From Natronolimnobius baerhuensis (lineage in GTDB: Archaea > Halobacteriota > Halobacteria > Halobacteriales > Natrialbaceae), in NCBI RefSeq assembly GCF_002177135.1, contig NZ_MWPH01000001.1:1178001-1242000 (forward strand): a DNA stretch of 64,000 nt. Direction: 5' to 3'. Numbering within the stretch: the stretch's first letter is position 1; each line of letters begins with the position of its first letter. The position numbers and the translations under genes were made by a program. Of the stretch, positions 1 to 64,000 are shown one piece after another. A model generated the notes under the pieces. The model did not search any database and had not been told where the DNA came from. It saw only the letters and a list, made by a program, of their open reading frames with translations.

Positions 1-111
1 GCTCTGCCCGACGAACAGGCCGAATCGCTCGTCGCTGAAACGGACGGACAGCGCATCGGCCGCGTCGAAGACGGCAAAACAGTCGACATTCGCGGATTGA
101 GCCTCGAGTAA
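1..111 (+). CDS. C-terminal end of an unidentified protein (partial)
   Basis: The window opens inside a gene. Frame 1 reads 36 codons to a TAA and ends in a short beta-rich tail with an IGRV segment. An 'IGRV...VDIRG' style ending is reminiscent of AIR-synthase-related (ThiL/HypE-like) proteins, but too little is left to name it. Codon use is normal for the rest of the window, so this is a real gene end rather than noise. The start lies outside the window. The next gene on the same strand begins 91 nt later after its own AT-rich promoter-like stretch, so the two are probably separate transcripts. Confidence 0.6.
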   Translation, partial: ALPDEQAESLVAETDGQRIGRVEDGKTVDIRGLSLE

Positions 112-202
112 GTTCCACCGACTCGAGGGCACAGGAAAACCCGCTCGAGTCCCCACCCACTGGGGCTGTTCTTTAAATATGATCACGCGGCCAGAGCGGT
201 GT

Positions 203-586
203 ATGAAACGACGAACGTTTCTGGCAGTAACAGCAACGACGACGACAGCAACGGTCGCCGGTTGCCTCGGCGGAGAGACGCTTTCGGCCGAACTGGCCGA
301 TGGCGAGACGGAGACCTTCGAAGCCAGCGAGGGCGACGAGTACGACGTTGCAGTCGAGGTCGAAGATGGCGACAACGCAGTTGTCTACCTCAGATACGAT
401 ATCGAGAAAACGACCGAAGAAATCGAAGACGAAGACGACGCTGCAGCTGCGATTGGTGGGATGTTTAGCGGCCCACTTATCAGCGACCGCGTCGAGGGCG
501 AGGAGACCTTCGAGGTCGAAATTGAGGCCGACGGCTACTACACGGTTGGCGTCGAAACCGGCGCGGCATCGATTACCATCAGCTAA
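203..586 (+). CDS. Small secreted Tat lipoprotein
   Basis: A 127-aa secreted protein. I start it at the ATG giving MKRRTFLAV rather than eight codons upstream, because this places the twin-arginine pair at residues 3-4, followed by a Thr/Ala-rich hydrophobic stretch and a lipobox (VAGC, then LGG). A typical haloarchaeal Tat lipoprotein signal results. The mature part is very acidic with alternating short beta segments (for example ETFEVEIEADGYYTVGVETG near the end), consistent with a small beta-sandwich outside the membrane. I do not recognise a named family. An AT-rich stretch (TTTAAATATG) about 25-30 nt upstream is a plausible TATA element. The last 8 nt overlap the convergent macrodomain gene. 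Confidence 0.75.
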   Translation: MKRRTFLAVTATTTTATVAGCLGGETLSAELADGETETFEASEGDEYDVAVEVEDGDNAVVYLRYDIEKTTEEIEDEDDAAAAIGGMFSGPLISDRVEGEETFEVEIEADGYYTVGVETGAASITIS

Positions 587-1073
587 TCGCCGTTCGTATC
601 GTTTCGTACTCCTCGTTGCTGTAGGCGATGAGTCGAACGTCCTCGAGCGTCTCCGGGTCGTAGTCCGAAATTTCCTCGGCGATGATCGTCGCGCCTGTCT
701 CGAAGTCGAATCCGGCGACGCCACAGCCGAGTGCGGGAATCACGAGCGAGCGACAGCCACGGTCGTCGGCTGCCTCGAGTGCGTTTCGAGTCGCGTCGCG
801 AATGCTGTCCTCAGTTGCCTGTCCGTCCCCGTAGTGGGGCATTGCAGCCGCGTGGATGACGTACTCGGCCTCGAGGTCGTAGGCGTCGGTGACGGCAACG
901 TCGCCGAGGTCGACAGGACCCTTTGAGGTTGCCGCTGCATTGATTTCGGGGCCAGCCCGTCGTCGGAGTGCACCTGCGACGCCTGAGCCCATCTCGAGAC
1001 TTGTCCCCGCAGCGTTGACAAGCGCGTCGGCGGACTGTGCGGCGATATCACCCTGGATGACATCGAACTCCAT
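579..1073 (-). CDS. Macrodomain protein (ADP-ribose / O-acetyl-ADP-ribose binding)
   Basis: A 164-aa single-domain Appr-1''-P processing (macro) protein. The signatures are clear: VIQGDIAAQSADALVNAA near the N-terminus (the QGDI and VNAA adenosine-binding segments), a glycine loop GSGVAGALRRRAG, and IPALGCGVAGF, the distal-ribose/phosphate loop. Family members bind or hydrolyse ADP-ribose derivatives such as O-acetyl-ADP-ribose; substrate cannot be told from sequence. I chose the ATG giving MEFDVIQGD because the in-frame extension upstream has no family resemblance. It is cytoplasmic (no signal peptide). It converges with the lipoprotein gene, with overlapping stops, and diverges from the 54-aa gene at 1187. 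Confidence 0.9.
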   Translation of the reverse strand: MEFDVIQGDIAAQSADALVNAAGTSLEMGSGVAGALRRRAGPEINAAATSKGPVDLGDVAVTDAYDLEAEYVIHAAAMPHYGDGQATEDSIRDATRNALEAADDRGCRSLVIPALGCGVAGFDFETGATIIAEEISDYDPETLEDVRLIAYSNEEYETIRTAIS

Positions 1074-1153
1074 ACAGAAAGCACAGACTCGAAGAGTATG
1101 AAACAACACTCGAGACAACTCACCAGTTCCCAAGGACTTAGGCCGACCAAAAC

Positions 1154-1177
1154 CTTTTTAGAATTAGGCTCGCCTAA
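1154..1177 (+). promoter_or_regulatory. TATA element followed by a perfect DtxR-type inverted repeat
   Basis: A TATA-like CTTTTTAG (about 1154-1161) is followed at 1164-1177 by TTAGGC-TC-GCCTAA, a perfect 6-bp inverted repeat with a 2-nt spacer. It sits between TATA and the start codon at 1187, where bound protein would block initiation. The half-site matches the core of DtxR/IdeR/MntR-type metal-repressor boxes (TTAGG...CCTAA). Assignment to a particular haloarchaeal metal regulator is inference. The iron protein DpsA lies 0.3 kb further on. Confidence 0.6.
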
Positions 1178-1186
1178 CTCATAGTA

Positions 1187-1351
1187 ATGGACGTTCCCGT
1201 TCGCAGGCAGGAGACAGAGACCGACGACACTGACGAGCCAGCAGCGGTGGTGAGCAGCCACGAACCGCGCCCTGGAAAATACGTTTTCACCGAGCGCGAC
1301 AACACCGACGGCTGGATCGCGACAGATTTCGCTGTCGACCTCGAGCGCTGA
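1187..1351 (+). CDS. Small haloarchaeal protein (DUF7331-like)
   Basis: A 54-aa open frame from ATG to TGA. It begins MDVPVRRQE, runs through an acidic disordered part and ends with a conserved-looking tail (KYVFTERDNTDGWIATD). I associate this VF..E..NTDGWIATD ending with short haloarchaeal proteins annotated as DUF7331, whose function is unknown to me. It has no signal peptide or membrane segment. The start is supported by a TATA-like element about 30 nt upstream. The DtxR-type inverted repeat between that element and the ATG suggests metal-dependent expression, so a role in metal homeostasis is possible but unproven. It diverges from the macrodomain gene. Confidence 0.7.
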   Translation: MDVPVRRQETETDDTDEPAAVVSSHEPRPGKYVFTERDNTDGWIATDFAVDLER

Positions 1352-1517
1352 TCTCGGACCTGATTCGCGCCGCCCTCCACACTGATTTGGCGTCACTGCA
1401 GTTACAACACTCTATCTCACTGCGATACTATCGTACCTTTGTCGACCCTACTGAGCGATTCAGCGAGTTATCCTCGAGAAATAGTGGGAGGCCGCTGGGC
1501 AGCCGTCCGCGGTCAGA

Positions 1518-2069
1518 TTACCGTTCTTTCGTCGCGTCTTCGAGCACGAGCGTGTCGTCCTCGAGGTAATGCTCGAAGTGGTGGCCGTCTTCCTCGAGCG
1601 TCACGAGGATTTCACGCAGGATTTCGGCAGTCGCGTAGTCGCCGAGATTATCCGCGAGTTCGATGCTGTCACGCATCGACTCGATGATATCACCGTACAT
1701 CTCGAGGTCGTGCTGGAACATCGTCCGGGCGTCGTAGACGTCTTCGCCCTCGAACTCGACGGTGGCGCGCTCTTGCTGGTTCGCCGGTCCGGAGACGGGA
1801 ACGCCGCCGAGTGCCTGCGCGCGCTCGGCGATGATGTCTGCACCCTCCTCGACGTGCTCGTAGGCCTCCTCGAGGAACTTGTGGAGCGGGAGGAACTCTG
1901 CGCCCTCGACGACCCAGTGGTGCTTTTTGAGTTGGTGATACAGCACGTACGCGTTCGCAAGTTCCGTGTTCAACGCGTCGACGATCTGTTCGGCCTTATC
2001 CTGATCGAGCCGAAGTTCGTTCTCCTCAACGACGTCTGCCGGTTGACGGACGGTTTTCTGGGTGCTCAT
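1518..2069 (-). CDS. dpsA: DpsA, ferritin-like DNA-binding/iron-storage protein
   Basis: A 183-aa Dps-family protein. Dps dodecamers oxidise Fe(II) using peroxide, store ferric iron and protect DNA. The ferroxidase ligands are visible: H51 in KKHHWVVEG, H63 in LHKFLEE, and D78 and E82 in EEGADIIAERAQALGG, in the order and spacing of the family. The remaining helices (HDLEMYGDIIESMRDSIELA) match the four-helix bundle, and the C-terminal HHFEHYLED is also typical of haloarchaeal DpsA. Its promoter has a TATA-like CTTTAAGT about 30 nt before the ATG, so the leader is short or absent. No obvious DtxR-type box sits in its own promoter; the nearest lies beyond its 3' end. Confidence 0.95.
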   Translation of the reverse strand: MSTQKTVRQPADVVEENELRLDQDKAEQIVDALNTELANAYVLYHQLKKHHWVVEGAEFLPLHKFLEEAYEHVEEGADIIAERAQALGGVPVSGPANQQERATVEFEGEDVYDARTMFQHDLEMYGDIIESMRDSIELADNLGDYATAEILREILVTLEEDGHHFEHYLEDDTLVLEDATKER

Positions 2070-2097
2070 CGTATGTCAACGGTACGTTCGCATTCCA

Positions 2098-2129
2098 CTT
2101 AAAGCTTTTCCGTGAAAAAACAATTTTTC
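2098..2129 (-). promoter_or_regulatory. dpsA promoter with upstream A/T inverted repeat
   Basis: Reading the minus strand, TTTAAG (2103-2098) is the TATA element, 29-34 nt before the dpsA ATG. Immediately upstream, GAAAAA-ACAA-TTTTTC (2114-2129 on the plus strand) is a perfect 6-bp inverted repeat that would overlap or flank the BRE. A regulator site is plausible for an iron- and stress-responsive gene, but A/T-runs also occur by chance in archaeal promoters. Confidence 0.45.
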
Positions 2130-2191
2130 CTATTTCAAAAATCTATTTTGCTGCCACTCGAGTATGAGTTTCCTTGATTCATAATCTGTTC

Positions 2192-2234
2192 GACGAATAT
2201 GTTCGTCATCGACACTGTTGAGCAGTTGCTCAAC
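2192..2234. promoter_or_regulatory. Two inverted repeats in the dpsA / lrp intergenic region
   Basis: GACGAA-TATG-TTCGTC (2192-2207) and GTTGAGCA-GT-TGCTCAAC (2217-2234, 8-bp arms) are perfect inverted repeats 10 nt apart. They lie between the divergent dpsA and Lrp-family genes, about 95-135 nt before the Lrp start. Lrp-type proteins often autoregulate through such dyads, so an operator is possible; this is not demonstrated. Confidence 0.35.
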
Positions 2235-2327
2235 CCTATCGAAAAACAAGTATCGAAAACGCCGGGTCAGTACACGTGCTATCGAGCAACAACAACGTTT
2301 TTACTCGCGCTTGCGCTTCGCGTTGGT

Positions 2328-2813
2328 ATGAGCGAACGCGAGGTGCTCGAGTTGCTCCGTGAGAATGCGCGCTACTCCACGGCAGATATCGCGCGAATGA
2401 CTGACCTCGACGAGTCTGAGGTCGACAGAGCCATCGAGGAACTCGAGGCAGCAGGCGTAGTCTGTGGCTATCAGGCGGTCGTCGACTGGGATAAACTGGA
2501 AGACGAGCGCGTTCGCGCCGAAGTCGAGTTGAACGTTCACCTCGACCGCGAGACTGGCTACGGTGATATCGCTGAGCGCCTCGCACGATTTCCGCAGGTC
2601 ACGGCCTTGCGACTGGTCAGCGGTGACTACGACTTCGATATGGAAGTCGAGGGAGACTCCATCCGCGAGGTCTCGCAGTTCATCAGTGAAAAGGTCGCAC
2701 CCGTCCCCGAGATCACCCAGACGGTCACTCACTACGTGATGACCTCCTACAAAGAGAACGGGATTGAACTCGGCGACGGCGACGAGGACGACCGACTCTC
2801 GGTGTCGCCCTGA
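2328..2813 (+). CDS. Lrp/AsnC-family transcriptional regulator
   Basis: A 161-aa regulator. Residues 1-60 form the AsnC-type winged helix (EVLELLRENARYSTADIARM, then ESEVDRAIEELEAAGVVCGY). The rest is the RAM/AsnC effector domain with beta-alpha-beta-beta pattern (VRAEVELNVHL, FPQVTALRLVSGDYDFDMEV, VTHYVM). Such proteins sense amino acids or related ligands and form dimers to octamers. I start at MSEREVLE because a longer in-frame extension of 43 codons lacks family resemblance, and a T-rich TATA-like element (GTTTTTAC) lies about 30 nt before this ATG. The aminotransferase gene starts 5 nt after its stop, so the two are one operon and the enzyme's substrate or product is the likely effector. 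Confidence 0.92.
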   Translation: MSEREVLELLRENARYSTADIARMTDLDESEVDRAIEELEAAGVVCGYQAVVDWDKLEDERVRAEVELNVHLDRETGYGDIAERLARFPQVTALRLVSGDYDFDMEVEGDSIREVSQFISEKVAPVPEITQTVTHYVMTSYKENGIELGDGDEDDRLSVSP

Positions 2814-2818
2814 GGACC

Positions 2819-3979
2819 ATGACGTTCGAACTTGCAGACCGCGTCCAATCGGTCCCGCCGTCAGGTATCCGCCGATTCTTCGAAATCGCCGAAGAGCGCG
2901 ACGACGTCATCTCGCTTGGCGTCGGCGAACCGGACTTCGCAACGCCGTGGGCCGCCCGCGACGCCGCGATCACCTCCTTAGAGCAGGGGAAAACCTCTTA
3001 CACGGCAAACCGGGGCAAACGCGAACTCCGCGAGGCAATTAGCGACTACGTCGCCGACCGCTTCGACCTCGGCTACGACCCCGACGAGGAAATCATCGCG
3101 ACCGCCGGCGCAAGCGAAGCCGTCGACTTGGCCTTCCGCGCACTCGTCAACCCCGGCGACACCGTTGCTATCGCCCAGCCGTCGTACATCTCCTACGAAC
3201 CCGGCGTCACCTTCGCCGGTGGCGAGGTCCTGCCCGTCCCCACGACGGAAGAGAATGACTTTCGGCTGACAGTCGACGCAATCGAGCAAGCGGGCGCGAG
3301 CGAGGCCGATCTCCTCGTCTACTGTTATCCGAACAATCCGACGGGCGCGATCATGCGCGAATCGGACCTCGAGCCAATCGCCGAGTTCGTCCGCGAACAC
3401 GATCTGACCGTCCTCGCCGATGAGATTTACGCAGAACTCACCTACGACGGGCACACGCACACCTCGATTGCGACACTGCCGGGGATGCGCGAGCGCACCA
3501 TCGTCTTCAACGGCTTCTCGAAGGCCCACGCGATGACCGGCCTGCGACTCGGCTACGCGCTTGGCCCCGCCGAGGTCATCGGCGCGATGAACAAGATTCA
3601 CCAGTACACGATGCTCTCGGCGCCGACAACAGCCCAGTACGCTGCCCTCGAGGCCCTCGAGTCGTGTGAGAACGACGTCCAGGAGATGGTCGCAGAGTAC
3701 GACCGCCGACGCAAGTTCATCCTTTCGCGATTCCGCGAAATCGGGATGGACGTCTTCGACGCGAAAGGCGCGTTCTACTGCTTCCCTGAGGTCCCCGAGG
3801 GCTGGACCGCCGAGGAGTTCGCCCAGGACGTCCTCACCGAGCAAGGCGTCGCCGTCGTCCCGGGCGACGTCTTCGGTGCGGGCGGCGAGGGCCACCTTCG
3901 CGTCTCCTATGCGACCGGACTCGAGGATATCCGTGAGGCACTTACCCGACTCGAGGCGTTCCTGGCGGACCACGAGTAG
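2819..3979 (+). CDS. PLP-dependent class I/II aminotransferase (aspartate-aminotransferase type)
   Basis: A 386-aa fold-type I aminotransferase of usual length. Key parts seen: the N-terminal VISLGVGEPDFATP loop, the phosphate/cofactor segment TAGASEAVDLAFRAL, YCYPNNPTGAIM (the Asn contacting PLP), VLADEIYAEL (the Asp pairing with the pyridine N), the Schiff-base lysine in FNGFSKAHAMTGLRLGY, and the substrate-carboxylate Arg in GEGHLRVSYA. The enzyme moves an amino group between an amino acid and a 2-oxo acid; the exact amino acid is not fixed by these motifs. It is translationally close to the upstream Lrp regulator, a pairing frequent in archaea, which suggests local control by an amino acid. 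Confidence 0.93.
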   Translation: MTFELADRVQSVPPSGIRRFFEIAEERDDVISLGVGEPDFATPWAARDAAITSLEQGKTSYTANRGKRELREAISDYVADRFDLGYDPDEEIIATAGASEAVDLAFRALVNPGDTVAIAQPSYISYEPGVTFAGGEVLPVPTTEENDFRLTVDAIEQAGASEADLLVYCYPNNPTGAIMRESDLEPIAEFVREHDLTVLADEIYAELTYDGHTHTSIATLPGMRERTIVFNGFSKAHAMTGLRLGYALGPAEVIGAMNKIHQYTMLSAPTTAQYAALEALESCENDVQEMVAEYDRRRKFILSRFREIGMDVFDAKGAFYCFPEVPEGWTAEEFAQDVLTEQGVAVVPGDVFGAGGEGHLRVSYATGLEDIREALTRLEAFLADHE

Positions 3980-4023
3980 TCAGGACCAGCAACGTTTTCT
4001 CGCTCGCTGCAGCGTTCGTGTGT

Positions 4024-5265
4024 ATGGCTGACTATCGGCAGATCCCCGACGAGCGGGGTGTGTTTCACGAGTATCGCACCTACGCGTTCGTTCCTGAACT
4101 GGGGCCGACACCGTACGACTCCGACGAGCACGACACGCCGCGAGCGCTGCTTGGCTCACCGCGCGGGATCTACCCGGATGCCGACGCGGACGCCAGCGAG
4201 CCACGCGCAGTCTGTCGACACTACTGGCTCACCGCCCGTGTGCGCGGAGACTTGCATCCGACTGCCGGACTCGCGGCTGTTGCAACCCCACCGGAGTATC
4301 GCCGACAGGGCTACGTCGGTCAACTGCTCGAGCACTCACTCGAGGAGTATCGCGAACGTGGCTGTCGATTCGCGGTGCTGTGGCCGTTTCGCTACGCCTT
4401 CTATCGGCAGTTCGGCTGGGACACGAGCAACACGATTGTCACCCACGAGTGTGATCCCGAAACGCTCGCGTTCGCCGCGGCTGCAACTGACCGCGAGGGA
4501 TCGTTCACACGTCTCGACGCTGACGACTACGAACGCCTCGAGTCGGCCTATGACTCGTTTGCTGAGCGATATGCACTCACGCTCGAGCGCTCGGACGACT
4601 GGTGGCGCTATCGGCTGCTCGAGAACTTCGACACCGATCCGTACATCTATGCCTACGAGCGCGATGGGGCCGTCCGTGGCTATCTCATCTACACGGTCGA
4701 GGCGAACGACGATCACAACGAGCGGACGATGGACGTCTCCGAACTCGGATTCGAGACATACGACGACCTGCTCGCATTGCTGTCGTTCTGTCACACCCAC
4801 GACTCGCAGGTCGACCGGGTTCGACTCCGCGTCCCTGAGCAAGTCCCACTACTTGAGATTGCGGCCGAACCGGACGAGATCGAAACGACGGTCGAAACCG
4901 GCCCGATGGTTCGGATCGTCGACGTCGAAAAAACGCTTTCGGCGCTTTCCTATCCTGCTCTCGAGGCACAACTCACACTCGCCGTCGCAGACGACGCAGC
5001 CGAGTGGAACGCCGGCCAGTTCACGCTCTCCGTGACCGACGGCGAGGGCGTTTGCGAGCGAATCGACTCGTCCCAATCGACTGCATCAGCAGCCGGCAAC
5101 GCAGTCGCCCGAATCGACATCGGCGCGCTCTCCCAACTCGTCGTCGGCGCTCGCGGTGCATCTGAACTCGAGCGAACCGGTCGCCTCGAGGCGGACACGG
5201 CCACGCTCGAGACGCTGACAGCCCTGTTCCCCGAGACGGATGTCTATCTCAGTGATCGGTTCTGA
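4024..5265 (+). CDS. GNAT N-acetyltransferase of the Eis type
   Basis: A 413-aa protein starting at MADYRQIPDERGV; a GTG two codons earlier is possible, but the ATG fits a TATA-like CGTTTTCT about 30 nt upstream. The N-terminal GNAT domain carries the acetyl-CoA loop VATPPEYRRQGYVGQLLEHS (Q/RxxGxG/A pattern) and LWPFRYAFYRQFGWD. A second GNAT-like half follows (YIYAYERDGAVRGYLIY), and the C-terminus resembles an SCP2 sterol-carrier-like fold, as in the 'enhanced intracellular survival' family. Eis enzymes acetylate amines such as aminoglycosides or lysines; the physiological acceptor in archaea is unknown. It is a stand-alone cytoplasmic protein. Confidence 0.85.
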   Translation: MADYRQIPDERGVFHEYRTYAFVPELGPTPYDSDEHDTPRALLGSPRGIYPDADADASEPRAVCRHYWLTARVRGDLHPTAGLAAVATPPEYRRQGYVGQLLEHSLEEYRERGCRFAVLWPFRYAFYRQFGWDTSNTIVTHECDPETLAFAAAATDREGSFTRLDADDYERLESAYDSFAERYALTLERSDDWWRYRLLENFDTDPYIYAYERDGAVRGYLIYTVEANDDHNERTMDVSELGFETYDDLLALLSFCHTHDSQVDRVRLRVPEQVPLLEIAAEPDEIETTVETGPMVRIVDVEKTLSALSYPALEAQLTLAVADDAAEWNAGQFTLSVTDGEGVCERIDSSQSTASAAGNAVARIDIGALSQLVVGARGASELERTGRLEADTATLETLTALFPETDVYLSDRF

Positions 5266-5462
5266 GTAGCGACGATTGCGTCCAGTAAGCACTATAGGTC
5301 CGCCGACACTCGGCCGCGACACTGAAATACGCGGTTCCCAAAGTACGGGTAACGCGATTCTATGTCTCTCGAGCTCGGTCAGCCGATGGCGATACTGGCG
5401 CACATAGTAGCGTCTCCCGACGCACTGACAGTGCAGCGTCGTTTCCGCTCAGGTGATGCGAC

Positions 5463-7358
5463 GTGAGTCGGCGCTCGATTCCCGCGCTCGACCGAATTAC
5501 GGATGCGTTCTTTGCACTCGATACCGACTTTCGGTTTACGTATCTCAACACGCGCGCACAGTCACTGCTCAAGCGCTCCCGGTCGGAACTCATCGGCCGA
5601 GTCATGTGGGATGAGTTCCCCGAAACCGTCGAAACGCAGTTCCCCGACGGCTTCCACCAGGCGATGGACAAACAGGTCCCCGTCTCGTTCGAGGTCTATC
5701 ACACCCGTCTCGAGACGTGGTTCGAAGCGCGGGCCTACCCCTCCGAAACCGGCCTGTCGGTGTACATGCGCGACGTTACCGAGCGAAAGCAACAGGAGAC
5801 CGCCCTCGCCCAGCACGCGGCCGTCGTCGAAGCGATCAGCGACGGCGTCCTCACACTGAGTCAGGACCGGCGAATCGTCTCCGTCAACAGCGCACTCGAG
5901 GACCTGCTCGGAACGTCCCGCGCGGAACTCGTCGGTTCCCACGTCGAAATCCTCACCGAACTAGCAGACATTGCGGACGAACAGGCCCTCGAGATGGGCC
6001 GCGCAATTACGGATATCGACACCGGTGCGACCGAGACGCGCACGCTCGAGGCGTCACTCACTGACGCGGACGGCATCGAACGGATGAGCGAGTTACGGTT
6101 CGTCCCAGTCGAAGACAAAACGGCGACCGTCGCCTGTGTTGTCCGGGATATCACCGACCAGTACGAGTACGAACGCGTCGCAACCTCGCTCCACGAAGTC
6201 ACCCGCTGGCTACTCGACTCCGATGACCCCGAGGAAATCTGTGCAGTCGCCGTCCACGCCGGCAGCGATCTGTTGAACCTGCCGATCAGTGGCGCGTGGC
6301 TCCTTGAGGAAGAACAGGGCTATCTCGAGCCTGTCGCGGGAACCGCGGACGCACACGACGAGTTCGGTGGTCTCCCCCGATTCAATCCGGGCCAAGGACT
6401 CGTCTGGGACGTCTTCGAAGCCGGCGGCGTCGAGCGATTCGACGACCTCGAGGCCAAAGACGACCTCTATAACCCCGACACACCGATACGGTCGGAAATT
6501 ATCGCACCAATCGGTACCCACGGGGTTCTCATGACTGGGTCGTTCGAAGCAAACCGCTTCGACGAAACAGATGTCGACCTCGTCTCGACACTCGTTGAAA
6601 ACACCCGTGCAGCACTCGACCGCGCAGACCGCGAACGCATCCTCCGCGAACGAAGCGTCGAACTCGAGCGCCAGACAGAACGCCTCGAACGGGTTGCAGA
6701 CGTCCTCTCGAACGACCTGCAACAGCAACTCGAGGACGTTGCGGGTACACTCGAGGACGACCCGGCCGATGACTCATGGCAGTTCCCCCTCGCAGAGGAA
6801 TCCGTCGGCACGACGCTGGACCGGGCTGAACGGCTCATTGACGACGTTCGGGAGTTCGCCCGAAACGCCTCTGCAGTCCGAACCCGGAGCCGAATCCACC
6901 TCGAGCAGGCTGTCAGCGAGGCAGCCCACGGCTCACAACTCACCACGGAGAACATCATCATCGAGCAAGCAGCAACGCTCAGAGCGGATACTGACCGATT
7001 CATCTCACTGCTCGAGGCGGCGTTTAACGACATCGCAGCGCGAAGCGATGCCGACAGCGAGAGCGAGGTAACAGTCTGGATCGATGTGGTCGGCGTCGAG
7101 AACGAAGACGCTCGCTCGCGTGGTTTTTTCCTGCGAGACGATGCCGCTGAGAGCTACGCCGAGGCCCACGACCGCGTGTTCGATCCTGCGTTTCCGGACA
7201 ACGAAACGGCACGAAACGGACTTGGATTGGCACTCGTCAAAGCCATCGCCGATGCACACGACTGGCAGGTCGCAATCGAGTGCGGCCTAGACGATGGCAC
7301 ACAGATCGACATCAAAAACGTGATGACACTCGAGTTGGTCGACGACAAAAATCCATAG
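5463..7358 (+). CDS. PAS-PAS-GAF sensor with degenerate histidine-kinase domain
   Basis: A 631-aa soluble protein (no membrane segment). Residues 5-108 and 115-235 are PAS domains (each ending with a RDVTER / RDITDQ motif); 240-385 is a GAF domain (IRSEIIAPIGTHGVLM); a coiled coil (390-412) leads into the transmitter. The normal H-box SHDL reads LSNDLQQQL, with N417 where the phosphoacceptor His is expected. The N-box Asn residues are A519 and D523, and the glycines of the G1 box are missing (RDDAAESY). Only the G2-like GLGLALV is intact. It is therefore probably a pseudokinase or pure sensor. The start is a GTG. It faces the HalX regulator tail to tail. Confidence 0.85.
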   Translation: MSRRSIPALDRITDAFFALDTDFRFTYLNTRAQSLLKRSRSELIGRVMWDEFPETVETQFPDGFHQAMDKQVPVSFEVYHTRLETWFEARAYPSETGLSVYMRDVTERKQQETALAQHAAVVEAISDGVLTLSQDRRIVSVNSALEDLLGTSRAELVGSHVEILTELADIADEQALEMGRAITDIDTGATETRTLEASLTDADGIERMSELRFVPVEDKTATVACVVRDITDQYEYERVATSLHEVTRWLLDSDDPEEICAVAVHAGSDLLNLPISGAWLLEEEQGYLEPVAGTADAHDEFGGLPRFNPGQGLVWDVFEAGGVERFDDLEAKDDLYNPDTPIRSEIIAPIGTHGVLMTGSFEANRFDETDVDLVSTLVENTRAALDRADRERILRERSVELERQTERLERVADVLSNDLQQQLEDVAGTLEDDPADDSWQFPLAEESVGTTLDRAERLIDDVREFARNASAVRTRSRIHLEQAVSEAAHGSQLTTENIIIEQAATLRADTDRFISLLEAAFNDIAARSDADSESEVTVWIDVVGVENEDARSRGFFLRDDAAESYAEAHDRVFDPAFPDNETARNGLGLALVKAIADAHDWQVAIECGLDDGTQIDIKNVMTLELVDDKNP

Positions 7359-7943
7359 CTACTCCTCGGATCCACTACTGGCGATATCTTGCGAGAGTTG
7401 GCGTGCGTCGCCACCCTCGAGAACCGCCGCAACCGTCTCATCGACGCGCGTGCGCAACACGGCGAGTCGATCCTCGAGTTCGTCGTACTCGCGGCTGGCT
7501 GCAAGCTCAGCCTCGTTTTTCTCGCCGTCAAGTAACGCCTTCTTCGAGGCGAGTGCAAACAGCGTTCGCAACTGCTCGTCGTACGTCGAACGCAACAGCA
7601 ACTGCTCGATAACGTGATGAAGTTCGGCTTTCGAGACGGGCTTGACGAGATAGTCGTCGAATCCCATACCGATAATATCGAAATCGGGTTCGACCGCAGT
7701 GACCATTGCGACGCGACAGTCGAGGTCGCGTTCTCGAATCGTCTCGAGCACAGTGTCCCCGGAAAGTTCCGGCATCCGCCGATCCAACAGGACGACGTCG
7801 ACCGTCTCGTCGATTGCATCGAGTGCCTCAGACCCATCGTAGGCTGTACAGACGTTGTACTCGCTCTCGAGCCACGCGGTATACAGATTCGCGAGGTCGG
7901 GTTCGTCCTCGACAATAAGCACTGACGACAACTCGGTATCCAT
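7359..7943 (-). CDS. HalX-type response regulator
   Basis: A 194-aa two-domain protein. The receiver (residues 5-115) is intact: acidic pair VEDEPD, phosphoacceptor D54 in VVLLDRRMP, T82 in MVTAVEPD, and K101 in DDYLVKPVS. The C-terminal 75 residues form the HalX helical domain (LLLRSTYDEQLRTLFALASKKALLD), a coiled module known from haloarchaeal regulators and of unknown mechanism; there is no classical DNA-binding domain. The stop abuts the stop of the facing sensor gene with no intergenic space, so the two are neighbours but not co-transcribed. Because the neighbour lacks its phosphoacceptor His, this regulator may be phosphorylated by another kinase. Confidence 0.93.
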   Translation of the reverse strand: MDTELSSVLIVEDEPDLANLYTAWLESEYNVCTAYDGSEALDAIDETVDVVLLDRRMPELSGDTVLETIRERDLDCRVAMVTAVEPDFDIIGMGFDDYLVKPVSKAELHHVIEQLLLRSTYDEQLRTLFALASKKALLDGEKNEAELAASREYDELEDRLAVLRTRVDETVAAVLEGGDARQLSQDIASSGSEE

Positions 7944-8064
7944 CGACTAGAGGCCTCCAGGGTCGTTATTGTGAGCAGTGGTTCTCGGGGTATTTTAACA
8001 TATCGGGATCCGAGAGAAGATGCAATAGTTGCCGCGAGTGAGGACCCCACGACTGACTACCAAA

Positions 8065-10218
8065 TCACTCGAGTTCGCTCGAAATCGTCTCGCGTAGGTC
8101 ACTAATCGTCGCAGCCTCGGTCTCGAGCGTCTGCTCGCCGACCGTAATCTCGAGGCGGCCGTCCGTCGTCGCCGAGCCAAGGTCGACGACCGGCGCAACG
8201 CCATCGAACGCCTCGCGAACCGCATCGGGTGCGGTCGTCTGAATCAGGATGCGACCCGGCTGTTCGTGGAACAATGCGCCAGCAGGGTCGGCAGTCGAGA
8301 GGCTGACCTCGAGGCCAGCCGTCTCGGTGACCATCTCTGCGAGCGCAACGGCGAGTCCGCCGTGGCTCACGTCGTGGGTCGCAAGCGTCGCGTCGTCGTC
8401 TGCGACCGTCGCAATCGTCTCGATGAGTGCGGCTGGCTCCTCGGGCAGCGTGGGGAAGACGTCACTTCCATCGTGTTGGCCGAGGTACTCGGACCCACCG
8501 AGTGCGAATGACTCGAACTCGAGGCCGAGGTCACCGACGAGCAACAGAGACGACTCGCTGTCGGACTCGACCGCAAGCGGTGGCGCGTCGTAGCCGGCTT
8601 TCGTCCCGACGAGTGCGAGCGTCGGCGTTGGCGGAATCGGTCCGGAGACGGAGTCGTTGTACAGCGAGACGTTCCCGCCAACGACGGGTGCCTCGAGTGT
8701 GGCACACATGTCGGCCAGTCCATCGACGATTGCTTTGAACCCGCCGTAGACGTCGGGTTTCTCGGGGTTGCCGCCGTTGAGACAGTCGACTGCCGCAAGT
8801 GGCGTTGCCCCTTTCACGGCGACGTTCGTCGCGTTCTCGAGGGCAATCGCCTGTGCGCCCTCGTACGGTGCGGTGGCGGTCCAGTTCGGTGCAGCACCCG
8901 ATGAAATCGCCAGCCCCGTCTCGGCTTCTCGGACAGCAATGATCGCGGCATCGTCGCCGGGACCGACGCTCGTTCGAATGCCGACCTCGTGGTCGTACTG
9001 TCGGTAGACCCAGCGCTTCGAGGCCGTGTTCGGACTCGAGACGATGGTTTCGAACGCCGACTCGAGGTCAGCGTCGGGAAGGTCGGGTTCTGGCTGGTCC
9101 GGCTCATCGGCGGGGAGGTCGTTCATCGGCGCGCCCTCGCCGAGGAAGTGCGCGTCGACGTCGACGACGGGTTCACCGTCGAACGTGCACGTATAGTTCC
9201 CGTCAGTCACTTCGCCGATGACCGAACAGCCCAAATCGAATCGCTCGGCGATGTCGGCCACGCGGTCGACGTTCTCGGGGGCGACCTCGTAGCACATCCG
9301 CTCCTGAGATTCGGCGAGTAGAATCTCGAGAGCGTTCATGTTCGGTTCGCGCTGGTGGACGCGCTCGAGTTCGATGTGTGCGCCGAGGCCACCTTTGGCG
9401 ACGAGTTCGCTCGAGGCACCGCCCAGCCCGGCCGCGCCGAGGTCGCGGGCGGATTCGATGAGTTGTTCCTCGATGAGTTGCTCGTTGGCTTCGATGAGCA
9501 GTTTCTCGGCGTAGGGGTCGCCGACCTGGACCGCGGGGCGGTCTTCAGTTTCGGCGTCCTCTGCGAGGTCCTCGCTCGCGAAACTCGCGCCGCCGAGGCC
9601 GTCGCGGCCCGTCGCGTTACCGACGAGAACGAGTTTGTTCCCCGGTTCCTGTGCGACCGCGGTGACGAGTCGCTCTTCGTCGGTCAGGCCGACGCAGGCG
9701 ACGTTGACGAGCGGATTGCCCTCGTAGTCGTCGTGGAAGTCAACGCTGCCCGCCACAGTCGGAACGCCGATACAGTTGCCGTAGTGGCTGATTCCCTCGA
9801 CGACGCCCTCGAAGAGGTACTTCGAGTGCTCGCGGTCGAACCCGCCGAAGTACAGCGAATCGGCGAGTGCAATCGGGTATGCCCCCATCGAGAGCGTGTC
9901 ACGGACGATGCCGCCAACGCCCGTCGCAGCCCCGTCGAAGGGATCCACGTAGGAGGGGTGGTTGTGGCTCTCGATTCCCATCGTGATGTAGGTGTCCTCG
10001 TCCCCATCGCTGTCGGGCAATGCGACGACTGCGGCGTCGTCACCTGGTCCGATGACGACCTGCTCGCCCTCGCTCTCGAACGCCGACAGCAACGGTCTCG
10101 AGGAGCGGTACGCACAGTGTTCGCTCCAGAGGTTCTCGAACAGCGCCGCCTCCGCCGGGGTCGGCTCTCGCCCCAGTTCCTCGACGACGAGTTCGCGGTC
10201 CGAATCGGCAAGACTCAT
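8065..10218 (-). CDS. purL: Phosphoribosylformylglycinamidine synthase II
   Basis: A 717-aa small-type PurL, the synthase subunit that uses ATP and ammonia delivered by PurQ (with PurS) to convert FGAR to FGAM in purine synthesis. It shows the conserved N-terminal [15 protein letters not shown] with H34, the metal/ATP segment [29 protein letters not shown], and the duplicated second half ([46 protein letters not shown]). The length matches archaeal and Bacillus PurL (about 720-740). No purQ or purS lies beside it. A TGCACG inverted repeat sits about 45 nt upstream of the ATG. Confidence 0.97.
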
Positions 10219-10260
10219 TCACTTCAGTGATGAAAGCCGGTCGGTAAATGGGTTTCTATG

Positions 10261-10274
10261 TGCACGTTCGTGCA
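10261..10274 (-). promoter_or_regulatory. Inverted repeat upstream of purL
   Basis: TGCACG-TT-CGTGCA, a perfect 6-bp dyad with a 2-nt spacer, lies 43-56 nt upstream of the purL start, around or just upstream of where the BRE/TATA would be. An operator for purine-responsive control is possible. I know of no proven match, and the call rests on symmetry and position only. Confidence 0.35.
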
Positions 10275-10302
10275 TCACATGACAACGAGACAATATCCCG
10301 TC

Positions 10303-11547
10303 TCAGGATTGGTTACTCTCACTCGAGTCGGATGGCACGGCTCCGAGTGAGAACAGTACGATGAAGCCGACGATGGTGAGAACGAGTCCGACGACGAGGC
10401 CGCGAAACACCTCGTCGAACGTGAGCCCCTGCTCGACGAGCCAGCCGACGGCAAACGGGCCGACAGCGTGGAGTGGCATCATGGTCGCGCTGAAGATGGC
10501 ATACGCACTTCCACGGTGGGCATCAGAAAGCGACGCAAGGACGTACGTATCCGAGACGGGAAAGAGACTGTGGATGACAAAGCCCATGATTGCACTGACG
10601 GCGATGACGCCCGCAAGCGACTGGACAATCGTGAGTGCATACAGGGTCCCGGCGAACGCGGCGGTGATCGCGAGCAAGAGCGGAATAAACGGCAATCGAT
10701 CCGCGAGCGACCCCATGATCCAGAACGCCGGCAGTCCGGTGGCGAACATGACGGTCAACAGCGTGAGTGCGACGCCATCAGAGAGTCCCTTCGAGTCGAC
10801 CAGATACGTCGCATAGAGATTGAACACGCCGTTCCAGACGAGGCCGATGAAGCCAACCAGTGCGACCGCCGTCACGATAAGTCGCCAGTTCGCTAACAAC
10901 GCAGCCCGAAGGTTCCGGTCGGCCGCTCCAGCGTCGGGCAACGTCGCCCGCTTTGCGAGTACGTAGAAAACGACCGTCGAGCACAGCGAGACGAATCCGA
11001 TTGCCAGAAAGATCACTCGCCAGCCGGCAAGCGGCCACAGTGTAATCGCCAGCACGATGCCGACGAACGCGGGCGCGATCACTGCGGCAAACTGTGCGGC
11101 GATACCGTGAATGCCGATCATCCGACCGACACGTTCCGGAAAGAGTTCGCTCACGAGCGGGTTCGCCGACACGAAGTAAACACCGCTCGCGACGCCCATG
11201 AGCAACGCACCGACGTAGAGCATCTCGAGTGAGACCGATGCGGCCGCGACTATCGATGACCCCGTCATGATGATGCCACTCCAGAGGACGATGGTGTGGC
11301 GCGGATACTTGGTGAGCAAGTAGCCGGTCGGCAGCCGAGGCAGTGTCGACCCAACCCAGGCCAGCGTCGCGAGCAAGCCAACGGCCGCCGGCCCAACCCC
11401 AAAGACGTCCCGCAGCGGCTCGAGCAGTGGCGCATAGATGAGCCGGCCGAGATTGACGAGAAAGACCAGCGTACAGAGCGAGCCGAACAGTCTCGTCCGA
11501 CTGGTCGGACGGTCGCCGCCGGGGAGCCTGCTCGTCACCGAGTTCAT
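10303..11547 (-). CDS. MFS transporter
   Basis: A 414-aa integral membrane protein with about 12 hydrophobic segments in two six-helix halves. The MFS loop 2-3 motif appears as STLPRLPTGYLLTKYPRH (the G...D/R(R)xGRR/K region in degenerate form), and the central loop between helices 6 and 7 is short and charged. The first helix region (VFLVNLGRLIYAPLLEPLRD) is typical of haloarchaeal nitrate/multidrug-type MFS members. The substrate cannot be inferred. The downstream purL is on the same strand 84 nt away, with its own dyad. The PHP/asparagine-synthase-like pair diverges about 110 nt upstream. Confidence 0.85.
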   Translation of the reverse strand: MNSVTSRLPGGDRPTSRTRLFGSLCTLVFLVNLGRLIYAPLLEPLRDVFGVGPAAVGLLATLAWVGSTLPRLPTGYLLTKYPRHTIVLWSGIIMTGSSIVAAASVSLEMLYVGALLMGVASGVYFVSANPLVSELFPERVGRMIGIHGIAAQFAAVIAPAFVGIVLAITLWPLAGWRVIFLAIGFVSLCSTVVFYVLAKRATLPDAGAADRNLRAALLANWRLIVTAVALVGFIGLVWNGVFNLYATYLVDSKGLSDGVALTLLTVMFATGLPAFWIMGSLADRLPFIPLLLAITAAFAGTLYALTIVQSLAGVIAVSAIMGFVIHSLFPVSDTYVLASLSDAHRGSAYAIFSATMMPLHAVGPFAVGWLVEQGLTFDEVFRGLVVGLVLTIVGFIVLFSLGAVPSDSSESNQS

Positions 11548-11658
11548 AGCTCTGTTCTCGAGTGAAGCCCCTCAAGCGTTCTGGCTTGATGCCCCCCACC
11601 GACGACAGTGGCAACCGGGACCGGGGTGCTTTTGATCACGCTGCCCGAACTACCACGC

Positions 11659-12345
11659 GTGCTGTCGGTCGAACTCCACGCTCACTCGTCGCTATCGTAC
11701 GACGGCCGCGACCCGGTGTCGCTCATCTTAGAGCAAGCCGAGGCCATCGGCCTCGATGCGATTGCGGTGACCGATCACGATGAGATTGATGCCAGCCTCG
11801 AGGCCGCAGAACGCGCCCCCGAGTATGGACTCGTGGGTATCCCGGCAATCGAAATCTCGAGCAAGGCCGGCCATATCCTCGGACTGGGCGTCGAGCGCGC
11901 TATTCCACCAGGGCTGTCCTACGAAACGACGCTCGAGGCGATTCGCGAGCAAGGCGGGATTGCGATTATTCCACACCCGTTTCAGGAGTCCCGACATGGC
12001 GTTATGGGCCGAATTTCGCGCAAACAACTCGCGAAAGGCGACGCAATCGAAGTGTACAACTCTCGACTGCTAACCGGCCGTGCGAACCGGCAAGCCGACC
12101 GATTCGCACAGTCACACGACCTCCCACGGACTGCCGGCAGCGACGCCCACATCAGCGAAATGGTCGGCCAGGCAGTCACTCGCGTTGACGCCGACGAACG
12201 AAGCGCCGAGGCGATTCTCGAGGCGATTCGCGAGGGAAAAACCTCGGTCGAAGGCAAACGAACACCGTGGCATATCAGCGTCCGGCAGTTCGCCGGCGGC
12301 GTCACGCGGCGTCTCAGAAACGGTATGCCGGGGGTGTGGCAATGA
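11659..12345 (+). CDS. PHP-domain metal-dependent phosphoesterase
   Basis: A 228-aa PHP protein with the full set of metal-binding segments: VELHAHSSLSYDG (HxH), VTDHDEID, IPHPF and AGSDAHI. Such proteins hydrolyse phosphoesters (for example RNase AM/TrpH types acting on 3',5'-bisphosphates or 5'-RNA ends). I favour the GTG at 11659 because a TATA-like CTTTTGATC lies about 30 nt upstream and the family fold starts immediately; a GTG at 11608 in the same frame would add 17 residues without homology. It overlaps the next gene by 4 nt (ATGA), so the two are translationally coupled. Confidence 0.88.
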   Translation: MLSVELHAHSSLSYDGRDPVSLILEQAEAIGLDAIAVTDHDEIDASLEAAERAPEYGLVGIPAIEISSKAGHILGLGVERAIPPGLSYETTLEAIREQGGIAIIPHPFQESRHGVMGRISRKQLAKGDAIEVYNSRLLTGRANRQADRFAQSHDLPRTAGSDAHISEMVGQAVTRVDADERSAEAILEAIREGKTSVEGKRTPWHISVRQFAGGVTRRLRNGMPGVWQ

Positions 12346-13481
12346 CGCTTCGCGGCGCGAGCGAGGAAATCGTTCGTGATGCTCTCGAGCGTGTCGATCC
12401 GCTGCCCGGAACCGCCGGCTTCGCAGGCGAACTTGACGGGCAACTCGTCCGCGACGTCCTCGGGCGCGAACCGCTATTTCTCGAGCGCGCCGAACCGACC
12501 GAGCCACGATGGGCGTTCGAACCTGCCACACTCGAAGAGCCGATTGCAGTTCCAGCAGGGACCGCACTCGAGGGAACCGACGCGACTGCGTCGGCGGACA
12601 CACCGACGGTCGACCGCCACTGGACGCTTCCCACCCCCGAACCGGTTTCGGATCAGGCGACCGCACTCGAGGACCTCGACGACGCGATTCAAACGGCACA
12701 CAGCGCTGCAACAGCGGCTGAACGCGACATCGCCGTTGCCTTCTCGGGCGGCGTCGATTCCGCACTCGTCGCTGAACTTCTCGATGCACCGCTGTACGTC
12801 GTCGGCTTTCCGGATAGTCACGACATCGAGGCCGCCCGCACCGCTGCCGAGGCGATGGGTCGAGACCTGACGGTTGTCGACCTCGAGCCCGCAGACCTCG
12901 AGCGCGCGGTGCCCAAAATCGTCCGCGCGACGGGGCGGACGAACGCGATGGACATCCAGATCGCCCTCCCGCTGTATCTCGTCGGCGAGCGCGTCGCCGC
13001 AGACGGCTTCGACGCGCTCGCGGTCGGGCAAGGCGCGGACGAACTCTTTGGCGGGTACGAAAAGGTCGTTCGCCTCGACCACCGCGTCGACGCTGAGACG
13101 ACCCGCGGCGCGGTCCGCGAGCAGATTCAGAGCCTGTCCGAGCAACTGCCGCGTGACGTGCTGGCGATTCGGGCAACGGGACTCGAGCCCGTTGCTCCGC
13201 TGCTCCACGATGCCGTCGTCGACGCCGCGTTACGGCTGCCGGACGATCTATTGGCCGACGAAGAAACTCGCAAACGCGGGTTCCGACAGGTCGCCTCGCG
13301 GTATCTCCCTGACGACGTTGCGATGCGAGACAAAAAGGCCGTCCAGTACGGTAGTCTCGTCGCCCGCGAAATCGACCGACTCGCGCGACAGGCGGGCTAC
13401 AAGCGCCGGATGGACGACCACGTCGACAAGTACATCGCGTCGTTGCTCGAGGACGAGCCGACAACCCCGGCGGCCGAGTAA
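12342..13481 (+). CDS. Asparagine-synthase-like ATP pyrophosphatase
   Basis: A 379-aa protein with the C-terminal (synthetase) domain of asparagine synthase but no N-terminal Cys-dependent glutaminase domain. The PP-loop is AFSGGVDSALVAELL, and the downstream signature is VGQGADELFGGYEKVV. It can activate a carboxylate or amide by adenylation; without a glutaminase it would need ammonia or a partner, so asparagine synthesis is possible but not certain. The N-terminal 120 residues (GELDGQLVRDVLGREPLFLE) look like a remnant of the glutaminase fold without its catalytic Cys. I start at ATG 12342, which overlaps the PHP gene by 4 nt. The function of the pair is unknown. Confidence 0.82.
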   Translation: MTLRGASEEIVRDALERVDPLPGTAGFAGELDGQLVRDVLGREPLFLERAEPTEPRWAFEPATLEEPIAVPAGTALEGTDATASADTPTVDRHWTLPTPEPVSDQATALEDLDDAIQTAHSAATAAERDIAVAFSGGVDSALVAELLDAPLYVVGFPDSHDIEAARTAAEAMGRDLTVVDLEPADLERAVPKIVRATGRTNAMDIQIALPLYLVGERVAADGFDALAVGQGADELFGGYEKVVRLDHRVDAETTRGAVREQIQSLSEQLPRDVLAIRATGLEPVAPLLHDAVVDAALRLPDDLLADEETRKRGFRQVASRYLPDDVAMRDKKAVQYGSLVAREIDRLARQAGYKRRMDDHVDKYIASLLEDEPTTPAAE

Positions 13482-13590
13482 TCGACTGCGTCGGATCAGT
13501 TACTGGTGCTATCGTACGCTTCGCTGCAGTCCCATTTATCGCGAAGGAGTTGTTTGGAGTACGCTCGAGTAACGGAAGAGACGCAGAGAA

Positions 13591-14682
13591 TCAGTCTTCA
13601 GTTTCGGTCGGAAGCGTGCTATCCGGCGTATCCGAGGTGTGTTCGTTGACCGTGCGGCGGTTTGCCTCGCCGATGCGGTCGGAGGCTTCGGCGACGACGT
13701 CCTCGACGTGTTCCTGGACTGGGCTGTCGTCGTCTTTGACGATTGGCCCTTTGCTGCCGTCGGCACCGAAATCAGGATGGATCGGGATGCGACCGAGCAG
13801 TGGCACGTCGTAGTTGTCGACAATGGTATCTGCGCCTTCGGTCCCGAACAGACCGTGTTGGTCGCCACAGGACGGACAGACGAACGAACTCATGTTCTCG
13901 ACGACGCCGAGTACTGGCGTGTCGTGCTTGTTGAACATCTGAATCCCCTTGCGGGTATCCTCGAGGGCCATCTCCTGGGGTGTCGTGACGACGACAGCAC
14001 CCGTGACAGGCATCGACTGCAGCAGATTCAACGTTGCGTCGCCGGTCCCCGGCGGCAGGTCGACGATGAGGTAATCAAGACGGCCCCACTCGACGCCATC
14101 TAAGAACTTCATCATGAACTTGTTGACCATCGGGCCGCGCAGGATTGCGGGGTCGTCCTCTTCTTCCATCATGAAGCCCATGCTGATGATCCGGACGCCG
14201 TCCGAGCGCGGCGGGACGATGTCCTCATCGGGTGTCACGCCAGGGTCGCTCTCGACCGGCAGGATTTTCGGGACGTTCGGGCCGTGAATGTCCGCGTCTA
14301 GGAGGCCGACCATTGCACCGCGTTTCTCGAGGCCGGCAGCAATATTCGCTGCAACTGTCGTCTTCCCGACGCCACCTTTTCCGGAGGCGACGGCGATGAC
14401 GTTTCGCACGCGCGGGAGGACCTCGTCGTCGAAGCCGTGTTCTTGGCCGACGTGGGCGCGCAGGTCAGCCTCGAGGCCGACCTCGTCACAGAGTTCCCGG
14501 ATCTGGTTGCCCAGTTCCATTTCGGAAGGTGCGTATGGGGCGTTAAAGGCAAGTGAAATGCGGGCGGTTTCGTCGTCAATCGTGACATCGTTGACCAGAC
14601 CGAGCGAGATAATGTCCTCGCCGATATCGGGGTCCTCGACGTCCTCGAGTTTGATCTTGAGTTCGTGTTCTGTGATACTCAT
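13591..14682 (-). CDS. Mrp/NBP35-family Fe-S cluster carrier ATPase
   Basis: A 363-aa Mrp/ApbC protein. Residues 1-80 form the MIP18/DUF59 domain; residues 95-335 are the deviant-Walker P-loop ATPase with GKGGVGKT at 101-108, Walker B-like YLIVDLPPGTGDA, and the bridging CxxC in SFVCPSCGD. Family members hold and transfer [4Fe-4S] clusters. The C-terminal tail is acidic and Thr-rich. I start at MSITEHELKI; the upstream in-frame extension is not conserved in character. It is the last gene on this strand after the Fe-S/NrfD redox operon, about 105 nt from the small membrane gene, so a cluster-delivery role for that operon is attractive but unproven. Confidence 0.92.
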   Translation of the reverse strand: MSITEHELKIKLEDVEDPDIGEDIISLGLVNDVTIDDETARISLAFNAPYAPSEMELGNQIRELCDEVGLEADLRAHVGQEHGFDDEVLPRVRNVIAVASGKGGVGKTTVAANIAAGLEKRGAMVGLLDADIHGPNVPKILPVESDPGVTPDEDIVPPRSDGVRIISMGFMMEEEDDPAILRGPMVNKFMMKFLDGVEWGRLDYLIVDLPPGTGDATLNLLQSMPVTGAVVVTTPQEMALEDTRKGIQMFNKHDTPVLGVVENMSSFVCPSCGDQHGLFGTEGADTIVDNYDVPLLGRIPIHPDFGADGSKGPIVKDDDSPVQEHVEDVVAEASDRIGEANRRTVNEHTSDTPDSTLPTETED

Positions 14683-14788
14683 GGTGCGTCGATAGGAGTT
14701 AGTGCACTGAAAGAGACCGACGGGGATACGTGTGATGGTTCGGGGCCGCAACTGACGCTGCGAGAGGTGGTGATGAAGCCACCCGTCG

Positions 14789-15106
14789 CTATGGTGGCCC
14801 GGCTGATCCGATTGGCTCCGGTGCGCCGCCGAAGAAAACGATACCGATGAGCACCGTTAGGAAGAACATTGGAACCCACATCCCCGCCGTGATCCCAATG
14901 AGGTAGACAACACCCATCCCGCCGAGTTTCGTATCGCGTGGAACGCCAGCGAACCACGCAATGATCATGACGTAGATCGGCACGAGGACGACACCGAAGA
15001 TGATCCAGGTCCCAATGTTCGGAAAACCGGTCAGCCCCTCAGTGCCGTCGTAGCCGTGATAGAGCACCAGCGACAACGCCTCAACGATTGTGGTATGGAG
15101 TGACAT
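14789..15106 (-). CDS. Small membrane protein of the redox operon, copy 2
   Basis: A 105-aa protein with two or three membrane segments (GTWIIFGVVLVPIYVMIIAW; MGVVYLIGITAGMWVPMFFL and FLTVLIGIVFFGG). It is almost identical to its neighbour at 15231-15548 from residue 17 onward (shared YHGYDGTEGLTGFPNIG), while the first 15 residues differ. I start at the ATG 3 nt inside a possible GTG, which gives the same length as the paralogue. It probably acts as a small membrane subunit of the Fe-S/NrfD complex. A 125-nt gap separates it from the paralogue, so it may have its own promoter. I do not recognise a named family. Confidence 0.8.
   Translation of the reverse strand: MSLHTTIVEALSLVLYHGYDGTEGLTGFPNIGTWIIFGVVLVPIYVMIIAWFAGVPRDTKLGGMGVVYLIGITAGMWVPMFFLTVLIGIVFFGGAPEPIGSAGPP
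14808..15066. repeat. Direct duplication, copy 2 (partner at 15247-15505)
   Basis: This 259-bp stretch aligns without gaps to 15247-15505 at a constant offset of 439 bp and is roughly 88% identical by eye; most differences are synonymous. It covers nearly the whole coding region of the small membrane protein except the 5' end. It marks a tandem gene duplication kept under selection. Confidence 0.9.
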
Positions 15107-15230
15107 CACTATAGTTCCCAGACACCCTCGAGCAGGGTCGTGCTAGTGCATGCGCTCTCAAGGCAGTTTCTCGAGTGACTCACAGTGAGATCAAGCGCGC
15201 AAAAAATCGGTGTCGAAATCTGCGGGCGGT

Positions 15231-15548
15231 TTATGGACCGGGCGAGCCGATTGGTTCCGGTGCGCCGCCGAAGAAGACGATGCCGATGAGCACCGTCAGG
15301 AAGAACATCGGAACCCACATCCCCGCCGTAATGCCGACGAGGTAGACGACGCCCATGCCGCCGGTTTTCGTATCACGGGGTGCGCCAGCAAACCATGCGG
15401 CGATCATGACGTAGATCGGCACGAGGACGACACCGAAGATGATCCAGGTCCCGATATTGGGGAACCCAGTCAGTCCCTCGGTCCCGTCGTAGCCGTGATA
15501 GAGCAGTTCTGGCGAGATCGATGCGAGTGCAGCGATGAGTGAGTTCAT
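15231..15548 (-). CDS. Small membrane protein of the redox operon, copy 1
   Basis: A 105-aa membrane protein, paralogue of the gene at 14789-15106. The N-terminus (MNSLIAALASISPELLYHGY) differs, then FPNIGTWIIFGVVLVPIYVM and the rest are nearly identical. Two or three helices are predicted by hydrophobicity. Its ATG overlaps the NrfD gene's stop by 4 nt, so it is translationally coupled and most likely a subunit or assembly factor of the same complex. It ends with a short Pro/Gly-rich tail. A run of six T (minus strand, about 15206-15201) shortly after the stop may end some transcripts. Confidence 0.85.
   Translation of the reverse strand: MNSLIAALASISPELLYHGYDGTEGLTGFPNIGTWIIFGVVLVPIYVMIAAWFAGAPRDTKTGGMGVVYLVGITAGMWVPMFFLTVLIGIVFFGGAPEPIGSPGP
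15247..15505. repeat. Direct duplication, copy 1 (partner at 14808-15066)
   Basis: Partner of the 259-bp repeat at 14808-15066; same orientation, offset 439 bp, no gaps. Similarity starts inside the C-terminal codons and stops about 14 codons after the start codon, so the translation-initiation regions are unrelated. Confidence 0.9.
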
Positions 15549-16960
15549 GCGTTCACCTCCTGTTCAGTTGCTTTGTCGTGGGTTGAGTCGTGATCGTGTT
15601 CGTCTCCGTGTCCGTGGTCTCCGCGAAGGTGTTCAACGGCGTGGAGTTCCACGACGGGAACAACTCGCGAGAGCGTAAGGAAGAACAGCGTCACCATCCC
15701 AATTGTTCCTGCGAGCGACAGCCACTCGATTACACTCGGGAAGTACTCACCAGGGGTTGCCGCGTAGATTTCGAACTCAGGGTGCAGGAAGCCTTCGATG
15801 ACGAAGATCAGCTTCTCGAGGAAGGTGCCGGTAAGGACCGCCACTGCGGCGACGATTGCTCGTCCCTTCGTAAACAGCGATGGCCGAATCGTCTGTGCGA
15901 AGATGTACACGAGCGTCAGGAGGACAAGCCCCATCGCGGAGAGGTACATCCAGTGGCCAATCGTTGCCTCTTGTGCGACTTCCGTGCTGACGGGTGCAGC
16001 GAAGAGACCGGTAACGTTCTGCTGGAGCTGCAACCAGAGGAACAGCAGGCAGAAAAAGCCGAGCCAGAGGAGCAGGCCACGGAAGACGTCATCCGTCATG
16101 ATGTGGTCCCAGTCGTAGGCGCGGCGGAACGCGTAGGCAACGATGATCACGCCACTGATCGCCGAAGTGAGTGCAATCGTGAGGAATTGTGGTCCCTGCA
16201 CGGCACCGAACCAGGCTGGCATGCCTGGCAGGACGGCGAACAGCCACGGAATCACTCCGCCGTGAAGTAGGAGTGGTGCCATGATGATGATCGCCAGCGC
16301 GAGCCACCAGACCATCCGCTCGACGATTTGATCTTCTTTCTCGGAGTAGCCGATGGTCATGGTCTTGTAGATCGGCTCGTAGACGTTCGGCAGCTGTCGG
16401 CCAGCAACCGTTGGTCCAGAAGTCGGCAGCTGATCACGCAGGCGCGTGACGTCATACCGGAGCGTGAGTCCGAGATACGTTGCGGTCAGGACGAAGTACG
16501 CCGTAATGACCGTCACGTCCCATACCAGCGGCGAGTTATTGATCGTAATGTGATAGTGGCCGATAACGCTCGTGACCATCCGGTCCGGACGACCCATGTG
16601 GACAATCACGTAGAAGCCAGCCGCAGAAAGGCCGGCAAGCGTCAGCATCTCGGCGAGGCGGGCAACCGGCATGTACCGATCCATCCCGAGCAGTCGGACT
16701 GCGGCAGAAAGGATAATCCCGCCGTGAGCGATCCCGACCCACCAGATGAACGCCCCGATGTACAGCCCCCAGGTGGCACCGCCGCCGGTCCCCCAGTCGG
16801 AGAGCCCGGTGACGATCATCCCCTGTTGAAGCTGGTACGCCCAGGCGACGAGAAACGCGCCAAACGCCAACGCGGAGACTCCCGCGAGCAGGAAATACTT
16901 CTTCGTAAACAGGTTAACTGGCCGGAGGATGTCCTCCTCGGATGGCGTCTTCGTGCTCAT
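15545..16960 (-). CDS. NrfD/PsrC-type integral membrane quinone-reactive subunit
   Basis: A 471-aa polytopic protein with about ten hydrophobic segments, matching the long NrfD/ActC form. Typical features are the first helices FLLAGVSALAFGAFLVAW and a helix pair around ITINNSPLVWDVTVITAYF. NrfD subunits exchange electrons or protons between membrane quinones and a partner Fe-S protein. The cytoplasmic C-terminal tail is rich in His and Asp (HGHGDEHDHDSTHD), which could bind metal. It overlaps the Fe-S gene upstream and the small membrane gene downstream by 4 nt each, so these three genes form a tight operon. Confidence 0.92.
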   Translation of the reverse strand: MSTKTPSEEDILRPVNLFTKKYFLLAGVSALAFGAFLVAWAYQLQQGMIVTGLSDWGTGGGATWGLYIGAFIWWVGIAHGGIILSAAVRLLGMDRYMPVARLAEMLTLAGLSAAGFYVIVHMGRPDRMVTSVIGHYHITINNSPLVWDVTVITAYFVLTATYLGLTLRYDVTRLRDQLPTSGPTVAGRQLPNVYEPIYKTMTIGYSEKEDQIVERMVWWLALAIIIMAPLLLHGGVIPWLFAVLPGMPAWFGAVQGPQFLTIALTSAISGVIIVAYAFRRAYDWDHIMTDDVFRGLLLWLGFFCLLFLWLQLQQNVTGLFAAPVSTEVAQEATIGHWMYLSAMGLVLLTLVYIFAQTIRPSLFTKGRAIVAAVAVLTGTFLEKLIFVIEGFLHPEFEIYAATPGEYFPSVIEWLSLAGTIGMVTLFFLTLSRVVPVVELHAVEHLRGDHGHGDEHDHDSTHDKATEQEVNA

Positions 16961-18585
16961 AGGGACACCCCAGCGTCACCAACGGTGCCCTCGTCGAGCA
17001 CCTCCTTGCGGTTGTCGGTCAAACTGTCCCAGCCATCATACGAGACTGGCCCTTCAACCTGCTCAGCGTTCGGTCCGGGTTGCTTCCCGATGTACGCGAT
17101 GTTCGGGTTCGTTCCCATGTCCTCAAGCAATTTGAACATCGACCGAGGGTTACCGGCGAAGTTGCGGAGGCGGGATTCAGCATCGCTCTCCTCACCATCG
17201 CCAAGTCGAAGCTCGTCCAGCACATCTTCGTCCTCGAGATCAACGTACTCCTCAAGCGTTGCAACGGATTCGAGAACCTCCTGTTCCTGTTCGAGGATCG
17301 TCGTGTTCTCCTCGTCGCTGGGACCGAGGTCCTCGGTCGTAATCTCGATCGCTTTCATGATAGCGACCACATCAGACTCGATTTCGAGCGCTTCAAGCGC
17401 GTCCTCGAGATCGGTGTCGCCGTCGAGTTCCTCGTCGATCTCGTCTGGTGACGGCATGTTGTGGTGGACATCAATGATCGAGCGACTCTTGTTCGGGTTC
17501 TCGCGGTGCTGGTATGCATCGCTTCGCTCGTCGTTGACGTTTCCAAACTGGATTGCGTCCGGTGGACAGGCGTCCTCACAAGCCGTGGTTCCGACCATCT
17601 CGTCGCCCATCATGCCGTCCTGTCGAGTTGGACACATCGTACACTTGCTCATGACGCCCCGTGGGGCTCGAGCGTCGACCCAGCGACCACGCTCGTCGGT
17701 CATGTGGTCGCCTTCCTCGCCGGGCTCGACATCCATCTGAGCCGCGATCTCGTCCGTCGAGACATCTGGTTCGCCCCACTGGAAGTAGTTAACGCCGTAG
17801 GGGCAGGCAACCTGGCAGTATCGGCAGCCAATACACACGTCGTAGTCCGTGAGAACGAGACCGTCCTTGTCGCGGGTGTGTCGTGCTGTAGTTGGACACA
17901 CCTTCTCACACGGTGCATCAGTACAGTGCTGACACGGACGGACAAGCATGTCGAACCCGTCCGCTCCACCGCGAACGTCGGGTGCTGGTGAGCCACCAGA
18001 GCTAAGCTCGTCCTCGAACGCGAGGACGTACATCCAGTTGACACCCTGATCGAGGTCGTTCTCCTGCGTACAGGCGTCAACACAGGTAAGACAACCGTCA
18101 CAGCGCTCGAGGTCGATTGTCATCCCCCACTGGAGATCGTTCTCGCCTCCAGTGTCAGCAGCTTCATCGTCGTCTTCTTGCGCAGCTCCGAGACTGGCTT
18201 GGGGGCCGTCGTCGGCCGTGCCCCAGGCACCGAGGCCAACGGCTGCCGCACCGGCCCCCATCTTCTTCATCGTATCGCGACGGCTCTCCGTGGAGTCACC
18301 ATCGCCGAAGCTTTTCAGCATCCCAGCGACACCACCGGCGGTCTTTTGGGCCTCTTCGTGGGCTTCTTTCGTTGGTCGTTCGTCCTCACCGAACTCCTCC
18401 ATCACGTCGTCGTGATATTTCTCGTGGAATTCGGCTTCAGAGAGTTCGCCCTTGGTGACGCGGAACGCGTCTTGGGCCATTTGCATACCGAGGTCCGTAT
18501 CGTACTCGGTATCGTCGAGCATCGTCTCGAGGTCGTCTTCCCACTCGCTTCCGAGTGGGTGGAATGATTCATCGTCCGTACTCAT
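16957..18585 (-). CDS. Four-cluster ferredoxin-type Fe-S subunit with internal Tat motif
   Basis: A 542-aa protein of the DmsB/PsrB/NrfC group. Four Cys groups are seen: CDGCLTCVDAC, CQHCTDAPCEKVCP, CIGCRYCQVACP, and CTMC...CEDACPP; together these can bind four [4Fe-4S] clusters. An SRRDTMKKMG motif at 101-110 followed by a hydrophobic AGAAAVGLGAWG looks like a Tat signal or anchor, but it comes after about 100 acidic residues, an unusual place. About 170 acidic helical residues follow the last cluster. It would pass electrons between the NrfD membrane subunit and a catalytic or acceptor protein; no molybdopterin subunit is next to it. It is the first gene of the operon. Confidence 0.9.
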   Translation of the reverse strand: MSTDDESFHPLGSEWEDDLETMLDDTEYDTDLGMQMAQDAFRVTKGELSEAEFHEKYHDDVMEEFGEDERPTKEAHEEAQKTAGGVAGMLKSFGDGDSTESRRDTMKKMGAGAAAVGLGAWGTADDGPQASLGAAQEDDDEAADTGGENDLQWGMTIDLERCDGCLTCVDACTQENDLDQGVNWMYVLAFEDELSSGGSPAPDVRGGADGFDMLVRPCQHCTDAPCEKVCPTTARHTRDKDGLVLTDYDVCIGCRYCQVACPYGVNYFQWGEPDVSTDEIAAQMDVEPGEEGDHMTDERGRWVDARAPRGVMSKCTMCPTRQDGMMGDEMVGTTACEDACPPDAIQFGNVNDERSDAYQHRENPNKSRSIIDVHHNMPSPDEIDEELDGDTDLEDALEALEIESDVVAIMKAIEITTEDLGPSDEENTTILEQEQEVLESVATLEEYVDLEDEDVLDELRLGDGEESDAESRLRNFAGNPRSMFKLLEDMGTNPNIAYIGKQPGPNAEQVEGPVSYDGWDSLTDNRKEVLDEGTVGDAGVSL

Positions 18586-18646
18586 CTGGGTAAAACACCT
18601 CTGTACACAGCGTTTTCGTAGACCAGTAACTTTCTGGGGTGTACTT

Positions 18647-18655
18647 TAATATGTC
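18647..18655 (-). promoter_or_regulatory. Probable TATA element of the Fe-S/NrfD operon
   Basis: On the minus strand the AT-rich CATATTAAAG lies about 62-70 nt upstream of the Fe-S gene ATG, so a leader of roughly 35-40 nt is expected, longer than for most genes here. The inverted repeat at 18738-18751 lies about 85 nt further upstream, in an activator position. Confidence 0.45.
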
Positions 18656-18737
18656 CATCTATCCCGTCTCACTATCGCGCACTCACGCCTGTGTCTAATT
18701 GTACTACACTCCCAGTTTCCAATTCATGAGAATCGAG

Positions 18738-18751
18738 GCGAACATATTCGC
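18738..18751. promoter_or_regulatory. Inverted repeat, candidate regulator site 1
   Basis: GCGAA-CATA-TTCGC is a perfect 5-bp dyad upstream of the Fe-S/NrfD operon. Read on the minus strand (GCGAATATGTTCGC), it closely matches the stretch at 19545-19558 in front of the adjacent HTH regulator (GCGAATATATTCCC). The shared form GCGAATATRTTCSC suggests one protein binds both, perhaps the regulator itself. Confidence 0.4.
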
Positions 18752-18834
18752 ACATATATTAGTGGCTGCGGTAGCGGCGCTACAGTCCACGAAAACAGCA
18801 ACCTATGCGCTCTGGAACACTCGGGGAGGCCCGC

Positions 18835-19509
18835 TCAGTTCGCTGCAAGTTGGTCAGCGAGCGATGCTTCCGCATCGAAGCCGGGCAGTTCCTTGACGAA
18901 CCGCTTGACAATCGCCTCCTCCGCACGATGCAGTGTCTCGCTGCAGGTCGATTTCGCGATTCCGAGGTGGCCCGCGAGTTCGGTGAGCGAGCATCGACGC
19001 GGCGTGTCGTAGTAGCCCTGATCGACAGCCGTCGCGATAACCTCGAGTTGGCGTTCCGACAGCAGTTGACTCTGATGAAGTCGTTCGCTGACGTTGTCGA
19101 TGCGATAAGAGAGCCCGAAATACTCGAGTTGCTCGGCGAGGTCAGCAAGGCGGTCCCGCGAGCCGGTGACCTCGACCGTCGCCTCGCCGTCGACGATTTC
19201 CATGGGGAGTTCAATCGGAATGCCCGACTCCTGTGAGGAAAACAGCAACAGCGGAGCCGTCGTCTCGAAGTGAACCGTCGCTTCGTGTTCGCTTCGCTGT
19301 GCAACTGTCAGTTCCGTAATCTGATCGTGGTCCCGCGTCGCCTCGAGTACGTCGGTGACGTCCGCGCCGGCGATTCGAACGAGTGCAAACCCCGAGTCCG
19401 CGCCAGGAACGGCCGCCAGGACGCGAAACGTCATTTCGGGATGGGCCGTCGACAGCTGCTGAATCCAGAGCTGCTCGGGCATCGTCAGTGTGAGTGTTGC
19501 CTGAGCCAT
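18835..19509 (-). CDS. Bat/DmsR-type HTH-10 transcriptional regulator
   Basis: A 224-aa haloarchaeal regulator of the bacterio-opsin-activator group. Residues 1-150 form a ligand/signal domain; the C-terminal 60 residues carry the HTH_10 domain: LLSERQLEVIATAVDQGYYD, then a Cys-containing helix and ELAGHLGIAKSTCSETLHRA. Members such as Bat and DmsR activate bop or DMSO-respiration genes. Its position directly upstream of a DMSO-reductase-like Fe-S/NrfD operon, on the same strand, suggests it controls that operon; this is inference from context. There is no PAS or GAF domain. A palindromic GAATATATTC sits 39-48 nt before the start and may act as TATA or operator. Confidence 0.9.
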   Translation of the reverse strand: MAQATLTLTMPEQLWIQQLSTAHPEMTFRVLAAVPGADSGFALVRIAGADVTDVLEATRDHDQITELTVAQRSEHEATVHFETTAPLLLFSSQESGIPIELPMEIVDGEATVEVTGSRDRLADLAEQLEYFGLSYRIDNVSERLHQSQLLSERQLEVIATAVDQGYYDTPRRCSLTELAGHLGIAKSTCSETLHRAEEAIVKRFVKELPGFDAEASLADQLAAN

Positions 19510-19544
19510 GGGAGTGAGTTCTAGTGGTCCCTATGCATAGCAGG

Positions 19545-19558
19545 CGGGAATATATTCG
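19545..19558. promoter_or_regulatory. Candidate regulator site 2 / promoter of the HTH-10 gene
   Basis: The core GAATATATTC (19548-19557) is a perfect palindrome. The wider minus-strand stretch GCGAATATATTCCC matches site 1 at 18738-18751. Because it also resembles a TATA box and lies 36-49 nt before the ATG, it could be a promoter element, an operator, or both. A second perfect palindrome, CTATGCATAG, lies at 19531-19540. Confidence 0.4.
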
Positions 19559-19612
19559 CCGTTGTTCCTACCGGCTGGGAATCGCCCGACGCAGAGTGAG
19601 TGCGTCAGACTG

Positions 19613-20530
19613 TCATGTGTGGGTCGCGTCTCCCGCAGCAGCATGCTCGAGTAACAACTCAGTCACGCGCTCGGGGTGTTCGTGCTGGACCCAGTGACTC
19701 GTTCCCTCGAGGAGTTCGAGTCGGCGCTCCTCTCGAGGGCAGTACTCGTAGCTGTCGAGGGCGAGTTCGGTCCCAAGCGCGACGTCATCGGTGCCCCAGA
19801 TAACAAGCGTCGGGGCGTCAATCTGCTCTCGCGGCGGGTTTGGCGGGTATCTGGCGCTTGCACGATACCAGTTCAGCATGCCCGAGAGCGCACCGGGGAC
19901 GCTCCAAGCGCGACGATATCGCTCGAGATCGTCGTCGGTGAACGTTCCCGGCGCGGCGGTGTCTCGGAGCGCGCGCTCGAGGAGTCGAAAGTCGTCGTAC
20001 CGACAGAGTCGCTCGGGGAGCCAGGGTACCTGAATGCAGTAGGCGTACCAACTGCGCCGAATCTGGGCGGGATTCGAGAGCAGATGCTGGCGGAACGCCG
20101 TCGGGTGCGGTGCGTTGGCAATCGTAAGTCGGTTGACGTACTCGGGATACCGAAGCGCGAGGTCCCAGGCAACCATGCCGCCCCAATCATGGCCGACGAC
20201 ATGAGCACTCCCAGTGCCCTCAGACTCGATTAGCCCCGCGATATCGGCCGCGAGTTGGGGCTGGCGGTACGCGCGAACGCCGCGTGGCTTCTCGCTTCGA
20301 TTATAACCTCGCTGATCGGGCACGAGCACGCGATAGCCCGACTCGACGAGCGGTGCAATCTGTCGTCGCCACGCGCCCCAGTACTCCGGAAAGCCGTGTA
20401 AAAAGACAACGAGCGGATCGGCCGGGTCGCCCGCGACGACCGTATGGAGTTCGATTCCGTTGATCGTCCGAAACTCCGTCGTCAGTTCGGTGCTCGAGTC
20501 GCTATCCTCGAGTGCCAGCGGGGAAGCCAT
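19613..20530 (-). CDS. Alpha/beta hydrolase, epoxide-hydrolase-like
   Basis: A 305-aa alpha/beta hydrolase. The oxyanion region is FLHGFPEYWGAWRRQ (HGFPE motif), the nucleophile elbow is VVGHDWGGMVAWD with Asp as nucleophile, and the catalytic His is in EGTSHWVQHEHPE. Asp as nucleophile plus HGFPE is characteristic of epoxide hydrolases and haloalkane dehalogenases. The cap region contains the Tyr expected for epoxide opening (NWYRASARY). The natural substrate is unknown. I start at MASPLALEDSD because the in-frame region upstream is not family-like. It is cytoplasmic, with no signal peptide. The next gene on this strand is a tiny zinc protein 80 nt upstream. Confidence 0.88.
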   Translation of the reverse strand: MASPLALEDSDSSTELTTEFRTINGIELHTVVAGDPADPLVVFLHGFPEYWGAWRRQIAPLVESGYRVLVPDQRGYNRSEKPRGVRAYRQPQLAADIAGLIESEGTGSAHVVGHDWGGMVAWDLALRYPEYVNRLTIANAPHPTAFRQHLLSNPAQIRRSWYAYCIQVPWLPERLCRYDDFRLLERALRDTAAPGTFTDDDLERYRRAWSVPGALSGMLNWYRASARYPPNPPREQIDAPTLVIWGTDDVALGTELALDSYEYCPREERRLELLEGTSHWVQHEHPERVTELLLEHAAAGDATHT

Positions 20531-20610
20531 ACCGACCCTTCGATGAGGATCACAATAAGTGTCAGCCATCCCATGGAATGCACTCGAGGCCACACGAGTC
20601 GACGGACAGC

Positions 20611-20742
20611 CTACGTCCACACCTGCAGACAGTCCGTCGAACAAAAGTGCAGGTCAATCTGGTCATCGCTGCGCTCGAGGTGGGTCGTCAGCGTGTATGC
20701 GATCTCCGATGTTGACTCGCAGTTGTCGCATTCACCGTTCAT
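20611..20742 (-). CDS. Tiny zinc-finger protein (DUF7576-like)
   Basis: A 43-aa protein beginning MNGECDNCESTSEIAY and ending HFCSTDCLQVW. Two Cys pairs (CDNC and CSTDC, the second preceded by His) can bind one zinc. This pattern resembles small haloarchaeal zinc proteins listed as DUF7576; I hold that name loosely. A short upstream extension in frame exists but has no Cys pattern or family character, so I start at MNGEC. TATA-like AT-rich DNA lies about 30 nt upstream on the minus strand. Small zinc proteins like this may bind nucleic acid or partners; the role is unknown. Confidence 0.7.
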   Translation of the reverse strand: MNGECDNCESTSEIAYTLTTHLERSDDQIDLHFCSTDCLQVWT

Positions 20743-20930
20743 ACTCGACCAGTATCGAATTGAGACCTTCAGTATAGAGTGGCTAAACGATACTAACGAG
20801 AGATTGTGAACACGGACGCTAATTAAATTCTCCATTTCCAAGGCGAAGGTAACCCTGATTTGGACCTTCCGCGGTAGTGTGGGCCACGTCACCTGCAGAC
20901 GGCCACGGTTGCACCAGCAGCGGCGCGCAG

Positions 20931-21917
20931 TCAGACCGGCGCGGCTTCTTCGGCCTCGAGCAGTTCGTGATACCGATTTCGGATGGTGACTTCGGAGATG
21001 CTCGCGACCTCGCTGACGTCGTTCTGGGTGACTTTTTCGTTCGTGAGCAACGCGGCGGCGTAGACCGCAGCAGCCGCGAGGCCGACCGGCGACTTGCCAC
21101 TGTGGATACCCTCGTCTTTGGCCGTCTTGAGCAACTGGCGGGCGCGGCGTTCGGTCTCGTCGGGCAGGTCCAGATCGCTCGCAAAACGGGGCACGTAGCT
21201 CTCCGGGTCGGCAGGCTGGACCTCGAGACCGAGTTCGCGGATGACATACCGATACGTCCGAGCGATTTCGTCTTTCTCGACGCGAGAGACCGCCGTGAGT
21301 TCGTCGAGACTGCGCGGGGTTCCGGCCTGGCGCGCGGAGGCGTACAGCGAGGCAGTTGCGACGCCTTCGATGGAGCGACCCGGGAGAAGGTCCTCCTCGA
21401 GTGCGCGCCGATAGATGACACTCGCAGTCTCGCGGACGTTCTCTGGCAGCCCAAGCGCACTCGCCATGCGGTCGATTTCGCCGAGTGCCTGTTTCAGGTT
21501 GCGCTCCTTGCTATCGCGAGTGCGGAAGCGCTCGTTCCAGGTACGCAGCCGTTGCATCTTCTGGCGCTGGCGACTCGAGAGGGATTTGCCGTAGGCGTCT
21601 TTGTCCTGCCAGCCGATGTTCGTCGAGAGGCCCTGATCGTGCATCATGTTCGTCGTCGGGGCACCGACGCGGCTCTTCTTGTCTTTCTCTGCGGAGTCGA
21701 ATGCGCGCCACTCTGGCCCGCGGTCGATCTCACCTTCGTCGACGACCAGCCCACAGTCATCACACACTGTCTCGGCGTGTTCGGCGTCCGAAACGAGACG
21801 ACCGCCACACTCCGGACACTGTTCTCGCTCGCTTGCCTGCTTGTTGGACTCCCGCTCCTGTTCTTGGTCGGTGTGGCGCCGCTCGTCGCTACGGGTTTGG
21901 ATTGTGGAGTCAGTCAT
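20931..21917 (-). CDS. tfb: Transcription initiation factor IIB
   Basis: A 328-aa TFB, the archaeal TFIIB. The zinc ribbon CPECGGRLVSDAE...CDDCG is near residue 35-55, followed by the B-reader/linker (EWRAFDSAEKDKKSRVGAP) and two cyclin-like repeats (ALGEIDRMASALGLPENVRE and LDLPDETERRARQLLKTA), each with the expected helices (SVIYRRALEEDLLPGRSIEG; GLAAAAVYAAALL). It bridges TBP at the TATA box and RNA polymerase, and its second repeat reads the BRE. I start at MTDSTIQTRS; 46 upstream codons in frame are not TFB-like. Haloarchaea carry many TFB paralogues, so this may be one of several with special promoters. Confidence 0.96.
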   Translation of the reverse strand: MTDSTIQTRSDERRHTDQEQERESNKQASEREQCPECGGRLVSDAEHAETVCDDCGLVVDEGEIDRGPEWRAFDSAEKDKKSRVGAPTTNMMHDQGLSTNIGWQDKDAYGKSLSSRQRQKMQRLRTWNERFRTRDSKERNLKQALGEIDRMASALGLPENVRETASVIYRRALEEDLLPGRSIEGVATASLYASARQAGTPRSLDELTAVSRVEKDEIARTYRYVIRELGLEVQPADPESYVPRFASDLDLPDETERRARQLLKTAKDEGIHSGKSPVGLAAAAVYAAALLTNEKVTQNDVSEVASISEVTIRNRYHELLEAEEAAPV

Positions 21918-22097
21918 TGTGTTGAAACCGTCAAATCGCAGTGAAAACGCTATGCAGTGCTCACCAATAACGGCCGAAACGTACTTAAATGCTGTGGTTT
22001 CTAGTTGGCTCGTAGACATGAATATAAGCGGGCAACTCGAATTCGCTCGAGTCACACCAATCGAGAACCGAATGCACTCGAACGTGTCGCTGCGAGC

Positions 22098-24326
22098 TTA
22101 GATTCGGTTGAGCATTTCCACGATATCCGCGAATCCGACCTCGCCGTCTCCAGCGAAGTCAAACGCCTCTGGGTTGTTCTGGATGTTTTCGTCCTCGAGA
22201 TTTTCGAAGAAGGCCGTCACGTCGTCGTGGGTGGTCTCGCCATCACCAGTGAAGTCGTTGTGTAGACCGTCGCTCGTGGTGTCTTCGGTGTTGTACTCGC
22301 CGACCTGAATGCTATCACCCGTTTCGACTGGGTCGGGTTCGGGCGTCTCGTCAATGGTGCCGACAACTTCGGCCAGCAGCATGAACAGCGGCGCAGTGTA
22401 GTTGATCGCCCACTCATTCGTGGCATAGGAGTCGTGAATGTCCGCATACGCCAGCAGCGGTCCCTGGTCGAACGCGCCCGGCGAGTCGACACCGAGGTGC
22501 TCGAGCGTCTCGTCGTCTTCGACACCGTCGCCGAGGTGTGGGCCGCCGACGAGCATGCCCGGAATCGGCTCGTCCATCTCTTGGCTCTGGACGATGCGGT
22601 CGTGTGGGTTCTGCGTCGAGCGCTCGCCGTGGCCGGTGACGAACGAGTACCCCGTCGGACTGCGCCCGAGGACGTGATGGAGTGGCTCCGTTATCACGTC
22701 GGCTTCCGGCTGATCTGCGATCCACTCGTTGCCGATTTCCTCGTGCATCTCGACGGCCCAGATACCCTGGAGCGCCCTCGAGAGGCCAGATTTCGTCCAG
22801 CCCCAGTAGAGGCCGTAGACGCCGGTCGTCCACGCGTCGAACTCGTTGGCGGCCGGATCGTCGAGGTATCGTTGTGTCGCCCAGTACGCGCCATTGAGTC
22901 CAGCAGCGGCCGTCTCTGTATCCTCGTGGCTGGTGCCAGCGAGATCGCCGTCGGCCCAGAAGTACGCGTAGTGGCCGAGGCCAACTGGGTTGTTCCAGTC
23001 GATTGGCGCTTCTTCGTCCGAGGGCAGGTCATCGACCTCTCCCTCGAAGCTGTCGAAGCCAAGGTCAGTGTTCTGAATCCACTGATCGTAGCTGTCATCC
23101 CCGGTCGTCCGCAACAACTCGGCGGCCGCCCAGAATCGATCCGGTTCATCGAACCCATCGCGGCCGTAGGCACCCGACCCTTCGTCCTGATTTGCCGATT
23201 CCTCCCAGACAAGGTCCGGGTTGGCCTCGAGCCAGGCCCAGGCGTCCTCGGCATGCTCGAGCATCGATTGGGCGAAATCGGGGTCGTGGTCCTCGTAGAC
23301 GCGGGCGGCCATCGCAAAGGCCGCACAGGCGTGGGCCGTGCCGGCCGAGGAGGTGCCGAAAACGTACCGATCCATATCGTCGTCTTCGGGTGCGACGTCC
23401 ATGCCCGGGAAGCTCTCGTTGCCCGCGAGTTTGTAGAACAGCGACCCGTTTGGCCGCTGCATCTGCGTCAAAAAGCGCAGGCCCTCCTTGCACTCGACGA
23501 GTACGTCCGGCATGTCGCCGAGTTCCGGATCATCAACGAGATGGTCGATGTGGAACTGGCCGGCGTGGAACGACTCGGGGTTGCGCTCGTAGGCAAGCAT
23601 GAGTTGCGCAACGGTAACCCCCGTCGGGTTGACGTACTTGCCGTAGTCGCCCGCATCGTACCAGCCGTTGGTAATGCTGATCGTGTCGCCGGCCTCGTAG
23701 TCCTCGAGCCAGTCGCCGAGTGGTTCGGCAATGATGGCTTCCTCGTCCTGTTCGTGGCCGGGTCCCATCTCGAGGCCGGTGTAGGGGTCCTCGATACGGG
23801 TGCTCGAGCGCTTGAGCGTATAGAGGCGACCGACGTCCCGAAGCACTGGTGCGTACAGTTCGCTCGCGTCATCGATTTCGAACGAATAGGACTCCTCGTC
23901 CCCGACGACGACCCGATACTCGCCCGGCTCGTCGAACTCGGTGAAATTGGCGTACTTGAGGTCGTGGTCCGTGCCGAACTCGTCAGTCACTGCGTCGTCG
24001 CCATCCCAGGGAGAGGCTGCATCTGGCCCCTCACCGAGGGTTTCGTCCATGAGGTCGCCCTCATAGACCGCCTCGCCGCTGTCGGCATCGACGAGCGAAA
24101 ACGTCGAGACGCCGTCGACATCCATCGCCTGGGACGTGATAATCGCTCGTTTGAGTCCCTCGAGTGGATACCCAACTTGATTGACGCGCACGCCACGGTA
24201 CTCGTCGTCGTGGGCCGCCATCCCCGTTCCGGTCATTGCCCCACCAAGAAGCGAAGCGGTTGCGAGTCCGCCCATTGCTTGCAAGACGCGTCGACGCTCC
24301 ATCGCCGTATGTTGCTGTTGGCTCAT
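22098..24326 (-). CDS. Secreted GH9 cellulase with C-terminal dockerin-like module
   Basis: A 742-aa enzyme. Residues 1-37 are a Tat signal (MERRRVLQAMGG). An Ig-like domain (about 43-150, GVRVNQVGYPLEG) precedes the GH9 (alpha/alpha)6 barrel. The catalytic base is in NGWYDAGDYGKY (D224/D227), the substrate loop is RSPTGYSFVTGHG...NPHDR with GMLVGGPH, and the general acid is E638 in YATNEWAINYTAPL. It should hydrolyse internal beta-1,4-glucan bonds outside the cell. Residues 678-742 form a duplicated EF-hand module (DTTSDGLHNDFTGDGETTHD; DFAGDGEVGFAD) related to type I dockerins and homologous to the GH10 neighbour's end. I start at MSQQQHTAM. Confidence 0.93.
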   Translation of the reverse strand: MSQQQHTAMERRRVLQAMGGLATASLLGGAMTGTGMAAHDDEYRGVRVNQVGYPLEGLKRAIITSQAMDVDGVSTFSLVDADSGEAVYEGDLMDETLGEGPDAASPWDGDDAVTDEFGTDHDLKYANFTEFDEPGEYRVVVGDEESYSFEIDDASELYAPVLRDVGRLYTLKRSSTRIEDPYTGLEMGPGHEQDEEAIIAEPLGDWLEDYEAGDTISITNGWYDAGDYGKYVNPTGVTVAQLMLAYERNPESFHAGQFHIDHLVDDPELGDMPDVLVECKEGLRFLTQMQRPNGSLFYKLAGNESFPGMDVAPEDDDMDRYVFGTSSAGTAHACAAFAMAARVYEDHDPDFAQSMLEHAEDAWAWLEANPDLVWEESANQDEGSGAYGRDGFDEPDRFWAAAELLRTTGDDSYDQWIQNTDLGFDSFEGEVDDLPSDEEAPIDWNNPVGLGHYAYFWADGDLAGTSHEDTETAAAGLNGAYWATQRYLDDPAANEFDAWTTGVYGLYWGWTKSGLSRALQGIWAVEMHEEIGNEWIADQPEADVITEPLHHVLGRSPTGYSFVTGHGERSTQNPHDRIVQSQEMDEPIPGMLVGGPHLGDGVEDDETLEHLGVDSPGAFDQGPLLAYADIHDSYATNEWAINYTAPLFMLLAEVVGTIDETPEPDPVETGDSIQVGEYNTEDTTSDGLHNDFTGDGETTHDDVTAFFENLEDENIQNNPEAFDFAGDGEVGFADIVEMLNRI

Positions 24327-24366
24327 ACGTGAAATTATGTCGCGACAGACCATGATAAAAGTTCCC

Positions 24367-24397
24367 TATAGTGTTAGTTAATTTTTATATCACTATA
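24367..24397. promoter_or_regulatory. Dyad between divergent GH9 and flavin-oxidase-like genes
   Basis: TATAGTG (24367-24373) and CACTATA (24391-24397) form a perfect 7-bp inverted repeat with a 17-nt AT-rich spacer, about 40-70 nt upstream of the GH9 ATG and just above its likely TATA (minus-strand CTTTTATC near 24352-24359). Centre-to-centre spacing of about two helical turns suits a dimeric regulator. Unproven. Confidence 0.35.
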
Positions 24398-24567
24398 TCA
24401 GAATGAATAGGATAGTATCCGTGAAAATGGTAACAGTATGTAGGACCGAGTTTATTTGTATGGGCAGGGAGTCAAAATTATTGGGATTTATTCAAGAGTA
24501 TTCACACGAATTTACTACAAAGTGGGAATTCCCCTATACGCTACGTTTGGCTCTCCACAAGAATCAG

Positions 24568-25128
24568 ATGATGACTGTTGAGGAAATGAGCCGGGAGGAA
24601 ATAGAGTCATTTCTCTGTGACGTGAATGCTGGGGTATTATCGCTCACTGACGGAGCAGAAACCTATGCCATACCAGAGTCATTTGGATACGATGGAGACG
24701 CACTCTACTTCCAATTCGTCTATACCGAAGAGAGTCATAAAATGAAAGTAGTAGAAACGACCGATATAGCAACGCTTACTGCATTTACTGAAACACCCAC
24801 GAAGAGCGTCATTGTTCGTGGAGACCTCGAAATGATTCCAGAGGCTGAAAACAGCTGTGCGACAAGTGCACTTACAAGGAACGCGACACCCCCGCTGTTA
24901 AATGTCTATCCCAAAACGCCTTCTGAGAATCTCTCATTCAAGTTCTATCGCTTGAATATAGCTACGATGTCTGGAAGGAAATTTGGGGAGTCAGTAGTTA
25001 GTCCATTAGAAGGACTACCAGACAGAGGTCGGAAGCACCTCGAGAACGCATTAGACGCTAGTGATCCATCCGAAAAAGATAATCATATCCGACAAGTCCT
25101 ACAGGCGTATTCATCATTTCCAGAATAG
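24568..25128 (+). CDS. Pyridoxamine-5'-phosphate-oxidase-like FMN-binding protein
   Basis: A 186-aa protein starting MMTVEEMSREEIESFL. The split-barrel family pattern is clear: GVLSLTDGAETYAIPESFGY, ALYFQFVYTEESHKMKVV and SVIVRGDLEMIPEAE. Relatives bind FMN or F420 or heme; the reaction here is unknown. I favour this start because a TATA-like CTATACGC lies about 30 nt upstream, although the frame is open for another 55 codons. The gene and its flanks are visibly AT-richer than the neighbours and have different codon use, which suggests recent transfer. It lies between two secreted hydrolase genes on the other strand. Confidence 0.75.
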   Translation: MMTVEEMSREEIESFLCDVNAGVLSLTDGAETYAIPESFGYDGDALYFQFVYTEESHKMKVVETTDIATLTAFTETPTKSVIVRGDLEMIPEAENSCATSALTRNATPPLLNVYPKTPSENLSFKFYRLNIATMSGRKFGESVVSPLEGLPDRGRKHLENALDASDPSEKDNHIRQVLQAYSSFPE

Positions 25129-25226
25129 CGCATGCTTGGGAATGGTAAGTAGAGAAGAGAGTATACCGTTAGATTGGAAATTTAAAATTATTCAGCAACA
25201 ACAAGAGAGCATGGCTGAACGCACTA

Positions 25227-26948
25227 TCAGATCGTCCGCAACAGCGCAAGAGCGTCCCTGAACCCAACATCTCCGGTTTCAGCAAAGTCGAACAGTTGCG
25301 GATTCTCCTGAATCGTATCGCCGTCGATATGCTCGAAGAAAACGGCAACGTCGTCGTGGGTGCTCTGCCCATCACCGGTGATATCGTTGGCTAACCCGTC
25401 GCCTGTCGTATCCTGTGGTTCGTAGCCGCCAACCGAGATCTCCTCACTATCATCGGAGACCGTGACAACGACTTCCGTTGTACCGTCTGATTCTGTCACC
25501 GAAACCGTTTCCGTCACGGTCGTCTCGTCCACCGTCACCGTGACCTCGTGTGTCCCCAGAAACGCCTGCGTCTCGTAGCGCCCGCTCGAGTCGGTCGCAC
25601 CCGATTCGTCGGTCCACCACTGCTCGAAGACGAGGTCCGTGTAGGCGTCGTAGCCAGGTTTCGGCTCCCAGTCCTCGTAGAACAAGGGTGCATCGGCCTC
25701 GTGGCCGTCGAAGTTCTCGCCCCAGTGATCGCCGTCCCAGAGCCCCCACAGCACGAACTGCTCGACCGCCGGGTGACTGTAGACCGTTGTGAGAAACTGA
25801 GACAGGAACTCGCCTTTCGCCTCGTCGCTCTCCCACTCGACGCCCTGTAACTCCTGAAACGTGTCGAACTCGGTAATTCGCAGGCCGACATCGTACTCCA
25901 CGAACTCGTCGAGAATCGAATACACTGCCTCCGGCTCGAGCGTCTCCGCCGCGTCGAAGTGACACTGAAAGCCAATGCCGTCGAGGTCGATGCCTTCCTC
26001 GAGCAGGAACTGAATCTGGTCGTGATACGCCGCCTGCGTGTCCGCGTAGTCGCCCTCGAGCGTGTTGTAGTCATTGACGGCGATACCAACACCCTCGCGG
26101 TCGGCGATGGTTTGTGCGTGGTCGTACCACTCGGCGAGAATCGGCGCGGTAGCTGCTGCGGTCGGCTCGAGTTCCTCGTCCGGCCCCTCCTCGACCGCTG
26201 CGATCAGCGCCGTCTCGTGGAGCACCTCGTTGACGATTTCCCACTCCATGATATCGTCGCCGTAGTGCTCGATGAGATCCTCGATGTGATCGAGTGTGCG
26301 CTCGCGGACGTACTCGGGGTCGTAGTCAGGATCGTCCGCGCCGCCCTCGGGCCAGTCAACCCCCATGGCCTCGACAACGTCCGGCGGGATCGACCACGCG
26401 TTGACGTTACCCCAGAGGCAGGTATGGCCTCGGACGTCAAGGTCGTGCTCGAGCGCCCATGCCGTCGCGTCATTGGCTGGTTGGGGATTGTCATCGAAAA
26501 ACCGCCACTTGTGATGGTCGCCGAGCACGACGGTATTGAATAGTTCTCGCGTGTGCTCGCGATAGGGATCGGTCTCGTCCGCCTCGAGCAACGTCGGCGC
26601 GTCGATTGCGACGCCGAATCCGAACGCGTGCTCGTCCATCTCGACGGCGACGTCGGCGTCAGCGACCCGCTCACCGGAGTCGTCTTCGACGACGACCTCG
26701 AGGTCGCCCGTTCGGTGTGTCTCGATCCGTTCGTCGGCTGCCGATTCCCAGTCATCGCTTGCCGCTTGCGCAGTCGCCGTCTCGCTCGCAGCGCCAAGCA
26801 GCGGGGTTGCCACGCCGAGTGTGGCGAGTAGCTGCATGTACGACCGTCGCTCGAGGGCCGTCTCAGTTTGATCGCGATTCGACGTGATGTCCGAACGCCG
26901 GTCCTCCGCGGCGGCGTCGGTCGTCGGCAAGTGGGTCCGATCAGTCAT
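25227..26948 (-). CDS. Secreted GH10 xylanase with C-terminal dockerin-like module
   Basis: A 573-aa enzyme. Residues 33-62 look like a long Tat signal (LERRSYMQLLATLGVATPLL) after a hydrophilic leader. The GH10 TIM barrel follows: GHTCLWGNVNAW, acid/base E241 in WEIVNEVLHE, GIAVNDYNTLEG, GIGFQCHF, nucleophile E360 in LRITEFDTF, and VLWGLWDGDHW. It should cleave beta-1,4-xylan internally. Some extra beta structure (residues about 455-505) leads to a dockerin-like end (DTTGDGLANDITGDGQSTHD; FDFAETGDVGFRD), about 60% alike to that of the GH9 enzyme. The second calcium loop lacks two usual ligands. TATA-like TTTTAATA lies about 30 nt before the ATG. Confidence 0.93.
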   Translation of the reverse strand: MTDRTHLPTTDAAAEDRRSDITSNRDQTETALERRSYMQLLATLGVATPLLGAASETATAQAASDDWESAADERIETHRTGDLEVVVEDDSGERVADADVAVEMDEHAFGFGVAIDAPTLLEADETDPYREHTRELFNTVVLGDHHKWRFFDDNPQPANDATAWALEHDLDVRGHTCLWGNVNAWSIPPDVVEAMGVDWPEGGADDPDYDPEYVRERTLDHIEDLIEHYGDDIMEWEIVNEVLHETALIAAVEEGPDEELEPTAAATAPILAEWYDHAQTIADREGVGIAVNDYNTLEGDYADTQAAYHDQIQFLLEEGIDLDGIGFQCHFDAAETLEPEAVYSILDEFVEYDVGLRITEFDTFQELQGVEWESDEAKGEFLSQFLTTVYSHPAVEQFVLWGLWDGDHWGENFDGHEADAPLFYEDWEPKPGYDAYTDLVFEQWWTDESGATDSSGRYETQAFLGTHEVTVTVDETTVTETVSVTESDGTTEVVVTVSDDSEEISVGGYEPQDTTGDGLANDITGDGQSTHDDVAVFFEHIDGDTIQENPQLFDFAETGDVGFRDALALLRTI

Positions 26949-27199
26949 CAGTTCTCGTCACTGGTATCAACCCCTGTGTATTAAAATCACTAGTATGTAC
27001 CTTGCAATTTACTTTACGAGGGGTCGCCGTGGCGTCGGTCAGGGTGGCCTTGCAGAGACGAGTTTCAATACACGACCCTCGAGAACGGTCATTCACTGTG
27101 AACCGACGTTTCAGCGGTGCGAGCGACATATCTGAACCGTATTACAGCACACACCGCCGGTGACTGGAACGCCTGAGTTCGGATAGCGTCGAGACGGAT

Positions 27200-28477
27200 T
27201 TAGGAAACGGTGATTTCGACCTCGTGAGTGGTCGTCGTTCCCTCGTTGTCAGTCGCAGCTAGCGCGACCGTGTACGTCCCTGCGGAATCGTACGTGTGCT
27301 CGTTCCACCAGCCACTGGCGGTCGTCCCGTCGCCGAAGTCCCACTCGAGAGAGTCGATCCAGGTCCCAGCGCCCGTGGTATCCTCGACGGCGAACGTGAT
27401 GCGGTCGCCAGCCGACGCCGACGTCGTGCTCTCGTTCATCACGGCGTTCAGGTTGTCATCATCGTCACCTGGGCTGTCGTCGTCACCGGTATCGCCGTCG
27501 TCATCATCGCCATTATCGCCGTTATCACCGTTCTCGCCATCTCCAGGCGGTGTGCCAGATCCGTCGCTCCCGCTGGTGTAGGTCGTTCCGTTGACTGTTA
27601 CGTCGAGGGTATTGTAGGTGACGTCGCCCTGCGTGCCCTGCCAGTACTCGCTGCCGACTTCGATGCCGCTGACCCACAGGTCCTCACTGATACCAACGTT
27701 TTGCGTGAGATAGTCCATGATCTCTGTTAGATCGATCTGTCCCGTGGTCAGGCCGCCGCTAACGCGGAAAATATGGAAGGCTGCGTCCGTGCCGCCGCCC
27801 TCGTTGTAGACCGTCCAGTAGTCGATGGTATTGCCGAACTGGTCGGTCCAGGCGTTGTCTTCGATTGCCCCGCCGTGGCCGTGGTCGTCGCTCCAGTCGA
27901 GCACCAGCATGATCTCGTGGGTGTGGGTTTCGGTCTCCTGAGAGGGCGGTTGCTCCATCAGCCACCACTCCTCGGCGAGGTTCCACTCGCCGCCCGACAC
28001 ATCGAGGTCGACGTCGATGTCGAGAATCAGTTCGTCGACGTTGCCGCGCTGAATCGGGAACGAGTCGGCGCCGCTGTCGTCGCCCCACGGTTTGGTGCCG
28101 AGCAGCACCTGCGGATAGTTCGGCTCACCGCCTGCCGTCGTCCGCGTCTCCCAGTGGTAGCCGTAGCTGCCGTCCTCCGCGAGCCAGCTACACATCTCGA
28201 AGTCGTCGGCGGTCGCTCCCCAGTCGTTGTTGACCAGCAGGAAGTTGCCGTCGCCGACGGTGATCTCGCCAAACGACTCGCAGGTCTCGTCAGCGAGTTC
28301 CTGTCCCGCGGCGAGCGAACTGCCGGCGAGCAAGAACGCACCCGCGCCAGCGCTCGCCTTCAGAAAGCTGCGTCGCGATCCGGCTCCAAGACGGCCGCTC
28401 GAGGACCGTTTCTTCTGACTCTCCAGACTGTTGTTCTCCGCCGGTTCGCCGTCGGAATCAGTGGGTTTGCGTGTCAT
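27200..28477 (-). CDS. Secreted GH12-like endoglucanase with PKD domain
   Basis: A 425-aa protein. The Tat signal is at residues 34-58 (SRRSFLKASAGAGAFLLAG). Residues 64-302 show GH12 features: LVNNDWGA, SYGYHWETRTTAGG, YPQVLLGTKPWG, candidate nucleophile E188 in HEIMLVLDW and candidate acid/base E277 in GIEVGSEYWQG, in a jelly-roll pattern. A Gly/Asp linker (about 303-345) connects to a PKD domain (SLEWDFGDGTTASGWWNEHT, ending YTVALAATDNEG). GH12 enzymes cut beta-1,4-glucans or xyloglucan. The GH12 call is by motif reading only. There is no dockerin-like end. It is in line with the GH10 and GH9 genes, but 250-nt gaps suggest separate promoters. Confidence 0.75.
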   Translation of the reverse strand: MTRKPTDSDGEPAENNSLESQKKRSSSGRLGAGSRRSFLKASAGAGAFLLAGSSLAAGQELADETCESFGEITVGDGNFLLVNNDWGATADDFEMCSWLAEDGSYGYHWETRTTAGGEPNYPQVLLGTKPWGDDSGADSFPIQRGNVDELILDIDVDLDVSGGEWNLAEEWWLMEQPPSQETETHTHEIMLVLDWSDDHGHGGAIEDNAWTDQFGNTIDYWTVYNEGGGTDAAFHIFRVSGGLTTGQIDLTEIMDYLTQNVGISEDLWVSGIEVGSEYWQGTQGDVTYNTLDVTVNGTTYTSGSDGSGTPPGDGENGDNGDNGDDDDGDTGDDDSPGDDDDNLNAVMNESTTSASAGDRITFAVEDTTGAGTWIDSLEWDFGDGTTASGWWNEHTYDSAGTYTVALAATDNEGTTTTHEVEITVS

Positions 28478-28501
28478 AGGTGTACTGCCCGTGCCGGACG
28501 C

Positions 28502-28524
28502 TCACGCGAACTCGAGTCGCGTGA
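28502..28524. promoter_or_regulatory. Strong inverted repeat upstream of the GH12-like gene
   Basis: TCACGCGA-ACTCGAG-TCGCGTGA is a perfect 8-bp dyad with a 7-nt spacer, 25-47 nt before the ATG. It could be an operator overlapping the transcription start, or a stem in a leader if the start is at the AT-rich GAATATAT near 28580. Both readings are inference. Confidence 0.4.
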
Positions 28525-28737
28525 ATCGGTACCCGACCGTAACATCCTGTGCTAGTTACTGACGGACACGGGAAATATATTCTCCATACATAATTAAAAT
28601 TTTCCCAGAATATAGTTGAAGTCAGATGAAAATTAGCGATGGAGACGAGACGCGTTTGACGTCCACCCGGACCGTGACGGCAGCACCTGCGTACCCGTAT
28701 CGAAACCCTTACTCTCCGCTGGCGAGTGTGCTCGGAC

Positions 28738-29022
28738 ATGAGTGAGAGCCCGGACGAAGTCGAGCCGGACGACGTTCGCCACGTTGCAGACCTGGCTCGA
28801 GTCGATCTCGATGACGACGAGATTGACCAGTTTACGCGCCAGTTCGCGGACATTCTGGGGTACTTCGAAACCCTGGATGACGTCCCCGAAGTCGACCGCA
28901 AGGCAGACCTCGCGAACGTGATGCGACCCGACGAGGAACACGACTCCCTCGAGAAAGACGCAGCGCTCCGAAACGCAACCGAAACTGAGGACGGCTACTT
29001 CAAGGGGCCGAACGTTTCCTAA
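28738..29022 (+). CDS. gatC: Asp/Glu-tRNA amidotransferase subunit C
   Basis: A 94-aa GatC. It shows the typical opening VRHVADLARVDLDDDEIDQF, then FADILGYFETLDDVPEVDR and MRPDEEHDS. GatC wraps around GatA and holds the GatCAB complex together, which converts misacylated Glu-tRNA(Gln) or Asp-tRNA(Asn) to the amide. I start at MSESPDEV; a GTG four codons earlier exists. A TATA-like CCTTACTC is about 28 nt upstream. gatA starts 1 nt after the stop, so this is a gatC-gatA operon. gatB is not in the window. Confidence 0.95.
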   Translation: MSESPDEVEPDDVRHVADLARVDLDDDEIDQFTRQFADILGYFETLDDVPEVDRKADLANVMRPDEEHDSLEKDAALRNATETEDGYFKGPNVS

Positions 29023-29023
29023 C

Positions 29024-30295
29024 ATGGCCGAGAACATCTTCATTACCGAGGAGCGAATCGAAGGCGAGAGCGACGGCCCGCTCGCGGACACGACCGTCGC
29101 CGTCAAGGACAACATCTCCACGGAGGGCGTACGCACGACCTGTGGCTCTGCCATGCTCGAGGAGTACGTCCCGCCGTATGACGCGACCGTCGTCTCGCGG
29201 CTGACAGACGCCGGCGCGACCATCGTCGGCAAGACCAACATGGACGAGTTCGGGATGGGCTCGACGACCGAAACCTCCGCGTTCGGCGAGACGGACAACC
29301 CCGCCGCACCGGGGCACGTCCCCGGCGGCTCCTCCGGTGGCTCCGCGGCCGCTGTTGCCGCCGGCGAGGCCGACGTTGCACTCGGCTCCGATACTGGTGG
29401 GTCGATCCGCTGTCCCGCCGCATTCTGTGGCGTCGTCGGCATCAAGCCAACCTACGGGCTCGTCTCGCGCTACGGCCTCGTCGCCTACGGCAACAGCTTA
29501 GAGCAGATCGGCCCCTTCGCGAACACGGTCGAAGACGCGGCATCCCTGCTCGACGTGATCGCCGGCCCCGACAACCACGACGCGACGACTCGAGCGCCGG
29601 ATCTCGAGGGCGAGTCCTACGCCGACGCCGCAACGGGCGACGTCGACGGGCTCCAGATTGGTGTCCCAACGGAACTGCTCGAGGGCGCTGACGAGGGCGT
29701 CGTCGAGACCTTCTGGGAATCGATTGCCGAACTCGAGGCCCAGGGTGCGGCGTATCACGAGGTCTCCCTGCCGTCGGTCGAACACGCCGTCGAAGCCTAC
29801 TACGTGATCGCGATGTCGGAAGCCTCCTCGAATCTCGCACGATTCGACGGCGTCCGCTACGGGCAGTCAGGCGGCTACGACGGCAACTGGAACGAGGCCT
29901 TCGCCAAAGCGCGCAAGGAGGGCTTCGGCGACGAGGTCAAACGCCGCATCCTCCTTGGCACGTACGCACTCTCGGCTGGCTACCACGACAAGTACTACAA
30001 AAAGGCCCAGGACGCCCGCGCGTGGGTCAAACAGGACTTCGACGAGGCACTTGCCGAGGCCGACGTGCTCGCATCGCCGACGATGCCAGTGCCACCGTTC
30101 GAACTCGGCGAAAGTCTGGACGATCCGCTCCAGATGTACCTGGCCGACGCGAACACGGTCCCGGTCAATCTCGCGGATCTGCCCGCGATTTCGGTGCCAG
30201 CGGGCGAGACTGACGGCCTCCCAGTTGGACTCCAACTCGTCGGTCCAGCCTTCGGTGAAGAGCGTCTGATTCAGGCGGCAAGTGCGCTCGAGTAA
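29024..30295 (+). CDS. gatA: Asp/Glu-tRNA amidotransferase subunit A
   Basis: A 423-aa amidase-signature protein. The Ser-cis-Ser-Lys triad is present: K28 in TVAVKDN, S103 in PGGSSGGSAAA and S127 in GSDTGGSIRCP, with the exact 75- and 24-residue spacing of GatA. It hydrolyses glutamine and delivers ammonia to GatB for amidation of misacylated tRNA. The N-terminus is shorter than in bacterial GatA, as usual in haloarchaea. It follows gatC with 1-nt spacing. The Lys-rich AKARKEGFGDEVKRRILLGT and YYKKAQDAR segments are also typical of GatA. Confidence 0.96.
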   Translation: MAENIFITEERIEGESDGPLADTTVAVKDNISTEGVRTTCGSAMLEEYVPPYDATVVSRLTDAGATIVGKTNMDEFGMGSTTETSAFGETDNPAAPGHVPGGSSGGSAAAVAAGEADVALGSDTGGSIRCPAAFCGVVGIKPTYGLVSRYGLVAYGNSLEQIGPFANTVEDAASLLDVIAGPDNHDATTRAPDLEGESYADAATGDVDGLQIGVPTELLEGADEGVVETFWESIAELEAQGAAYHEVSLPSVEHAVEAYYVIAMSEASSNLARFDGVRYGQSGGYDGNWNEAFAKARKEGFGDEVKRRILLGTYALSAGYHDKYYKKAQDARAWVKQDFDEALAEADVLASPTMPVPPFELGESLDDPLQMYLADANTVPVNLADLPAISVPAGETDGLPVGLQLVGPAFGEERLIQAASALE

Positions 30296-30380
30296 GAATC
30301 TCGCTCATTGCAACAAGGGATACACTTTTATCAGTCGTTGTGAATGACACAGCTACTGATCGAGACGCGATTCGCTGACC

Positions 30381-30800
30381 ATGAAACATTCACACAACCA
30401 TACCGTCGAGTTCGAGTTCGACGAGTTCTCCCGGGCCTGTGACCTCGTTGAAGCGTACTTCGATGAGACGATCAACGATGTCGCGCTGCATGCCCCAGTC
30501 TCGCGGCGACAACTCGTCGCCGTCCTCGCGAGAGCGCAGTTATCGGGTCGGCAAATCGAAACTGCGGGACTCACCAGGACTGGTGAGGTTGTCTACCAGT
30601 CCAATCAGGAAACACTGCTCTGGCTGGATGGCGAGTTCTGGACCGATCTTCGCGGTCGCCACCACCTGGAGCCAGACGAGAGTCGCGCCGCACGCGAAGT
30701 TCATCGCCGGATTCTCGAGGCACTCGATGGGGACGTTTCGTACTACAATCGAGAACGAGATCCGTTCGTGTTGATCGAGCAATTCGGCCAGTACGAGTAA
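30381..30800 (+). CDS. Haloarchaeal hypothetical protein
   Basis: A 139-aa protein, soluble, no signal. It has a mixed alpha/beta look: FEFDEFSRACDLVEAYFDET, then SRRQLVAVLARAQLSGRQIE and a middle part with VYQSNQETLLWLDGEFWTDL. The charged C-terminal helix (SRAAREVHRRILEALDGD) ends in DPFVLIEQFGQYE. I do not recognise a named family; codon use and a clear ATG with upstream AT-rich DNA (ACTTTTATCAG, about 50-60 nt before) support a real gene. It follows gatA by 85 nt on the same strand but likely has its own promoter. The adjacent winged-helix gene is convergent. Confidence 0.7.
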   Translation: MKHSHNHTVEFEFDEFSRACDLVEAYFDETINDVALHAPVSRRQLVAVLARAQLSGRQIETAGLTRTGEVVYQSNQETLLWLDGEFWTDLRGRHHLEPDESRAAREVHRRILEALDGDVSYYNRERDPFVLIEQFGQYE

Positions 30801-30831
30801 CGGACCGTCTCAAAGTGGTCGCGGCTGCGAG

Positions 30832-31191
30832 TTACTCTTCGTACGCGAGGTTCATAATCCACTGCGAGAAGGCGTCGCTGTTGGGATCGACTTCCTCTTC
30901 ACCGATAAACGGCGAGAGCATGTCGCCGGCCATCAATAGCCGAAAGTCGAGGTCTCGAGCAGTTGGCGTGATGTGGTAGGTGTTGTGACCGCTGTAGACC
31001 GTCTCCTCGCGGTCGACAAGGTCCTTTTCGACGAGCGCTTCGACAATCCTGCTGCCCTTGCGCGAGGACACGCCCAGTTCCTTCCAGAAGTCACTCTGGT
31101 GAATGCCACCAGTGTCGCGAACGAGTTCGAGACCGGCGCGTTCGTCCTCTGAGAGTTCTGCTTCGGCCGCTGAAATGCTCACAGTGACCAC
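30832..31191 (-). CDS. Winged-helix transcriptional regulator (MarR-like)
   Basis: A 119-aa single-domain DNA-binding protein. The winged helix shows ELSEDERAGLELVRDTGGIH, recognition region KELGVSSRKGSRIVEALVEK and a wing VYSGHNTYHITPTARDLD. The C-terminal 40 residues (LLMAGDMLSPFIGEEEVDP) are helical and probably form the dimer interface. The start codon is GTG; another GTG three codons inside is possible. Archaeal relatives with this layout are usually called helix-turn-helix or MarR/Lrs14-like regulators; the target is unknown. It is convergent with the gene at 30381 and lies about 105 nt downstream of the NRDE gene on the same strand. Confidence 0.8.
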   Translation of the reverse strand: MVTVSISAAEAELSEDERAGLELVRDTGGIHQSDFWKELGVSSRKGSRIVEALVEKDLVDREETVYSGHNTYHITPTARDLDFRLLMAGDMLSPFIGEEEVDPNSDAFSQWIMNLAYEE

Positions 31192-31296
31192 CTCTCCGTG
31201 CCCGTGGCTACAGGCAAGAATGCGTCCATGTCCAACAGAGCGTTCGGGAGCCGCTTAAATGTGCCCTTCGGTGTTCCGACAGCGAGAGCGACCGCC

Positions 31297-32046
31297 CTAG
31301 TCGCCCTCGCGCTCGAGGCGCACGTCCTCGTAGGGGGTCTGACAGGGTGGCCCCGGTGCGAACGCGTATTCCCGGTGATCGGACCCGAGCGCGAGCAACG
31401 ACGACGAGCGCGTGCCGAACCCGTCACCATGAACGCAGACGCCGTACTCGTGATTACCCAGAACAGTCCCAGCGCGCTCGAGCCAGTCCGAGACCGATTC
31501 GTCGCTATCGACGGCGAGGTCACGCCGAACCGCTCGAGCATTCGAAGCCTGCGCTCGAGCGGCCTCGGCCCGGTGCTCGGGAATCGACACGTCGTCATCG
31601 ACGGCCGCGTTGACGACGACGTGGACGCCGGGTTCGAAGTCGATCCGCTCGAGGGAGCCATCCCACTGGAAGCAGTACGCGTCGGCCGCGTCGGCGACGA
31701 CGAGATTGAAGCCATCGTACTCGTTTTTGACAGTCGCGTTCTCGACGACAGTTGCCGCCTCAGCGGCTGACTCGGCCTCGAGAACGTCGCCGACGAGCAG
31801 GCCGCGCGAGCGCTCACCCGCCAGTTCGGCGTCGAGCCAGCGATTCGTGATCCCGGCGAACACACTGTGTTCGTTGTAGCCGATCCAGGTACCGCCCGCT
31901 TCGGAATCCTGCGGGGCGACGATCAGCGGGTCCTCGCGGTAGACTCCCGGCGGCCGCGACTCGCGCTCGAGTGCTTCATCCCGGTTCGCTGCGACAGCGA
32001 CCGGCGCGTCCTCAAACACCTGCCAGGCGAGCGTGAGTGTACACAC
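31297..32046 (-). CDS. NRDE (TANGO2-like) family protein
   Basis: A 249-aa protein of the NRDE family, named for the Asn-Arg-Asp-Glu motif seen here as VAANRDEALERES. The N-terminal MCTLTLAW places Cys2 as a potential Ntn-type nucleophile after Met removal. Other family marks are GGTWIGYNEHSVFAGITNR and SRGLLVGDVLE. Eukaryotic TANGO2 is linked to secretion and heme or lipid handling; the biochemical role in archaea is unclear. The start codon is GTG (GTG TGT ACA). It lies 59 nt downstream of menE on the same strand and could be read through from the menaquinone operon. Confidence 0.9.
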   Translation of the reverse strand: MCTLTLAWQVFEDAPVAVAANRDEALERESRPPGVYREDPLIVAPQDSEAGGTWIGYNEHSVFAGITNRWLDAELAGERSRGLLVGDVLEAESAAEAATVVENATVKNEYDGFNLVVADAADAYCFQWDGSLERIDFEPGVHVVVNAAVDDDVSIPEHRAEAARAQASNARAVRRDLAVDSDESVSDWLERAGTVLGNHEYGVCVHGDGFGTRSSSLLALGSDHREYAFAPGPPCQTPYEDVRLEREGD

Positions 32047-32105
32047 GAGAGAAAGCAGGGGCTGGAGCGTCTTAACTCCCGTTTCAAAATCGCACGCAGG
32101 TAGTG

Positions 32106-33671
32106 CTACCAGTCAGTGACGTCGACGCCGTCCTCGAGCAGTCGTTCGCGAACCGCCTCGCGGTCGACGGTCCCCGACGCAGTTCGGGGCAACGAGTCGG
32201 CGACCGCGAGCGTTTTCGGCCGCTTGAATCCCGCGAGGTGGGCGTCGCAGTGGGTGAGGACTGCCTCGAGGTCGAGGTCCGATGCTGTATCCGCTGGGAC
32301 GACGAGTGCCCCGACCCGTTCGCCCCACTCCGCGTCCTCGAGTCCGAGCACGGCTGCGTCCTCGAGTCCGGCAGACTCGCGCAGCGTGGCGACGACTTCG
32401 CCGGGATCGACGTTCTCGCCGCCGGTGACGATCCGGTCGCTGCGCCGGTTGAGGATCCAGAGGCGGCCACCGTCGTCTCGGTAGCCCACATCGCCGGTGT
32501 GCAGACCGTACTCGCCGAACGCCTCAGCCGTCCGGTCGGCGTCGAGATAGCCCGGCGTCACCGTCGGCCCCGAGACGACGAGTTCGCCGGGGTCGCCACT
32601 CGAGACTGGCTCGCCCCTTTCGTCGACGATAGTCACGTCGGTGGTGACGAGTGGCTGGCCGACCGTTCGTTCGTGGGTTCGAAGGTCCGCCGACGTCGCC
32701 GTCGCCACCTGCGACGCCGTCTCGGTCATTCCATACGTCGGGTACACCGGCATCCCAGCCTCGAGACAGCGCTCGAGCAACTCACTCGAGGCTGGAGCAC
32801 CGCCGAGGAGGACGAATCGCAGCGAGTCAGGAACGTCCCACCTCGCCTCGAGCAGTCGCTTGCACATCGTCGGGACGAGCGAGACACCCGTGATATCGTA
32901 GTTGTCCATCACGCGCTCGCTCTCGCGGGCGTCGAACTTGCGCTGGATGACGACGGTCGTGCCGTACAGCGTTGACCGGAGAAGCGGTGCCAGCCCGCCC
33001 ATGTGGTACATCGGCAGACAACACAGCCAGCGGTCGTCAGGCTCGAGGCCGAGCCGAAACGCCGAGGCCGTTGCACTGGCCACCAGATTTCCGACCGTCA
33101 GCCGAACGATCTTCGGCTCGCCCGACGTGCCCGAGGTGAACATGAGCAGTTGCGTGTCGTCCGGTTCGAGCGCGACGGGATCGAGCGCTGCCTGTTCGGT
33201 TTCTTGGTCCGTCTCGGACTCGAGCGCGTTGCGGATGGATCCAACGCTGGACGCCTCGGCATCGTCGACCGACACCACCGGAACGGAACCGTCACACTGC
33301 TCGAGACTCTCGAGGGCCGTCGACTCAGTTTCGCGCTCACAGATGAGTGCCTCGAGATCGGTGCGCTCGACTTTCGCCGCGAGTTCGGATGGCGTTTCCC
33401 GGACGTTCAGCGGAACGAGCGTGCGACCCCGTCGCATCGCAGCGAAGAGAACGGCCCCAAAGGCCGGCCGCGTATCCATGAGCACGCCGAGTCGGCCATC
33501 CGTGCCAGCACCGGCGTCCTCGAGTGCCTGTACAACTCGGTCGACGCGGCGGTCGAACTCGCGGTACGTCCACGCCCGTTCGGTGTCGGCGTCAATCATC
33601 GCGGTCCGAGTCGGCGTCGTCGCGCCTCGATGCGAGAGCAGGTCTCGAGTGGGCCACTCCGGGGGCATCAT
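32106..33671 (-). CDS. menE: o-Succinylbenzoate-CoA ligase
   Basis: A 521-aa adenylate-forming enzyme. Signatures are LMFTSGTSGEPKIVRLT (P-loop of the ANL superfamily), PTYGMTETASQVA, GLHTGDVGYRDDGGRLWILN, RRSDRIVTGGENVDPGEV, and a C-terminal catalytic lysine in LPRTASGTVDREAV (the motif's usual K position is partly changed; see the conserved GTVDR turn). It activates o-succinylbenzoate to its CoA ester in menaquinone synthesis. The start at 33671 (ATGATG) overlaps the menC stop by 4 nt, so the two are coupled. Assignment to MenE rather than another acyl-CoA ligase rests on the men neighbours. Confidence 0.92.
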   Translation of the reverse strand: MMPPEWPTRDLLSHRGATTPTRTAMIDADTERAWTYREFDRRVDRVVQALEDAGAGTDGRLGVLMDTRPAFGAVLFAAMRRGRTLVPLNVRETPSELAAKVERTDLEALICERETESTALESLEQCDGSVPVVSVDDAEASSVGSIRNALESETDQETEQAALDPVALEPDDTQLLMFTSGTSGEPKIVRLTVGNLVASATASAFRLGLEPDDRWLCCLPMYHMGGLAPLLRSTLYGTTVVIQRKFDARESERVMDNYDITGVSLVPTMCKRLLEARWDVPDSLRFVLLGGAPASSELLERCLEAGMPVYPTYGMTETASQVATATSADLRTHERTVGQPLVTTDVTIVDERGEPVSSGDPGELVVSGPTVTPGYLDADRTAEAFGEYGLHTGDVGYRDDGGRLWILNRRSDRIVTGGENVDPGEVVATLRESAGLEDAAVLGLEDAEWGERVGALVVPADTASDLDLEAVLTHCDAHLAGFKRPKTLAVADSLPRTASGTVDREAVRERLLEDGVDVTDW

Positions 33672-34765
33672 TCGTCCGCCCACACCCCATCGACGCCGAG
33701 TCCTTTCGCCTGCGGGACGACGGCAGCGCCCTTCTCGAGCAAGACGGGATCTCGTCCGAGGTCCTCGGCGAGCAACTCCGCAGTCGCGAGGCCACAAGGC
33801 GGAATATCGGGAATCGCCGCTGCGAGGTGGACAGCACCTGTCCGCGCGACGACACCGTCGATAGTCGTCGTGATAATCGGCGTAATCCCGAGTTCGGTCA
33901 CCCAGGCGGCGAGCTTTCGAGCGACGTCGATGCCGCCGAGCGCCATTGGTTTGAGGACAACGGCATCAGCCGCGCCCACCTCACAGATGTTGTCTACACC
34001 GTGCTCAAGCAGCCCTTCATCGAGCGCGATATCGACGCCCGACTGTTGTGCGCGGAGATCCGCGTGGCCCTCGAGTGCACCTGCCGGAAGTGGTTGCTCG
34101 AGGACGGCGACATCGAGATCAGCAAGTGTCTCAAGTGCACGCTCGGCTTCGTCGTAGCTCCAGGCCTCGTTCGCATCGACGCGGAGGGCCATCTCCTCGC
34201 CGACGGCGGCCCGTGTTTCCCGAATACGCTCGAGATCTGCCTCGAGCGAGCGCAGTCCGACTTTGAGTTTACAACAGGAGAAGCCGCGGTCGCTGGCACG
34301 GCGTGCCGCTGCGCTGGTTGCTGCCGGCGAGCCGTCGCCAATCGTCGCGTTCACGGGTACTCTGCCGATCATCGGCCCGTTGCCGAGATAGCGATACAGC
34401 GGCGTCGATTGACGGGTTGCCTGCAGATCGGCGAGGGCGAGCGAGAGCGCGTGTCGCGCTGCAACCTGCTGGTCGACCGCCTCGAGCGCCGCGCTTGGGC
34501 CGCCTTCCTCGAGCGCTGGCTGGACGCGCTCGAGTGCTGCCTCGCAGTCGGCTTCGGACTCGGTCCAGCCCGGCAGTGGGGTTGCCTCACCGTAGCCGAT
34601 GGTGCCGTCGATATCAACGAGACGGACGAGAAACCCCTCGCGAGCGTCGATTGGGCCGGCAGCCGTCTCGAGTGGCTCCTCGAGTGCGAGCGAAAACGGC
34701 TGGTAGTCGAACTCGAGTGTGTCGTCCGCACCGCGGTCCGCGTCGAGGTCGCGGTCTGAGTTCAC
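33668..34765 (-). CDS. menC: o-Succinylbenzoate synthase
   Basis: A 365-aa enolase-superfamily enzyme. The catalytic Lys is in SCCKLKVGLRS, the metal ligands are in LRVDANEAW, VLEQPLP and IALDEG, and the second Lys is in AVVLKPMALGG. It dehydrates SHCHC to o-succinylbenzoate. The N-terminal 20 residues are an acidic extension. It overlaps menA upstream (34762-34765) and menE downstream, so translation of the three is coupled. Some members of this family are amino-acid racemases, but the location within men genes settles the role. Confidence 0.93.
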   Translation of the reverse strand: MNSDRDLDADRGADDTLEFDYQPFSLALEEPLETAAGPIDAREGFLVRLVDIDGTIGYGEATPLPGWTESEADCEAALERVQPALEEGGPSAALEAVDQQVAARHALSLALADLQATRQSTPLYRYLGNGPMIGRVPVNATIGDGSPAATSAAARRASDRGFSCCKLKVGLRSLEADLERIRETRAAVGEEMALRVDANEAWSYDEAERALETLADLDVAVLEQPLPAGALEGHADLRAQQSGVDIALDEGLLEHGVDNICEVGAADAVVLKPMALGGIDVARKLAAWVTELGITPIITTTIDGVVARTGAVHLAAAIPDIPPCGLATAELLAEDLGRDPVLLEKGAAVVPQAKGLGVDGVWADE

Positions 34766-35697
34766 AGGACCACCCCGAGCGCGAACAGCACGGCGTACAG
34801 CGCGAGCAGTTTGCCAGTGCCCTCGAGTGCGGGGTTGAGCGCCTCGCCATCGGTTCTGGTCAGGACGGTCCGCGTGATCACCGCAGCGTACGGCAGCGAA
34901 ACGAGTGGGAGCAAGGTGGCGACGCCGTAGCCCTCGAGCCAGAACCAGAACGGCACGAGATACGCGAGTGTGAGCAAGGCGACGTACTCGAGGCGACTCC
35001 AGCGATAGCCCAGTCGAACCGCGAGCGTTCGCTTCCCGGCCTCGATATCGGTCTCCCGATCTCGGATGTTGTTCACGATGATGATACAGGTCGAGAGACC
35101 GGCGATGGAGAGGCTGGCGACGAACGCCTCGAGCGTGACGGTGCCCTCGGGAATCGTCGTGATCAGCGTCTCCGTGGGGACGACCGCCGCAGCCTGGACG
35201 TAAAACGTGCCCATGACGGCGACGATGCCGAAGAAGACGAAGACGAACAGATCGCCCAGTCCGTGATAGCCAAGCGGGTAGGGGCCGCCGGTGTAGGCCC
35301 AGCCACAGAAGACGCTGACGAGTCCGATTAGGAGAATCGGTACGCCGCCGATGTAGACGAGATAGGTCCCCGAGAGAATTGCCAGTGCGAACGTAATCAT
35401 CGTCGCGAGTTTGACCTGCTCTGGGGCGATCAGGCCCGACTGGGTAACGCGGGTGAATCCCTCACGGTCGTCCGTATCCGCGCCCTTGACCGCGTCGTAG
35501 TAGTCGTTCGCGAAGTTGGTCCCGACCTGAATCAGCGCCGCACCGATAAACGCCATCAGTGCCGGAATCGGGGCGAACACCCCCTCAGCGACCGCGAGTC
35601 CGGTCCCGACGATGACGGGTGCCGCTGCCGCGGGCAACGTCTGGGGGCGTGCCGCCATCAGCCACGCCTTCGTTCGTGACGTCTCGACCTCAGTCAT
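34762..35697 (-). CDS. menA: 1,4-Dihydroxy-2-naphthoate polyprenyltransferase
   Basis: A 311-aa UbiA-family membrane enzyme with about nine hydrophobic segments. The first Asp-rich motif is TNFANDYYDAVKGADTDDR and the second is NNIRDRETDIEAGKRT, both binding Mg-diphosphate of the prenyl donor. It attaches the polyprenyl tail to DHNA, making demethylmenaquinone. I start at MTEVETSRTKA; a small in-frame extension is possible. It overlaps menC by 4 nt. Upstream (90 nt) on the same strand is the anchored acidic protein gene. Confidence 0.94.
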   Translation of the reverse strand: MTEVETSRTKAWLMAARPQTLPAAAAPVIVGTGLAVAEGVFAPIPALMAFIGAALIQVGTNFANDYYDAVKGADTDDREGFTRVTQSGLIAPEQVKLATMITFALAILSGTYLVYIGGVPILLIGLVSVFCGWAYTGGPYPLGYHGLGDLFVFVFFGIVAVMGTFYVQAAAVVPTETLITTIPEGTVTLEAFVASLSIAGLSTCIIIVNNIRDRETDIEAGKRTLAVRLGYRWSRLEYVALLTLAYLVPFWFWLEGYGVATLLPLVSLPYAAVITRTVLTRTDGEALNPALEGTGKLLALYAVLFALGVVL

Positions 35698-35787
35698 GAC
35701 TCGAGTGTCCAACTTGTGGGAGTGTCAACGTTGGCATTGCACTCGAGTTTGTGACTCGAGTCACACGCCACTGGCCGGGTCTCCGGC

Positions 35788-36633
35788 TCAGTGCCGGCGT
35801 TGGAGCCCCACCCAGAGCGCAATCGCCACGATTGCGCCCGGAATCGCGACACCGGGGACCGCGTCGTCACCCTCGTCGTCGGCCGCCGCAGCGTCGTCAG
35901 CCGCGTCGTCCGAGGGGGTACTCGAGTCGGTCGTGTCGTTCTCGTCCGCGGTGTCGTTTTGCGTGTCTTGCTCGGCGTCATCGGCGAGCGTGATGCCATC
36001 GGGGTCGTCCGTTCCCGTCTCGTCGCCGGACTCATCGGCCGGTTCCGAGTCGTCTGCACCGCCCTCGATGTGGACCTGGGCGTTTCGGTCGACGATACTC
36101 TGTGGATAGCCGGTGATCACTATCGCCTCCGACTCCACGATCTCGAGCGTCTCCGTCGCTGGCTCGGCGTCGTCGTCGACGGCGAGCGTCAGCGTCGCCG
36201 CCGTGTCCGTCGCGGTTGCGCCGTCACCCGAGGGCGTTCGTTCCTGCTCGATGATGACTGTCCCGTTCTCGTCGTCGATATCGGCTGTTCCATCAACTGT
36301 AGCGTCGGAATTGCCATCCGCGAGCATCGGCCCGTGTTCGACATCGGTCACCGAGAGGACGTCACTCTCGTGGGCAATCGTCAGCGAGAGGTTGTCGATC
36401 CCGTTCCCGTTGTAATCGCCGTGATCGCTGACGATCACCTCGAGTTCGACCGTCTCGCCTGCGTCAGCGTCGAGTGCAATCCCGTTTGCCGTGCTCTCGG
36501 CATCCTCGGCGTCGAACGAGATGATTGTCACCCCATCGCCCGCACTGGCCGGTCCAGTGCCAGCGAGGAGTCCAACGCCGAGACAACAGACGAGTACGAG
36601 CGCGAGCAGCGTCTTGCGTGATTGCTGGGTCAC
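35788..36633 (-). CDS. Surface-anchored protein with cohesin-like domain
   Basis: A 281-aa exported protein. Residues 1-31 are a Sec signal ending in ASA. Residues 33-190 are a beta-rich domain with the layout of cohesins: a DADAGETVELEVIVSDHGDY strand region, then IDNLSLTIAHESDVLSVTDV (the 'y.ds.l.v..v..g' pattern), a mid segment NGTVIIEQERT and AATLTLAVDDDAEPATETLE. An Asp/Thr-rich linker (195-255) leads to a membrane helix (VPGVAIPGAIVAIALWVG) and QRRH, like a PGF-CTERM-type or simple C-terminal anchor. The cohesin reading is by pattern only. Its start overlaps the P19-like gene by 4 nt, tying it to that module. Confidence 0.6.
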   Translation of the reverse strand: MTQQSRKTLLALVLVCCLGVGLLAGTGPASAGDGVTIISFDAEDAESTANGIALDADAGETVELEVIVSDHGDYNGNGIDNLSLTIAHESDVLSVTDVEHGPMLADGNSDATVDGTADIDDENGTVIIEQERTPSGDGATATDTAATLTLAVDDDAEPATETLEIVESEAIVITGYPQSIVDRNAQVHIEGGADDSEPADESGDETGTDDPDGITLADDAEQDTQNDTADENDTTDSSTPSDDAADDAAAADDEGDDAVPGVAIPGAIVAIALWVGLQRRH

Positions 36634-38072
36634 TCGTTGTCCACCTCCCCAGGAACCACGAACTCGAGCGGGTCCATCTCGAGGAACGCCGTCTCGTAGC
36701 CGCGGTGGCGGGCAACCTGTGGCGGCGACTCGACCGTGATCGTCACCGGCGTGTCGGCCTCGAGCGCCGACTCGAGTGAGACGCCGTAGTGGAGGCCGTA
36801 CTCCCCGTCGAGCGTCTGCTCGAGGGATCGGTCCGTCGCCTCGCCATCCTGTTCGACCGTCGCCGAGAGCGACATATCCGCGAGCGGCACGCGGTTGTAC
36901 GGCGTCCGCGGCGAGACGAGCAGGTACTGCTCCCCATCGGCCAGTCGAGAGTCCGACTCGAGCAGCGTGACCAGAAACGCCGCGTCGCCGCTGCGTGGGA
37001 GATCTCTCGTCTCGAGTTCGTCGGCGTCAGCGTCTCCGTCATCGCTCTCGAGCAGTGTTCCGGGGAAGGCGTCGACGGGCGGGAGTTCGGAGTAGGGGAC
37101 GTGGTGGTGGCCGTCGTGGTCGTGGCTGTCGTCGTGCTCGCCATGATCGTGGTCGTGGCTGTCGTCGTGTTCGCCATGATCGTGGTCGTGGCTGTCGTCG
37201 TGTTCGCCATGATCGTGGTCGTCATGGCCATCGTCGTGGGAATGATCGTCGTGGCCGTCGTGGTCCCCGTGGTCGCCCTCGTGTTCGCCGTGGTCCTCGT
37301 CGTGACTCTCGTCGTGTTCCTCGTCGTGGCCGTGATCCATCGGCTCGAGGGCCCCTCGCTGGCCCCAGTGCTCCTCGTCGAGGTAGTCGACGCCGCCGAT
37401 GACCTCGTGGCGGAACTCGTCGTCGTAGACGAACTCGAACTCGAGCGTCTGGCGCTCGTCGAGACGCCCCTCGAGATCGCCGGTTTTGCGCGTCGAAATC
37501 GGCGGCAGCGTGACCTCGACGGTGTAGGTGCCATCGCCAGGAAGGGCGACGTTGTCGCCGAAATGAAAGCCCATCTCCTGGGAGAGCATCGGCCACGGCG
37601 AAAACGGCGACCCGATCTGGTCGCCATCCTGTGCGATCCGAATCTGGACGCCTTCGTCGACCGGGAGCACCGTCTCGGTCTCGCGATCCCAGAGCGTGAA
37701 CATCATGTGGACGCCGCGGCCGTCCTCGGGATCGACGCGCTCGACTTCGTCCTCGCTGTCCCCGCCCGCGATCACCCAGAACGGGTGCGGGTACGAGAGC
37801 ATCGGCGCGAGCACGTAGTCGCCCGCCTCGAGCGGCTCGAGCATCCGCATCGCCTCGCGGTGTGTCGGCACGTAGACCGCATCCGGCGGATCCTCAATTT
37901 CGAAGAACTCGGGCGTCGTCTCGAGGTCGTCGTCTGCGTCGGTGTCAGCGTCATCGCTCGAGTCGTCGCCGGCGTCGTCACCGCCGAGACAGCCCGCGAG
38001 TGCGAGCGCGCCGGTCGTAACGCCGAGTCGTCGAAGTGCCGTCCGTCGGTCGAAAGTAGGTTCGTTCGTCAT
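36630..38072 (-). CDS. His/Asp-rich P19/Tp34-like iron-transport lipoprotein (DUF7350-like)
   Basis: A 480-aa Tat lipoprotein: RRTALRRLGV signal and lipobox LAGC, then an acidic linker. The globular part resembles periplasmic Fe/Cu-binding P19/Tp34 proteins (AGDYVLAPMLSYPHPFWVIA; GVHMMFTLWD; FHFGDNVALPGDGTYTVEV). Residues about 245-325 form a His/Asp/Gly-rich stretch with repeats of an 11-residue unit (HDHGEHDDSHD) that could hold many metal ions. It likely binds iron or another transition metal outside the cell. It follows the Dyp/EfeB-like gene by 36 nt and overlaps the anchored protein gene. Confidence 0.75.
   Translation of the reverse strand: MTNEPTFDRRTALRRLGVTTGALALAGCLGGDDAGDDSSDDADTDADDDLETTPEFFEIEDPPDAVYVPTHREAMRMLEPLEAGDYVLAPMLSYPHPFWVIAGGDSEDEVERVDPEDGRGVHMMFTLWDRETETVLPVDEGVQIRIAQDGDQIGSPFSPWPMLSQEMGFHFGDNVALPGDGTYTVEVTLPPISTRKTGDLEGRLDERQTLEFEFVYDDEFRHEVIGGVDYLDEEHWGQRGALEPMDHGHDEEHDESHDEDHGEHEGDHGDHDGHDDHSHDDGHDDHDHGEHDDSHDHDHGEHDDSHDHDHGEHDDSHDHDGHHHVPYSELPPVDAFPGTLLESDDGDADADELETRDLPRSGDAAFLVTLLESDSRLADGEQYLLVSPRTPYNRVPLADMSLSATVEQDGEATDRSLEQTLDGEYGLHYGVSLESALEADTPVTITVESPPQVARHRGYETAFLEMDPLEFVVPGEVDNE
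37115..37213. repeat. Three 33-bp tandem repeats encoding His/Asp units
   Basis: Units 37115-37147, 37148-37180 and 37181-37213 are identical except for one base in the first, and a partial fourth begins at 37214. They are inside the metal-binding lipoprotein gene and encode its 11-residue His/Asp repeat. Near-perfect DNA identity suggests copy number may vary between strains by slippage. Confidence 0.95.
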
Positions 38073-38108
38073 CGGTGAGATTGTGTACTGAAAGTCGGTT
38101 GCGTCGGA

Positions 38109-39401
38109 TTAGGGCTCCGGCGCTGCTGGTGGCAGTGCGCGCAGCGACCGCGGCGGAACCAGGTAGTTACCGCGTCGATTCACGAAGATGTAGTGGCGAA
38201 TGCCGTTGTTCGCCATCGGAACGTCCAGATCCGCGCCGGTCATCGCCTCGCGAACGCGCACGAACTCGTCGATTTCGCGCTGCAGCGAGAGGAAGTGCAA
38301 GCCCGGCCGGTCGCCGTCGACGGTGTTGAAATCCCGCCGAAGCAATAGCGGTTCGCCGTCCTCTCTGGCCCGTGCAGCCTTCTGGGAGTGGCCAACGACA
38401 TTGTGTTCGCGCGCGTCCGCGTCGGTCGCGTCGATTCGCTCCAATGAGAGCCCGCTCGAGGCGGTCAACTCTTCGCCAACCTCCCCCGTCAGGTCTTCGA
38501 CAGCGTGCTCGCGGCTGAACAGTTTCGAAACGCGCTGGAAGTGATTTTCCTGATCGAACCACTGCAAGAGGTTGATGTCCATCGATTCGATGTGCTGGGT
38601 CGCGCCGCCGGCGAACGGTCCGGACTCGAGTGTCGCTCGGTCCTCCGTCGCCTGACTCTCCCGAAAGCCCGAGCGAAAGCCCATCAAAAAGGGTGCGTCG
38701 TCAGGAACGGCCTCCGGCACGCCTGAGACGTCCGTGTGCTCGGCGGGCAGGCCATCGCCGACGAAGCCCGTTCGCCGCCGGTCCTCGAGTCGGTCAAAGA
38801 CCGACGTCAGGTCCGTCTCGAGGTTGACGCCGTTGAGTTCCGATACCTCCCCGAACAGCCCTTCTTCGGCCTCGAGGACGACTTCGGGAACGTCGCTCGC
38901 GAGATGGAGAACGGCATCGAACTCGTCGAATTCGGGCGCTTCCTGTGTCGTCAGTGCCGTTGGGTCCGGCAGGTCGACCGAGTCCGGCAGCGACTCGTCG
39001 AAGCGCTCGAAGTACGCCGGCGTGTAGCCGAGCGTAAAGACCAGCCCCTCGTTGCTCCACTCGTAGGCGCGCTCAAGGGAGCGCAGTGCGGTTTCGGTCG
39101 CTTCTCGAGCGGTCTCGTCGACGCGTCCGTCTTCGATCACGTCGTCCTGGAGTGACAGCGCCACCAGCACGTGATGTGCTGGCGGCTGGACGTTGCCGTG
39201 CTCGTCCGCCGTGAGCGCATCGTTCCAGGCGTGCTGTCGTGTCGGAAGCGAGTCGGAGTCGTCGGTACCTGCAGGCACGTCGACGCTCGAGGTGTCGTCC
39301 TCACCACCGAGGCAGGCGCTCAATGCGGCCGTCCCACCCGCTGCGACGGCCAGCCGGACGTACTCACGTCGAGAGAGCGAAGACCGGTCAGGGAGCGTCA
39401 C
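38109..39401 (-). CDS. Tat lipoprotein, Dyp-peroxidase/EfeB-like (DUF7405-like)
   Basis: A 430-aa exported protein with Tat signal SRREYVRLAVAAGGTAAL and lipobox LSAC. The fold resembles Dyp-type peroxidases: HVLVALSLQDD near the N-terminus, and a late LLRRDFNTVDGDRPGLHFLS ... LQREIDEFVRVREAMTG block corresponding to the end of EfeB/Dyp proteins. Whether it binds heme is unclear; the proximal His is not obvious to me. In bacteria EfeB works with a P19/EfeO-like protein in ferrous iron uptake, and a P19-like gene follows directly. The start is GTG, with TATA-like CATTTGAAG about 28-30 nt upstream, so the three-gene module has its own promoter. Confidence 0.75.
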   Translation of the reverse strand: MTLPDRSSLSRREYVRLAVAAGGTAALSACLGGEDDTSSVDVPAGTDDSDSLPTRQHAWNDALTADEHGNVQPPAHHVLVALSLQDDVIEDGRVDETAREATETALRSLERAYEWSNEGLVFTLGYTPAYFERFDESLPDSVDLPDPTALTTQEAPEFDEFDAVLHLASDVPEVVLEAEEGLFGEVSELNGVNLETDLTSVFDRLEDRRRTGFVGDGLPAEHTDVSGVPEAVPDDAPFLMGFRSGFRESQATEDRATLESGPFAGGATQHIESMDINLLQWFDQENHFQRVSKLFSREHAVEDLTGEVGEELTASSGLSLERIDATDADAREHNVVGHSQKAARAREDGEPLLLRRDFNTVDGDRPGLHFLSLQREIDEFVRVREAMTGADLDVPMANNGIRHYIFVNRRGNYLVPPRSLRALPPAAPEP

Positions 39402-39481
39402 TATCCGGAACTCGGGGTTTGAGCTTCAAATGGTTTGCTTTCGCCGGCAAAGACGAGGGGCATCTATGACAGCCGACGGAG

Positions 39482-40375
39482 TCAGTAGTGCCACGGAAAG
39501 TCGTCGAACTCGGGGTCTCGGCCCTCGACGAACGCGTCTCGGCCTTCCGCCGCCTCGTCAGTCATGTAGCCAAGTCGCGTCGCCTCGCCGGCGAACACCT
39601 GTTGGCCGATCATGCCGTCGTCGGTCATGTTGAAGCCGTACTTGAGCATCCGCATCGCGGTCGGGCTTTTCGAGTTGATGCGCTCGCCCCACTCGAGTGC
39701 GGTCTCCTCTAACTCCTCGTGGGGCACGGCCTCGTTGGCCATGCCCATCTCGGCTGCTTCCTCGGCGGAGTAGGTCTTTCCAAGGAAAAAGACTTCGCGG
39801 GCTTTCTTCTGGCCGATCTGTTTCGCGAGATACGCCGAGCCGAACCCGGCGTCGTAACTCGCCACGTCAGGATCGGTCTGGAGGAACTTCGCGTGTTCTT
39901 CGCTCGCGAGCGTGAGGTCACAGACGACGTGCAGCGAGTGCCCGCCGCCGACCGCCCAGCCGGGGACGACGCAGACGACAACCTTCGGAATGTGACGAAT
40001 CAGGCGCTGCACCTCGAGAATGTGAAGCCGTCCTTGCTCGGACGCTCGTTCTTCGTCTCCCTCGTACTGGTAGCCGTCCTCGCCGCGGATTGTCTGATCG
40101 CCGCCGGAACAAAAGGCCCAGCCGCCGTCTTTCGACGACGGACCGTTGCCCGTCAGAAGGATACAGCCCACGTCGGTCTGGCGTTTGGCGTGCTCTAACG
40201 CATCGTACAACTCGTCGACGGTGCCCGGCCGGAAGGCGTTGCGAACGTCGGGGCGGTCGAACGCAATCCGAACCGTCCCGGACTCGAGTGCGCGATGGTA
40301 CGTGATATCTCGGAACTCGTCGTTCAGGTCGGCGACGGGCTCCCAGCGGTCGGGGTCGAACAGTTCCGAAACCAT
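39482..40375 (-). CDS. menB: 1,4-Dihydroxy-2-naphthoyl-CoA synthase
   Basis: A 297-aa crotonase-family enzyme. Typical MenB segments: RPDVRNAFRPGTVDEL, GPSSKDGGWAFCSGGDQ, RHIPKVVVCVVPGWAVGGGHSL, CDLTLASEEHAKFLQTDPDVASYDAGFG (with the Asp/Tyr active-site region) and the C-terminal EGRDPEFDDFPWHY. It closes the second ring to form DHNA-CoA. The start is the ATG giving MVSELFDPDRW. Downstream on the same strand comes the Dyp/P19/anchored-protein module, then menA-menC-menE, so the men genes are split by it. An EamA gene diverges upstream. Confidence 0.96.
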   Translation of the reverse strand: MVSELFDPDRWEPVADLNDEFRDITYHRALESGTVRIAFDRPDVRNAFRPGTVDELYDALEHAKRQTDVGCILLTGNGPSSKDGGWAFCSGGDQTIRGEDGYQYEGDEERASEQGRLHILEVQRLIRHIPKVVVCVVPGWAVGGGHSLHVVCDLTLASEEHAKFLQTDPDVASYDAGFGSAYLAKQIGQKKAREVFFLGKTYSAEEAAEMGMANEAVPHEELEETALEWGERINSKSPTAMRMLKYGFNMTDDGMIGQQVFAGEATRLGYMTDEAAEGRDAFVEGRDPEFDDFPWHY

Positions 40376-40545
40376 TGGTGCTCGAGAGTGGTGTGCGATT
40401 CCTGATAAGGCTCTCGTCACGCTCGACCGGACAGGAGGCACACTCGGCCAGGTGTAGTACGTTCACACGGGCCATATCACTCGAAAACGCGGTGTTCGGC
40501 CGTCAGATCGAACGACTCTTGTAACGGACCTCCATTCGGCGAGGT

Positions 40546-41424
40546 ATGGATGCCGGTCTTGGAGTTGCGCTCGGTGCCGCCGTGGTGTGGGGCGTCTACA
40601 TCTACCTACTCAAGCGGTTGTTTTCGGGCTACTCACCGGCGGCGCTGACGGTCCTACTCAACACCTTCGCGGTCGCGTGGTATCTGCCGGTCGCCGCGAC
40701 CGAAGTCGACGGCGCAACAGCCGCGCTTTCGGGATTCGGCCCCTCGGAAATCGGAATTACCGCACTCACCATCGTCATGACCGCTCTCGCGTTCATCCTC
40801 TTTTTGCGCGCAATCGAGGACGGCGACGTTTCCTATGTCACGCCCATCAACAAGACCGTCCCGATGTTCGTTCTCCCGCTCGAGGTCGTCATTCTCGGCC
40901 AGGTTCTCACCCCGCTGCAGGTCGCCGGCGTCGTCGTCGCGACCCTCGCCGTGTACGTCGCCAACTACGATCCCGGCGGATTCCTCAAACCGATTGTCAA
41001 AGCCGCAAACTCGAGGCCGGCACAGCTGGCGCTGCTGAGTGCGATGTGTTATGCGGTGAGCGACCTCGGCAAGCGAGTCGCATTACAGGAGTTGGCGATT
41101 CCGGAGCGCCTGTGGGTGCCGCTGTTGCTCGTCGGTATCGCCGTCGTCTTGCTTCCGGGTGCGATTCGCAATCCGCCACGCGATGTCAGTCTCCGAGCCG
41201 ATCTACCGAAGTTCGCGCTCGCGGGCGGGATGGTCGCACTGGGGGAACACCTGACGACACTCGCCTTCGCCGTCCTGCCGGCCAGCATCGCCTCGCCGAT
41301 TATCAACACGCAGGCCATCGTCGCCGTCATCCTCGGCGGCATCTTGCTCGGCGAGCGCCACTTCCGGGTGCGGCTCATCGCCGCCGTGCTCGCGGTGATC
41401 GGTGTGACGATGATCGCGCTGTAG
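40546..41424 (+). CDS. EamA/DMT-family transporter
   Basis: A 292-aa membrane protein with ten predicted helices in two EamA repeats (GVYIYLLKRLFSGYSPAALT; LLSAMCYAVSDLGKRVALQE). The characteristic last helices TTLAFAVLPASIASPIINT and AIVAVILGGILLGERHFRVR are clear. Family members export or import metabolites; the substrate is unknown. It is on the opposite strand to, and divergent from, menB, and convergent with menD. It therefore interrupts the men locus without being co-transcribed with it. Confidence 0.88.
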   Translation: MDAGLGVALGAAVVWGVYIYLLKRLFSGYSPAALTVLLNTFAVAWYLPVAATEVDGATAALSGFGPSEIGITALTIVMTALAFILFLRAIEDGDVSYVTPINKTVPMFVLPLEVVILGQVLTPLQVAGVVVATLAVYVANYDPGGFLKPIVKAANSRPAQLALLSAMCYAVSDLGKRVALQELAIPERLWVPLLLVGIAVVLLPGAIRNPPRDVSLRADLPKFALAGGMVALGEHLTTLAFAVLPASIASPIINTQAIVAVILGGILLGERHFRVRLIAAVLAVIGVTMIAL

Positions 41425-41587
41425 AGGCCGACAATCGCCCACGTCGATTCGCACGACACACTCCATTTTGGTATAGCGATATAGAATGTATATGTCTGTG
41501 TCCACCCAAAGACGAACCTCCGAACCAACCGCTCACAGACAGCCATAATCGCGAAAACAGCACTTTCACCGCCAGCGTCGACGCGAC

Positions 41588-43366
41588 TCAGCGAATCGCA
41601 TCTCGAGTGCGTTCGCCTAGATCCTCTCGTCGCCGATGACTCCGCTCGGAATCGAACGACACCGACAGCACCTGCGTGCCGTCGCGCTCGAGCGACCGGC
41701 GATACGCATCTTCGAACTCGACAGGCGCGACGCGCTCGAACTCGAGGCCGTAGGCCGCCGACAGCGATTCGAAGTCGATGCCATGGGGTGTCTTGAACTG
41801 GTCGGTAAACGGCGGCTCGAACTGCGCAATCGGGAGTTTGTGGAAGATGCCGCCGCCGTCGTTGTCCAGCAAGACGATGGTCGCATCGACGTCGCAACGG
41901 TCGACCGCGAGCAGCCCGTTCGCGTCGTGGTAAAAGGCCAGGTCGCCGGTGACGAGCACGAGCGGCTCGTCCGCCGCGGTTGCGCTTCCCGCACCCAACG
42001 CCGTGCTTTCGATACCGTCGATGCCGCTTGCACCGCGATTGGCGAGTACCGTCAGATCGGCCGCACGGGGCTGTCCAAACCGATCCGCGTCCCGGATCGG
42101 CATGCTGTTCGAAACGAAAATTGTCGCCGGGTCCGGGGCGCACTCGAGCACGTCCGCGATGATCGCCCCCTCGAAGGGGTCAGCCTCGAGCGCTCCGTCA
42201 GCACGCGCTTCGTCGGCGAGTTCCCAGTGTCGGCGCTCGGCGGTCTCGAACTGCTCGAGCCACGCCATATCTGTTGTTGAATCGGACTCGAGTACCTCGA
42301 GGACACCCGACAGAACCGACTGCGGCGTCGCCGCGACCAGATCCGTCGCGGTAAAGGTCGCCTCGCGCCACGCACCCGCGGGATCGACGACGAACTGGCG
42401 TACATCCGCGTCTCGGAGGGCGTGACGCAGCGGTTTCGAGGTCGGCGACGCCCCGATTCGGAGGACGACATCCGGCTCGTCAACGTGGACTATATAGGTG
42501 TCGTAGCCACCGAAGACGGGGGCATCGTCCGCCGAAACGTGCGGGCCGAATCGCAGCCCCGACAGCGGATCCGCGAGAATCGGCGCACCAAGCCGCTCGG
42601 CAAGGTCGACAACGGAGTCGGCCTCGAGCGTCTGCAACGCCACCGGATCGGCAGGACCAGCCACGATAAGCGGCCGGTCTGCATCCGTGAGCGTATCGGC
42701 GATTTCCGCGGCGTGGTCGTCCTCGAGCGTCCGATCTCCGCGGGTGGTCTCGACGAACGCGCCCTCGCGTCCCCGCCCGGCGAGCGTGTCGGCAAACGCG
42801 TCCGGAACGGCGTCGGGGACCTCGAGTGGCTCGAGCGGTTTTTTGAACGGGCAGTTCAGGTGAACAGGACCGGGTTCGACGCCGACGGTTTCCGAAAGCG
42901 CCCGCGCGGCCGTCGTGCGAAGGCTCCTGACTTTCCGTTCGTCGGCTTCGGGTTCCGGCAGTTCGGCGTGCCAGCGGACGGCATCGCCGTAGAGTTTCAC
43001 CTGGTCGACGGTCTGATTCGCGCCGCTGTCTCGGAGTTCCGGCGGCCGATCCGCCGTGAGAACGAGCATCGGCACGCGGGCCTGATTCGCCTCGAGAACG
43101 GCCGGGTGAAAGTTCGCTGCCGCGGTTCCCGAGGTACAGACCAGTGCGGTTGGCTCGCCGGTTCGCCGGGAGCGGCCGAGCGCGAAGTAGGCCGCCGAGC
43201 GCTCGTCGAGGTGTGAGTAGACGTCGATCTCGGCGTGCTCGGCGAACGCGACCGTCAGCGGCGTCGACCGGCTTCCGGGTGCGATACAGACAGCCTCGAG
43301 GCCGCCTGCGGCAAGTTCGTCGGCGAGAATACGACCCCACAGCGTTGCGCGATTTGGTGCGTGCAT
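41588..43366 (-). CDS. menD: SEPHCHC synthase
   Basis: A 592-aa thiamine-diphosphate enzyme, usual MenD length. Seen: CIAPGSRSTPLTVAFAEH, HLDERSAAYFALG (with the conserved Glu that activates ThDP), LVCTSGTAAANFHPAV, VLTADRPPELRDSGANQTVD, and the C-terminal ThDP motif VTGDLAFYHDANGLLAV ... IVLLDNDGGGIFHKLP. It joins isochorismate and 2-oxoglutarate. menF lies 15 nt upstream; the two form an operon on the minus strand. Its 3' end faces the EamA gene. Confidence 0.97.
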   Translation of the reverse strand: MHAPNRATLWGRILADELAAGGLEAVCIAPGSRSTPLTVAFAEHAEIDVYSHLDERSAAYFALGRSRRTGEPTALVCTSGTAAANFHPAVLEANQARVPMLVLTADRPPELRDSGANQTVDQVKLYGDAVRWHAELPEPEADERKVRSLRTTAARALSETVGVEPGPVHLNCPFKKPLEPLEVPDAVPDAFADTLAGRGREGAFVETTRGDRTLEDDHAAEIADTLTDADRPLIVAGPADPVALQTLEADSVVDLAERLGAPILADPLSGLRFGPHVSADDAPVFGGYDTYIVHVDEPDVVLRIGASPTSKPLRHALRDADVRQFVVDPAGAWREATFTATDLVAATPQSVLSGVLEVLESDSTTDMAWLEQFETAERRHWELADEARADGALEADPFEGAIIADVLECAPDPATIFVSNSMPIRDADRFGQPRAADLTVLANRGASGIDGIESTALGAGSATAADEPLVLVTGDLAFYHDANGLLAVDRCDVDATIVLLDNDGGGIFHKLPIAQFEPPFTDQFKTPHGIDFESLSAAYGLEFERVAPVEFEDAYRRSLERDGTQVLSVSFDSERSHRRREDLGERTRDAIR

Positions 43367-43381
43367 AACAATCGTCGGTCG

Positions 43382-44833
43382 TTATCGCAGTTCGTCGAGA
43401 ATCGGGCGGAACTTCAACTGGACTTCCTCCCACTCCTCGTCCGGGTCGCTGTCCGCGACGATCCCGTTGCCTGCAAAGAGTGTGACGCGGTCTGCTGTCG
43501 CGACTCCTGACCGAAGGCCGACCGCGAACTCGCCGTCACCGTTGGCGTCGAACCAGCCAATCGGGCTGGCGTACCAGCCGCGGTCGAAGGGCTCGGTGTC
43601 GCGAATCGTCTCCCAGGCTGCCTCCGGCGGCATCCCGCCGACTGCCGGCGTCGGATGCAGCCCTTCGACGAGTTCGAGGACGTGGCGATCAGCCGCAAGC
43701 GTCGCCTCGATTGGCGTCTGGAGGTGCTGAATCGTCGCCAACTTGCGGATACCGCGATCACCAATGTACAACTCGCTGGCGAGTCCCTCGAGTTGGTCGC
43801 GAATCGCTTCGACGACGAGGTCGTGTTCGCGGTCGAGTTTGTCGCTCGCGAGCATCTCGTCGGCGTACGCTTCGTCTTCTTCGGGTGCCTCGCCGCGGGG
43901 GGCAGAGCCTGCCAGCGCCTCGGTTTCGACGCGGTCGCCGCGTTTCGAAACCAGCCGCTCGGGCGGCGCACCAAAGAAGGTCGACCCATCGTGGCCGCTA
44001 ATCAGGAATCGGTAACAGTTCGGGTACCGACGACGCAGGCGCTCGAGCGTCGACGCAACGTCGATCTCGTCTTCCAGATCGACCGAGAGCGCCTGTGCGA
44101 GGACGACTTTCCTGAGTCTGTCCGTCGCGATTCGCTCGAGGGCGGCGTCGACTTGCCCGGCCCACTGCTCGCGCGTGGTGGTTCGCTCGGTCGCGGCGAC
44201 GCCCGGGCTCGTGCCGCTTGGCTGCATCGCAGGAAGGTCCGCGAGTCGCTCGTCCCAGCGCTCGAGTCGGTCACTCGTCTCGCTGGCGTCGGTGCCGACG
44301 GCAGTCAGCCAGATTTTCGCGTTGCCTGTGAGGTCGTCGGTATCACTGCGCGTGACGAACACGCGCGGGACGACGAAGGACGCGGCGTCGAATCCCTGCC
44401 AGTGTGAGTTGCGTGCGTCGGTGTCCGCAGTGTCGGCGGTGTCGGAGGTCGCCGTCTCGTCGTATTCGGCCACTGTATCATGGCTATCGTGAAAGGCAAA
44501 ACCGCCAAACGCACGCGGACGAGCAATCGCTGGACCATCGTGCTCGAGGTCGGCAAAAAGATTGCTCGCTTGCTGGTGGATGTCGTCGAATCGAGTTGGG
44601 CCGGTTGCGGTGAGGCGAGCAGCAACGCCGCGGCCGACGATCTCGAGGCCGTCCGGCGTCGCCCACTGCAGTCGCAACTCGCTGGCCTCGTCCCCATCGA
44701 ACTCGGCGTCGGTGATCGCACCGAACGACACGTCCGCGAGTTCGCGGCTCGCACTGACCAGGGGCTCCTCGAGCGTCTCGCTCGCTGGTTCGTGGGGCGT
44801 ACCCGCCAGCCGTCCCTCCGAGGTCCCGTCCAT
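43382..44833 (-). CDS. menF: Isochorismate synthase
   Basis: A 483-aa chorismate-utilising enzyme. The C-terminal domain shows LVSKRGDRVETEALAGSAPR, LDREHDLVVEAIRDQLE, the GE-metal segment ELVEGLHPTPAVGGMPPEAA, and GWYASPIGWFDANGDGEFAVGLRS. It converts chorismate to isochorismate; in this context for menaquinone (it could also feed other products, but menD follows directly). The N-terminal half is less conserved, with an acidic haloarchaeal insert. A salicylate or anthranilate-synthase role is less likely because of the neighbour. Confidence 0.95.
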   Translation of the reverse strand: MDGTSEGRLAGTPHEPASETLEEPLVSASRELADVSFGAITDAEFDGDEASELRLQWATPDGLEIVGRGVAARLTATGPTRFDDIHQQASNLFADLEHDGPAIARPRAFGGFAFHDSHDTVAEYDETATSDTADTADTDARNSHWQGFDAASFVVPRVFVTRSDTDDLTGNAKIWLTAVGTDASETSDRLERWDERLADLPAMQPSGTSPGVAATERTTTREQWAGQVDAALERIATDRLRKVVLAQALSVDLEDEIDVASTLERLRRRYPNCYRFLISGHDGSTFFGAPPERLVSKRGDRVETEALAGSAPRGEAPEEDEAYADEMLASDKLDREHDLVVEAIRDQLEGLASELYIGDRGIRKLATIQHLQTPIEATLAADRHVLELVEGLHPTPAVGGMPPEAAWETIRDTEPFDRGWYASPIGWFDANGDGEFAVGLRSGVATADRVTLFAGNGIVADSDPDEEWEEVQLKFRPILDELR

Positions 44834-44865
44834 CGCACGATGCTCAGGACCGCCTCGCCTTCAGC

Positions 44866-45459
44866 CTAACTATATCGCTCCTCGCGCCACGGGTTCGCCG
44901 TCTGCGAGTAGCCGCGTTTCTCCCAGTAGCCGCGCTCGGGATCGGTGAGAAACTCGATGCCGTCGACCCACTTTGCACCCTTGTAGGCGTATCTGTGTGG
45001 CGTGACGACCCGGAGTGGGCCGCCGTGGTCTGCGGGCAGTGACTCGCCGTCGTAGGCCCACGCAAACAGTACTTCCTCGCGCATGCACTCCTCGAGTGGG
45101 AGATCCGTCGTGTAGTCATCGAGCGCGGAAAACATGACGTGGCAGGCGTCGCCGTGGACACCCGCGCGCTCGGCGAGGTCCGGGAAGGGAACGCCCGTAA
45201 ACTCGCAGTCGAACTTGCTCCAGCCGGTCACGCAGTGGAAATCCTGGCGCTGGGTTTCGTGTGGCAGGTCGCGAAACTCCTCCCAGGAGAAACTGAGTTC
45301 CGTATCAACAGCGCCAGTAACCGTAAACTCCCAGGTGTCGCGGTCCCAGGTCGGCGTGGCGCTCTTCGAGAGGACGGGAAATGCCGTCGTCTCGCGCTGG
45401 CCCGGCGGGAGTCGGTCGTCGCCGAACTCCTGATAGAGGTCTGTGACGTCGGTCGGCAT
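44866..45459 (-). CDS. Sulfite-oxidase-fold molybdopterin protein (YedY/MsrP-like)
   Basis: A 197-aa protein of the oxidoreductase molybdopterin-binding fold. The Mo-ligating Cys is C76 in RQDFHCVTGWSKFDCEFTG; other marks are FSALDDYTTDLPLEECM, GESLPADHGGPLRVVTPHRY and YKGAKWVDGIEFL. Bacterial MsrP repairs oxidised methionines in exported proteins; stand-alone short forms like this have unclear substrates. No Tat signal is present, so it is probably cytoplasmic, unlike MsrP. It lies 32 nt upstream of menF on the same strand. Confidence 0.9.
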   Translation of the reverse strand: MPTDVTDLYQEFGDDRLPPGQRETTAFPVLSKSATPTWDRDTWEFTVTGAVDTELSFSWEEFRDLPHETQRQDFHCVTGWSKFDCEFTGVPFPDLAERAGVHGDACHVMFSALDDYTTDLPLEECMREEVLFAWAYDGESLPADHGGPLRVVTPHRYAYKGAKWVDGIEFLTDPERGYWEKRGYSQTANPWREERYS

Positions 45460-45678
45460 ACGAGTGTGTTCGTGTGGACAGACGTAGATGTGACGCAGTC
45501 ACTCGAGTGCGTGTCAACGGACTGGTGACAGGGGCGAGTTTCGCTTGACCAAGCCCGAATTTCGGGGACTGCGTCGAGGTCGAAACAATTCCCAGCACTC
45601 AATTCAGCCGGACAAGTCGGAGCTTCTCATCGAAACCCTCGCCATCACTTAGTACCGTCTCACCCACCCACAGAGTGC

Positions 45679-45978
45679 ATGGCGAGCAAACAACAGATGA
45701 CGGAACAAGAGGTTTCCGGAGAAGCAGTAGAAGAGGTTGGAGAGCAAGCACTGGGGCCTGCGCTCCTCGCAGCCGGCGCGTCCGTCGCGCTCTCGTGGTA
45801 TTACTTCTTCCTCCGCGGGGACCGACAGCGCGGACTGTTCGTTGGCCTCTGGCCACCGACGATCCTCGCGTTCGCGAGTTACTTCAACCAGCGAAAGATG
45901 CGCCAACAGCTGAACTCAATCACGCAGCCGGGAGCAACGCTGAAAAACGCCTTCGACTCCATGATGGGCAATCGCTAA
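45679..45978 (+). CDS. Small membrane protein
   Basis: A 99-aa protein. A helical N-terminal part (EVSGEAVEEVGEQALGPALL) runs into two closely spaced hydrophobic segments (LLAAGASVALSWYYFFL and GLFVGLWPPTILAFASYF), followed by a basic/polar tail (NQRKMRQQLNSITQPG). The topology suggests a hairpin in the membrane. No named family recognised. The start is ATG with a reasonable haloarchaeal codon pattern throughout. It stands alone, divergent from the molybdopterin gene. Confidence 0.7.
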   Translation: MASKQQMTEQEVSGEAVEEVGEQALGPALLAAGASVALSWYYFFLRGDRQRGLFVGLWPPTILAFASYFNQRKMRQQLNSITQPGATLKNAFDSMMGNR

Positions 45979-46286
45979 GCGCAGACGACCGCTGGAGACC
46001 AATACGCCACGACGAGGGCCCCGCTCACAGCGCGTCATTGCTGTTCGACGCAAACACTGGCATCACTTCATCACGCAGGCGGTGTCTCTCGCACCGTGGA
46101 CCCCCTTTCCACAACTACTCGGCAAGCCTCGGCTAACTGAGTTCCCCGGCCTACAGTGATTGCCTCGAGGATACGACAGTCGGGCACAAGGCGCGTCCCC
46201 GCGAGAGTATCCCCAGTGTGTGCGATTTCAACACGCGTACACTCCCCGTCAAACCTAAATACCCCCTCGCCGAAAGCCGAATCAGC
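45979..46286. other. 308-nt intergenic region, promoter near its right end
   Basis: No open frame here looks like a gene in codon use, and I see no tRNA-like or other structured-RNA signature. The only feature is a TATA-like CCTAAATACC at about 46253-46262, about 30 nt before the CopG-type gene. The rest is unremarkable. Confidence 0.5.
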
Positions 46287-46514
46287 ATGCCAAAAGTAGA
46301 GATCACCATCCCGGAACATCTCGAGATGCAAATCGCTCAGATGGTCGAGCGTGGCGAGTTCGTCAATCGCGAGGAAGCAATTGAGGATCTCCTCTCGACG
46401 GGCATCAAAGCCTACAAGACCAGCGGACCGATGGACGAAGAGGACGGAGCAACAGGCGGCACTGGCCTCGAAGATGACGGTATGATGGGCCACGACGACG
46501 AATACGTCTTCTAA
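46287..46514 (+). CDS. Ribbon-helix-helix (CopG-like) protein, DUF7120-like
   Basis: A 75-aa protein. The first 45 residues match a ribbon-helix-helix: strand PKVEITIPEHLEMQIAQM, then GEFVNREEAIEDLLSTGIKAY. The acidic, Gly-rich tail ends HDDEYVF. Such proteins bind DNA as dimers through the N-terminal strand. I place the start at MPKVEIT because TATA-like CTAAATAC lies about 30 nt upstream; earlier in-frame codons are not conserved in character. The name DUF7120 is from memory. The target is unknown. Confidence 0.78.
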   Translation: MPKVEITIPEHLEMQIAQMVERGEFVNREEAIEDLLSTGIKAYKTSGPMDEEDGATGGTGLEDDGMMGHDDEYVF

Positions 46515-46521
46515 CGTCTCC

Positions 46522-46707
46522 TTATAGACCGAGTGTCAAGAGTGGGACGCCAAATACGACCGCGATTCCGATCAGCATGACCACAAAGCCGATAGCGACG
46601 GCACGCGAGGAGTAGTCGCTCATCGGAGCCGTCGTTCGGTCGGCCTCGAGGTCGTGGCCGACGTCTGCGCCCGAGTCGTGATCCGCGGCTGGAGTGTCGT
46701 CTGCCAT
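46522..46707 (-). CDS. Single-helix membrane protein (DUF7550-like)
   Basis: A 61-aa protein starting MADDTPAADHDSG, with an acidic cytoplasmic part and one C-terminal membrane helix (SRAVAIGFVVMLIGIAVVFG) ending LLTLGL. I recall similar very short haloarchaeal proteins as DUF7550; function unknown. TATA-like GTATTTAAGG on the minus strand is about 25-32 nt upstream, supporting this start over one seven codons earlier. It converges with the CopG-like gene, with 7 nt between stops. Confidence 0.7.
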   Translation of the reverse strand: MADDTPAADHDSGADVGHDLEADRTTAPMSDYSSRAVAIGFVVMLIGIAVVFGVPLLTLGL

Positions 46708-46841
46708 ACGAGGGCGTTCACGTCTCACTCCCTTAAATACACCTACTTAGCCCTGCTTACGGGCCATCACTCGAGTGCCAGCACTCGACACCAACCCATC
46801 ATCCAGAAGTATTTACCAATCAGCAGACGAATTGCTGACGA

Positions 46842-47534
46842 ATGCCCTCCAGCACTCCCTCCCGAAGACGGCTGCTCGCCGCAGCGAGTGGTAGTCTGTC
46901 TATCTCTCTCGCAGGCTGTGTCGGCGACACCGGCTCATTCTTCGAGCAGAACGCGAGCGACAACGCAACGAGCACGACGACGCACGAACACGATGCAACG
47001 GAGACACCGACTCGAGACTCGAGCCACAGGTATGACACGCTGCAGGTCCGCACAGATGGCAACGACCACGTCGTGTATCCGGACGCAGAAACCGCAGCGG
47101 ATGCCGCCGAAGGCGACGACGAGTACATCCACAGGCCTCATCGGGCGCTGTTCGTGACCGACACCGAAGACGTCGACGCCCTCGAGATCGATGCTGATGA
47201 CGCCACTGCACGCGAGATACGGGAGTTCGCCGCAGACACCAATTTCGAACAGCAATCAATCGTCATCGACCAGCGGACCATCGACGATTGTTACGAGCGC
47301 CACCTGCTCGCCGTTACAGCGCGCGGCAACTCGTTTCGAACGGAGTACTGCCAGCGCCTGAAATCACCGGAAACCGCCTGCGAATCGGATCTCGAGCGTA
47401 TGGAAGCGGTTGTGATCCGTGTCGACAGGCCATACAACGAGGGGCCAACGAGCCGGAGTAGTGGCGAGAGCATGTCCTGTCACGGCGAAGGCGTCGTCGC
47501 GGACCGCCGTACAACCGAAGAGGACAACGAATGA
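46842..47534 (+). CDS. Tat lipoprotein of unknown function, first of a pair
   Basis: A 230-aa exported lipoprotein. SRRRLLAAASG is the Tat motif, and LAGC is the lipobox. A Thr/His/Asp-rich linker follows, then a domain with alternating beta strands (YDTLQVRTDGNDHVVYPDAE; IVIDQRTIDDCYERHLLAV) and several Cys residues (at DDC, EYC, TAC and MSC) that may form disulfides. No family is recognised. It overlaps the next lipoprotein gene by 4 nt, so the two are coupled and probably act together at the cell surface. TATA-like AGTATTTACC lies about 30 nt upstream. Confidence 0.75.
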   Translation: MPSSTPSRRRLLAAASGSLSISLAGCVGDTGSFFEQNASDNATSTTTHEHDATETPTRDSSHRYDTLQVRTDGNDHVVYPDAETAADAAEGDDEYIHRPHRALFVTDTEDVDALEIDADDATAREIREFAADTNFEQQSIVIDQRTIDDCYERHLLAVTARGNSFRTEYCQRLKSPETACESDLERMEAVVIRVDRPYNEGPTSRSSGESMSCHGEGVVADRRTTEEDNE

Positions 47535-48931
47535 CTACCGATCTGTCGGAGAACGAGCGTCGTCCAGACCGCTCGAGTCGCTCTCGCAGAGCGATCCTCG
47601 CGGGCATCACTACAGCCGCAAGCGTCGCCGTGGCCGGTTGTCAGAACCTGCCCTGGGACGATGACGACTCGACGGCGAGCTACACCTCCGACGAGGCCAG
47701 CCAGGTTCTCGAGTCAGAGCGCCCCGAGATCGAGTGGCCAGTGCCCGTCGAACCCGAGCCAAGCGAACTCGAGGACGCCCTCGAGCGAGCGGACAGCCTC
47801 GTCAGTGAGATTCCGGACCCACTCGAGGAAGGCCACGTTCCGAACGGCGTGATTCGGGAGGCAATTGCGGAGGACCGAACCGAGGCGATGGCCGCTCGCG
47901 AGGAGGCAGTCGACGCGGCTGGGCCGGCGCAGTACCACGCGTTGCGCGACGCGCGCGAACTGCATGAGACTGCGCGAGCAGCCGCGACGGCGTGGCTTGC
48001 GATTGATGCAGATCGAGATGACTTGCTCCGCGAACTTCGCGACGAACGCGACGCCGTACAGTCGGTGATCGACGACCACCGCGAGGCGCTCGCGTATCAT
48101 GGCATCGACACCGATTCGGGGCGACTTCGCGCGGCGCTTTACACGTATCAGCGCGAATCGGATCTCGAGCGCGCCGACCGAACAGTCGACCGGTGGAGCG
48201 TCCACAAGAGCAACGATGTCCTCGAAATCGGCGAATCTGCGGGCGACCTCGAGTTTGCGACGACCACGACACGAATCTGGGAGCACTTCGAGGACCAGTA
48301 TACGCGCGAGTTTGGCGGCGACGACAGTGATGATCTCGAGGCAGTGTTCGAGCGTGCACTCGAGCGCTCGAGTGCGCGTGCCGAGGAGGCCGCGTTTCCA
48401 TCGCAGGACGGGGATTCCGCGGAGTGGTACGACGCTGTTGGACTCGAGGAATTCGATCACCGACCACTCGAGTTCGTCGTGTCGCGGGCTGGCTCGTCGG
48501 TACACCGCGCTCATGATCGGATGGACGATGCGTTGGACACAGGCAGTCTCGGCAGTGGACTTCATCACGCCCTCGAGTTCGAACAGCGCCTGCGCGGATT
48601 CGAGCGCTTCCGTGACTGGCTTGCAGCCCGCGACGGGGCAGGACCGACAGACAGCGACGAGATTCGCGCCGAACGCGATGCGACACTCGAGGCGGCAGAC
48701 GCAGCGCTCGAGGCTGTCCCAGCGAATGAGCCTTCACTCGGCGCGTATCGGCTGGCAGAAACCCTGCAGGAACTCGCCTGGGCCGACGACACGATTGCAC
48801 GCGACGCAGATCGAGAGCCCAACAATAACGTCAGGCTGGACGAAGAGTTCGGCGAATACGCCCGATTGCGTGCCGAACTCGAGGCGCTTCCCGAGGCCGT
48901 CGACGCGTTTCGAGATCGGCTGCTCGAGTGA
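47531..48931 (+). CDS. Helical Tat lipoprotein of unknown function, second of a pair
   Basis: A 466-aa exported lipoprotein. SRRAILAGITTAA is the Tat motif, and VAGC is the lipobox. The mature part is almost wholly helical and highly charged (ALRDARELHETARAAATAWL; RELRDERDAVQSVIDDHREA), with coiled-coil-like stretches throughout, ending in ALPEAVDAFRDRLLE. I know no family; a scaffold or long helical bundle on the cell surface is a reasonable picture. It is coupled to the upstream lipoprotein by a 4-nt overlap. The following hisF is 85 nt away with a separate function. Confidence 0.75.
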   Translation: MTTDLSENERRPDRSSRSRRAILAGITTAASVAVAGCQNLPWDDDDSTASYTSDEASQVLESERPEIEWPVPVEPEPSELEDALERADSLVSEIPDPLEEGHVPNGVIREAIAEDRTEAMAAREEAVDAAGPAQYHALRDARELHETARAAATAWLAIDADRDDLLRELRDERDAVQSVIDDHREALAYHGIDTDSGRLRAALYTYQRESDLERADRTVDRWSVHKSNDVLEIGESAGDLEFATTTTRIWEHFEDQYTREFGGDDSDDLEAVFERALERSSARAEEAAFPSQDGDSAEWYDAVGLEEFDHRPLEFVVSRAGSSVHRAHDRMDDALDTGSLGSGLHHALEFEQRLRGFERFRDWLAARDGAGPTDSDEIRAERDATLEAADAALEAVPANEPSLGAYRLAETLQELAWADDTIARDADREPNNNVRLDEEFGEYARLRAELEALPEAVDAFRDRLLE

Positions 48932-49016
48932 TCGGCCACCGTCCGTCGCGGCGAGTCGAAATTGTTCGATCCAGACGGCTTTACTACCCCGGGTGCGAAC
49001 ACTCGCGTAACGACTA

Positions 49017-49832
49017 ATGGCACTGACCAAGCGAATCATCCCGTGTATCGACGTTGACATAGACGAAGACGGGAACCCGGCGGTCTACACCGGCGTTCAC
49101 TTCGAGGACCTCAAATACACCGGCGACCCCGTCGAAATGGCCAAAGCGTACAACGAATCGGGGGCCGACGAGTTCGTCTTCCTCGATATCACCGCCTCCG
49201 CGGAGGGGCGCGAAACGATGCTCGATGTCGTCTCGAGGGTCGCAGACGAGGTCTTTATTCCCCTCACCGTCGGCGGCGGCATCCGCACGACTGAGGACAT
49301 CAAAGAGACGCTGCGCGCCGGCGCGGACAAGGTCTCGATTACGACCGGCGCACTCGAGCGCCCAGAACTCGTCAACGAGGGCGCGAAAGCCTTCGGCAGC
49401 CAATGTATCGTCATCAGCGTCGACGCCCGCCGGCGCTTCGACGAACAGGGCGAACACTACACCGAAATCGACGGCGAATCCTGCTGGTTCGAGTGTACGA
49501 AAAAGGGCGGCCGCGAAGGGACCGGAATCGACGTCCTCGAGTGGGCTGCAGAAGCCGAATCCCGCGGCGCAGGCGAGTTGTTCGTCAACTCGATTGACAA
49601 GGACGGCACCAAAGACGGCTACGACCTGCCGCTGACCGAAGCGGTCTGTGACGTCGTCGACACGCCCGTGATCGCCTCTTCGGGCTGTGGCAGCCCCGAG
49701 GATATGTACGACGTGTTCACCGAAGCCGGTGCCGACGCCGGGCTCGCGGCGTCGATCTTCCACTTCGACGAGTACTCGATTGAGGAGACGAAAGAATACT
49801 TAGACGAACAGGGCGTGCCGATTCGGCTCTGA
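49017..49832 (+). CDS. hisF: Imidazole glycerol phosphate synthase cyclase subunit
   Basis: A 271-aa (beta/alpha)8-barrel. The catalytic Asp is D12 in [11 protein letters not shown], and the second Asp is in [11 protein letters not shown]. Phosphate-binding segments are [20 protein letters not shown] and [14 protein letters not shown]. With HisH it converts PRFAR to imidazole glycerol phosphate and AICAR in histidine synthesis. The barrel has the usual length plus a haloarchaeal acidic insert around [18 protein letters not shown]. No other his gene is nearby. Confidence 0.97.
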
Positions 49833-49903
49833 AACGGTCAAGTGTACCGAGTGACCGGTTAGATTCAATACGCTTATTTCGTCGCGGTCGACCCCTTCTA
49901 TCA

Positions 49904-50752
49904 GTGAAGTGGCGGTGTACGTGGTGTGGCAAACCACACGAGGACAACGACCCGCCCTGCGATAGCTGCGGGCACAACAAATTCGAGAAGGCGGTCGTCC
50001 GTGAGGGCGAGGAACCCGACCGCGGCCGCGACGACGGCACCGTCGACACCGGCACCCAGTACATGTGGGTCTGTGCCGACTGCGGCCGCCAGCACATGCG
50101 CAACAACCCGCCGTGTTCGCGCTGTGGCAGCCACGACCTCGAGAAAACCGAGCAGAACTACGACGAAATCGAGCGCGAACTCGAGACCCCCAGTTGGCTC
50201 GAGGTAGCCAAACCCTACCTCCCTGCCTTCGCCGTCATCGGCATTGTCTTCCTGCTATTTGCGACCGGAGTGATCCCGCCCTCGATCCTGCCCGGTATCG
50301 GCGCACCAGCGCCACCGGGCGCGCCCGGCGAGGGGAGCGAGGCAGCTGGGATAGATCTCGAGGCCGCGGAAGAAGAGGTCCACGAGCGACTCAACGCTGC
50401 CCGAGAGGCTGACGACCAGCGGACGTACGACGAGGATATCGCCGCGTTCGCCGAGCACCGCAATCGCGGGCTGGTCGCCCTCGAGTACGAGGATACAGAG
50501 CCCGAGTACGCCACCCCGGATGAGTTCGGCGTCGACTGCGATCTAGTCGGAATCTCTCAGCCGCCGCTCGGGAACCTCGAGGACTACGAGGACGCCGATG
50601 CGCTAGCCGACGAGATTGCGGCAACGCTCCAGGCCAGTGAAGCCGGTTCGGACGAACTCGACTCGAGTGCACTCGAGCGCGAAGGGCTCGACATACACGC
50701 CGGACCCGACGAGGGTGGACAAGCGGTGTACGTCTTCTATGCCGCGTGTTGA
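49904..50752 (+). CDS. Zinc-ribbon membrane protein with CAP-like C-terminal region
   Basis: A 282-aa protein. Two zinc ribbons lie at the N-terminus: CTWCGKPHEDNDPPCDSCGH and CADCGRQHMRNNPPCSRCGS, clearly duplicated. A membrane helix (PAFAVIGIVFLLFATGVIPP) and a Pro/Gly-rich stretch follow. The C-terminal part (EVHERLNAAREADDQRTYDE, then IAAFAEHRNRGLVAL) resembles the start of CAP/SCP domains but is short and may be degenerate. The ribbons would be cytoplasmic, the C-terminal part outside. The start is a GTG, 4 nt after a short TATA-to-start distance (CGCTTATTTC about 30 nt upstream). The role is unknown. Confidence 0.75.
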   Translation: MKWRCTWCGKPHEDNDPPCDSCGHNKFEKAVVREGEEPDRGRDDGTVDTGTQYMWVCADCGRQHMRNNPPCSRCGSHDLEKTEQNYDEIERELETPSWLEVAKPYLPAFAVIGIVFLLFATGVIPPSILPGIGAPAPPGAPGEGSEAAGIDLEAAEEEVHERLNAAREADDQRTYDEDIAAFAEHRNRGLVALEYEDTEPEYATPDEFGVDCDLVGISQPPLGNLEDYEDADALADEIAATLQASEAGSDELDSSALEREGLDIHAGPDEGGQAVYVFYAAC

Positions 50753-50848
50753 GTTGAGCGAGGGCGTCGTGACGCTCGAGGCAGGTGAGTAAGCGAGAGC
50801 GAGCGCTCGGCGACGAGTGAGTGTGGCAGTAAAACGAGCGATCAGCGA

Positions 50849-51133
50849 TTATGCAGCGGCTTCGAACGCCTCGCGGAACGAAACCGTCTTTTCTCGGACG
50901 TCGACGGCTGCCTCCTCGAGTGCGTTGAGTGGGTCGACGCTGCCGTCGGTTTTGACCGTCAGAATCGGTTCTGTCTGCCCACCGGACTGTTCTGGATTCA
51001 CGTCGTAGGTTGCTGCACTGACGTCCTCGTGCTCGAGCAGTGCGCCCTTGAGGACGTTCATGAACGTGTGATCCTCGCCCGCGATTTCTATCGAGAGTTC
51101 GTCCTCGGTGCTCTCGGTGACCCGCAGTTCCAT
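50849..51133 (-). CDS. rpoL: DNA-directed RNA polymerase subunit L
   Basis: A 94-aa RpoL/Rpb11 subunit. Typical features: an opening [20 protein letters not shown], the signature [20 protein letters not shown], then [20 protein letters not shown] and the C-terminal helix [20 protein letters not shown]. It pairs with RpoD in the assembly platform. I start at MELRV; upstream codons in frame are not part of the family. It lies tail to tail with the zinc-ribbon gene, and the rhomboid gene diverges. Confidence 0.95.
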
Positions 51134-51259
51134 GGCGACTACTCCGTTCGTCGGCCGCTTGTACCTTTCGAAGGCTGGTCCGCCAAGCCCGTCGCTCGAG
51201 TCGAGACGGTAAGACGATGAGCCGAACAGTATATACGCCCGCAGTCGCACCTCAGGCAC

Positions 51260-53101
51260 ATGTCACCGATTGCGGCGCTGCTTGCGGCCGTCATCGTCGT
51301 GACGGTCGCACTCTCGCTCGTTGTCGTCAGGCGACTGGCCACCCCCGAGCGACGATGGCGAGACGTCGCCGGCGAGCGCTTCATCATGGGCGTTCCATGG
51401 GGGACGCTCGTCGTCGTCACGGTTGTCCTCGCCGTCTATCTGTTCGTTCAGGATGGGATCACAGATCCGAGTGATCCCGTGACGATTCCGTACCGGTCCT
51501 GGTCGTACTTCTACCCGCTCGGCATGCTGACGGCCTCGTTCTCACACGCGAGCCCTGGGCACCTCGTGAGCAATCTGGCTGGAACCGTCGTCGCAGCGCC
51601 GCTCGCTGAATACGCCTGGGGCCACTACGCGAGTTCGAACGCTCGAGAAAACCATCCTGACGCCGGGGTTCGATCACAACTTCGCACGTGGTGGACGACG
51701 CCGTGGATTCGTGCGGTCGTGATCTTCCCGGCCGTCGTCATCGCCATTGGGCTGCTGACGAGTCTCTTCTCGCTCGGTCCCGTGATCGGCTTTTCGGGTG
51801 TCGTCTTCGCGTTCGTCGGCTTCGCAATCGTGCACTATCCAATCGTGACGCTCGTCGGCGTGATCGGCGTTCAAAGCGCACTCCAAACGCTCTATCGCGC
51901 GCTACAGGATCCAATCCACGTCTACACAGCCAGCCCGAGTCCGCCAACGGCTCCCTCGTGGGCCGAAATCGCGATTCAGGGCCACGCACTCGGCTTTTTC
52001 CTCGGGCTCGTCCTCGCAGTCGCTGTTCTCGAGCGCCGCGGCAGCCGGCCGAATCCACTCCACGTCTGGCTGGCGGTGTTGCTGTATGCGATCTCGCGAG
52101 GCCTCTGGCAGATTTACTGGTTCGGCGAGGGCCAGACGTACTTCCTCTTTCAGGGGCCAGGACTCGTCATCGTTGCGCTGCTGGCACTGGTCATTACGGT
52201 CGCACTGACTGCCACCGAGCGGCCCGTGATACCGGCTCGAGTCGACCGATTCGTCGCGACTCTCCGCGACTGGAACGCCGACGAGCATCCGGGCGTGGTA
52301 ACGGATCGCGTGCTCGAGTTGGCAACCGGCCAGAGCGAGTCGAACAGCGACTCACGACTCGAACGCATCCGCGATATCGCCCGTGGCACGCACGCCCGCG
52401 AGCGCACTCGACTGTCGACGATCACCCAGCGAAGTTCGGCAGTGCTCGTCGTCTTGCTCGTCCTTGCCGTGCTGTCGGGTATGGCGATTCCGGTCAACCT
52501 GAACGTCGTTGTCTTCGATGACGATCCTGGGGAGGGAGCCATCGAAATCGAGGACTACACCATCGAATACGCCGAGGAGGCCGACAATCAGCTCGTCTCT
52601 GGAATCGGTCTCGACGAACTGATCGACGATTCGGGACTCGAGGCGACGGGGGTGATCGTCTCGAGCGAGCAGCGAAATATCTGGATGGAAACGGTGACAG
52701 AACAGCAGTTGGCGCATACGGGCGGAGAGACGATCAGTGTCGGCGGTCCCGGCTGGCGTGAGTCCGTCCACATCGACCGCAGCGGGTGGGAACCCGTTGG
52801 CAACGGGAATGTCTATCACATCCGCATGTGGGAGTCCGGCGAGGAGCCAACCGTCGTCTACGAATCGGACGAACAGATGGCAGACCTGCGAGTGAACAAC
52901 CGGCTCATCACAATCGCGCCGGAGGATGGCGAGTTCGTCCTCGAGGTTGAATCCGAAAGCGGCGTCGAAACAGCGCCGATGCCGACCGCCGATGAGTCGA
53001 CCGAAGCCAATGGCGTCGAGTTCGAGTACGAACGCGGAACGGTCTATGCCATCTCGGAGACGACAGCTGTCGCCATCGCCAGCGAGGAAACGTACACCTA
53101 G
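51260..53101 (+). CDS. Rhomboid-family intramembrane serine protease with large extracytoplasmic domain
   Basis: A 613-aa protein. The rhomboid core shows H101 and N105 in [14 protein letters not shown], the catalytic S179 in [14 protein letters not shown], and H242 in [12 protein letters not shown]. It cuts membrane helices of client proteins. After two or three more helices, residues about 440-613 form an acidic beta-rich domain ([40 protein letters not shown]) on the outer side. A domain this large is unusual for rhomboids and could select substrates. The start is ATG 51260; TATA-like AGTATATACG is about 25-33 nt upstream. Confidence 0.9.
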
Positions 53102-53518
53102 CCACCTCGAGGAGGCTGGCTACGGACAGTGAATGGTGACCTTTCTCGATCTGCCAGTCTGTGTTCGGCCTGCATTCTCGAGTGACTGTTCGCTCATCCA
53201 TCCCAGAAATTGGCCCGTTTTCGTGACTATCATCGAACGCTGCATTGAGAATGTTCGCTTGAACGCACTCGAGTCGGCCGGATTCCCGAAGGGGTCTCGA
53301 ACAGCCCCGTGTACGGTGGGATTTCGCATGTCGTGACGACAGTGTGTTCGTTTCGAGAGACTATTCTGTACTCGTGACAGTCGGTGTCAATCGACAGTCA
53401 CCATGTCGCTGAACGGTTGCAACTGCCGGATCAGTGGTTAACCAGCATGTGGAAACAGGAAGTCGGTGGGAAACAATGGCCCGCTGTCGCATCCACTCGA
53501 GTGAGTTGACTACTGTCG
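53102..53518. other. 417-nt intergenic region, no gene seen
   Basis: Short open frames exist on both strands (about 67-69 codons around 53120-53336), but their codon pattern does not look coding and they match nothing I know. A GGGGTCTCGAACAGCCCC stretch (about 53294-53311) could form a short hairpin. No tRNA could be folded by eye. The right end must hold the ABC operon promoter; no clear TATA stands out. Confidence 0.4.
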
Positions 53519-54346
53519 ATGATTAACCGCGTACTGTCGAGGGCGGCTTCGGCGTCTCGATCCACGACCGGAACGACCCCCGAGTCCGAGGGAGAGGCGA
53601 CGGCGACGGCTCCGTCCGTGTCTCGAGTCGACGATGGACCACGTGCAGCCGTCCGACTCGAGAACGTGACCCACGAGTACGGCTCGGGTGGCGGCCGGTT
53701 CAGTTCGGGCAGTGGACGGACGGTGACGGCGCTCGAAGACGTCTCGGTCTCAGTCGGACGTGGCGAAATCGTCGGACTCGAGGGGCCAAGCGGGAGCGGG
53801 AAGTCGACGGTGCTGCATGCAGTCGCGGGGCTGGTCGTTCCAACCGAGGGCACCGTTTCGGTGCTCGAGAACGATCTGACGACGTTCTCGGATCGACAGC
53901 GGACGCGACTCCGACGACGCCACGTCGGGATTGTCTTCCAGCGCTTTCACCTGCTGCCGTCGCTGTCGGCGCGTGCGAACGTTGCGCTTCCGCTCGTCCA
54001 GGCAGGCGTTCCCAAGCGCCGGCGACGCGCCCGTGCAGAAGAGTTGCTCGAGGCAGTCGGACTCGAGGAGCGAATTACTCACCTGCCGAGCGAACTCAGC
54101 GGCGGCGAGCGCCAGCGGGTTGCACTCGCGCGGGCGCTCTCGACCGATCCCGACGTGATCGTCGCGGACGAACCGACCGGCGAACTCGACACGACGACCG
54201 GAGGGGATGTGCTCGAGTTACTGACCGACGTTGGGCGCGAGCGCGGACGGGCGGTGCTCGTTGCCTCACACGATGACGAGACACTGTCCGTCGCTGATCG
54301 GGTGGTAACGCTCTGCGATGGACAGGTGGTTTCGGATGGCGGATGA
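53519..54346 (+). CDS. MacB/LolD-type ABC transporter ATP-binding protein
   Basis: A 275-aa ATPase. A disordered Ser/Thr-rich leader (1-45) precedes the ABC domain: Walker A GPSGSGKST, Q-loop FQRFHLLPSLSARANVALPL, signature LSGGERQRVALARAL, Walker B DVIVADEPTGELD and H-loop LVASHDDE. The F-H-L-L-P Q-loop and TGELD are typical of LolD/MacB/FtsE-like members working with FtsX-fold permeases, which push substrates outward from the membrane rather than transport across it. The two permease genes follow with overlaps. An MRP-like drug role or lipoprotein release are both possible. Confidence 0.93.
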   Translation: MINRVLSRAASASRSTTGTTPESEGEATATAPSVSRVDDGPRAAVRLENVTHEYGSGGGRFSSGSGRTVTALEDVSVSVGRGEIVGLEGPSGSGKSTVLHAVAGLVVPTEGTVSVLENDLTTFSDRQRTRLRRRHVGIVFQRFHLLPSLSARANVALPLVQAGVPKRRRRARAEELLEAVGLEERITHLPSELSGGERQRVALARALSTDPDVIVADEPTGELDTTTGGDVLELLTDVGRERGRAVLVASHDDETLSVADRVVTLCDGQVVSDGG

Positions 54347-55601
54347 CACCGATGGCACGCGCCGCGGGCGCTGGAACGCGCTCGTCGGCTTCTCGATTAG
54401 TCGGCTGTGGAGTCGTGCGACGCGCACCCGCTCGGGCCGGATCGCAGCGACGGTAACTGCCGTTGCACTGACGATTACGCTTCTGATTGTACTCACCGGC
54501 ATCGCACTGGCACTTGCCGACGGCGGCGCTCTCAGCGAAAACGACGCAACCGTCGAGATCGAACCCGCCGATAGCGCGTCTGTCTCTGCCATCGACGGCG
54601 TCGAAGGCCCACGACTTGGAGAGGCGAACGAACGCGCCGCGACGATCAGCGAGACGGACGGCGTCGATCACGCCTCACCCGTCCTTGTCGAACCAGTCCG
54701 TCTCGAGAACGGCGACGGTGAGCCACGAACGATCCTCCTCGTTGGCGTCGTGCCCGATGGTGAGCCACGGACTGTTGCCGGCCTCCCAACGGATGGTCTC
54801 GAGGCGGGCGATACCCACTACGATAACGGTTCGTACGCGGGCATGCCACAGGAAGAGATTCTGCTCTCGGAAGCGGCCGCAGAGCGACTTGCGGCATCGG
54901 ACGGCGACGAACTCTCCGTTTCGGGTGCCGATGCAGCACTGCCGATTGACGAAGCGCCCGCAGTGACAGTTAGCGGCGTCGAACCGGCTGGTGCCGAGGG
55001 CGAAAACGAGGCCCCCATTGCACTCGTCCACCTAAGCGAGTTACAGACCGTCTCCGGCGCTGCAGACGGCGAACTCGCAGACCGCGTGCTCGTCTGGGGA
55101 GAAGCCGGCACAGCCGAGACAGCAGGTGAAACCGCGTATCCAGACGCCGAAATCGATTCGCCCGACAGCGTCGCTCTCGGCTCGCTGTTCGACGACGGAC
55201 TGGCACTCGCGACAAGCGTCCTCGCACTCGTCGCCAGCATCGCCATCTGTGCATCGTTCGTCGCGACCACGATGGGCATGACCGTCGACGAAGACCGCCA
55301 GACGCTCGCCGTCCTCGAGTCCGTCGGCTTCCCGACACTCAGCCGGCTCGCAGTCGTGGCGTTATCAACGCTCGCGACCACAGCCGTGGGTGCACTCATC
55401 GGGGTCGGATTGGGTGTCGGCGCGATACACGTCGTGAACGCGGTTGCGAGTGCAACGATTGCACCGGGTGCTGTCGCTGCAGTGCATCCGCTGTTTATCC
55501 CCTACGGCATCGGTGTCGCCCTGCTCGCCGGACTCGTCGCCGTCCCCTACCCGCTCGCAGTCGCCTCGAGAACCTCGGTTGTAGAGGAGGTCAGCCAATG
55601 A
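54336..55601 (+). CDS. FtsX/MacB-type ABC permease, first
   Basis: A 421-aa membrane protein with one N-terminal helix (AATVTAVALTITLLIVLTGI), a large extracellular domain (residues about 60-270) and three C-terminal helices (LATSVLALVASIAICASFVA; LAVVALSTLATTAVGALIG; LFIPYGIGVALLAGLVAVP). This is the MacB/FtsX layout. The conserved cytoplasmic loop before the third helix (VDEDRQTLAVLESVGF) contacts the ATPase. It overlaps the ATPase gene by 11 nt from my chosen ATG (MADDTDGTRRG) and the next permease by 4 nt. Confidence 0.88.
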   Translation: MADDTDGTRRGRWNALVGFSISRLWSRATRTRSGRIAATVTAVALTITLLIVLTGIALALADGGALSENDATVEIEPADSASVSAIDGVEGPRLGEANERAATISETDGVDHASPVLVEPVRLENGDGEPRTILLVGVVPDGEPRTVAGLPTDGLEAGDTHYDNGSYAGMPQEEILLSEAAAERLAASDGDELSVSGADAALPIDEAPAVTVSGVEPAGAEGENEAPIALVHLSELQTVSGAADGELADRVLVWGEAGTAETAGETAYPDAEIDSPDSVALGSLFDDGLALATSVLALVASIAICASFVATTMGMTVDEDRQTLAVLESVGFPTLSRLAVVALSTLATTAVGALIGVGLGVGAIHVVNAVASATIAPGAVAAVHPLFIPYGIGVALLAGLVAVPYPLAVASRTSVVEEVSQ

Positions 55602-56824
55602 TCAGTGGCACTATCGTCCGTACGAAAGCAGTCACGGGCCTCGCGGTCGCCCAACTGCGCCGGTCACCGGGTCGAACAGCCTTGACAGTTCTTGCAGTCA
55701 CAATCGCCGTGCTCTCGATTACGCTGCTTGCAAGCCTCGGCGTCGGCGTCGTCGAAACCGGCGAGGACGGCCTCGAGAACGCCGATCAGGATATCTGGAT
55801 CTCGAGCGACCCGGTCGATCCCTCCGCCAGTGGGACCGAGAATCCAATCGTCGGCTCCCACACCATCGCGGCTGATCTCGTCGAACGCGACGATATGACC
55901 TACGCGACGCCGATTGCGATACACGACGTCTATGTCGGGACCGAGCCCGACGAGTTAGAGCGCCGTCCCGCCGTCGGCGTCCAGCAGACGCACGAGGACT
56001 TCAATTTCGAGGACGGCGAGGGCTTCGAGACGCCTGACGAAGCCTACGAGGAGCGCTCGAGTGATCCGACGACCGAAGAGATCGTGCTCGATCCGCGCGT
56101 CGCAGACGAGATCGGTGCAGGCGTCGGCGACACGATCTACGTCGGTACCAGCCAGGAGACCGCGCCGGACTACGAGTTCACCGTCGTCGGCACGTCGCAG
56201 TACTACTCGCAGTTCCTCGGCTCGGAGACGGTCTCGCTCCCGCTGCTCGATCTGCAGGCTGTCGCCGGAACGACCGGCACCGACCGAGCGACGTTCGTCA
56301 CCGGCAACGTCGCTGACGACGCCGACCGCGAAGAAGTCGCCGCCGACCTCGAGGAGGAGTACCCCGACTACGACGTCCGAACCAGCGACGAGCAGATCGG
56401 CGCACTGCTCGAGGAACAGCCCCTCGTCCTCGCAAGCGGCGGGACGCTGGTCGGGCTCGCCGTCGTCGGCGGGCTCGTCCTCACCGTCAATCTGTTCGCG
56501 CTCGTCGCCGCTCAGCAGCGAACACAACTCGCAGCGCTGCGAGCGATTGGCCTCTCGCGTCGGCTGCTTGCGGGAACGATTGGGATGCAAGGGCTTCTCA
56601 TCGGCCTACTCGGCGGCCTCGTTGGGCTCGCGGCAACGCCGCTGCTCGTCCGCGGACTCAACGATCTCGCCGCGTCGGTTGCTGGCTTCGAGGACCTGCT
56701 ACAGACGCCACTCGAGGTGTACGTCATCGGTTTCGGACTCTCACTCGTCGTCGGCACCGTCGTCGCACTCATCGCTGGCTGGCGAGCGGGACGCTACGCG
56801 CGGATCGAACACCTCGAGGAGTGA
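55598..56824 (+). CDS. FtsX/MacB-type ABC permease, second
   Basis: A 408-aa permease with the same layout as its neighbour: first helix RTALTVLAVTIAVLSITLLA, a large outer domain, and three C-terminal helices (GGTLVGLAVVGGLVLTVNLF; IGMQGLLIGLLGGLVGLAAT; VYVIGFGLSLVVGTVVALIA). The loop QQRTQLAALRAIGLSRRLLA is the typical ATPase contact motif of this family (alaLRAiGasr). Together the two permeases and the ATPase make a heterodimeric exporter or extractor. Its start overlaps the upstream permease by 4 nt (ATGA). Confidence 0.92.
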   Translation: MISGTIVRTKAVTGLAVAQLRRSPGRTALTVLAVTIAVLSITLLASLGVGVVETGEDGLENADQDIWISSDPVDPSASGTENPIVGSHTIAADLVERDDMTYATPIAIHDVYVGTEPDELERRPAVGVQQTHEDFNFEDGEGFETPDEAYEERSSDPTTEEIVLDPRVADEIGAGVGDTIYVGTSQETAPDYEFTVVGTSQYYSQFLGSETVSLPLLDLQAVAGTTGTDRATFVTGNVADDADREEVAADLEEEYPDYDVRTSDEQIGALLEEQPLVLASGGTLVGLAVVGGLVLTVNLFALVAAQQRTQLAALRAIGLSRRLLAGTIGMQGLLIGLLGGLVGLAATPLLVRGLNDLAASVAGFEDLLQTPLEVYVIGFGLSLVVGTVVALIAGWRAGRYARIEHLEE

Positions 56825-56846
56825 GACGGTTCAAGCGGCGGTCCAC

Positions 56847-57461
56847 TTACCACTTGATCCGGAACACTTCCGCCTGCAGCGTCGACTCCGCTTCGGAGTG
56901 AAACTCAAACCGGTGCGCAATCGGAAACTCGGCCCTGAACGCGTGGGTCACCTCGCCGCCTTCGTCCGCGGCGAACGACTCGACGAACTCCTGACTGCCC
57001 TCGTTGTGGATCGTATATGAAACCGTCCCAATTTCGGCTGCAGCCTCGAGAAAGTCCCGATCTGCGTGTCGATTCCCGCGTTGTGCGCCGAAGGGCGGAT
57101 TCGAAAGCACAGTTGCGTTCTCGAGTGCGAGCGGCGGGGACGTCCCGTCACCGCGAACCCACTCAATGTCCGCAGCGTCGACTCGAGTCGCGTTCTTCCG
57201 CGCGGTAGCCAGCGCATCCGAATCGATATCGACTCCGACCACGCGCTCGGCACCAGCAAGTGCGGCCCCAATCGCGAGCATCCCCGTTCCAGTCCCGAGG
57301 TCGACGACCGGCCGCGAGCAGTCGCCCTCGAGTGCAGCCAGATGACAGACGTGGGCGGCAATTTCGGGCGGCGTGAGATACTGCTCGAGGTCGGGCGAGG
57401 GATCAGCAAAATCAGCGACTGACTCGAGTTCCCGAGCAAGCGAGCGACGAGACAGCGACAT
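56847..57461 (-). CDS. METTL5-like RNA methyltransferase
   Basis: A 204-aa class I SAM-dependent methyltransferase. The SAM loop is VVDLGTGTGMLAIGAA, the acidic residue is in VVGVDIDSDALATARKN, and the catalytic NPPF appears in TVLSNPPFGAQRGNRHADRD, as in METTL5 and N6-adenine methyltransferases. METTL5 modifies small-subunit rRNA adenine in eukaryotes; an rRNA target is likely here. The N-terminal LEQYLTPPEIAAHVCHLA is also characteristic. The gene upstream on the same strand ends 3 nt before this start, so the two form an operon. Confidence 0.92.
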   Translation of the reverse strand: MSLSRRSLARELESVADFADPSPDLEQYLTPPEIAAHVCHLAALEGDCSRPVVDLGTGTGMLAIGAALAGAERVVGVDIDSDALATARKNATRVDAADIEWVRGDGTSPPLALENATVLSNPPFGAQRGNRHADRDFLEAAAEIGTVSYTIHNEGSQEFVESFAADEGGEVTHAFRAEFPIAHRFEFHSEAESTLQAEVFRIKW

Positions 57462-57464
57462 ACC

Positions 57465-57872
57465 CTAGTGGTAGCGCTCGAGCGTCATAGGCCCCTCGAG
57501 ATCGAAAACGATCCCCTCGCGATCAGCGCGTTCGGCACAGGCCTCGAGTGCAGGTTCGACTGTCTCGGCCTCGGCAACGTCGTCGATGGTGACAGTCACG
57601 GACCCGACGCCGAGGAACGAACCGGCACGAACGTAGCCACGAATCCGGTCGATTTCGTCCTGCGTCGCGAGCGAACACGTTTCGTCAAAACAGGCGTCGA
57701 TGGTGAGTTCAGTCGGTGCGAGACCGTCGTCGGCAAAGTCGCGTTTCAACTCTCGCAGATACGACGGGGCCGTCGACTCGAGGGCACGCGCCTCGAGTGT
57801 TACCGGGGTGACATCCACTGGTCGACACCCCTCGAGTGGTGATTCGTGGTCGGCAGACGAGGTCAGGCTCAT
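57465..57872 (-). CDS. Haloarchaeal hypothetical protein
   Basis: A 135-aa soluble protein. The core pattern is beta-alpha-beta with VDVTPVTLEARALESTAPSY at the start, PTELTIDACFDETCSLATQD in the middle and SVTVTIDDVAEAETVEPALE near the end. I do not recognise a named family. It ends 3 nt before the METTL5-like gene, so a link to RNA modification or translation is possible. I start at MSLTSSADHES; an ATG eight codons earlier is possible, but TATA-like CTTTTTGTA on the minus strand is 30-35 nt before the chosen start. Confidence 0.72.
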   Translation of the reverse strand: MSLTSSADHESPLEGCRPVDVTPVTLEARALESTAPSYLRELKRDFADDGLAPTELTIDACFDETCSLATQDEIDRIRGYVRAGSFLGVGSVTVTIDDVAEAETVEPALEACAERADREGIVFDLEGPMTLERYH

Positions 57873-58015
57873 ACAGAGAGTATACACATCCTGCATACAA
57901 AAAGTTTTGTAGATGCACAGTAGTAATACCCGATGGGTGAAGTTGGCAGTCTCTGCCCCACCAGTTTCGTGACAACTTCGCATAGAGTTAAGGACAGGCC
58001 GTTCGAAGGCATTCT

Positions 58016-58186
58016 ATGGACGAGTGTCCCCGGTGTCAGGGCTCGCTCGAGGAACTCTCCCTCGGTGACGTATCGACCGTAACCTGTCCCCACTGTGAGT
58101 TTGCGGACATCCCGGTCGACCACGACCGCGTCCCCGACACACCCGAATCCTGGCGGGACGCTCTCAATCGGTTCTACGAACAGTAA
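58016..58186 (+). CDS. Small zinc-ribbon protein
   Basis: A 56-aa protein: MDECPRCQGSLEELSLGDVS, then VTCPHCEFADIPV and a basic/acidic helical tail ending ALNRFYEQ. Two CPxC knuckles (CPRC and CPHC) 19 residues apart make a classic zinc ribbon. TATA-like GAGTTAAGG lies about 28 nt before the ATG. It could bind nucleic acids or a partner protein. It lies between divergent genes: the hypothetical/METTL5 operon to the left and, convergently, the actin-like gene to the right. Confidence 0.82.
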   Translation: MDECPRCQGSLEELSLGDVSTVTCPHCEFADIPVDHDRVPDTPESWRDALNRFYEQ

Positions 58187-58278
58187 AGCTAGTTGCGTAC
58201 TCGGTCTCGAGAACGCAGTCGCTCTTGTGTGGTAGTTTCTCGAGAGAGAACACCAAAATTGGTGCTTGCTGCGTGTCG

Positions 58279-59301
58279 TTACTCAGCAGCGGCTGCGTCG
58301 GCGTCTTCTTCCTCAACGTCGACATCCTCATCGGAGCGGGCGGCGACGAGGCCACCACGGGCGACGCTGTAGAGCGGTTCGTCGGCGTGGGTCACGCCAC
58401 TGATCGAGAACGGAATGTTCGCTTCGTTCAGGTGGTCACGGAACAGATCCTCGAAGCCGCTTGGACTCGAGGTCCCGCCGGTGACGACGACAGGGACGTC
58501 GAGGCCTTCCTCGACGTCTTCCTCGTCGACTTCCGAGACGATGTTCTCGATAACGTAGTCAAGCAGGTTCTCGTAGTAAATCGAGAGTGCACCTTCGACG
58601 CCACCGACGTCGGTGGTGAAGTCGAGTTCGAAGTCGTCCTCTTTGATCGAGGTGACCTTGTCGACGGGCGTGCCTGTTGCGCGGGCGGCCTGCTCGTCGA
58701 CCCAGTCGCCACCGCGGGCGACGGAGAACTTCATGACGGGAACTGCGTAGTAGGACAGACAGACGTTCGTCATGCCAGCACCGAACGAAATTCCGAGGCC
58801 GGTGAAGTTGTTGTCCGCGAGTTCGGAGTAGATGACGGACATCCCCTCGTTGATCGGCTCGGAATCGTAGCCCATGTCGTCGAGGAAGGACTCAATCGTC
58901 TTCTGGTGATACAGCGTCGAGAGATCGGAGTCAATTGGATCGGCAGGGGACGAGAAATACAGTTTCTCGTCAGGATAGGCCGGCTCGCCGACGACCTGTT
59001 CGATGATGAGTTTCATCATCGGAATCGCGCTTTGTTCGTCGTTCGACAGGATCCCGTGTTTCATCGGGCGCCGGGTTTCCTTGTTGAAAATGTTCGCAAA
59101 GTTCAGGGCGTCGTCACCGACGACGTAGACCTTATCATCTTTGCGAATGTGAAGCACTTCACTTCGCGAGAGCATCTGCTCGGCCATATCCGAGTACTCA
59201 ATTTCCACGAAGGAGTTACGCTGTTGCACGAAAACCGTGTCGGATCCATCCTGCTGTGCAGACAGGATGTTCATCGTCCCAACGTCTAGGCCTTTAGCCA
59301 T
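58279..59301 (-). CDS. Actin-like (ASKHA) protein resembling salactin
   Basis: A 340-aa protein. The N-terminal [12 protein letters not shown] is an actin/Hsp70-type phosphate-1 motif; [20 protein letters not shown] is the phosphate-2 motif, and [16 protein letters not shown] is the adenosine motif. The length and the first 100 residues ([35 protein letters not shown]) fit the haloarchaeal actin homologue salactin of Halobacterium, a filament-forming protein. The C-terminal tail ([16 protein letters not shown]) is acidic and disordered. A TTATAA element 24-29 nt upstream shows its own leaderless promoter. The gene upstream encodes a membrane protein that may be a partner. Confidence 0.8.
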
Positions 59302-59324
59302 AGTTGCCCAAGGCGGCTGACGGA

Positions 59325-59330
59325 TTATAA
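59325..59330 (-). promoter_or_regulatory. TATA element of the salactin-like gene
   Basis: TTATAA lies 24-29 nt upstream of the ATG at 59301 within a very AT-rich intergenic stretch (59325-59400). It indicates that the gene is transcribed separately from the upstream membrane-protein gene, probably without a leader. Confidence 0.6.
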
Positions 59331-59399
59331 ATCTATGTGCATTGATTTCATTTTGTGAAAATACAGAAAAATATAGTATTTACGTCAATTTATAAGTGA

Positions 59400-60305
59400 T
59401 TAATTGCGCCGCAGACGGTTCCGCAAGGACGCTAGTATACCCGTCACCGAGTCACCAATTCCGCCGTCGTCCGTCGCCAACTCCTCAGCACGCTGTTGCT
59501 CACGAAGCTCTTTCAGTTTCTGTGTCTGATCGTCGACCGTCGCACTCGAGGTGGTCGTCTTCGTGTCGCCGCCTTTGAGTCCCTTGAGGCCGGCGACCTG
59601 TGCGTCGACGCCCGAGGAGCGGGTGGTCGTCGTGCCGACGCTGTCAACGTCGACCTCGTCGAACTCGTTTTCGGAGAAACTCAGGCGCTTGTGCTCAGTT
59701 TTCTGGACGCCACCCCAGGAGAGTTCGACGTCTTCCATCGCGGCGTCGATGTCGCTCTGGATTTCCTCGTCGGTGTACGACTCATCAGGTTCATCGTCAT
59801 CACCGACCATAACCCGATCTGCCTCTCGAGCCATGTCGAGGTAGTGAGCGATTAACGCCGCGCCTGTCGAGGCAGTCAACCCGGCCAGACCAACGGCGTA
59901 CGTTGCGGTAACCTCGACCGTGTAGTCCGTCTCGCCCATGAAGTTCCAGCTGTCTGGATAGGCAATCACGAAACCCACTGTCGCGCCAACCGTGATGACC
60001 GCGCCCGCCGTCGAGACGCCGAGTGCCTTCTTACTCGAGGGCAACAAGACGACGAGCCCGAGAATCATCGCCGGCAGTGAGAGCATCCCGAGCGCGTAGG
60101 CGGGTTCAACCCAGGTAAAGTAGGCCGAATCTGCGCGACTGAACGTGCTGCTCCAGAGGAAGAGAATCAGTGCGACGACCGCCAACCCAACCCCGCCGAG
60201 AAAGAGGCCGAATCCGACGTACACGTCAGTCCGATTCTCCGGTTCACCGATATACCGGCGATAGAGGTCGAAGAGATATCCGTCTGAGGACTGTTCCGCT
60301 GACAT
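59400..60305 (-). CDS. Multi-helix membrane protein with cytoplasmic tail (DUF7139-like)
   Basis: A 301-aa protein. Residues 1-30 are polar (LFDLYRRYIGEPENRTDVYV); about five helices follow (FGLFLGGVGLAVVALILFLW; GMLSLPAMILGLVVLL; VITVGATVGFVIAYP; VTATYAVGLAGLTASTGAAL). The C-terminal 130 residues are cytoplasmic: acidic, then a Lys/Gln/Glu coiled coil (VDDQTQKLKELREQQRAEEL) and a basic end (LRNRLRRN). I recall it as a permease-like DUF7139 protein. Placed directly before the salactin-like gene, it may anchor or regulate filaments. This is inference. Confidence 0.75.
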   Translation of the reverse strand: MSAEQSSDGYLFDLYRRYIGEPENRTDVYVGFGLFLGGVGLAVVALILFLWSSTFSRADSAYFTWVEPAYALGMLSLPAMILGLVVLLPSSKKALGVSTAGAVITVGATVGFVIAYPDSWNFMGETDYTVEVTATYAVGLAGLTASTGAALIAHYLDMAREADRVMVGDDDEPDESYTDEEIQSDIDAAMEDVELSWGGVQKTEHKRLSFSENEFDEVDVDSVGTTTTRSSGVDAQVAGLKGLKGGDTKTTTSSATVDDQTQKLKELREQQRAEELATDDGGIGDSVTGILASLRNRLRRN

Positions 60306-60460
60306 TAGCTCCCCGTTTACACTCCAGTACTATGACTGTTGGGTCGAAGCGAGGGAGGGTGGAATCGGCGAAACCCAATTCCTCACCTGCCGGCTACGAG
60401 TCCGTCAACTGATTTTCGAAAAGCGCCGCCGTTATACGTCCGTGGCCGTTATCACGGTCA

Positions 60461-61510
60461 ATGAGCCAGGAGACGGAGTATACCGAGGGAGACCTCCGAA
60501 ACACCGGAATGCAGCTGAAACACGACCGCGAGTGGGACTACGAACTCGAGCAAATTATCGACGCCATCGAGGAGCGAGACGCCGAGAAAGTCGGCCTGCA
60601 GTTCCCCGAGGGACTCAAACGCCGCGGCCCGAAAGTGGCAGACGACCTGCGCAAGTTGACTGACGACGACGTCACGTTCATGCTCTCGGGGCAGCCCTGT
60701 TACGGTGCCTGCGACCTCGACACCTATCTGATGAAACGCACCGACGTGTTCGTGCACTTCGGCCACTCGCCAATGAAGAACACGGACAAGGTCATCTACG
60801 TGCCGCTGTTCTCGAACGTCGAGGTCACGCCGATCATGGAAGACGCCCTCGAGACGCTTGATGACCCCGATGAAACGGAAGACGTCGGCCTCGTGACGAC
60901 GGCCCAGCACATGAACCTCTACGAGGAGATGACCGAATTCCTCGAGGAACGCGGCTATGAGGTCCACAGCCGCCGTGGCGACGACCGACTGACCCACGAG
61001 GGACAGGTACTCGGGTGTAACTACGCGAGCGCGGACGTGCCCGCGGACCAAGTGTTGTACGTCGGTGGCGGGAAGTTCCACCCGCTCGGGCTGGCAATGG
61101 AACACCCCGACAAACACGTCGTCATCGCCGATCCAGTCAACAACGTCGTCACCGTCGCCGACACCGAAAAATTCCTGAAACAGCGCTACGGCGCAGTTCA
61201 TCGCGCGATGGACGCCGAGAAGTGGGGCGTCATCTTCTGTACGAAAATCGGCCAGGGTCGCTGGGACCAAGCCCAGGAGATTCTCGAGAACAACGACAAT
61301 GCCTACCTCATCACGATGGACGAGGTCACCCCTGACCGCCTCCTGAACTTCGATATGGACGCGTTCGTCAACACCGGCTGTCCGCGAATCACGACCGATG
61401 ACGGGCCGCGCTTCCACAAGCCGATGCTCACCCCCGGCGAGTACGAAATCGCCGTCGGGAACAAGCCACTCGAGGACCTCTCCTTCGATACGTTCCACGG
61501 GACCTGGTAG
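60461..61510 (+). CDS. dph2: Diphthamide biosynthesis enzyme Dph2
   Basis: A 349-aa radical-type enzyme. Conserved Cys residues are C80 and C84 (SGQPCYGACDLD), C186 (VLGCNYAS) and C307 (NTGCPRI); three of these hold the [4Fe-4S] cluster that cleaves SAM to transfer a 3-amino-3-carboxypropyl group to the elongation factor 2 His. Other marks: VGLQFPEGLKRRGPKVADDL, VFVHFGHSPM and YVGGGKFHPLGLA. The length is usual for archaeal Dph2. It is divergent from the DUF7139-like gene. Confidence 0.95.
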   Translation: MSQETEYTEGDLRNTGMQLKHDREWDYELEQIIDAIEERDAEKVGLQFPEGLKRRGPKVADDLRKLTDDDVTFMLSGQPCYGACDLDTYLMKRTDVFVHFGHSPMKNTDKVIYVPLFSNVEVTPIMEDALETLDDPDETEDVGLVTTAQHMNLYEEMTEFLEERGYEVHSRRGDDRLTHEGQVLGCNYASADVPADQVLYVGGGKFHPLGLAMEHPDKHVVIADPVNNVVTVADTEKFLKQRYGAVHRAMDAEKWGVIFCTKIGQGRWDQAQEILENNDNAYLITMDEVTPDRLLNFDMDAFVNTGCPRITTDDGPRFHKPMLTPGEYEIAVGNKPLEDLSFDTFHGTW

Positions 61511-61704
61511 TCACAAACGCTTTTCGAGCGCTGTTCACGGCTATCGTCGTTAGTGAAAGCAAAACGCGAGTAGAGAGTGATCTCCAATCCGCTACGACAG
61601 CAGTACACAAATTCGAACCAGTAGCGAAATACGAATAAACTATTCACAGAACGTTACGTATATTCTCGAGAATTTCACGTGTATGGTAGTAAAACACCAC
61701 TTAC

Positions 61705-61720
61705 TCCAAATTGATTTGGA
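61705..61720 (+). promoter_or_regulatory. Perfect inverted repeat upstream of the tandem winged-helix gene
   Basis: TCCAAAT-TG-ATTTGGA, a 7-bp dyad with a 2-nt spacer, lies 38-53 nt before the ATG, just upstream of a T-rich TATA candidate (GTTCTTTTG, 61724-61732), overlapping the BRE position. A further palindrome ATTCTCGAGAAT is at 61662-61673. Autoregulation by the encoded winged-helix protein is a natural guess. Confidence 0.45.
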
Positions 61721-61757
61721 ACAGTTCTTTTGCCCAAACGGTCCCGACCAGTAAGTG

Positions 61758-62459
61758 ATGAGTAATGCAGATGTCGGCGGACGAACGACGCCCTCCCAAG
61801 AGAAGCTCTTCAAGTTGCTCGCAGACGAGTCCCGTCGTGAAGTACTTCGGCTCGTCGCCGACCGCTCCCCGACCGGGATCACACCTGGTGATCTTGCATA
61901 TGAGATCGCTGCAGTAACAAATGACAAACCGCTTGCCGAAGTCACAGATGACGAACACCAACGTGCACGCATTGACTGTCAGCACCGACTCCTCCCTGCC
62001 CTGAAAGACGCAGACGTTCTCGACGACGAAAACGGCATGCTCGTCGCAACCGACGCACTGCCAGACGCGACTCTCGACACCATTCGGGCTGGCGACGACC
62101 ATCCCTCGAATGCAGATCTCGAGACAGTGTTCAGCGCACTCGCCGACGAGCGACGGCGGACGGTCCTCGCCGCCCTAGCCAATCAGAGCGACACGGTGTC
62201 GGTCGACGCACTCGCTCGAGTCGTTGCACAACGCGAGCCGTCGGCCGACGACACGACAGCAGCGGTCGACAGCATTCGGACATCACTGGTCCACGTCCAC
62301 CTGCCACTGCTTGCCGACGCCGACCTGATCAAGTATGAAACCGAGTCGGGACAAGTCATCGCCGCGGATACCGCCGCACAGTGTGTCTCCTGGTTCGAGT
62401 CCGATGACGAGGGTATGACCGGAGAGTGTGCAGCTCTCCAGTCGGAAGTCCCGCTGTAG
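61758..62459 (+). CDS. Tandem winged-helix protein (two DUF7344-like domains)
   Basis: A 233-aa soluble protein made of two similar winged-helix domains. Domain 1 (about 12-95) reads KLFKLLADESRREVLRLVAD, and domain 2 (about 118-205) reads TVFSALADERRRTVLAALAN; each ends with a HxLLP / HLPLL helix and a YE/LVATD wing. DUF7344 domains are common haloarchaeal DNA-binding modules, usually single. The duplication would let one chain bind a dyad. The start is ATG 61758 (a GTG one codon earlier also exists). The perfect inverted repeat at its promoter is a candidate target. Confidence 0.82.
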   Translation: MSNADVGGRTTPSQEKLFKLLADESRREVLRLVADRSPTGITPGDLAYEIAAVTNDKPLAEVTDDEHQRARIDCQHRLLPALKDADVLDDENGMLVATDALPDATLDTIRAGDDHPSNADLETVFSALADERRRTVLAALANQSDTVSVDALARVVAQREPSADDTTAAVDSIRTSLVHVHLPLLADADLIKYETESGQVIAADTAAQCVSWFESDDEGMTGECAALQSEVPL

Positions 62460-62562
62460 GTCGTGTTTGTCGCTCTACACCCGCACTATTCTCACCGCTC
62501 GCCGTCGCTCGAACTGCGAACTCGACAGCAACATTTACGCAGCCGTTGGTCTATCATCACGT

Positions 62563-63393
62563 ATGGTCGAAAGCGACTGGGGAGACTGGCTTGTTCGCGA
62601 CGTCGAAAACGCAACACCGGAAAGCGTCGGTATCTGGTATCTCGGCTGCAACGGCTTTATCCTCAAAGGTAGTGCAGGAACGACGATCTATATTGATCCC
62701 TATCTGAGCCTTGGCAATCCGCCACGGACGGTCCGAATGATCCCGGTTCCGTTCGATCCCACCGATGTCAGCGAGGCCGACGCCGTCCTCGCCACGCACG
62801 AACACACGGACCACGTCGATGGGCCGAGCCAGGCACCGATCCTCGAGAACACGGGCACAACGTTCTACGGGGCAGACGACAGCCTCGCGGTAACGGACGA
62901 AGAAGGCTGGACCGACGAGTGGGATATCAACGACGACCAGTTCAGCGAAGTCGCCGAAGGCGACACCCTCGAGATCGGCGAGTTTACGATTCACGTCGAA
63001 GCAGCCCACGATCCCGACTCGACGCATCCGGTTAGCTACGTGATCGAACACGAGAGCGGAACCATCTTCCATGGCGGCGATACGAAGCCGAGCGACGAGT
63101 TCGCCCGCATCGGCGAGGAGTACGATATCGATCTGGGCATCCTCGCGTTCGGAACGGTCGGCCGCGTCCCCGATTCAGACACCGGCGAGCCAACGCGAAC
63201 CCGCTGGTACAGCGACGAAAACCAGATCATCGAGGCGACAAACGACCTCCAACTCGACCGGCTCCTCCCAAGTCACTGGGATATGTGGAAGGGCATGACC
63301 TCGGACCCGAAAATCCTGCACCATCACGCCAAGAGTTTCGAGTTCCCGCGCCGACTCGAACTCGCCGAGATCGGTGATCGCGTCGATCTCTAG
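62563..63393 (+). CDS. UlaG-like MBL-fold metallo-hydrolase
   Basis: A 276-aa metallo-beta-lactamase-fold protein. It has the metal motif ATHEHTDHVDGPS, an upstream YLGCNGFILK...IYIDPYLS strand pair typical of UlaG-type (L-ascorbate-6-P lactonase) proteins, then AAHDPDSTHPVSYVIEHESG, FHGGDTKPSDEF and LPSHWDMWKGM. The substrate is not known. I start at MVESDWGDW: a TATA-like ACATTTACG lies about 30 nt upstream, and the in-frame region before it (overlapping the previous gene) is not family-like. Confidence 0.9.
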   Translation: MVESDWGDWLVRDVENATPESVGIWYLGCNGFILKGSAGTTIYIDPYLSLGNPPRTVRMIPVPFDPTDVSEADAVLATHEHTDHVDGPSQAPILENTGTTFYGADDSLAVTDEEGWTDEWDINDDQFSEVAEGDTLEIGEFTIHVEAAHDPDSTHPVSYVIEHESGTIFHGGDTKPSDEFARIGEEYDIDLGILAFGTVGRVPDSDTGEPTRTRWYSDENQIIEATNDLQLDRLLPSHWDMWKGMTSDPKILHHHAKSFEFPRRLELAEIGDRVDL

Positions 63394-63430
63394 ATGCGTA
63401 CATGACCTAAATTTGATATTCTTCCGTATC

Positions 63431-63460
63431 ATTTATAACAATGGTGGGGCAACGTTGCCC
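63431..63460 (+). promoter_or_regulatory. TATA element and 14-bp palindrome before the last gene
   Basis: TTTATAAC (63432-63439) is a clear TATA about 25-30 nt before the ATG at 63463. GGGCAACGTTGCCC at 63447-63460 is a perfect 14-bp palindrome that covers the expected transcription start and ends 2 nt before the ATG. This is an ideal repressor position; the protein is unknown. Confidence 0.5.
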
Positions 63461-63462
63461 GC

Positions 63463-64000
63463 ATGAGCAGTACCGCCGATACGGACGAAGTGATCGAGGT
63501 CAACGCCGACGGGCTAACCGTCCGGAAGACGTTTACGGCGGATGAGTTCCCCGTGCCTGCGATCCGCTTCGCGATTGAATCCGAGCGAGACACACAGGTT
63601 ACGTTTCGACTCTCCGAGGATATCCCTGAATCGTTCCCAATGGACAAAGTCGGCTTCCACCCCGACTATCACAGCGACGACTGGACCGCATTCCAGGACA
63701 ACCACGTCGAATTCACCGGCACGCTCGAGGCCGGTGCGGAACTTGTGACGGTGTACGGTATTCGCATCGACGACGAGCGCACCGCCGAGGCATTTCTCAC
63801 CGAGCCAACGGTTGTCGAGGTCAGTGCCGACGACGAACCCACAACCGAGGGTGACGAAATCGACGACGCCGTTATCGACAGCATTGTGTCCGAAGACCGG
63901 AATCAGGCCGTCCGAGAAATGATCTCGGGCGACTCGAGTACCGTTCCTGGACTCGACGATGCTGCCGACGAAAGCGACACGGCAGACGCCGACGACGCCG
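63463..64000 (+). CDS. Unidentified acidic protein (partial, runs off the window)
   Basis: At least 179 codons from MSSTADTDEVIEVNADGLTV to the window edge. The first 110 residues look like a beta-sandwich (FPVPAIRFAIESERDTQVTF; HVEFTGTLEAGAELVTVYGI); the remainder is a very acidic, probably disordered stretch with a short helix (DRNQAVREMISGDSS). It has no signal peptide. I do not recognise a family; similar beta modules preceding acidic and coiled segments occur in haloarchaeal cytoplasmic proteins. The start is firm, set by the TATA box about 28 nt upstream. Confidence 0.7.
   Translation, partial: MSSTADTDEVIEVNADGLTVRKTFTADEFPVPAIRFAIESERDTQVTFRLSEDIPESFPMDKVGFHPDYHSDDWTAFQDNHVEFTGTLEAGAELVTVYGIRIDDERTAEAFLTEPTVVEVSADDEPTTEGDEIDDAVIDSIVSEDRNQAVREMISGDSSTVPGLDDAADESDTADADDA

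Follow-up and report, generated by a model that had tools for sequence, protein, structure and literature searches.

Three secreted glycosidases of Natronolimnobius baerhuensis and a predicted cellulosome-like docking system in haloarchaea

The glycosidase locus

The window analysed here is a stretch of 64,000 nucleotides from the haloarchaeon Natronolimnobius baerhuensis (contig NZ_MWPH01000001.1, positions 1,178,001 to 1,242,000). Positions 22098-28477 encode, on the reverse strand, three acidic glycosidases with Tat-type signals, which belong to families GH9, GH10 and GH12 and had been placed at exactly these coordinates in a preliminary description of the DNA. The locus comprises the following features:

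22098..24353, (-): GH9 endoglucanase/cellulase, 751 aa, with a Tat-type signal, a CelD_N Ig-like domain, a GH9 domain (167-660) and a C-terminal dockerin-like module
22101..22316, (-): dockerin-like module of GH9, with two Ca-binding-loop motifs; Dockerin_1 match of 5e-4 in isolation, below cut-off
24403..25128, (+): Nim/pyridoxamine-oxidase-like gene (Pyridox_ox_2; PF12900, 4e-16), inserted between GH9 and GH10
25227..26948, (-): GH10 beta-1,4-xylanase-family enzyme, 573 aa, with a Tat-type signal, a GH10 domain (107-437) and a C-terminal dockerin-like module
25230..25445, (-): dockerin-like module of GH10, recognized by the family profile in a search of its own genome (E=6e-38) and in family alignments
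27200..28477, (-): GH12 endoglucanase-family enzyme, 425 aa, with a Tat signal, a GH12 domain, an acidic linker and a C-terminal PKD domain; without a dockerin

The family assignments proposed in the preliminary description were borne out by profile searches. The GH9 protein matches PF00759 (E=8e-69) and, through its Ig-like domain, PF02927 (E=1.6e-11) in Pfam, as well as GH9 structures in the PDB (E as low as 8e-81), and its catalytic domain contains the DAGD base motif (233-236), PHDR (583-586) and the C-terminal acid E647. The GH10 protein matches PF00331 (Pfam, E=6e-36) and GH10 structures in the PDB, and two catalytic glutamates, E241 (WEIVNE) and E360 (ITEFD), are present in its TIM-barrel domain. 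For the GH12 protein, a search of Pfam with the full-length sequence gave no GH12 match, and the domain in isolation matched PF01670 with 24.3 bits (E=4e-5), below the curated cut-off of 27; PF01670 is matched by 22 of 23 relatives (best 1.1e-11), and the family profile retrieves the GH12 structures 3wx5 (E=9e-17), 2bw8 and 1h0b from the PDB. The nucleophile and acid/base pair of this enzyme, E188 (HEIM) and E277 (GSEYW), is invariant across the 23 relatives, and catalytic residues can, as had been claimed, be located in all three enzymes.

Twin-arginine (RR) motifs of the Tat type occur in all three glycosidases, in agreement with the earlier reading. The accessory domains described there (Ig-like, dockerin-like and PKD) are also all present, but not on each enzyme: the dockerin-like module is confined to GH9 and GH10, the PKD domain to GH12 and the Ig-like domain to GH9. 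The PKD domain of the GH12 protein (PKD_4, E=1e-14) is 67% identical to that of a scaffold protein encoded elsewhere in the genome. The three genes share one strand and one region but do not form the uninterrupted row that had been envisaged, since the Nim-like gene lies between GH9 and GH10. The GC content of this gene is 43.7%, compared with 62% in its neighbours, and it is absent from the syntenic locus of a genome of the same genus (G104), where GH9 and GH10 are 107 bp apart. It is not a component of the polysaccharide or docking system.

Polysaccharide-degrading capacity of the genome

The search for further hydrolases that had been recommended revealed a second cluster, which encodes GH5, GH10 and GH12 enzymes and a pectate-lyase-like protein; in total, the genome contains eight GH10 genes, three GH3 genes and one GH43 gene with a dockerin. 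GH9 is rare in Halobacteria (22 of 391 genomes). The gene content of the whole genome thus supports a predicted use of plant polysaccharides, although the lignocellulose-degrading lifestyle suggested earlier goes further than this, as nothing found bears on lignin. The GH5/9/10/12 pattern and a plant-polysaccharide lifestyle have already been published for haloarchaea (PMC10267330, PMC4569967), and the enzyme families are identical to those of published cellulotrophic haloarchaea (PMC10267330; Natronoglomus mannanivorans, PMC10963439). Sets of GH9, GH10 and GH12 in cellulose-growing haloarchaea are therefore prior knowledge, and the new part is the accessory docking module.

A shared dockerin and a multi-cohesin scaffold

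A clade-specific profile identifies a C-terminal dockerin of approximately 70 aa on GH9, GH10 and 11 other secreted proteins. The 13 carriers comprise 10 recognized glycosidases (GH9, two GH10, GH12, five GH5 and GH43), one alpha/beta-hydrolase, one weakly pectate-lyase-like protein and one protein of unknown type. No dockerin was found in a search of this genome with PF00404 (Pfam), the GH9 module scoring 15.5 bits in the whole protein and 20.7 bits in isolation (cut-off 22.9); dockerins of relatives, in G344 and G208, pass this threshold. Two conserved loop motifs in the alignment correspond to the duplicated Ca-binding loop-helix of dockerins. In a structural comparison of the AlphaFold2 (AF2) model of the GH9 module (pLDDT 95.5) with the PDB, a TM-score of at least 0.47 was reached by dockerins only (best 2vn5/2vn6/2ccl), the Foldseek E-values for these 72 residues not being significant. 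The preliminary description had recorded the modules as dockerin-like but had overlooked what follows from this, a docking module in common and, at another site of the genome, a scaffold with several cohesins:

C3:374818-377265: multi-cohesin scaffold, 815 aa, Tat-type, non-catalytic, with three cohesin modules, two FN3 domains, CBM5/12 and PKD

The scaffold gene lies among six dockerin enzymes within the main cellulase cluster (C3:365-379 kb), and the genome thus combines one three-cohesin scaffold with 10 dockerin-bearing glycosidases. The AF2 model of a cohesin module, built on a three-sequence alignment (pLDDT 79), has the nine-stranded beta-sandwich typical of cohesins, and PDB ranks 1-33 are cohesins without exception (E down to 1e-7, TM 0.66-0.78). 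The cohesin family profile matches Scaffoldin C (1.8e-4). The curated threshold of PF00963 is not reached by the scaffold module (16.9 bits, cut-off 24.1); among related cohesin modules, 12 of 31 match this profile (best 5.6e-6). Modules 2 and 3 of the scaffold are 82% identical. The scaffold carries its carbohydrate-binding module at residues 682-721, with a CBM5/12 score (19.9 bits) below the cut-off of 26.2, and such a module occupies the same position in the scaffolds of G321 and G202.

Proteins with a single cohesin and an anchor lie next to the scaffold in the genomes G344, G321, G142, G103 and G264; no membrane-anchored cohesin of the scaffold type was found in the genome of N. baerhuensis. 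Two candidates were rejected. A protein of the window (35788-36633) gives a chance-level score with the scaffold-type profile, and its neighbours are unrelated to polysaccharide use. The PF00963 cohesin match at C3:698785 is only weakly of the scaffold type. The G104 counterpart of the 35788-36633 protein is 46% identical to it and matches PF00963.

Distribution and evolution in haloarchaea

Of 391 Halobacteria genomes, 18 combine at least three cohesin matches with at least five dockerins (odds ratio 56, p=1e-16). Only the cohesin threshold is reached in 14 genomes and only the dockerin threshold in eight; the other 351 reach neither. With a broader cohesin profile, cohesins were detected in six of the eight dockerin-rich exceptions and in one of 12 dockerin-free controls; dockerin-rich G078 and G088 contain no cohesin of the scaffold type even by this profile. 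The largest cluster (G344) encodes an eight-cohesin protein, an anchored single cohesin and 17 dockerin proteins, and agrees in protein lengths and gene order with most of the published Table 1 for Natronoglomus mannanivorans (PMC10963439). The clusters of G103 and G321 include at least five cohesins with 14 dockerin proteins and three cohesins with 12-13, respectively, and adaptor-like proteins combine a dockerin with five cohesins (G264) or three (G208).

Dockerins are 71% identical within a genome on non-homologous enzymes, compared with 50% between genomes on homologous enzymes. The nearest relative lies in the same genome for 71 of 84 dockerins but for only 12 of 75 catalytic parts, and dockerins group by genome across GH9, GH10, GH5, GH12 and GH43 rather than by substrate or enzyme family. 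Such homogenization within genomes, regardless of the enzyme, is the pattern that a shared partner would impose. Cohesin and dockerin distances show a modest partial correlation after correction for relatedness (r=0.42, p=0.013, 10 genomes).

A predicted cellulosome-like system

The window contains three secreted plant-polysaccharide hydrolases, of which GH9 and GH10 are, with good confidence, predicted docking subunits of a haloarchaeal cellulosome-like system. The computed basis consists of the enzyme families, the shared dockerin, the three-cohesin scaffold with CBM5/12 and PKD, the co-occurrence and the dockerin homogenization. After Tat export, the dockerins would bind the cohesins of the 815-aa scaffold with Ca2+, and the CBM5/12 and PKD of the scaffold would keep the complex on the polymer. 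In other genomes, the single-cohesin proteins beside the scaffold, which bear C-terminal membrane anchors, may tie the enzymes to the cell. GH12 would act as a free enzyme, presumably brought to its substrate by a PKD domain of the scaffold's type. Several points weigh against the proposal: the Pfam scores below cut-off of both module types in this genome, the small alignment behind the cohesin model, the modest distance correlation, the failure to find an anchored cohesin of the scaffold type in this genome, and the two dockerin-rich genomes without such a cohesin. In addition, the Ca2+ needed for dockerin recognition is in short supply in soda brines, and salt at multi-molar concentration may influence cohesin-dockerin binding.

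The published reading of Natronoglomus assigns the dockerin a role in substrate binding (PMC10963439, PMC13260240), in which case the module would itself bind polysaccharide, the enzymes would work independently and the scaffold would be an unrelated adhesin or CBM carrier. The sub-threshold Pfam scores of the dockerins in this genome suit such a role, which is nevertheless unlikely given the two EF-hand-like Ca loops, the dockerins as sole good structural matches, the co-occurrence with multi-cohesin proteins and a homogenization that follows the genome and not the substrate. Still less credible is an ordinary polysaccharide locus of free secreted cellulases and xylanases, in which cohesins and dockerins are vestigial or non-cellulosomal. 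Non-cellulosomal forms of both modules have been described in archaea (Peer 2009, cited by PMC9012536), a cohesin gene paired with a dockerin gene is widespread among haloarchaea without any relation to CAZymes, and six of the eight GH10s of this genome lack a dockerin; on the other hand, the conserved module arrays sit in CAZyme clusters where as many as 17 proteins carry a dockerin, modules 2 and 3 of the scaffold are highly similar, and none of the 13 dockerins shows decay. A reading as one more haloarchaeal CAZyme locus was discarded, since it accounts for neither the dockerin homogenization nor the scaffold.

The predicted cohesin-dockerin system resembles bacterial cellulosomes (Clostridium thermocellum CipA, C. 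cellulolyticum, Ruminococcus flavefaciens ScaC) in its multi-cohesin scaffold with a CBM, its cohesin fold, a single C-terminal dockerin per enzyme, the enzyme families (GH5, GH9, GH10, GH12 and GH43) and, in the genomes of relatives, single-cohesin anchors and cohesin-dockerin adaptors. It differs in being archaeal, very acidic and secreted by a Tat-type route, in its salt-saturated and presumably aerobic habitat, in divergent cohesin and dockerin sequences, in CBM5/12 and PKD instead of CBM3 on the scaffold, and in PGF-CTERM-like or transmembrane anchors instead of SLH or sortase. Archaeal modules are also known from Archaeoglobus fulgidus and ANME, and 2xdh is among the structural matches of the cohesin model; those modules are not tied to cellulases, whereas the haloarchaeal partners are nearly all CAZymes in scaffold-containing clusters. 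Multi-cohesin scaffoldin-like proteins have been reported in ANME (PMC9012536); according to that paper, which cites Peer 2009, archaea otherwise lack multi-cohesin scaffoldins, and the ANME examples lack cellulases.

Conclusions

A 2025 review (PMC12484212) attributes cellulosomes to certain anaerobic bacteria and fungi. Extremely halophilic archaea probably make true cellulosomes in saturated brine, in which multi-cohesin scaffolds and cell-anchored cohesins bring together up to approximately 17 cellulases, mannanases and xylanases that bear dockerins. The cohesin-dockerin pairs would be divergent and specific to each genome, and the surface anchors would be of archaeal type. Published annotation describes the multi-cohesin protein as a GH5/CBM6 endoglucanase and the anchored cohesin as an S-layer glycoprotein, treats the dockerin as binding substrate, and makes no mention of cohesins; if the proposal is true, these annotations would be corrected in several genomes. 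In related strains, insoluble cellulose is attacked only by cell-bound cellulases, with firm cell attachment and little sugar released (PMC4569967). This physiology favours the proposal, and a haloarchaeal cellulosome could explain why the attack is limited to cell-bound cellulases. The cellulosome paradigm would then extend to archaea and saturated brine. Beyond bacteria and fungi, a third group would possess cellulosomes, whose members are generally considered aerobic, and the system would also provide salt-stable cohesin-dockerin pairs for protein engineering.

The GH9, GH10 and GH12 locus

The trio of secreted plant-polysaccharide enzymes was found at the positions given in the preliminary description (22098-28477), with an additional gene between GH9 and GH10:

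22098-24353, reverse strand: GH9, with a Tat-type motif at its N-terminus, an Ig-like domain (CelD_N) and a complete GH9 domain
24403-25128, forward strand: Nim/pyridoxamine-oxidase-like gene, 44 % GC
25227-26948, reverse strand: GH10, an unambiguous family member
27200-28477, reverse strand: GH12, in which Pfam detects PKD and Tat alone when given the whole protein

The family assignments proposed from sequence alone hold for all three. Pfam recovers both GH9 domains, and the closest solved structures are GH9 endoglucanases (5u0h, 3x17); GH10 is clear by Pfam and structure search; and PF01670 is matched by the isolated GH12 domain and 22/23 family members, while the family profile finds GH12 structures (E=9e-17). 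All catalytic residues were located and are in place, and the three proteins are strongly acidic (pI at most 4.05, the floor of the calculator). In G104, a genome of the same genus, the trio is syntenic (86-92 % identity), with GH9 and GH10 spaced by 107 bp and the Nim-like gene absent from the syntenic locus.

Haloarchaea growing on cellulose, with multiplied GH5, GH9, GH10 and GH12 genes, have already been described (PMC10267330, PMC4569967), and the set, taken without its docking module, is an instance of this known pattern; GH9 is rare in Halobacteria (22/391 genomes). A second polysaccharide region of this genome (contig C2, 728-739 kb) holds four GH10 genes, none with a dockerin, forming a free-enzyme xylan cluster; more dockerin-free GH10 occurs at C2:731 kb and C6:12 kb.

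Dockerin modules and the scaffold protein

GH9 and GH10 have similar C-terminal ends of ~70 residues, which form, as alignments with two Ca-loop motifs indicate, a dockerin-like module. Its AF2 model (pLDDT 95.5) has only dockerins among its Foldseek PDB matches with TM of at least 0.47, with E-values that are not significant for so short a chain, and Pfam Dockerin_1 matches 27/33 relatives, the module of the window GH9 scoring under the cut-off. A profile search identified 13 proteins in this genome that end in this module:

window: two (GH9, GH10)
C3:365-379 kb: six (three GH5, GH10, GH12, pectate-lyase-like)
C3:327-333 kb: three (two GH5, one without assigned family)
C2:911-914 kb: two (GH43 with ricin-type lectin; alpha/beta-hydrolase)

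Since 6/8 GH10 genes of this genome lack it, the dockerin is not a general trait of secreted enzymes.

At the centre of the C3 cluster lies an 815-aa scaffold protein (C3:374818-377265) with no catalytic domain, composed of a Tat signal, cohesin-like module 1, FN3, cohesin-like modules 2 and 3 (82 % identical), FN3, CBM5/12 and PKD. The window GH12 has no dockerin, and its PKD is of the scaffold's type (67 % identity). One cohesin module, modelled by AF2 from a three-row alignment, forms a nine-stranded sandwich (pLDDT 78.7) whose PDB matches 1-33 are cohesins without exception, including C. acetobutylicum CohA2, R. flavefaciens ScaC, CipA and an Archaeoglobus fulgidus cohesin. By sequence, a 31-row profile of related modules finds Scaffoldin C (1.8e-4), and Pfam Cohesin matches 12/31 of them (best 5.6e-6). 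Elsewhere in the window, a 281-aa protein with a PGF-CTERM-like end (35788-36633, reverse strand), adjoining menaquinone and DUF7350/iron-transport-like genes, is cohesin-like via its G104 counterpart (PF00963, E=2e-5) and scores at about chance with the scaffold-type cohesin profile.

Clusters in related haloarchaea

Cohesin and dockerin genes are also clustered in other Halobacteria genomes:

G344: a GH5-domain protein of 1768 aa bearing eight cohesins; a single-cohesin protein of 258 aa with a C-terminal PGF-CTERM-like anchor; 17 dockerin proteins (GH5, GH10, PL14, others)
G103: a scaffold with at least five cohesins at a contig edge; an anchored single cohesin; 14 dockerin proteins
G321, G202, G143, G076, G142: scaffolds of two or three cohesins amid 4-13 dockerin enzymes, often with the same MPLRVTFLGTAG gene adjoining
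G264: adaptor-like protein, five cohesins and a dockerin
G208: adaptor-like protein, three cohesins and a dockerin

Direct reading of the sequences identified the anchored single cohesins. The G344 cluster agrees in order and most protein lengths with Natronoglomus mannanivorans MCU4972_2716-2735, in which the eight-cohesin protein was published as a GH5/CBM6 endoglucanase (1,755 aa) and the anchored cohesin (258 aa, 2 TMH) as an S-layer glycoprotein (PMC10963439).

A ~570-aa Tat-type protein starting MVxRRxVLKxG (L131:8178-9917, L121:10387-12093) is conserved within the clusters, without dockerin or Pfam domain; its G344 counterpart is given as CBM3 in the Natronoglomus paper. A further locus, in G043 (C1:468-493 kb; L048:3000-20000 and L049:1-8109), encodes ~15 Pfam cohesins, including a membrane-anchored multi-cohesin protein of >1,100 aa, adjoining repeated ~900-1,100-aa proteins that have terminal canonical dockerins and are peptidase-like by eye. 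This is possibly a haloarchaeal protease form of the same assembly principle.

A probable protein partner of the dockerin

The Natronoglomus mannanivorans dockerin was published as taking part in substrate binding (PMC10963439). A polysaccharide-binding module would be expected to track the enzyme or the substrate; the dockerin instead tracks the genome, which argues for a protein partner. The modules are homogenised, with 71 % identity within a genome, on non-homologous enzymes, versus 50 % between genomes on homologous ones, and the nearest neighbour lies in the same genome for 71/84 dockerins versus 12/75 catalytic parts. Cohesins behave likewise (58 % identity within genomes, 31 % otherwise), and cohesin and dockerin distances correlate, modestly, beyond the housekeeping gene PurL (partial r=0.42, p=0.013, ten genomes).

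When both profiles were applied to 391 Halobacteria genomes and the two result tables cross-tallied, at least three cohesin-module matches were found in 32 genomes, at least five dockerins in 26, and both in 18, from 11 genera and four families. The odds ratio is 56 (Fisher p=1e-16), the p-value being indicative because the genomes share kinship and per-genome counts are lower bounds. A broader cohesin profile detected cohesins in 6/8 dockerin-rich exceptions versus 1/12 dockerin-free controls. A ~890-aa dockerin-bearing protein adjoining a ~260-aa cohesin protein is widespread in haloarchaea, apparently not in CAZyme clusters (for example G113:C1:823265-823943, G083:C3:1351827-1352606; loci L106, L108), and this pair is a possible ancestor of the enzyme-docking system.

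A proposed haloarchaeal cellulosome

The GH9 and GH10 dockerins are predicted to bind the scaffold in a Ca2+-dependent manner, CBM5/12 and PKD would attach the scaffold to the substrate, and anchored cohesins, none of which was found in this genome, may provide cell attachment. Such a cell-attached docking mechanism agrees with reports in which haloarchaeal cellulases attack insoluble cellulose only when bound to the cell and the medium receives little sugar (PMC4569967). According to a 2025 review, cellulosomes belong to anaerobic bacteria and fungi (PMC12484212), and a 2024 genome survey covered bacteria. No paper linking cohesins to haloarchaeal polysaccharide degradation was found in the open-access literature, which was the scope of the search, so that priority is uncertain. 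By its architecture, the haloarchaeal system is a cellulosome, with cohesin-dockerin binding predicted.
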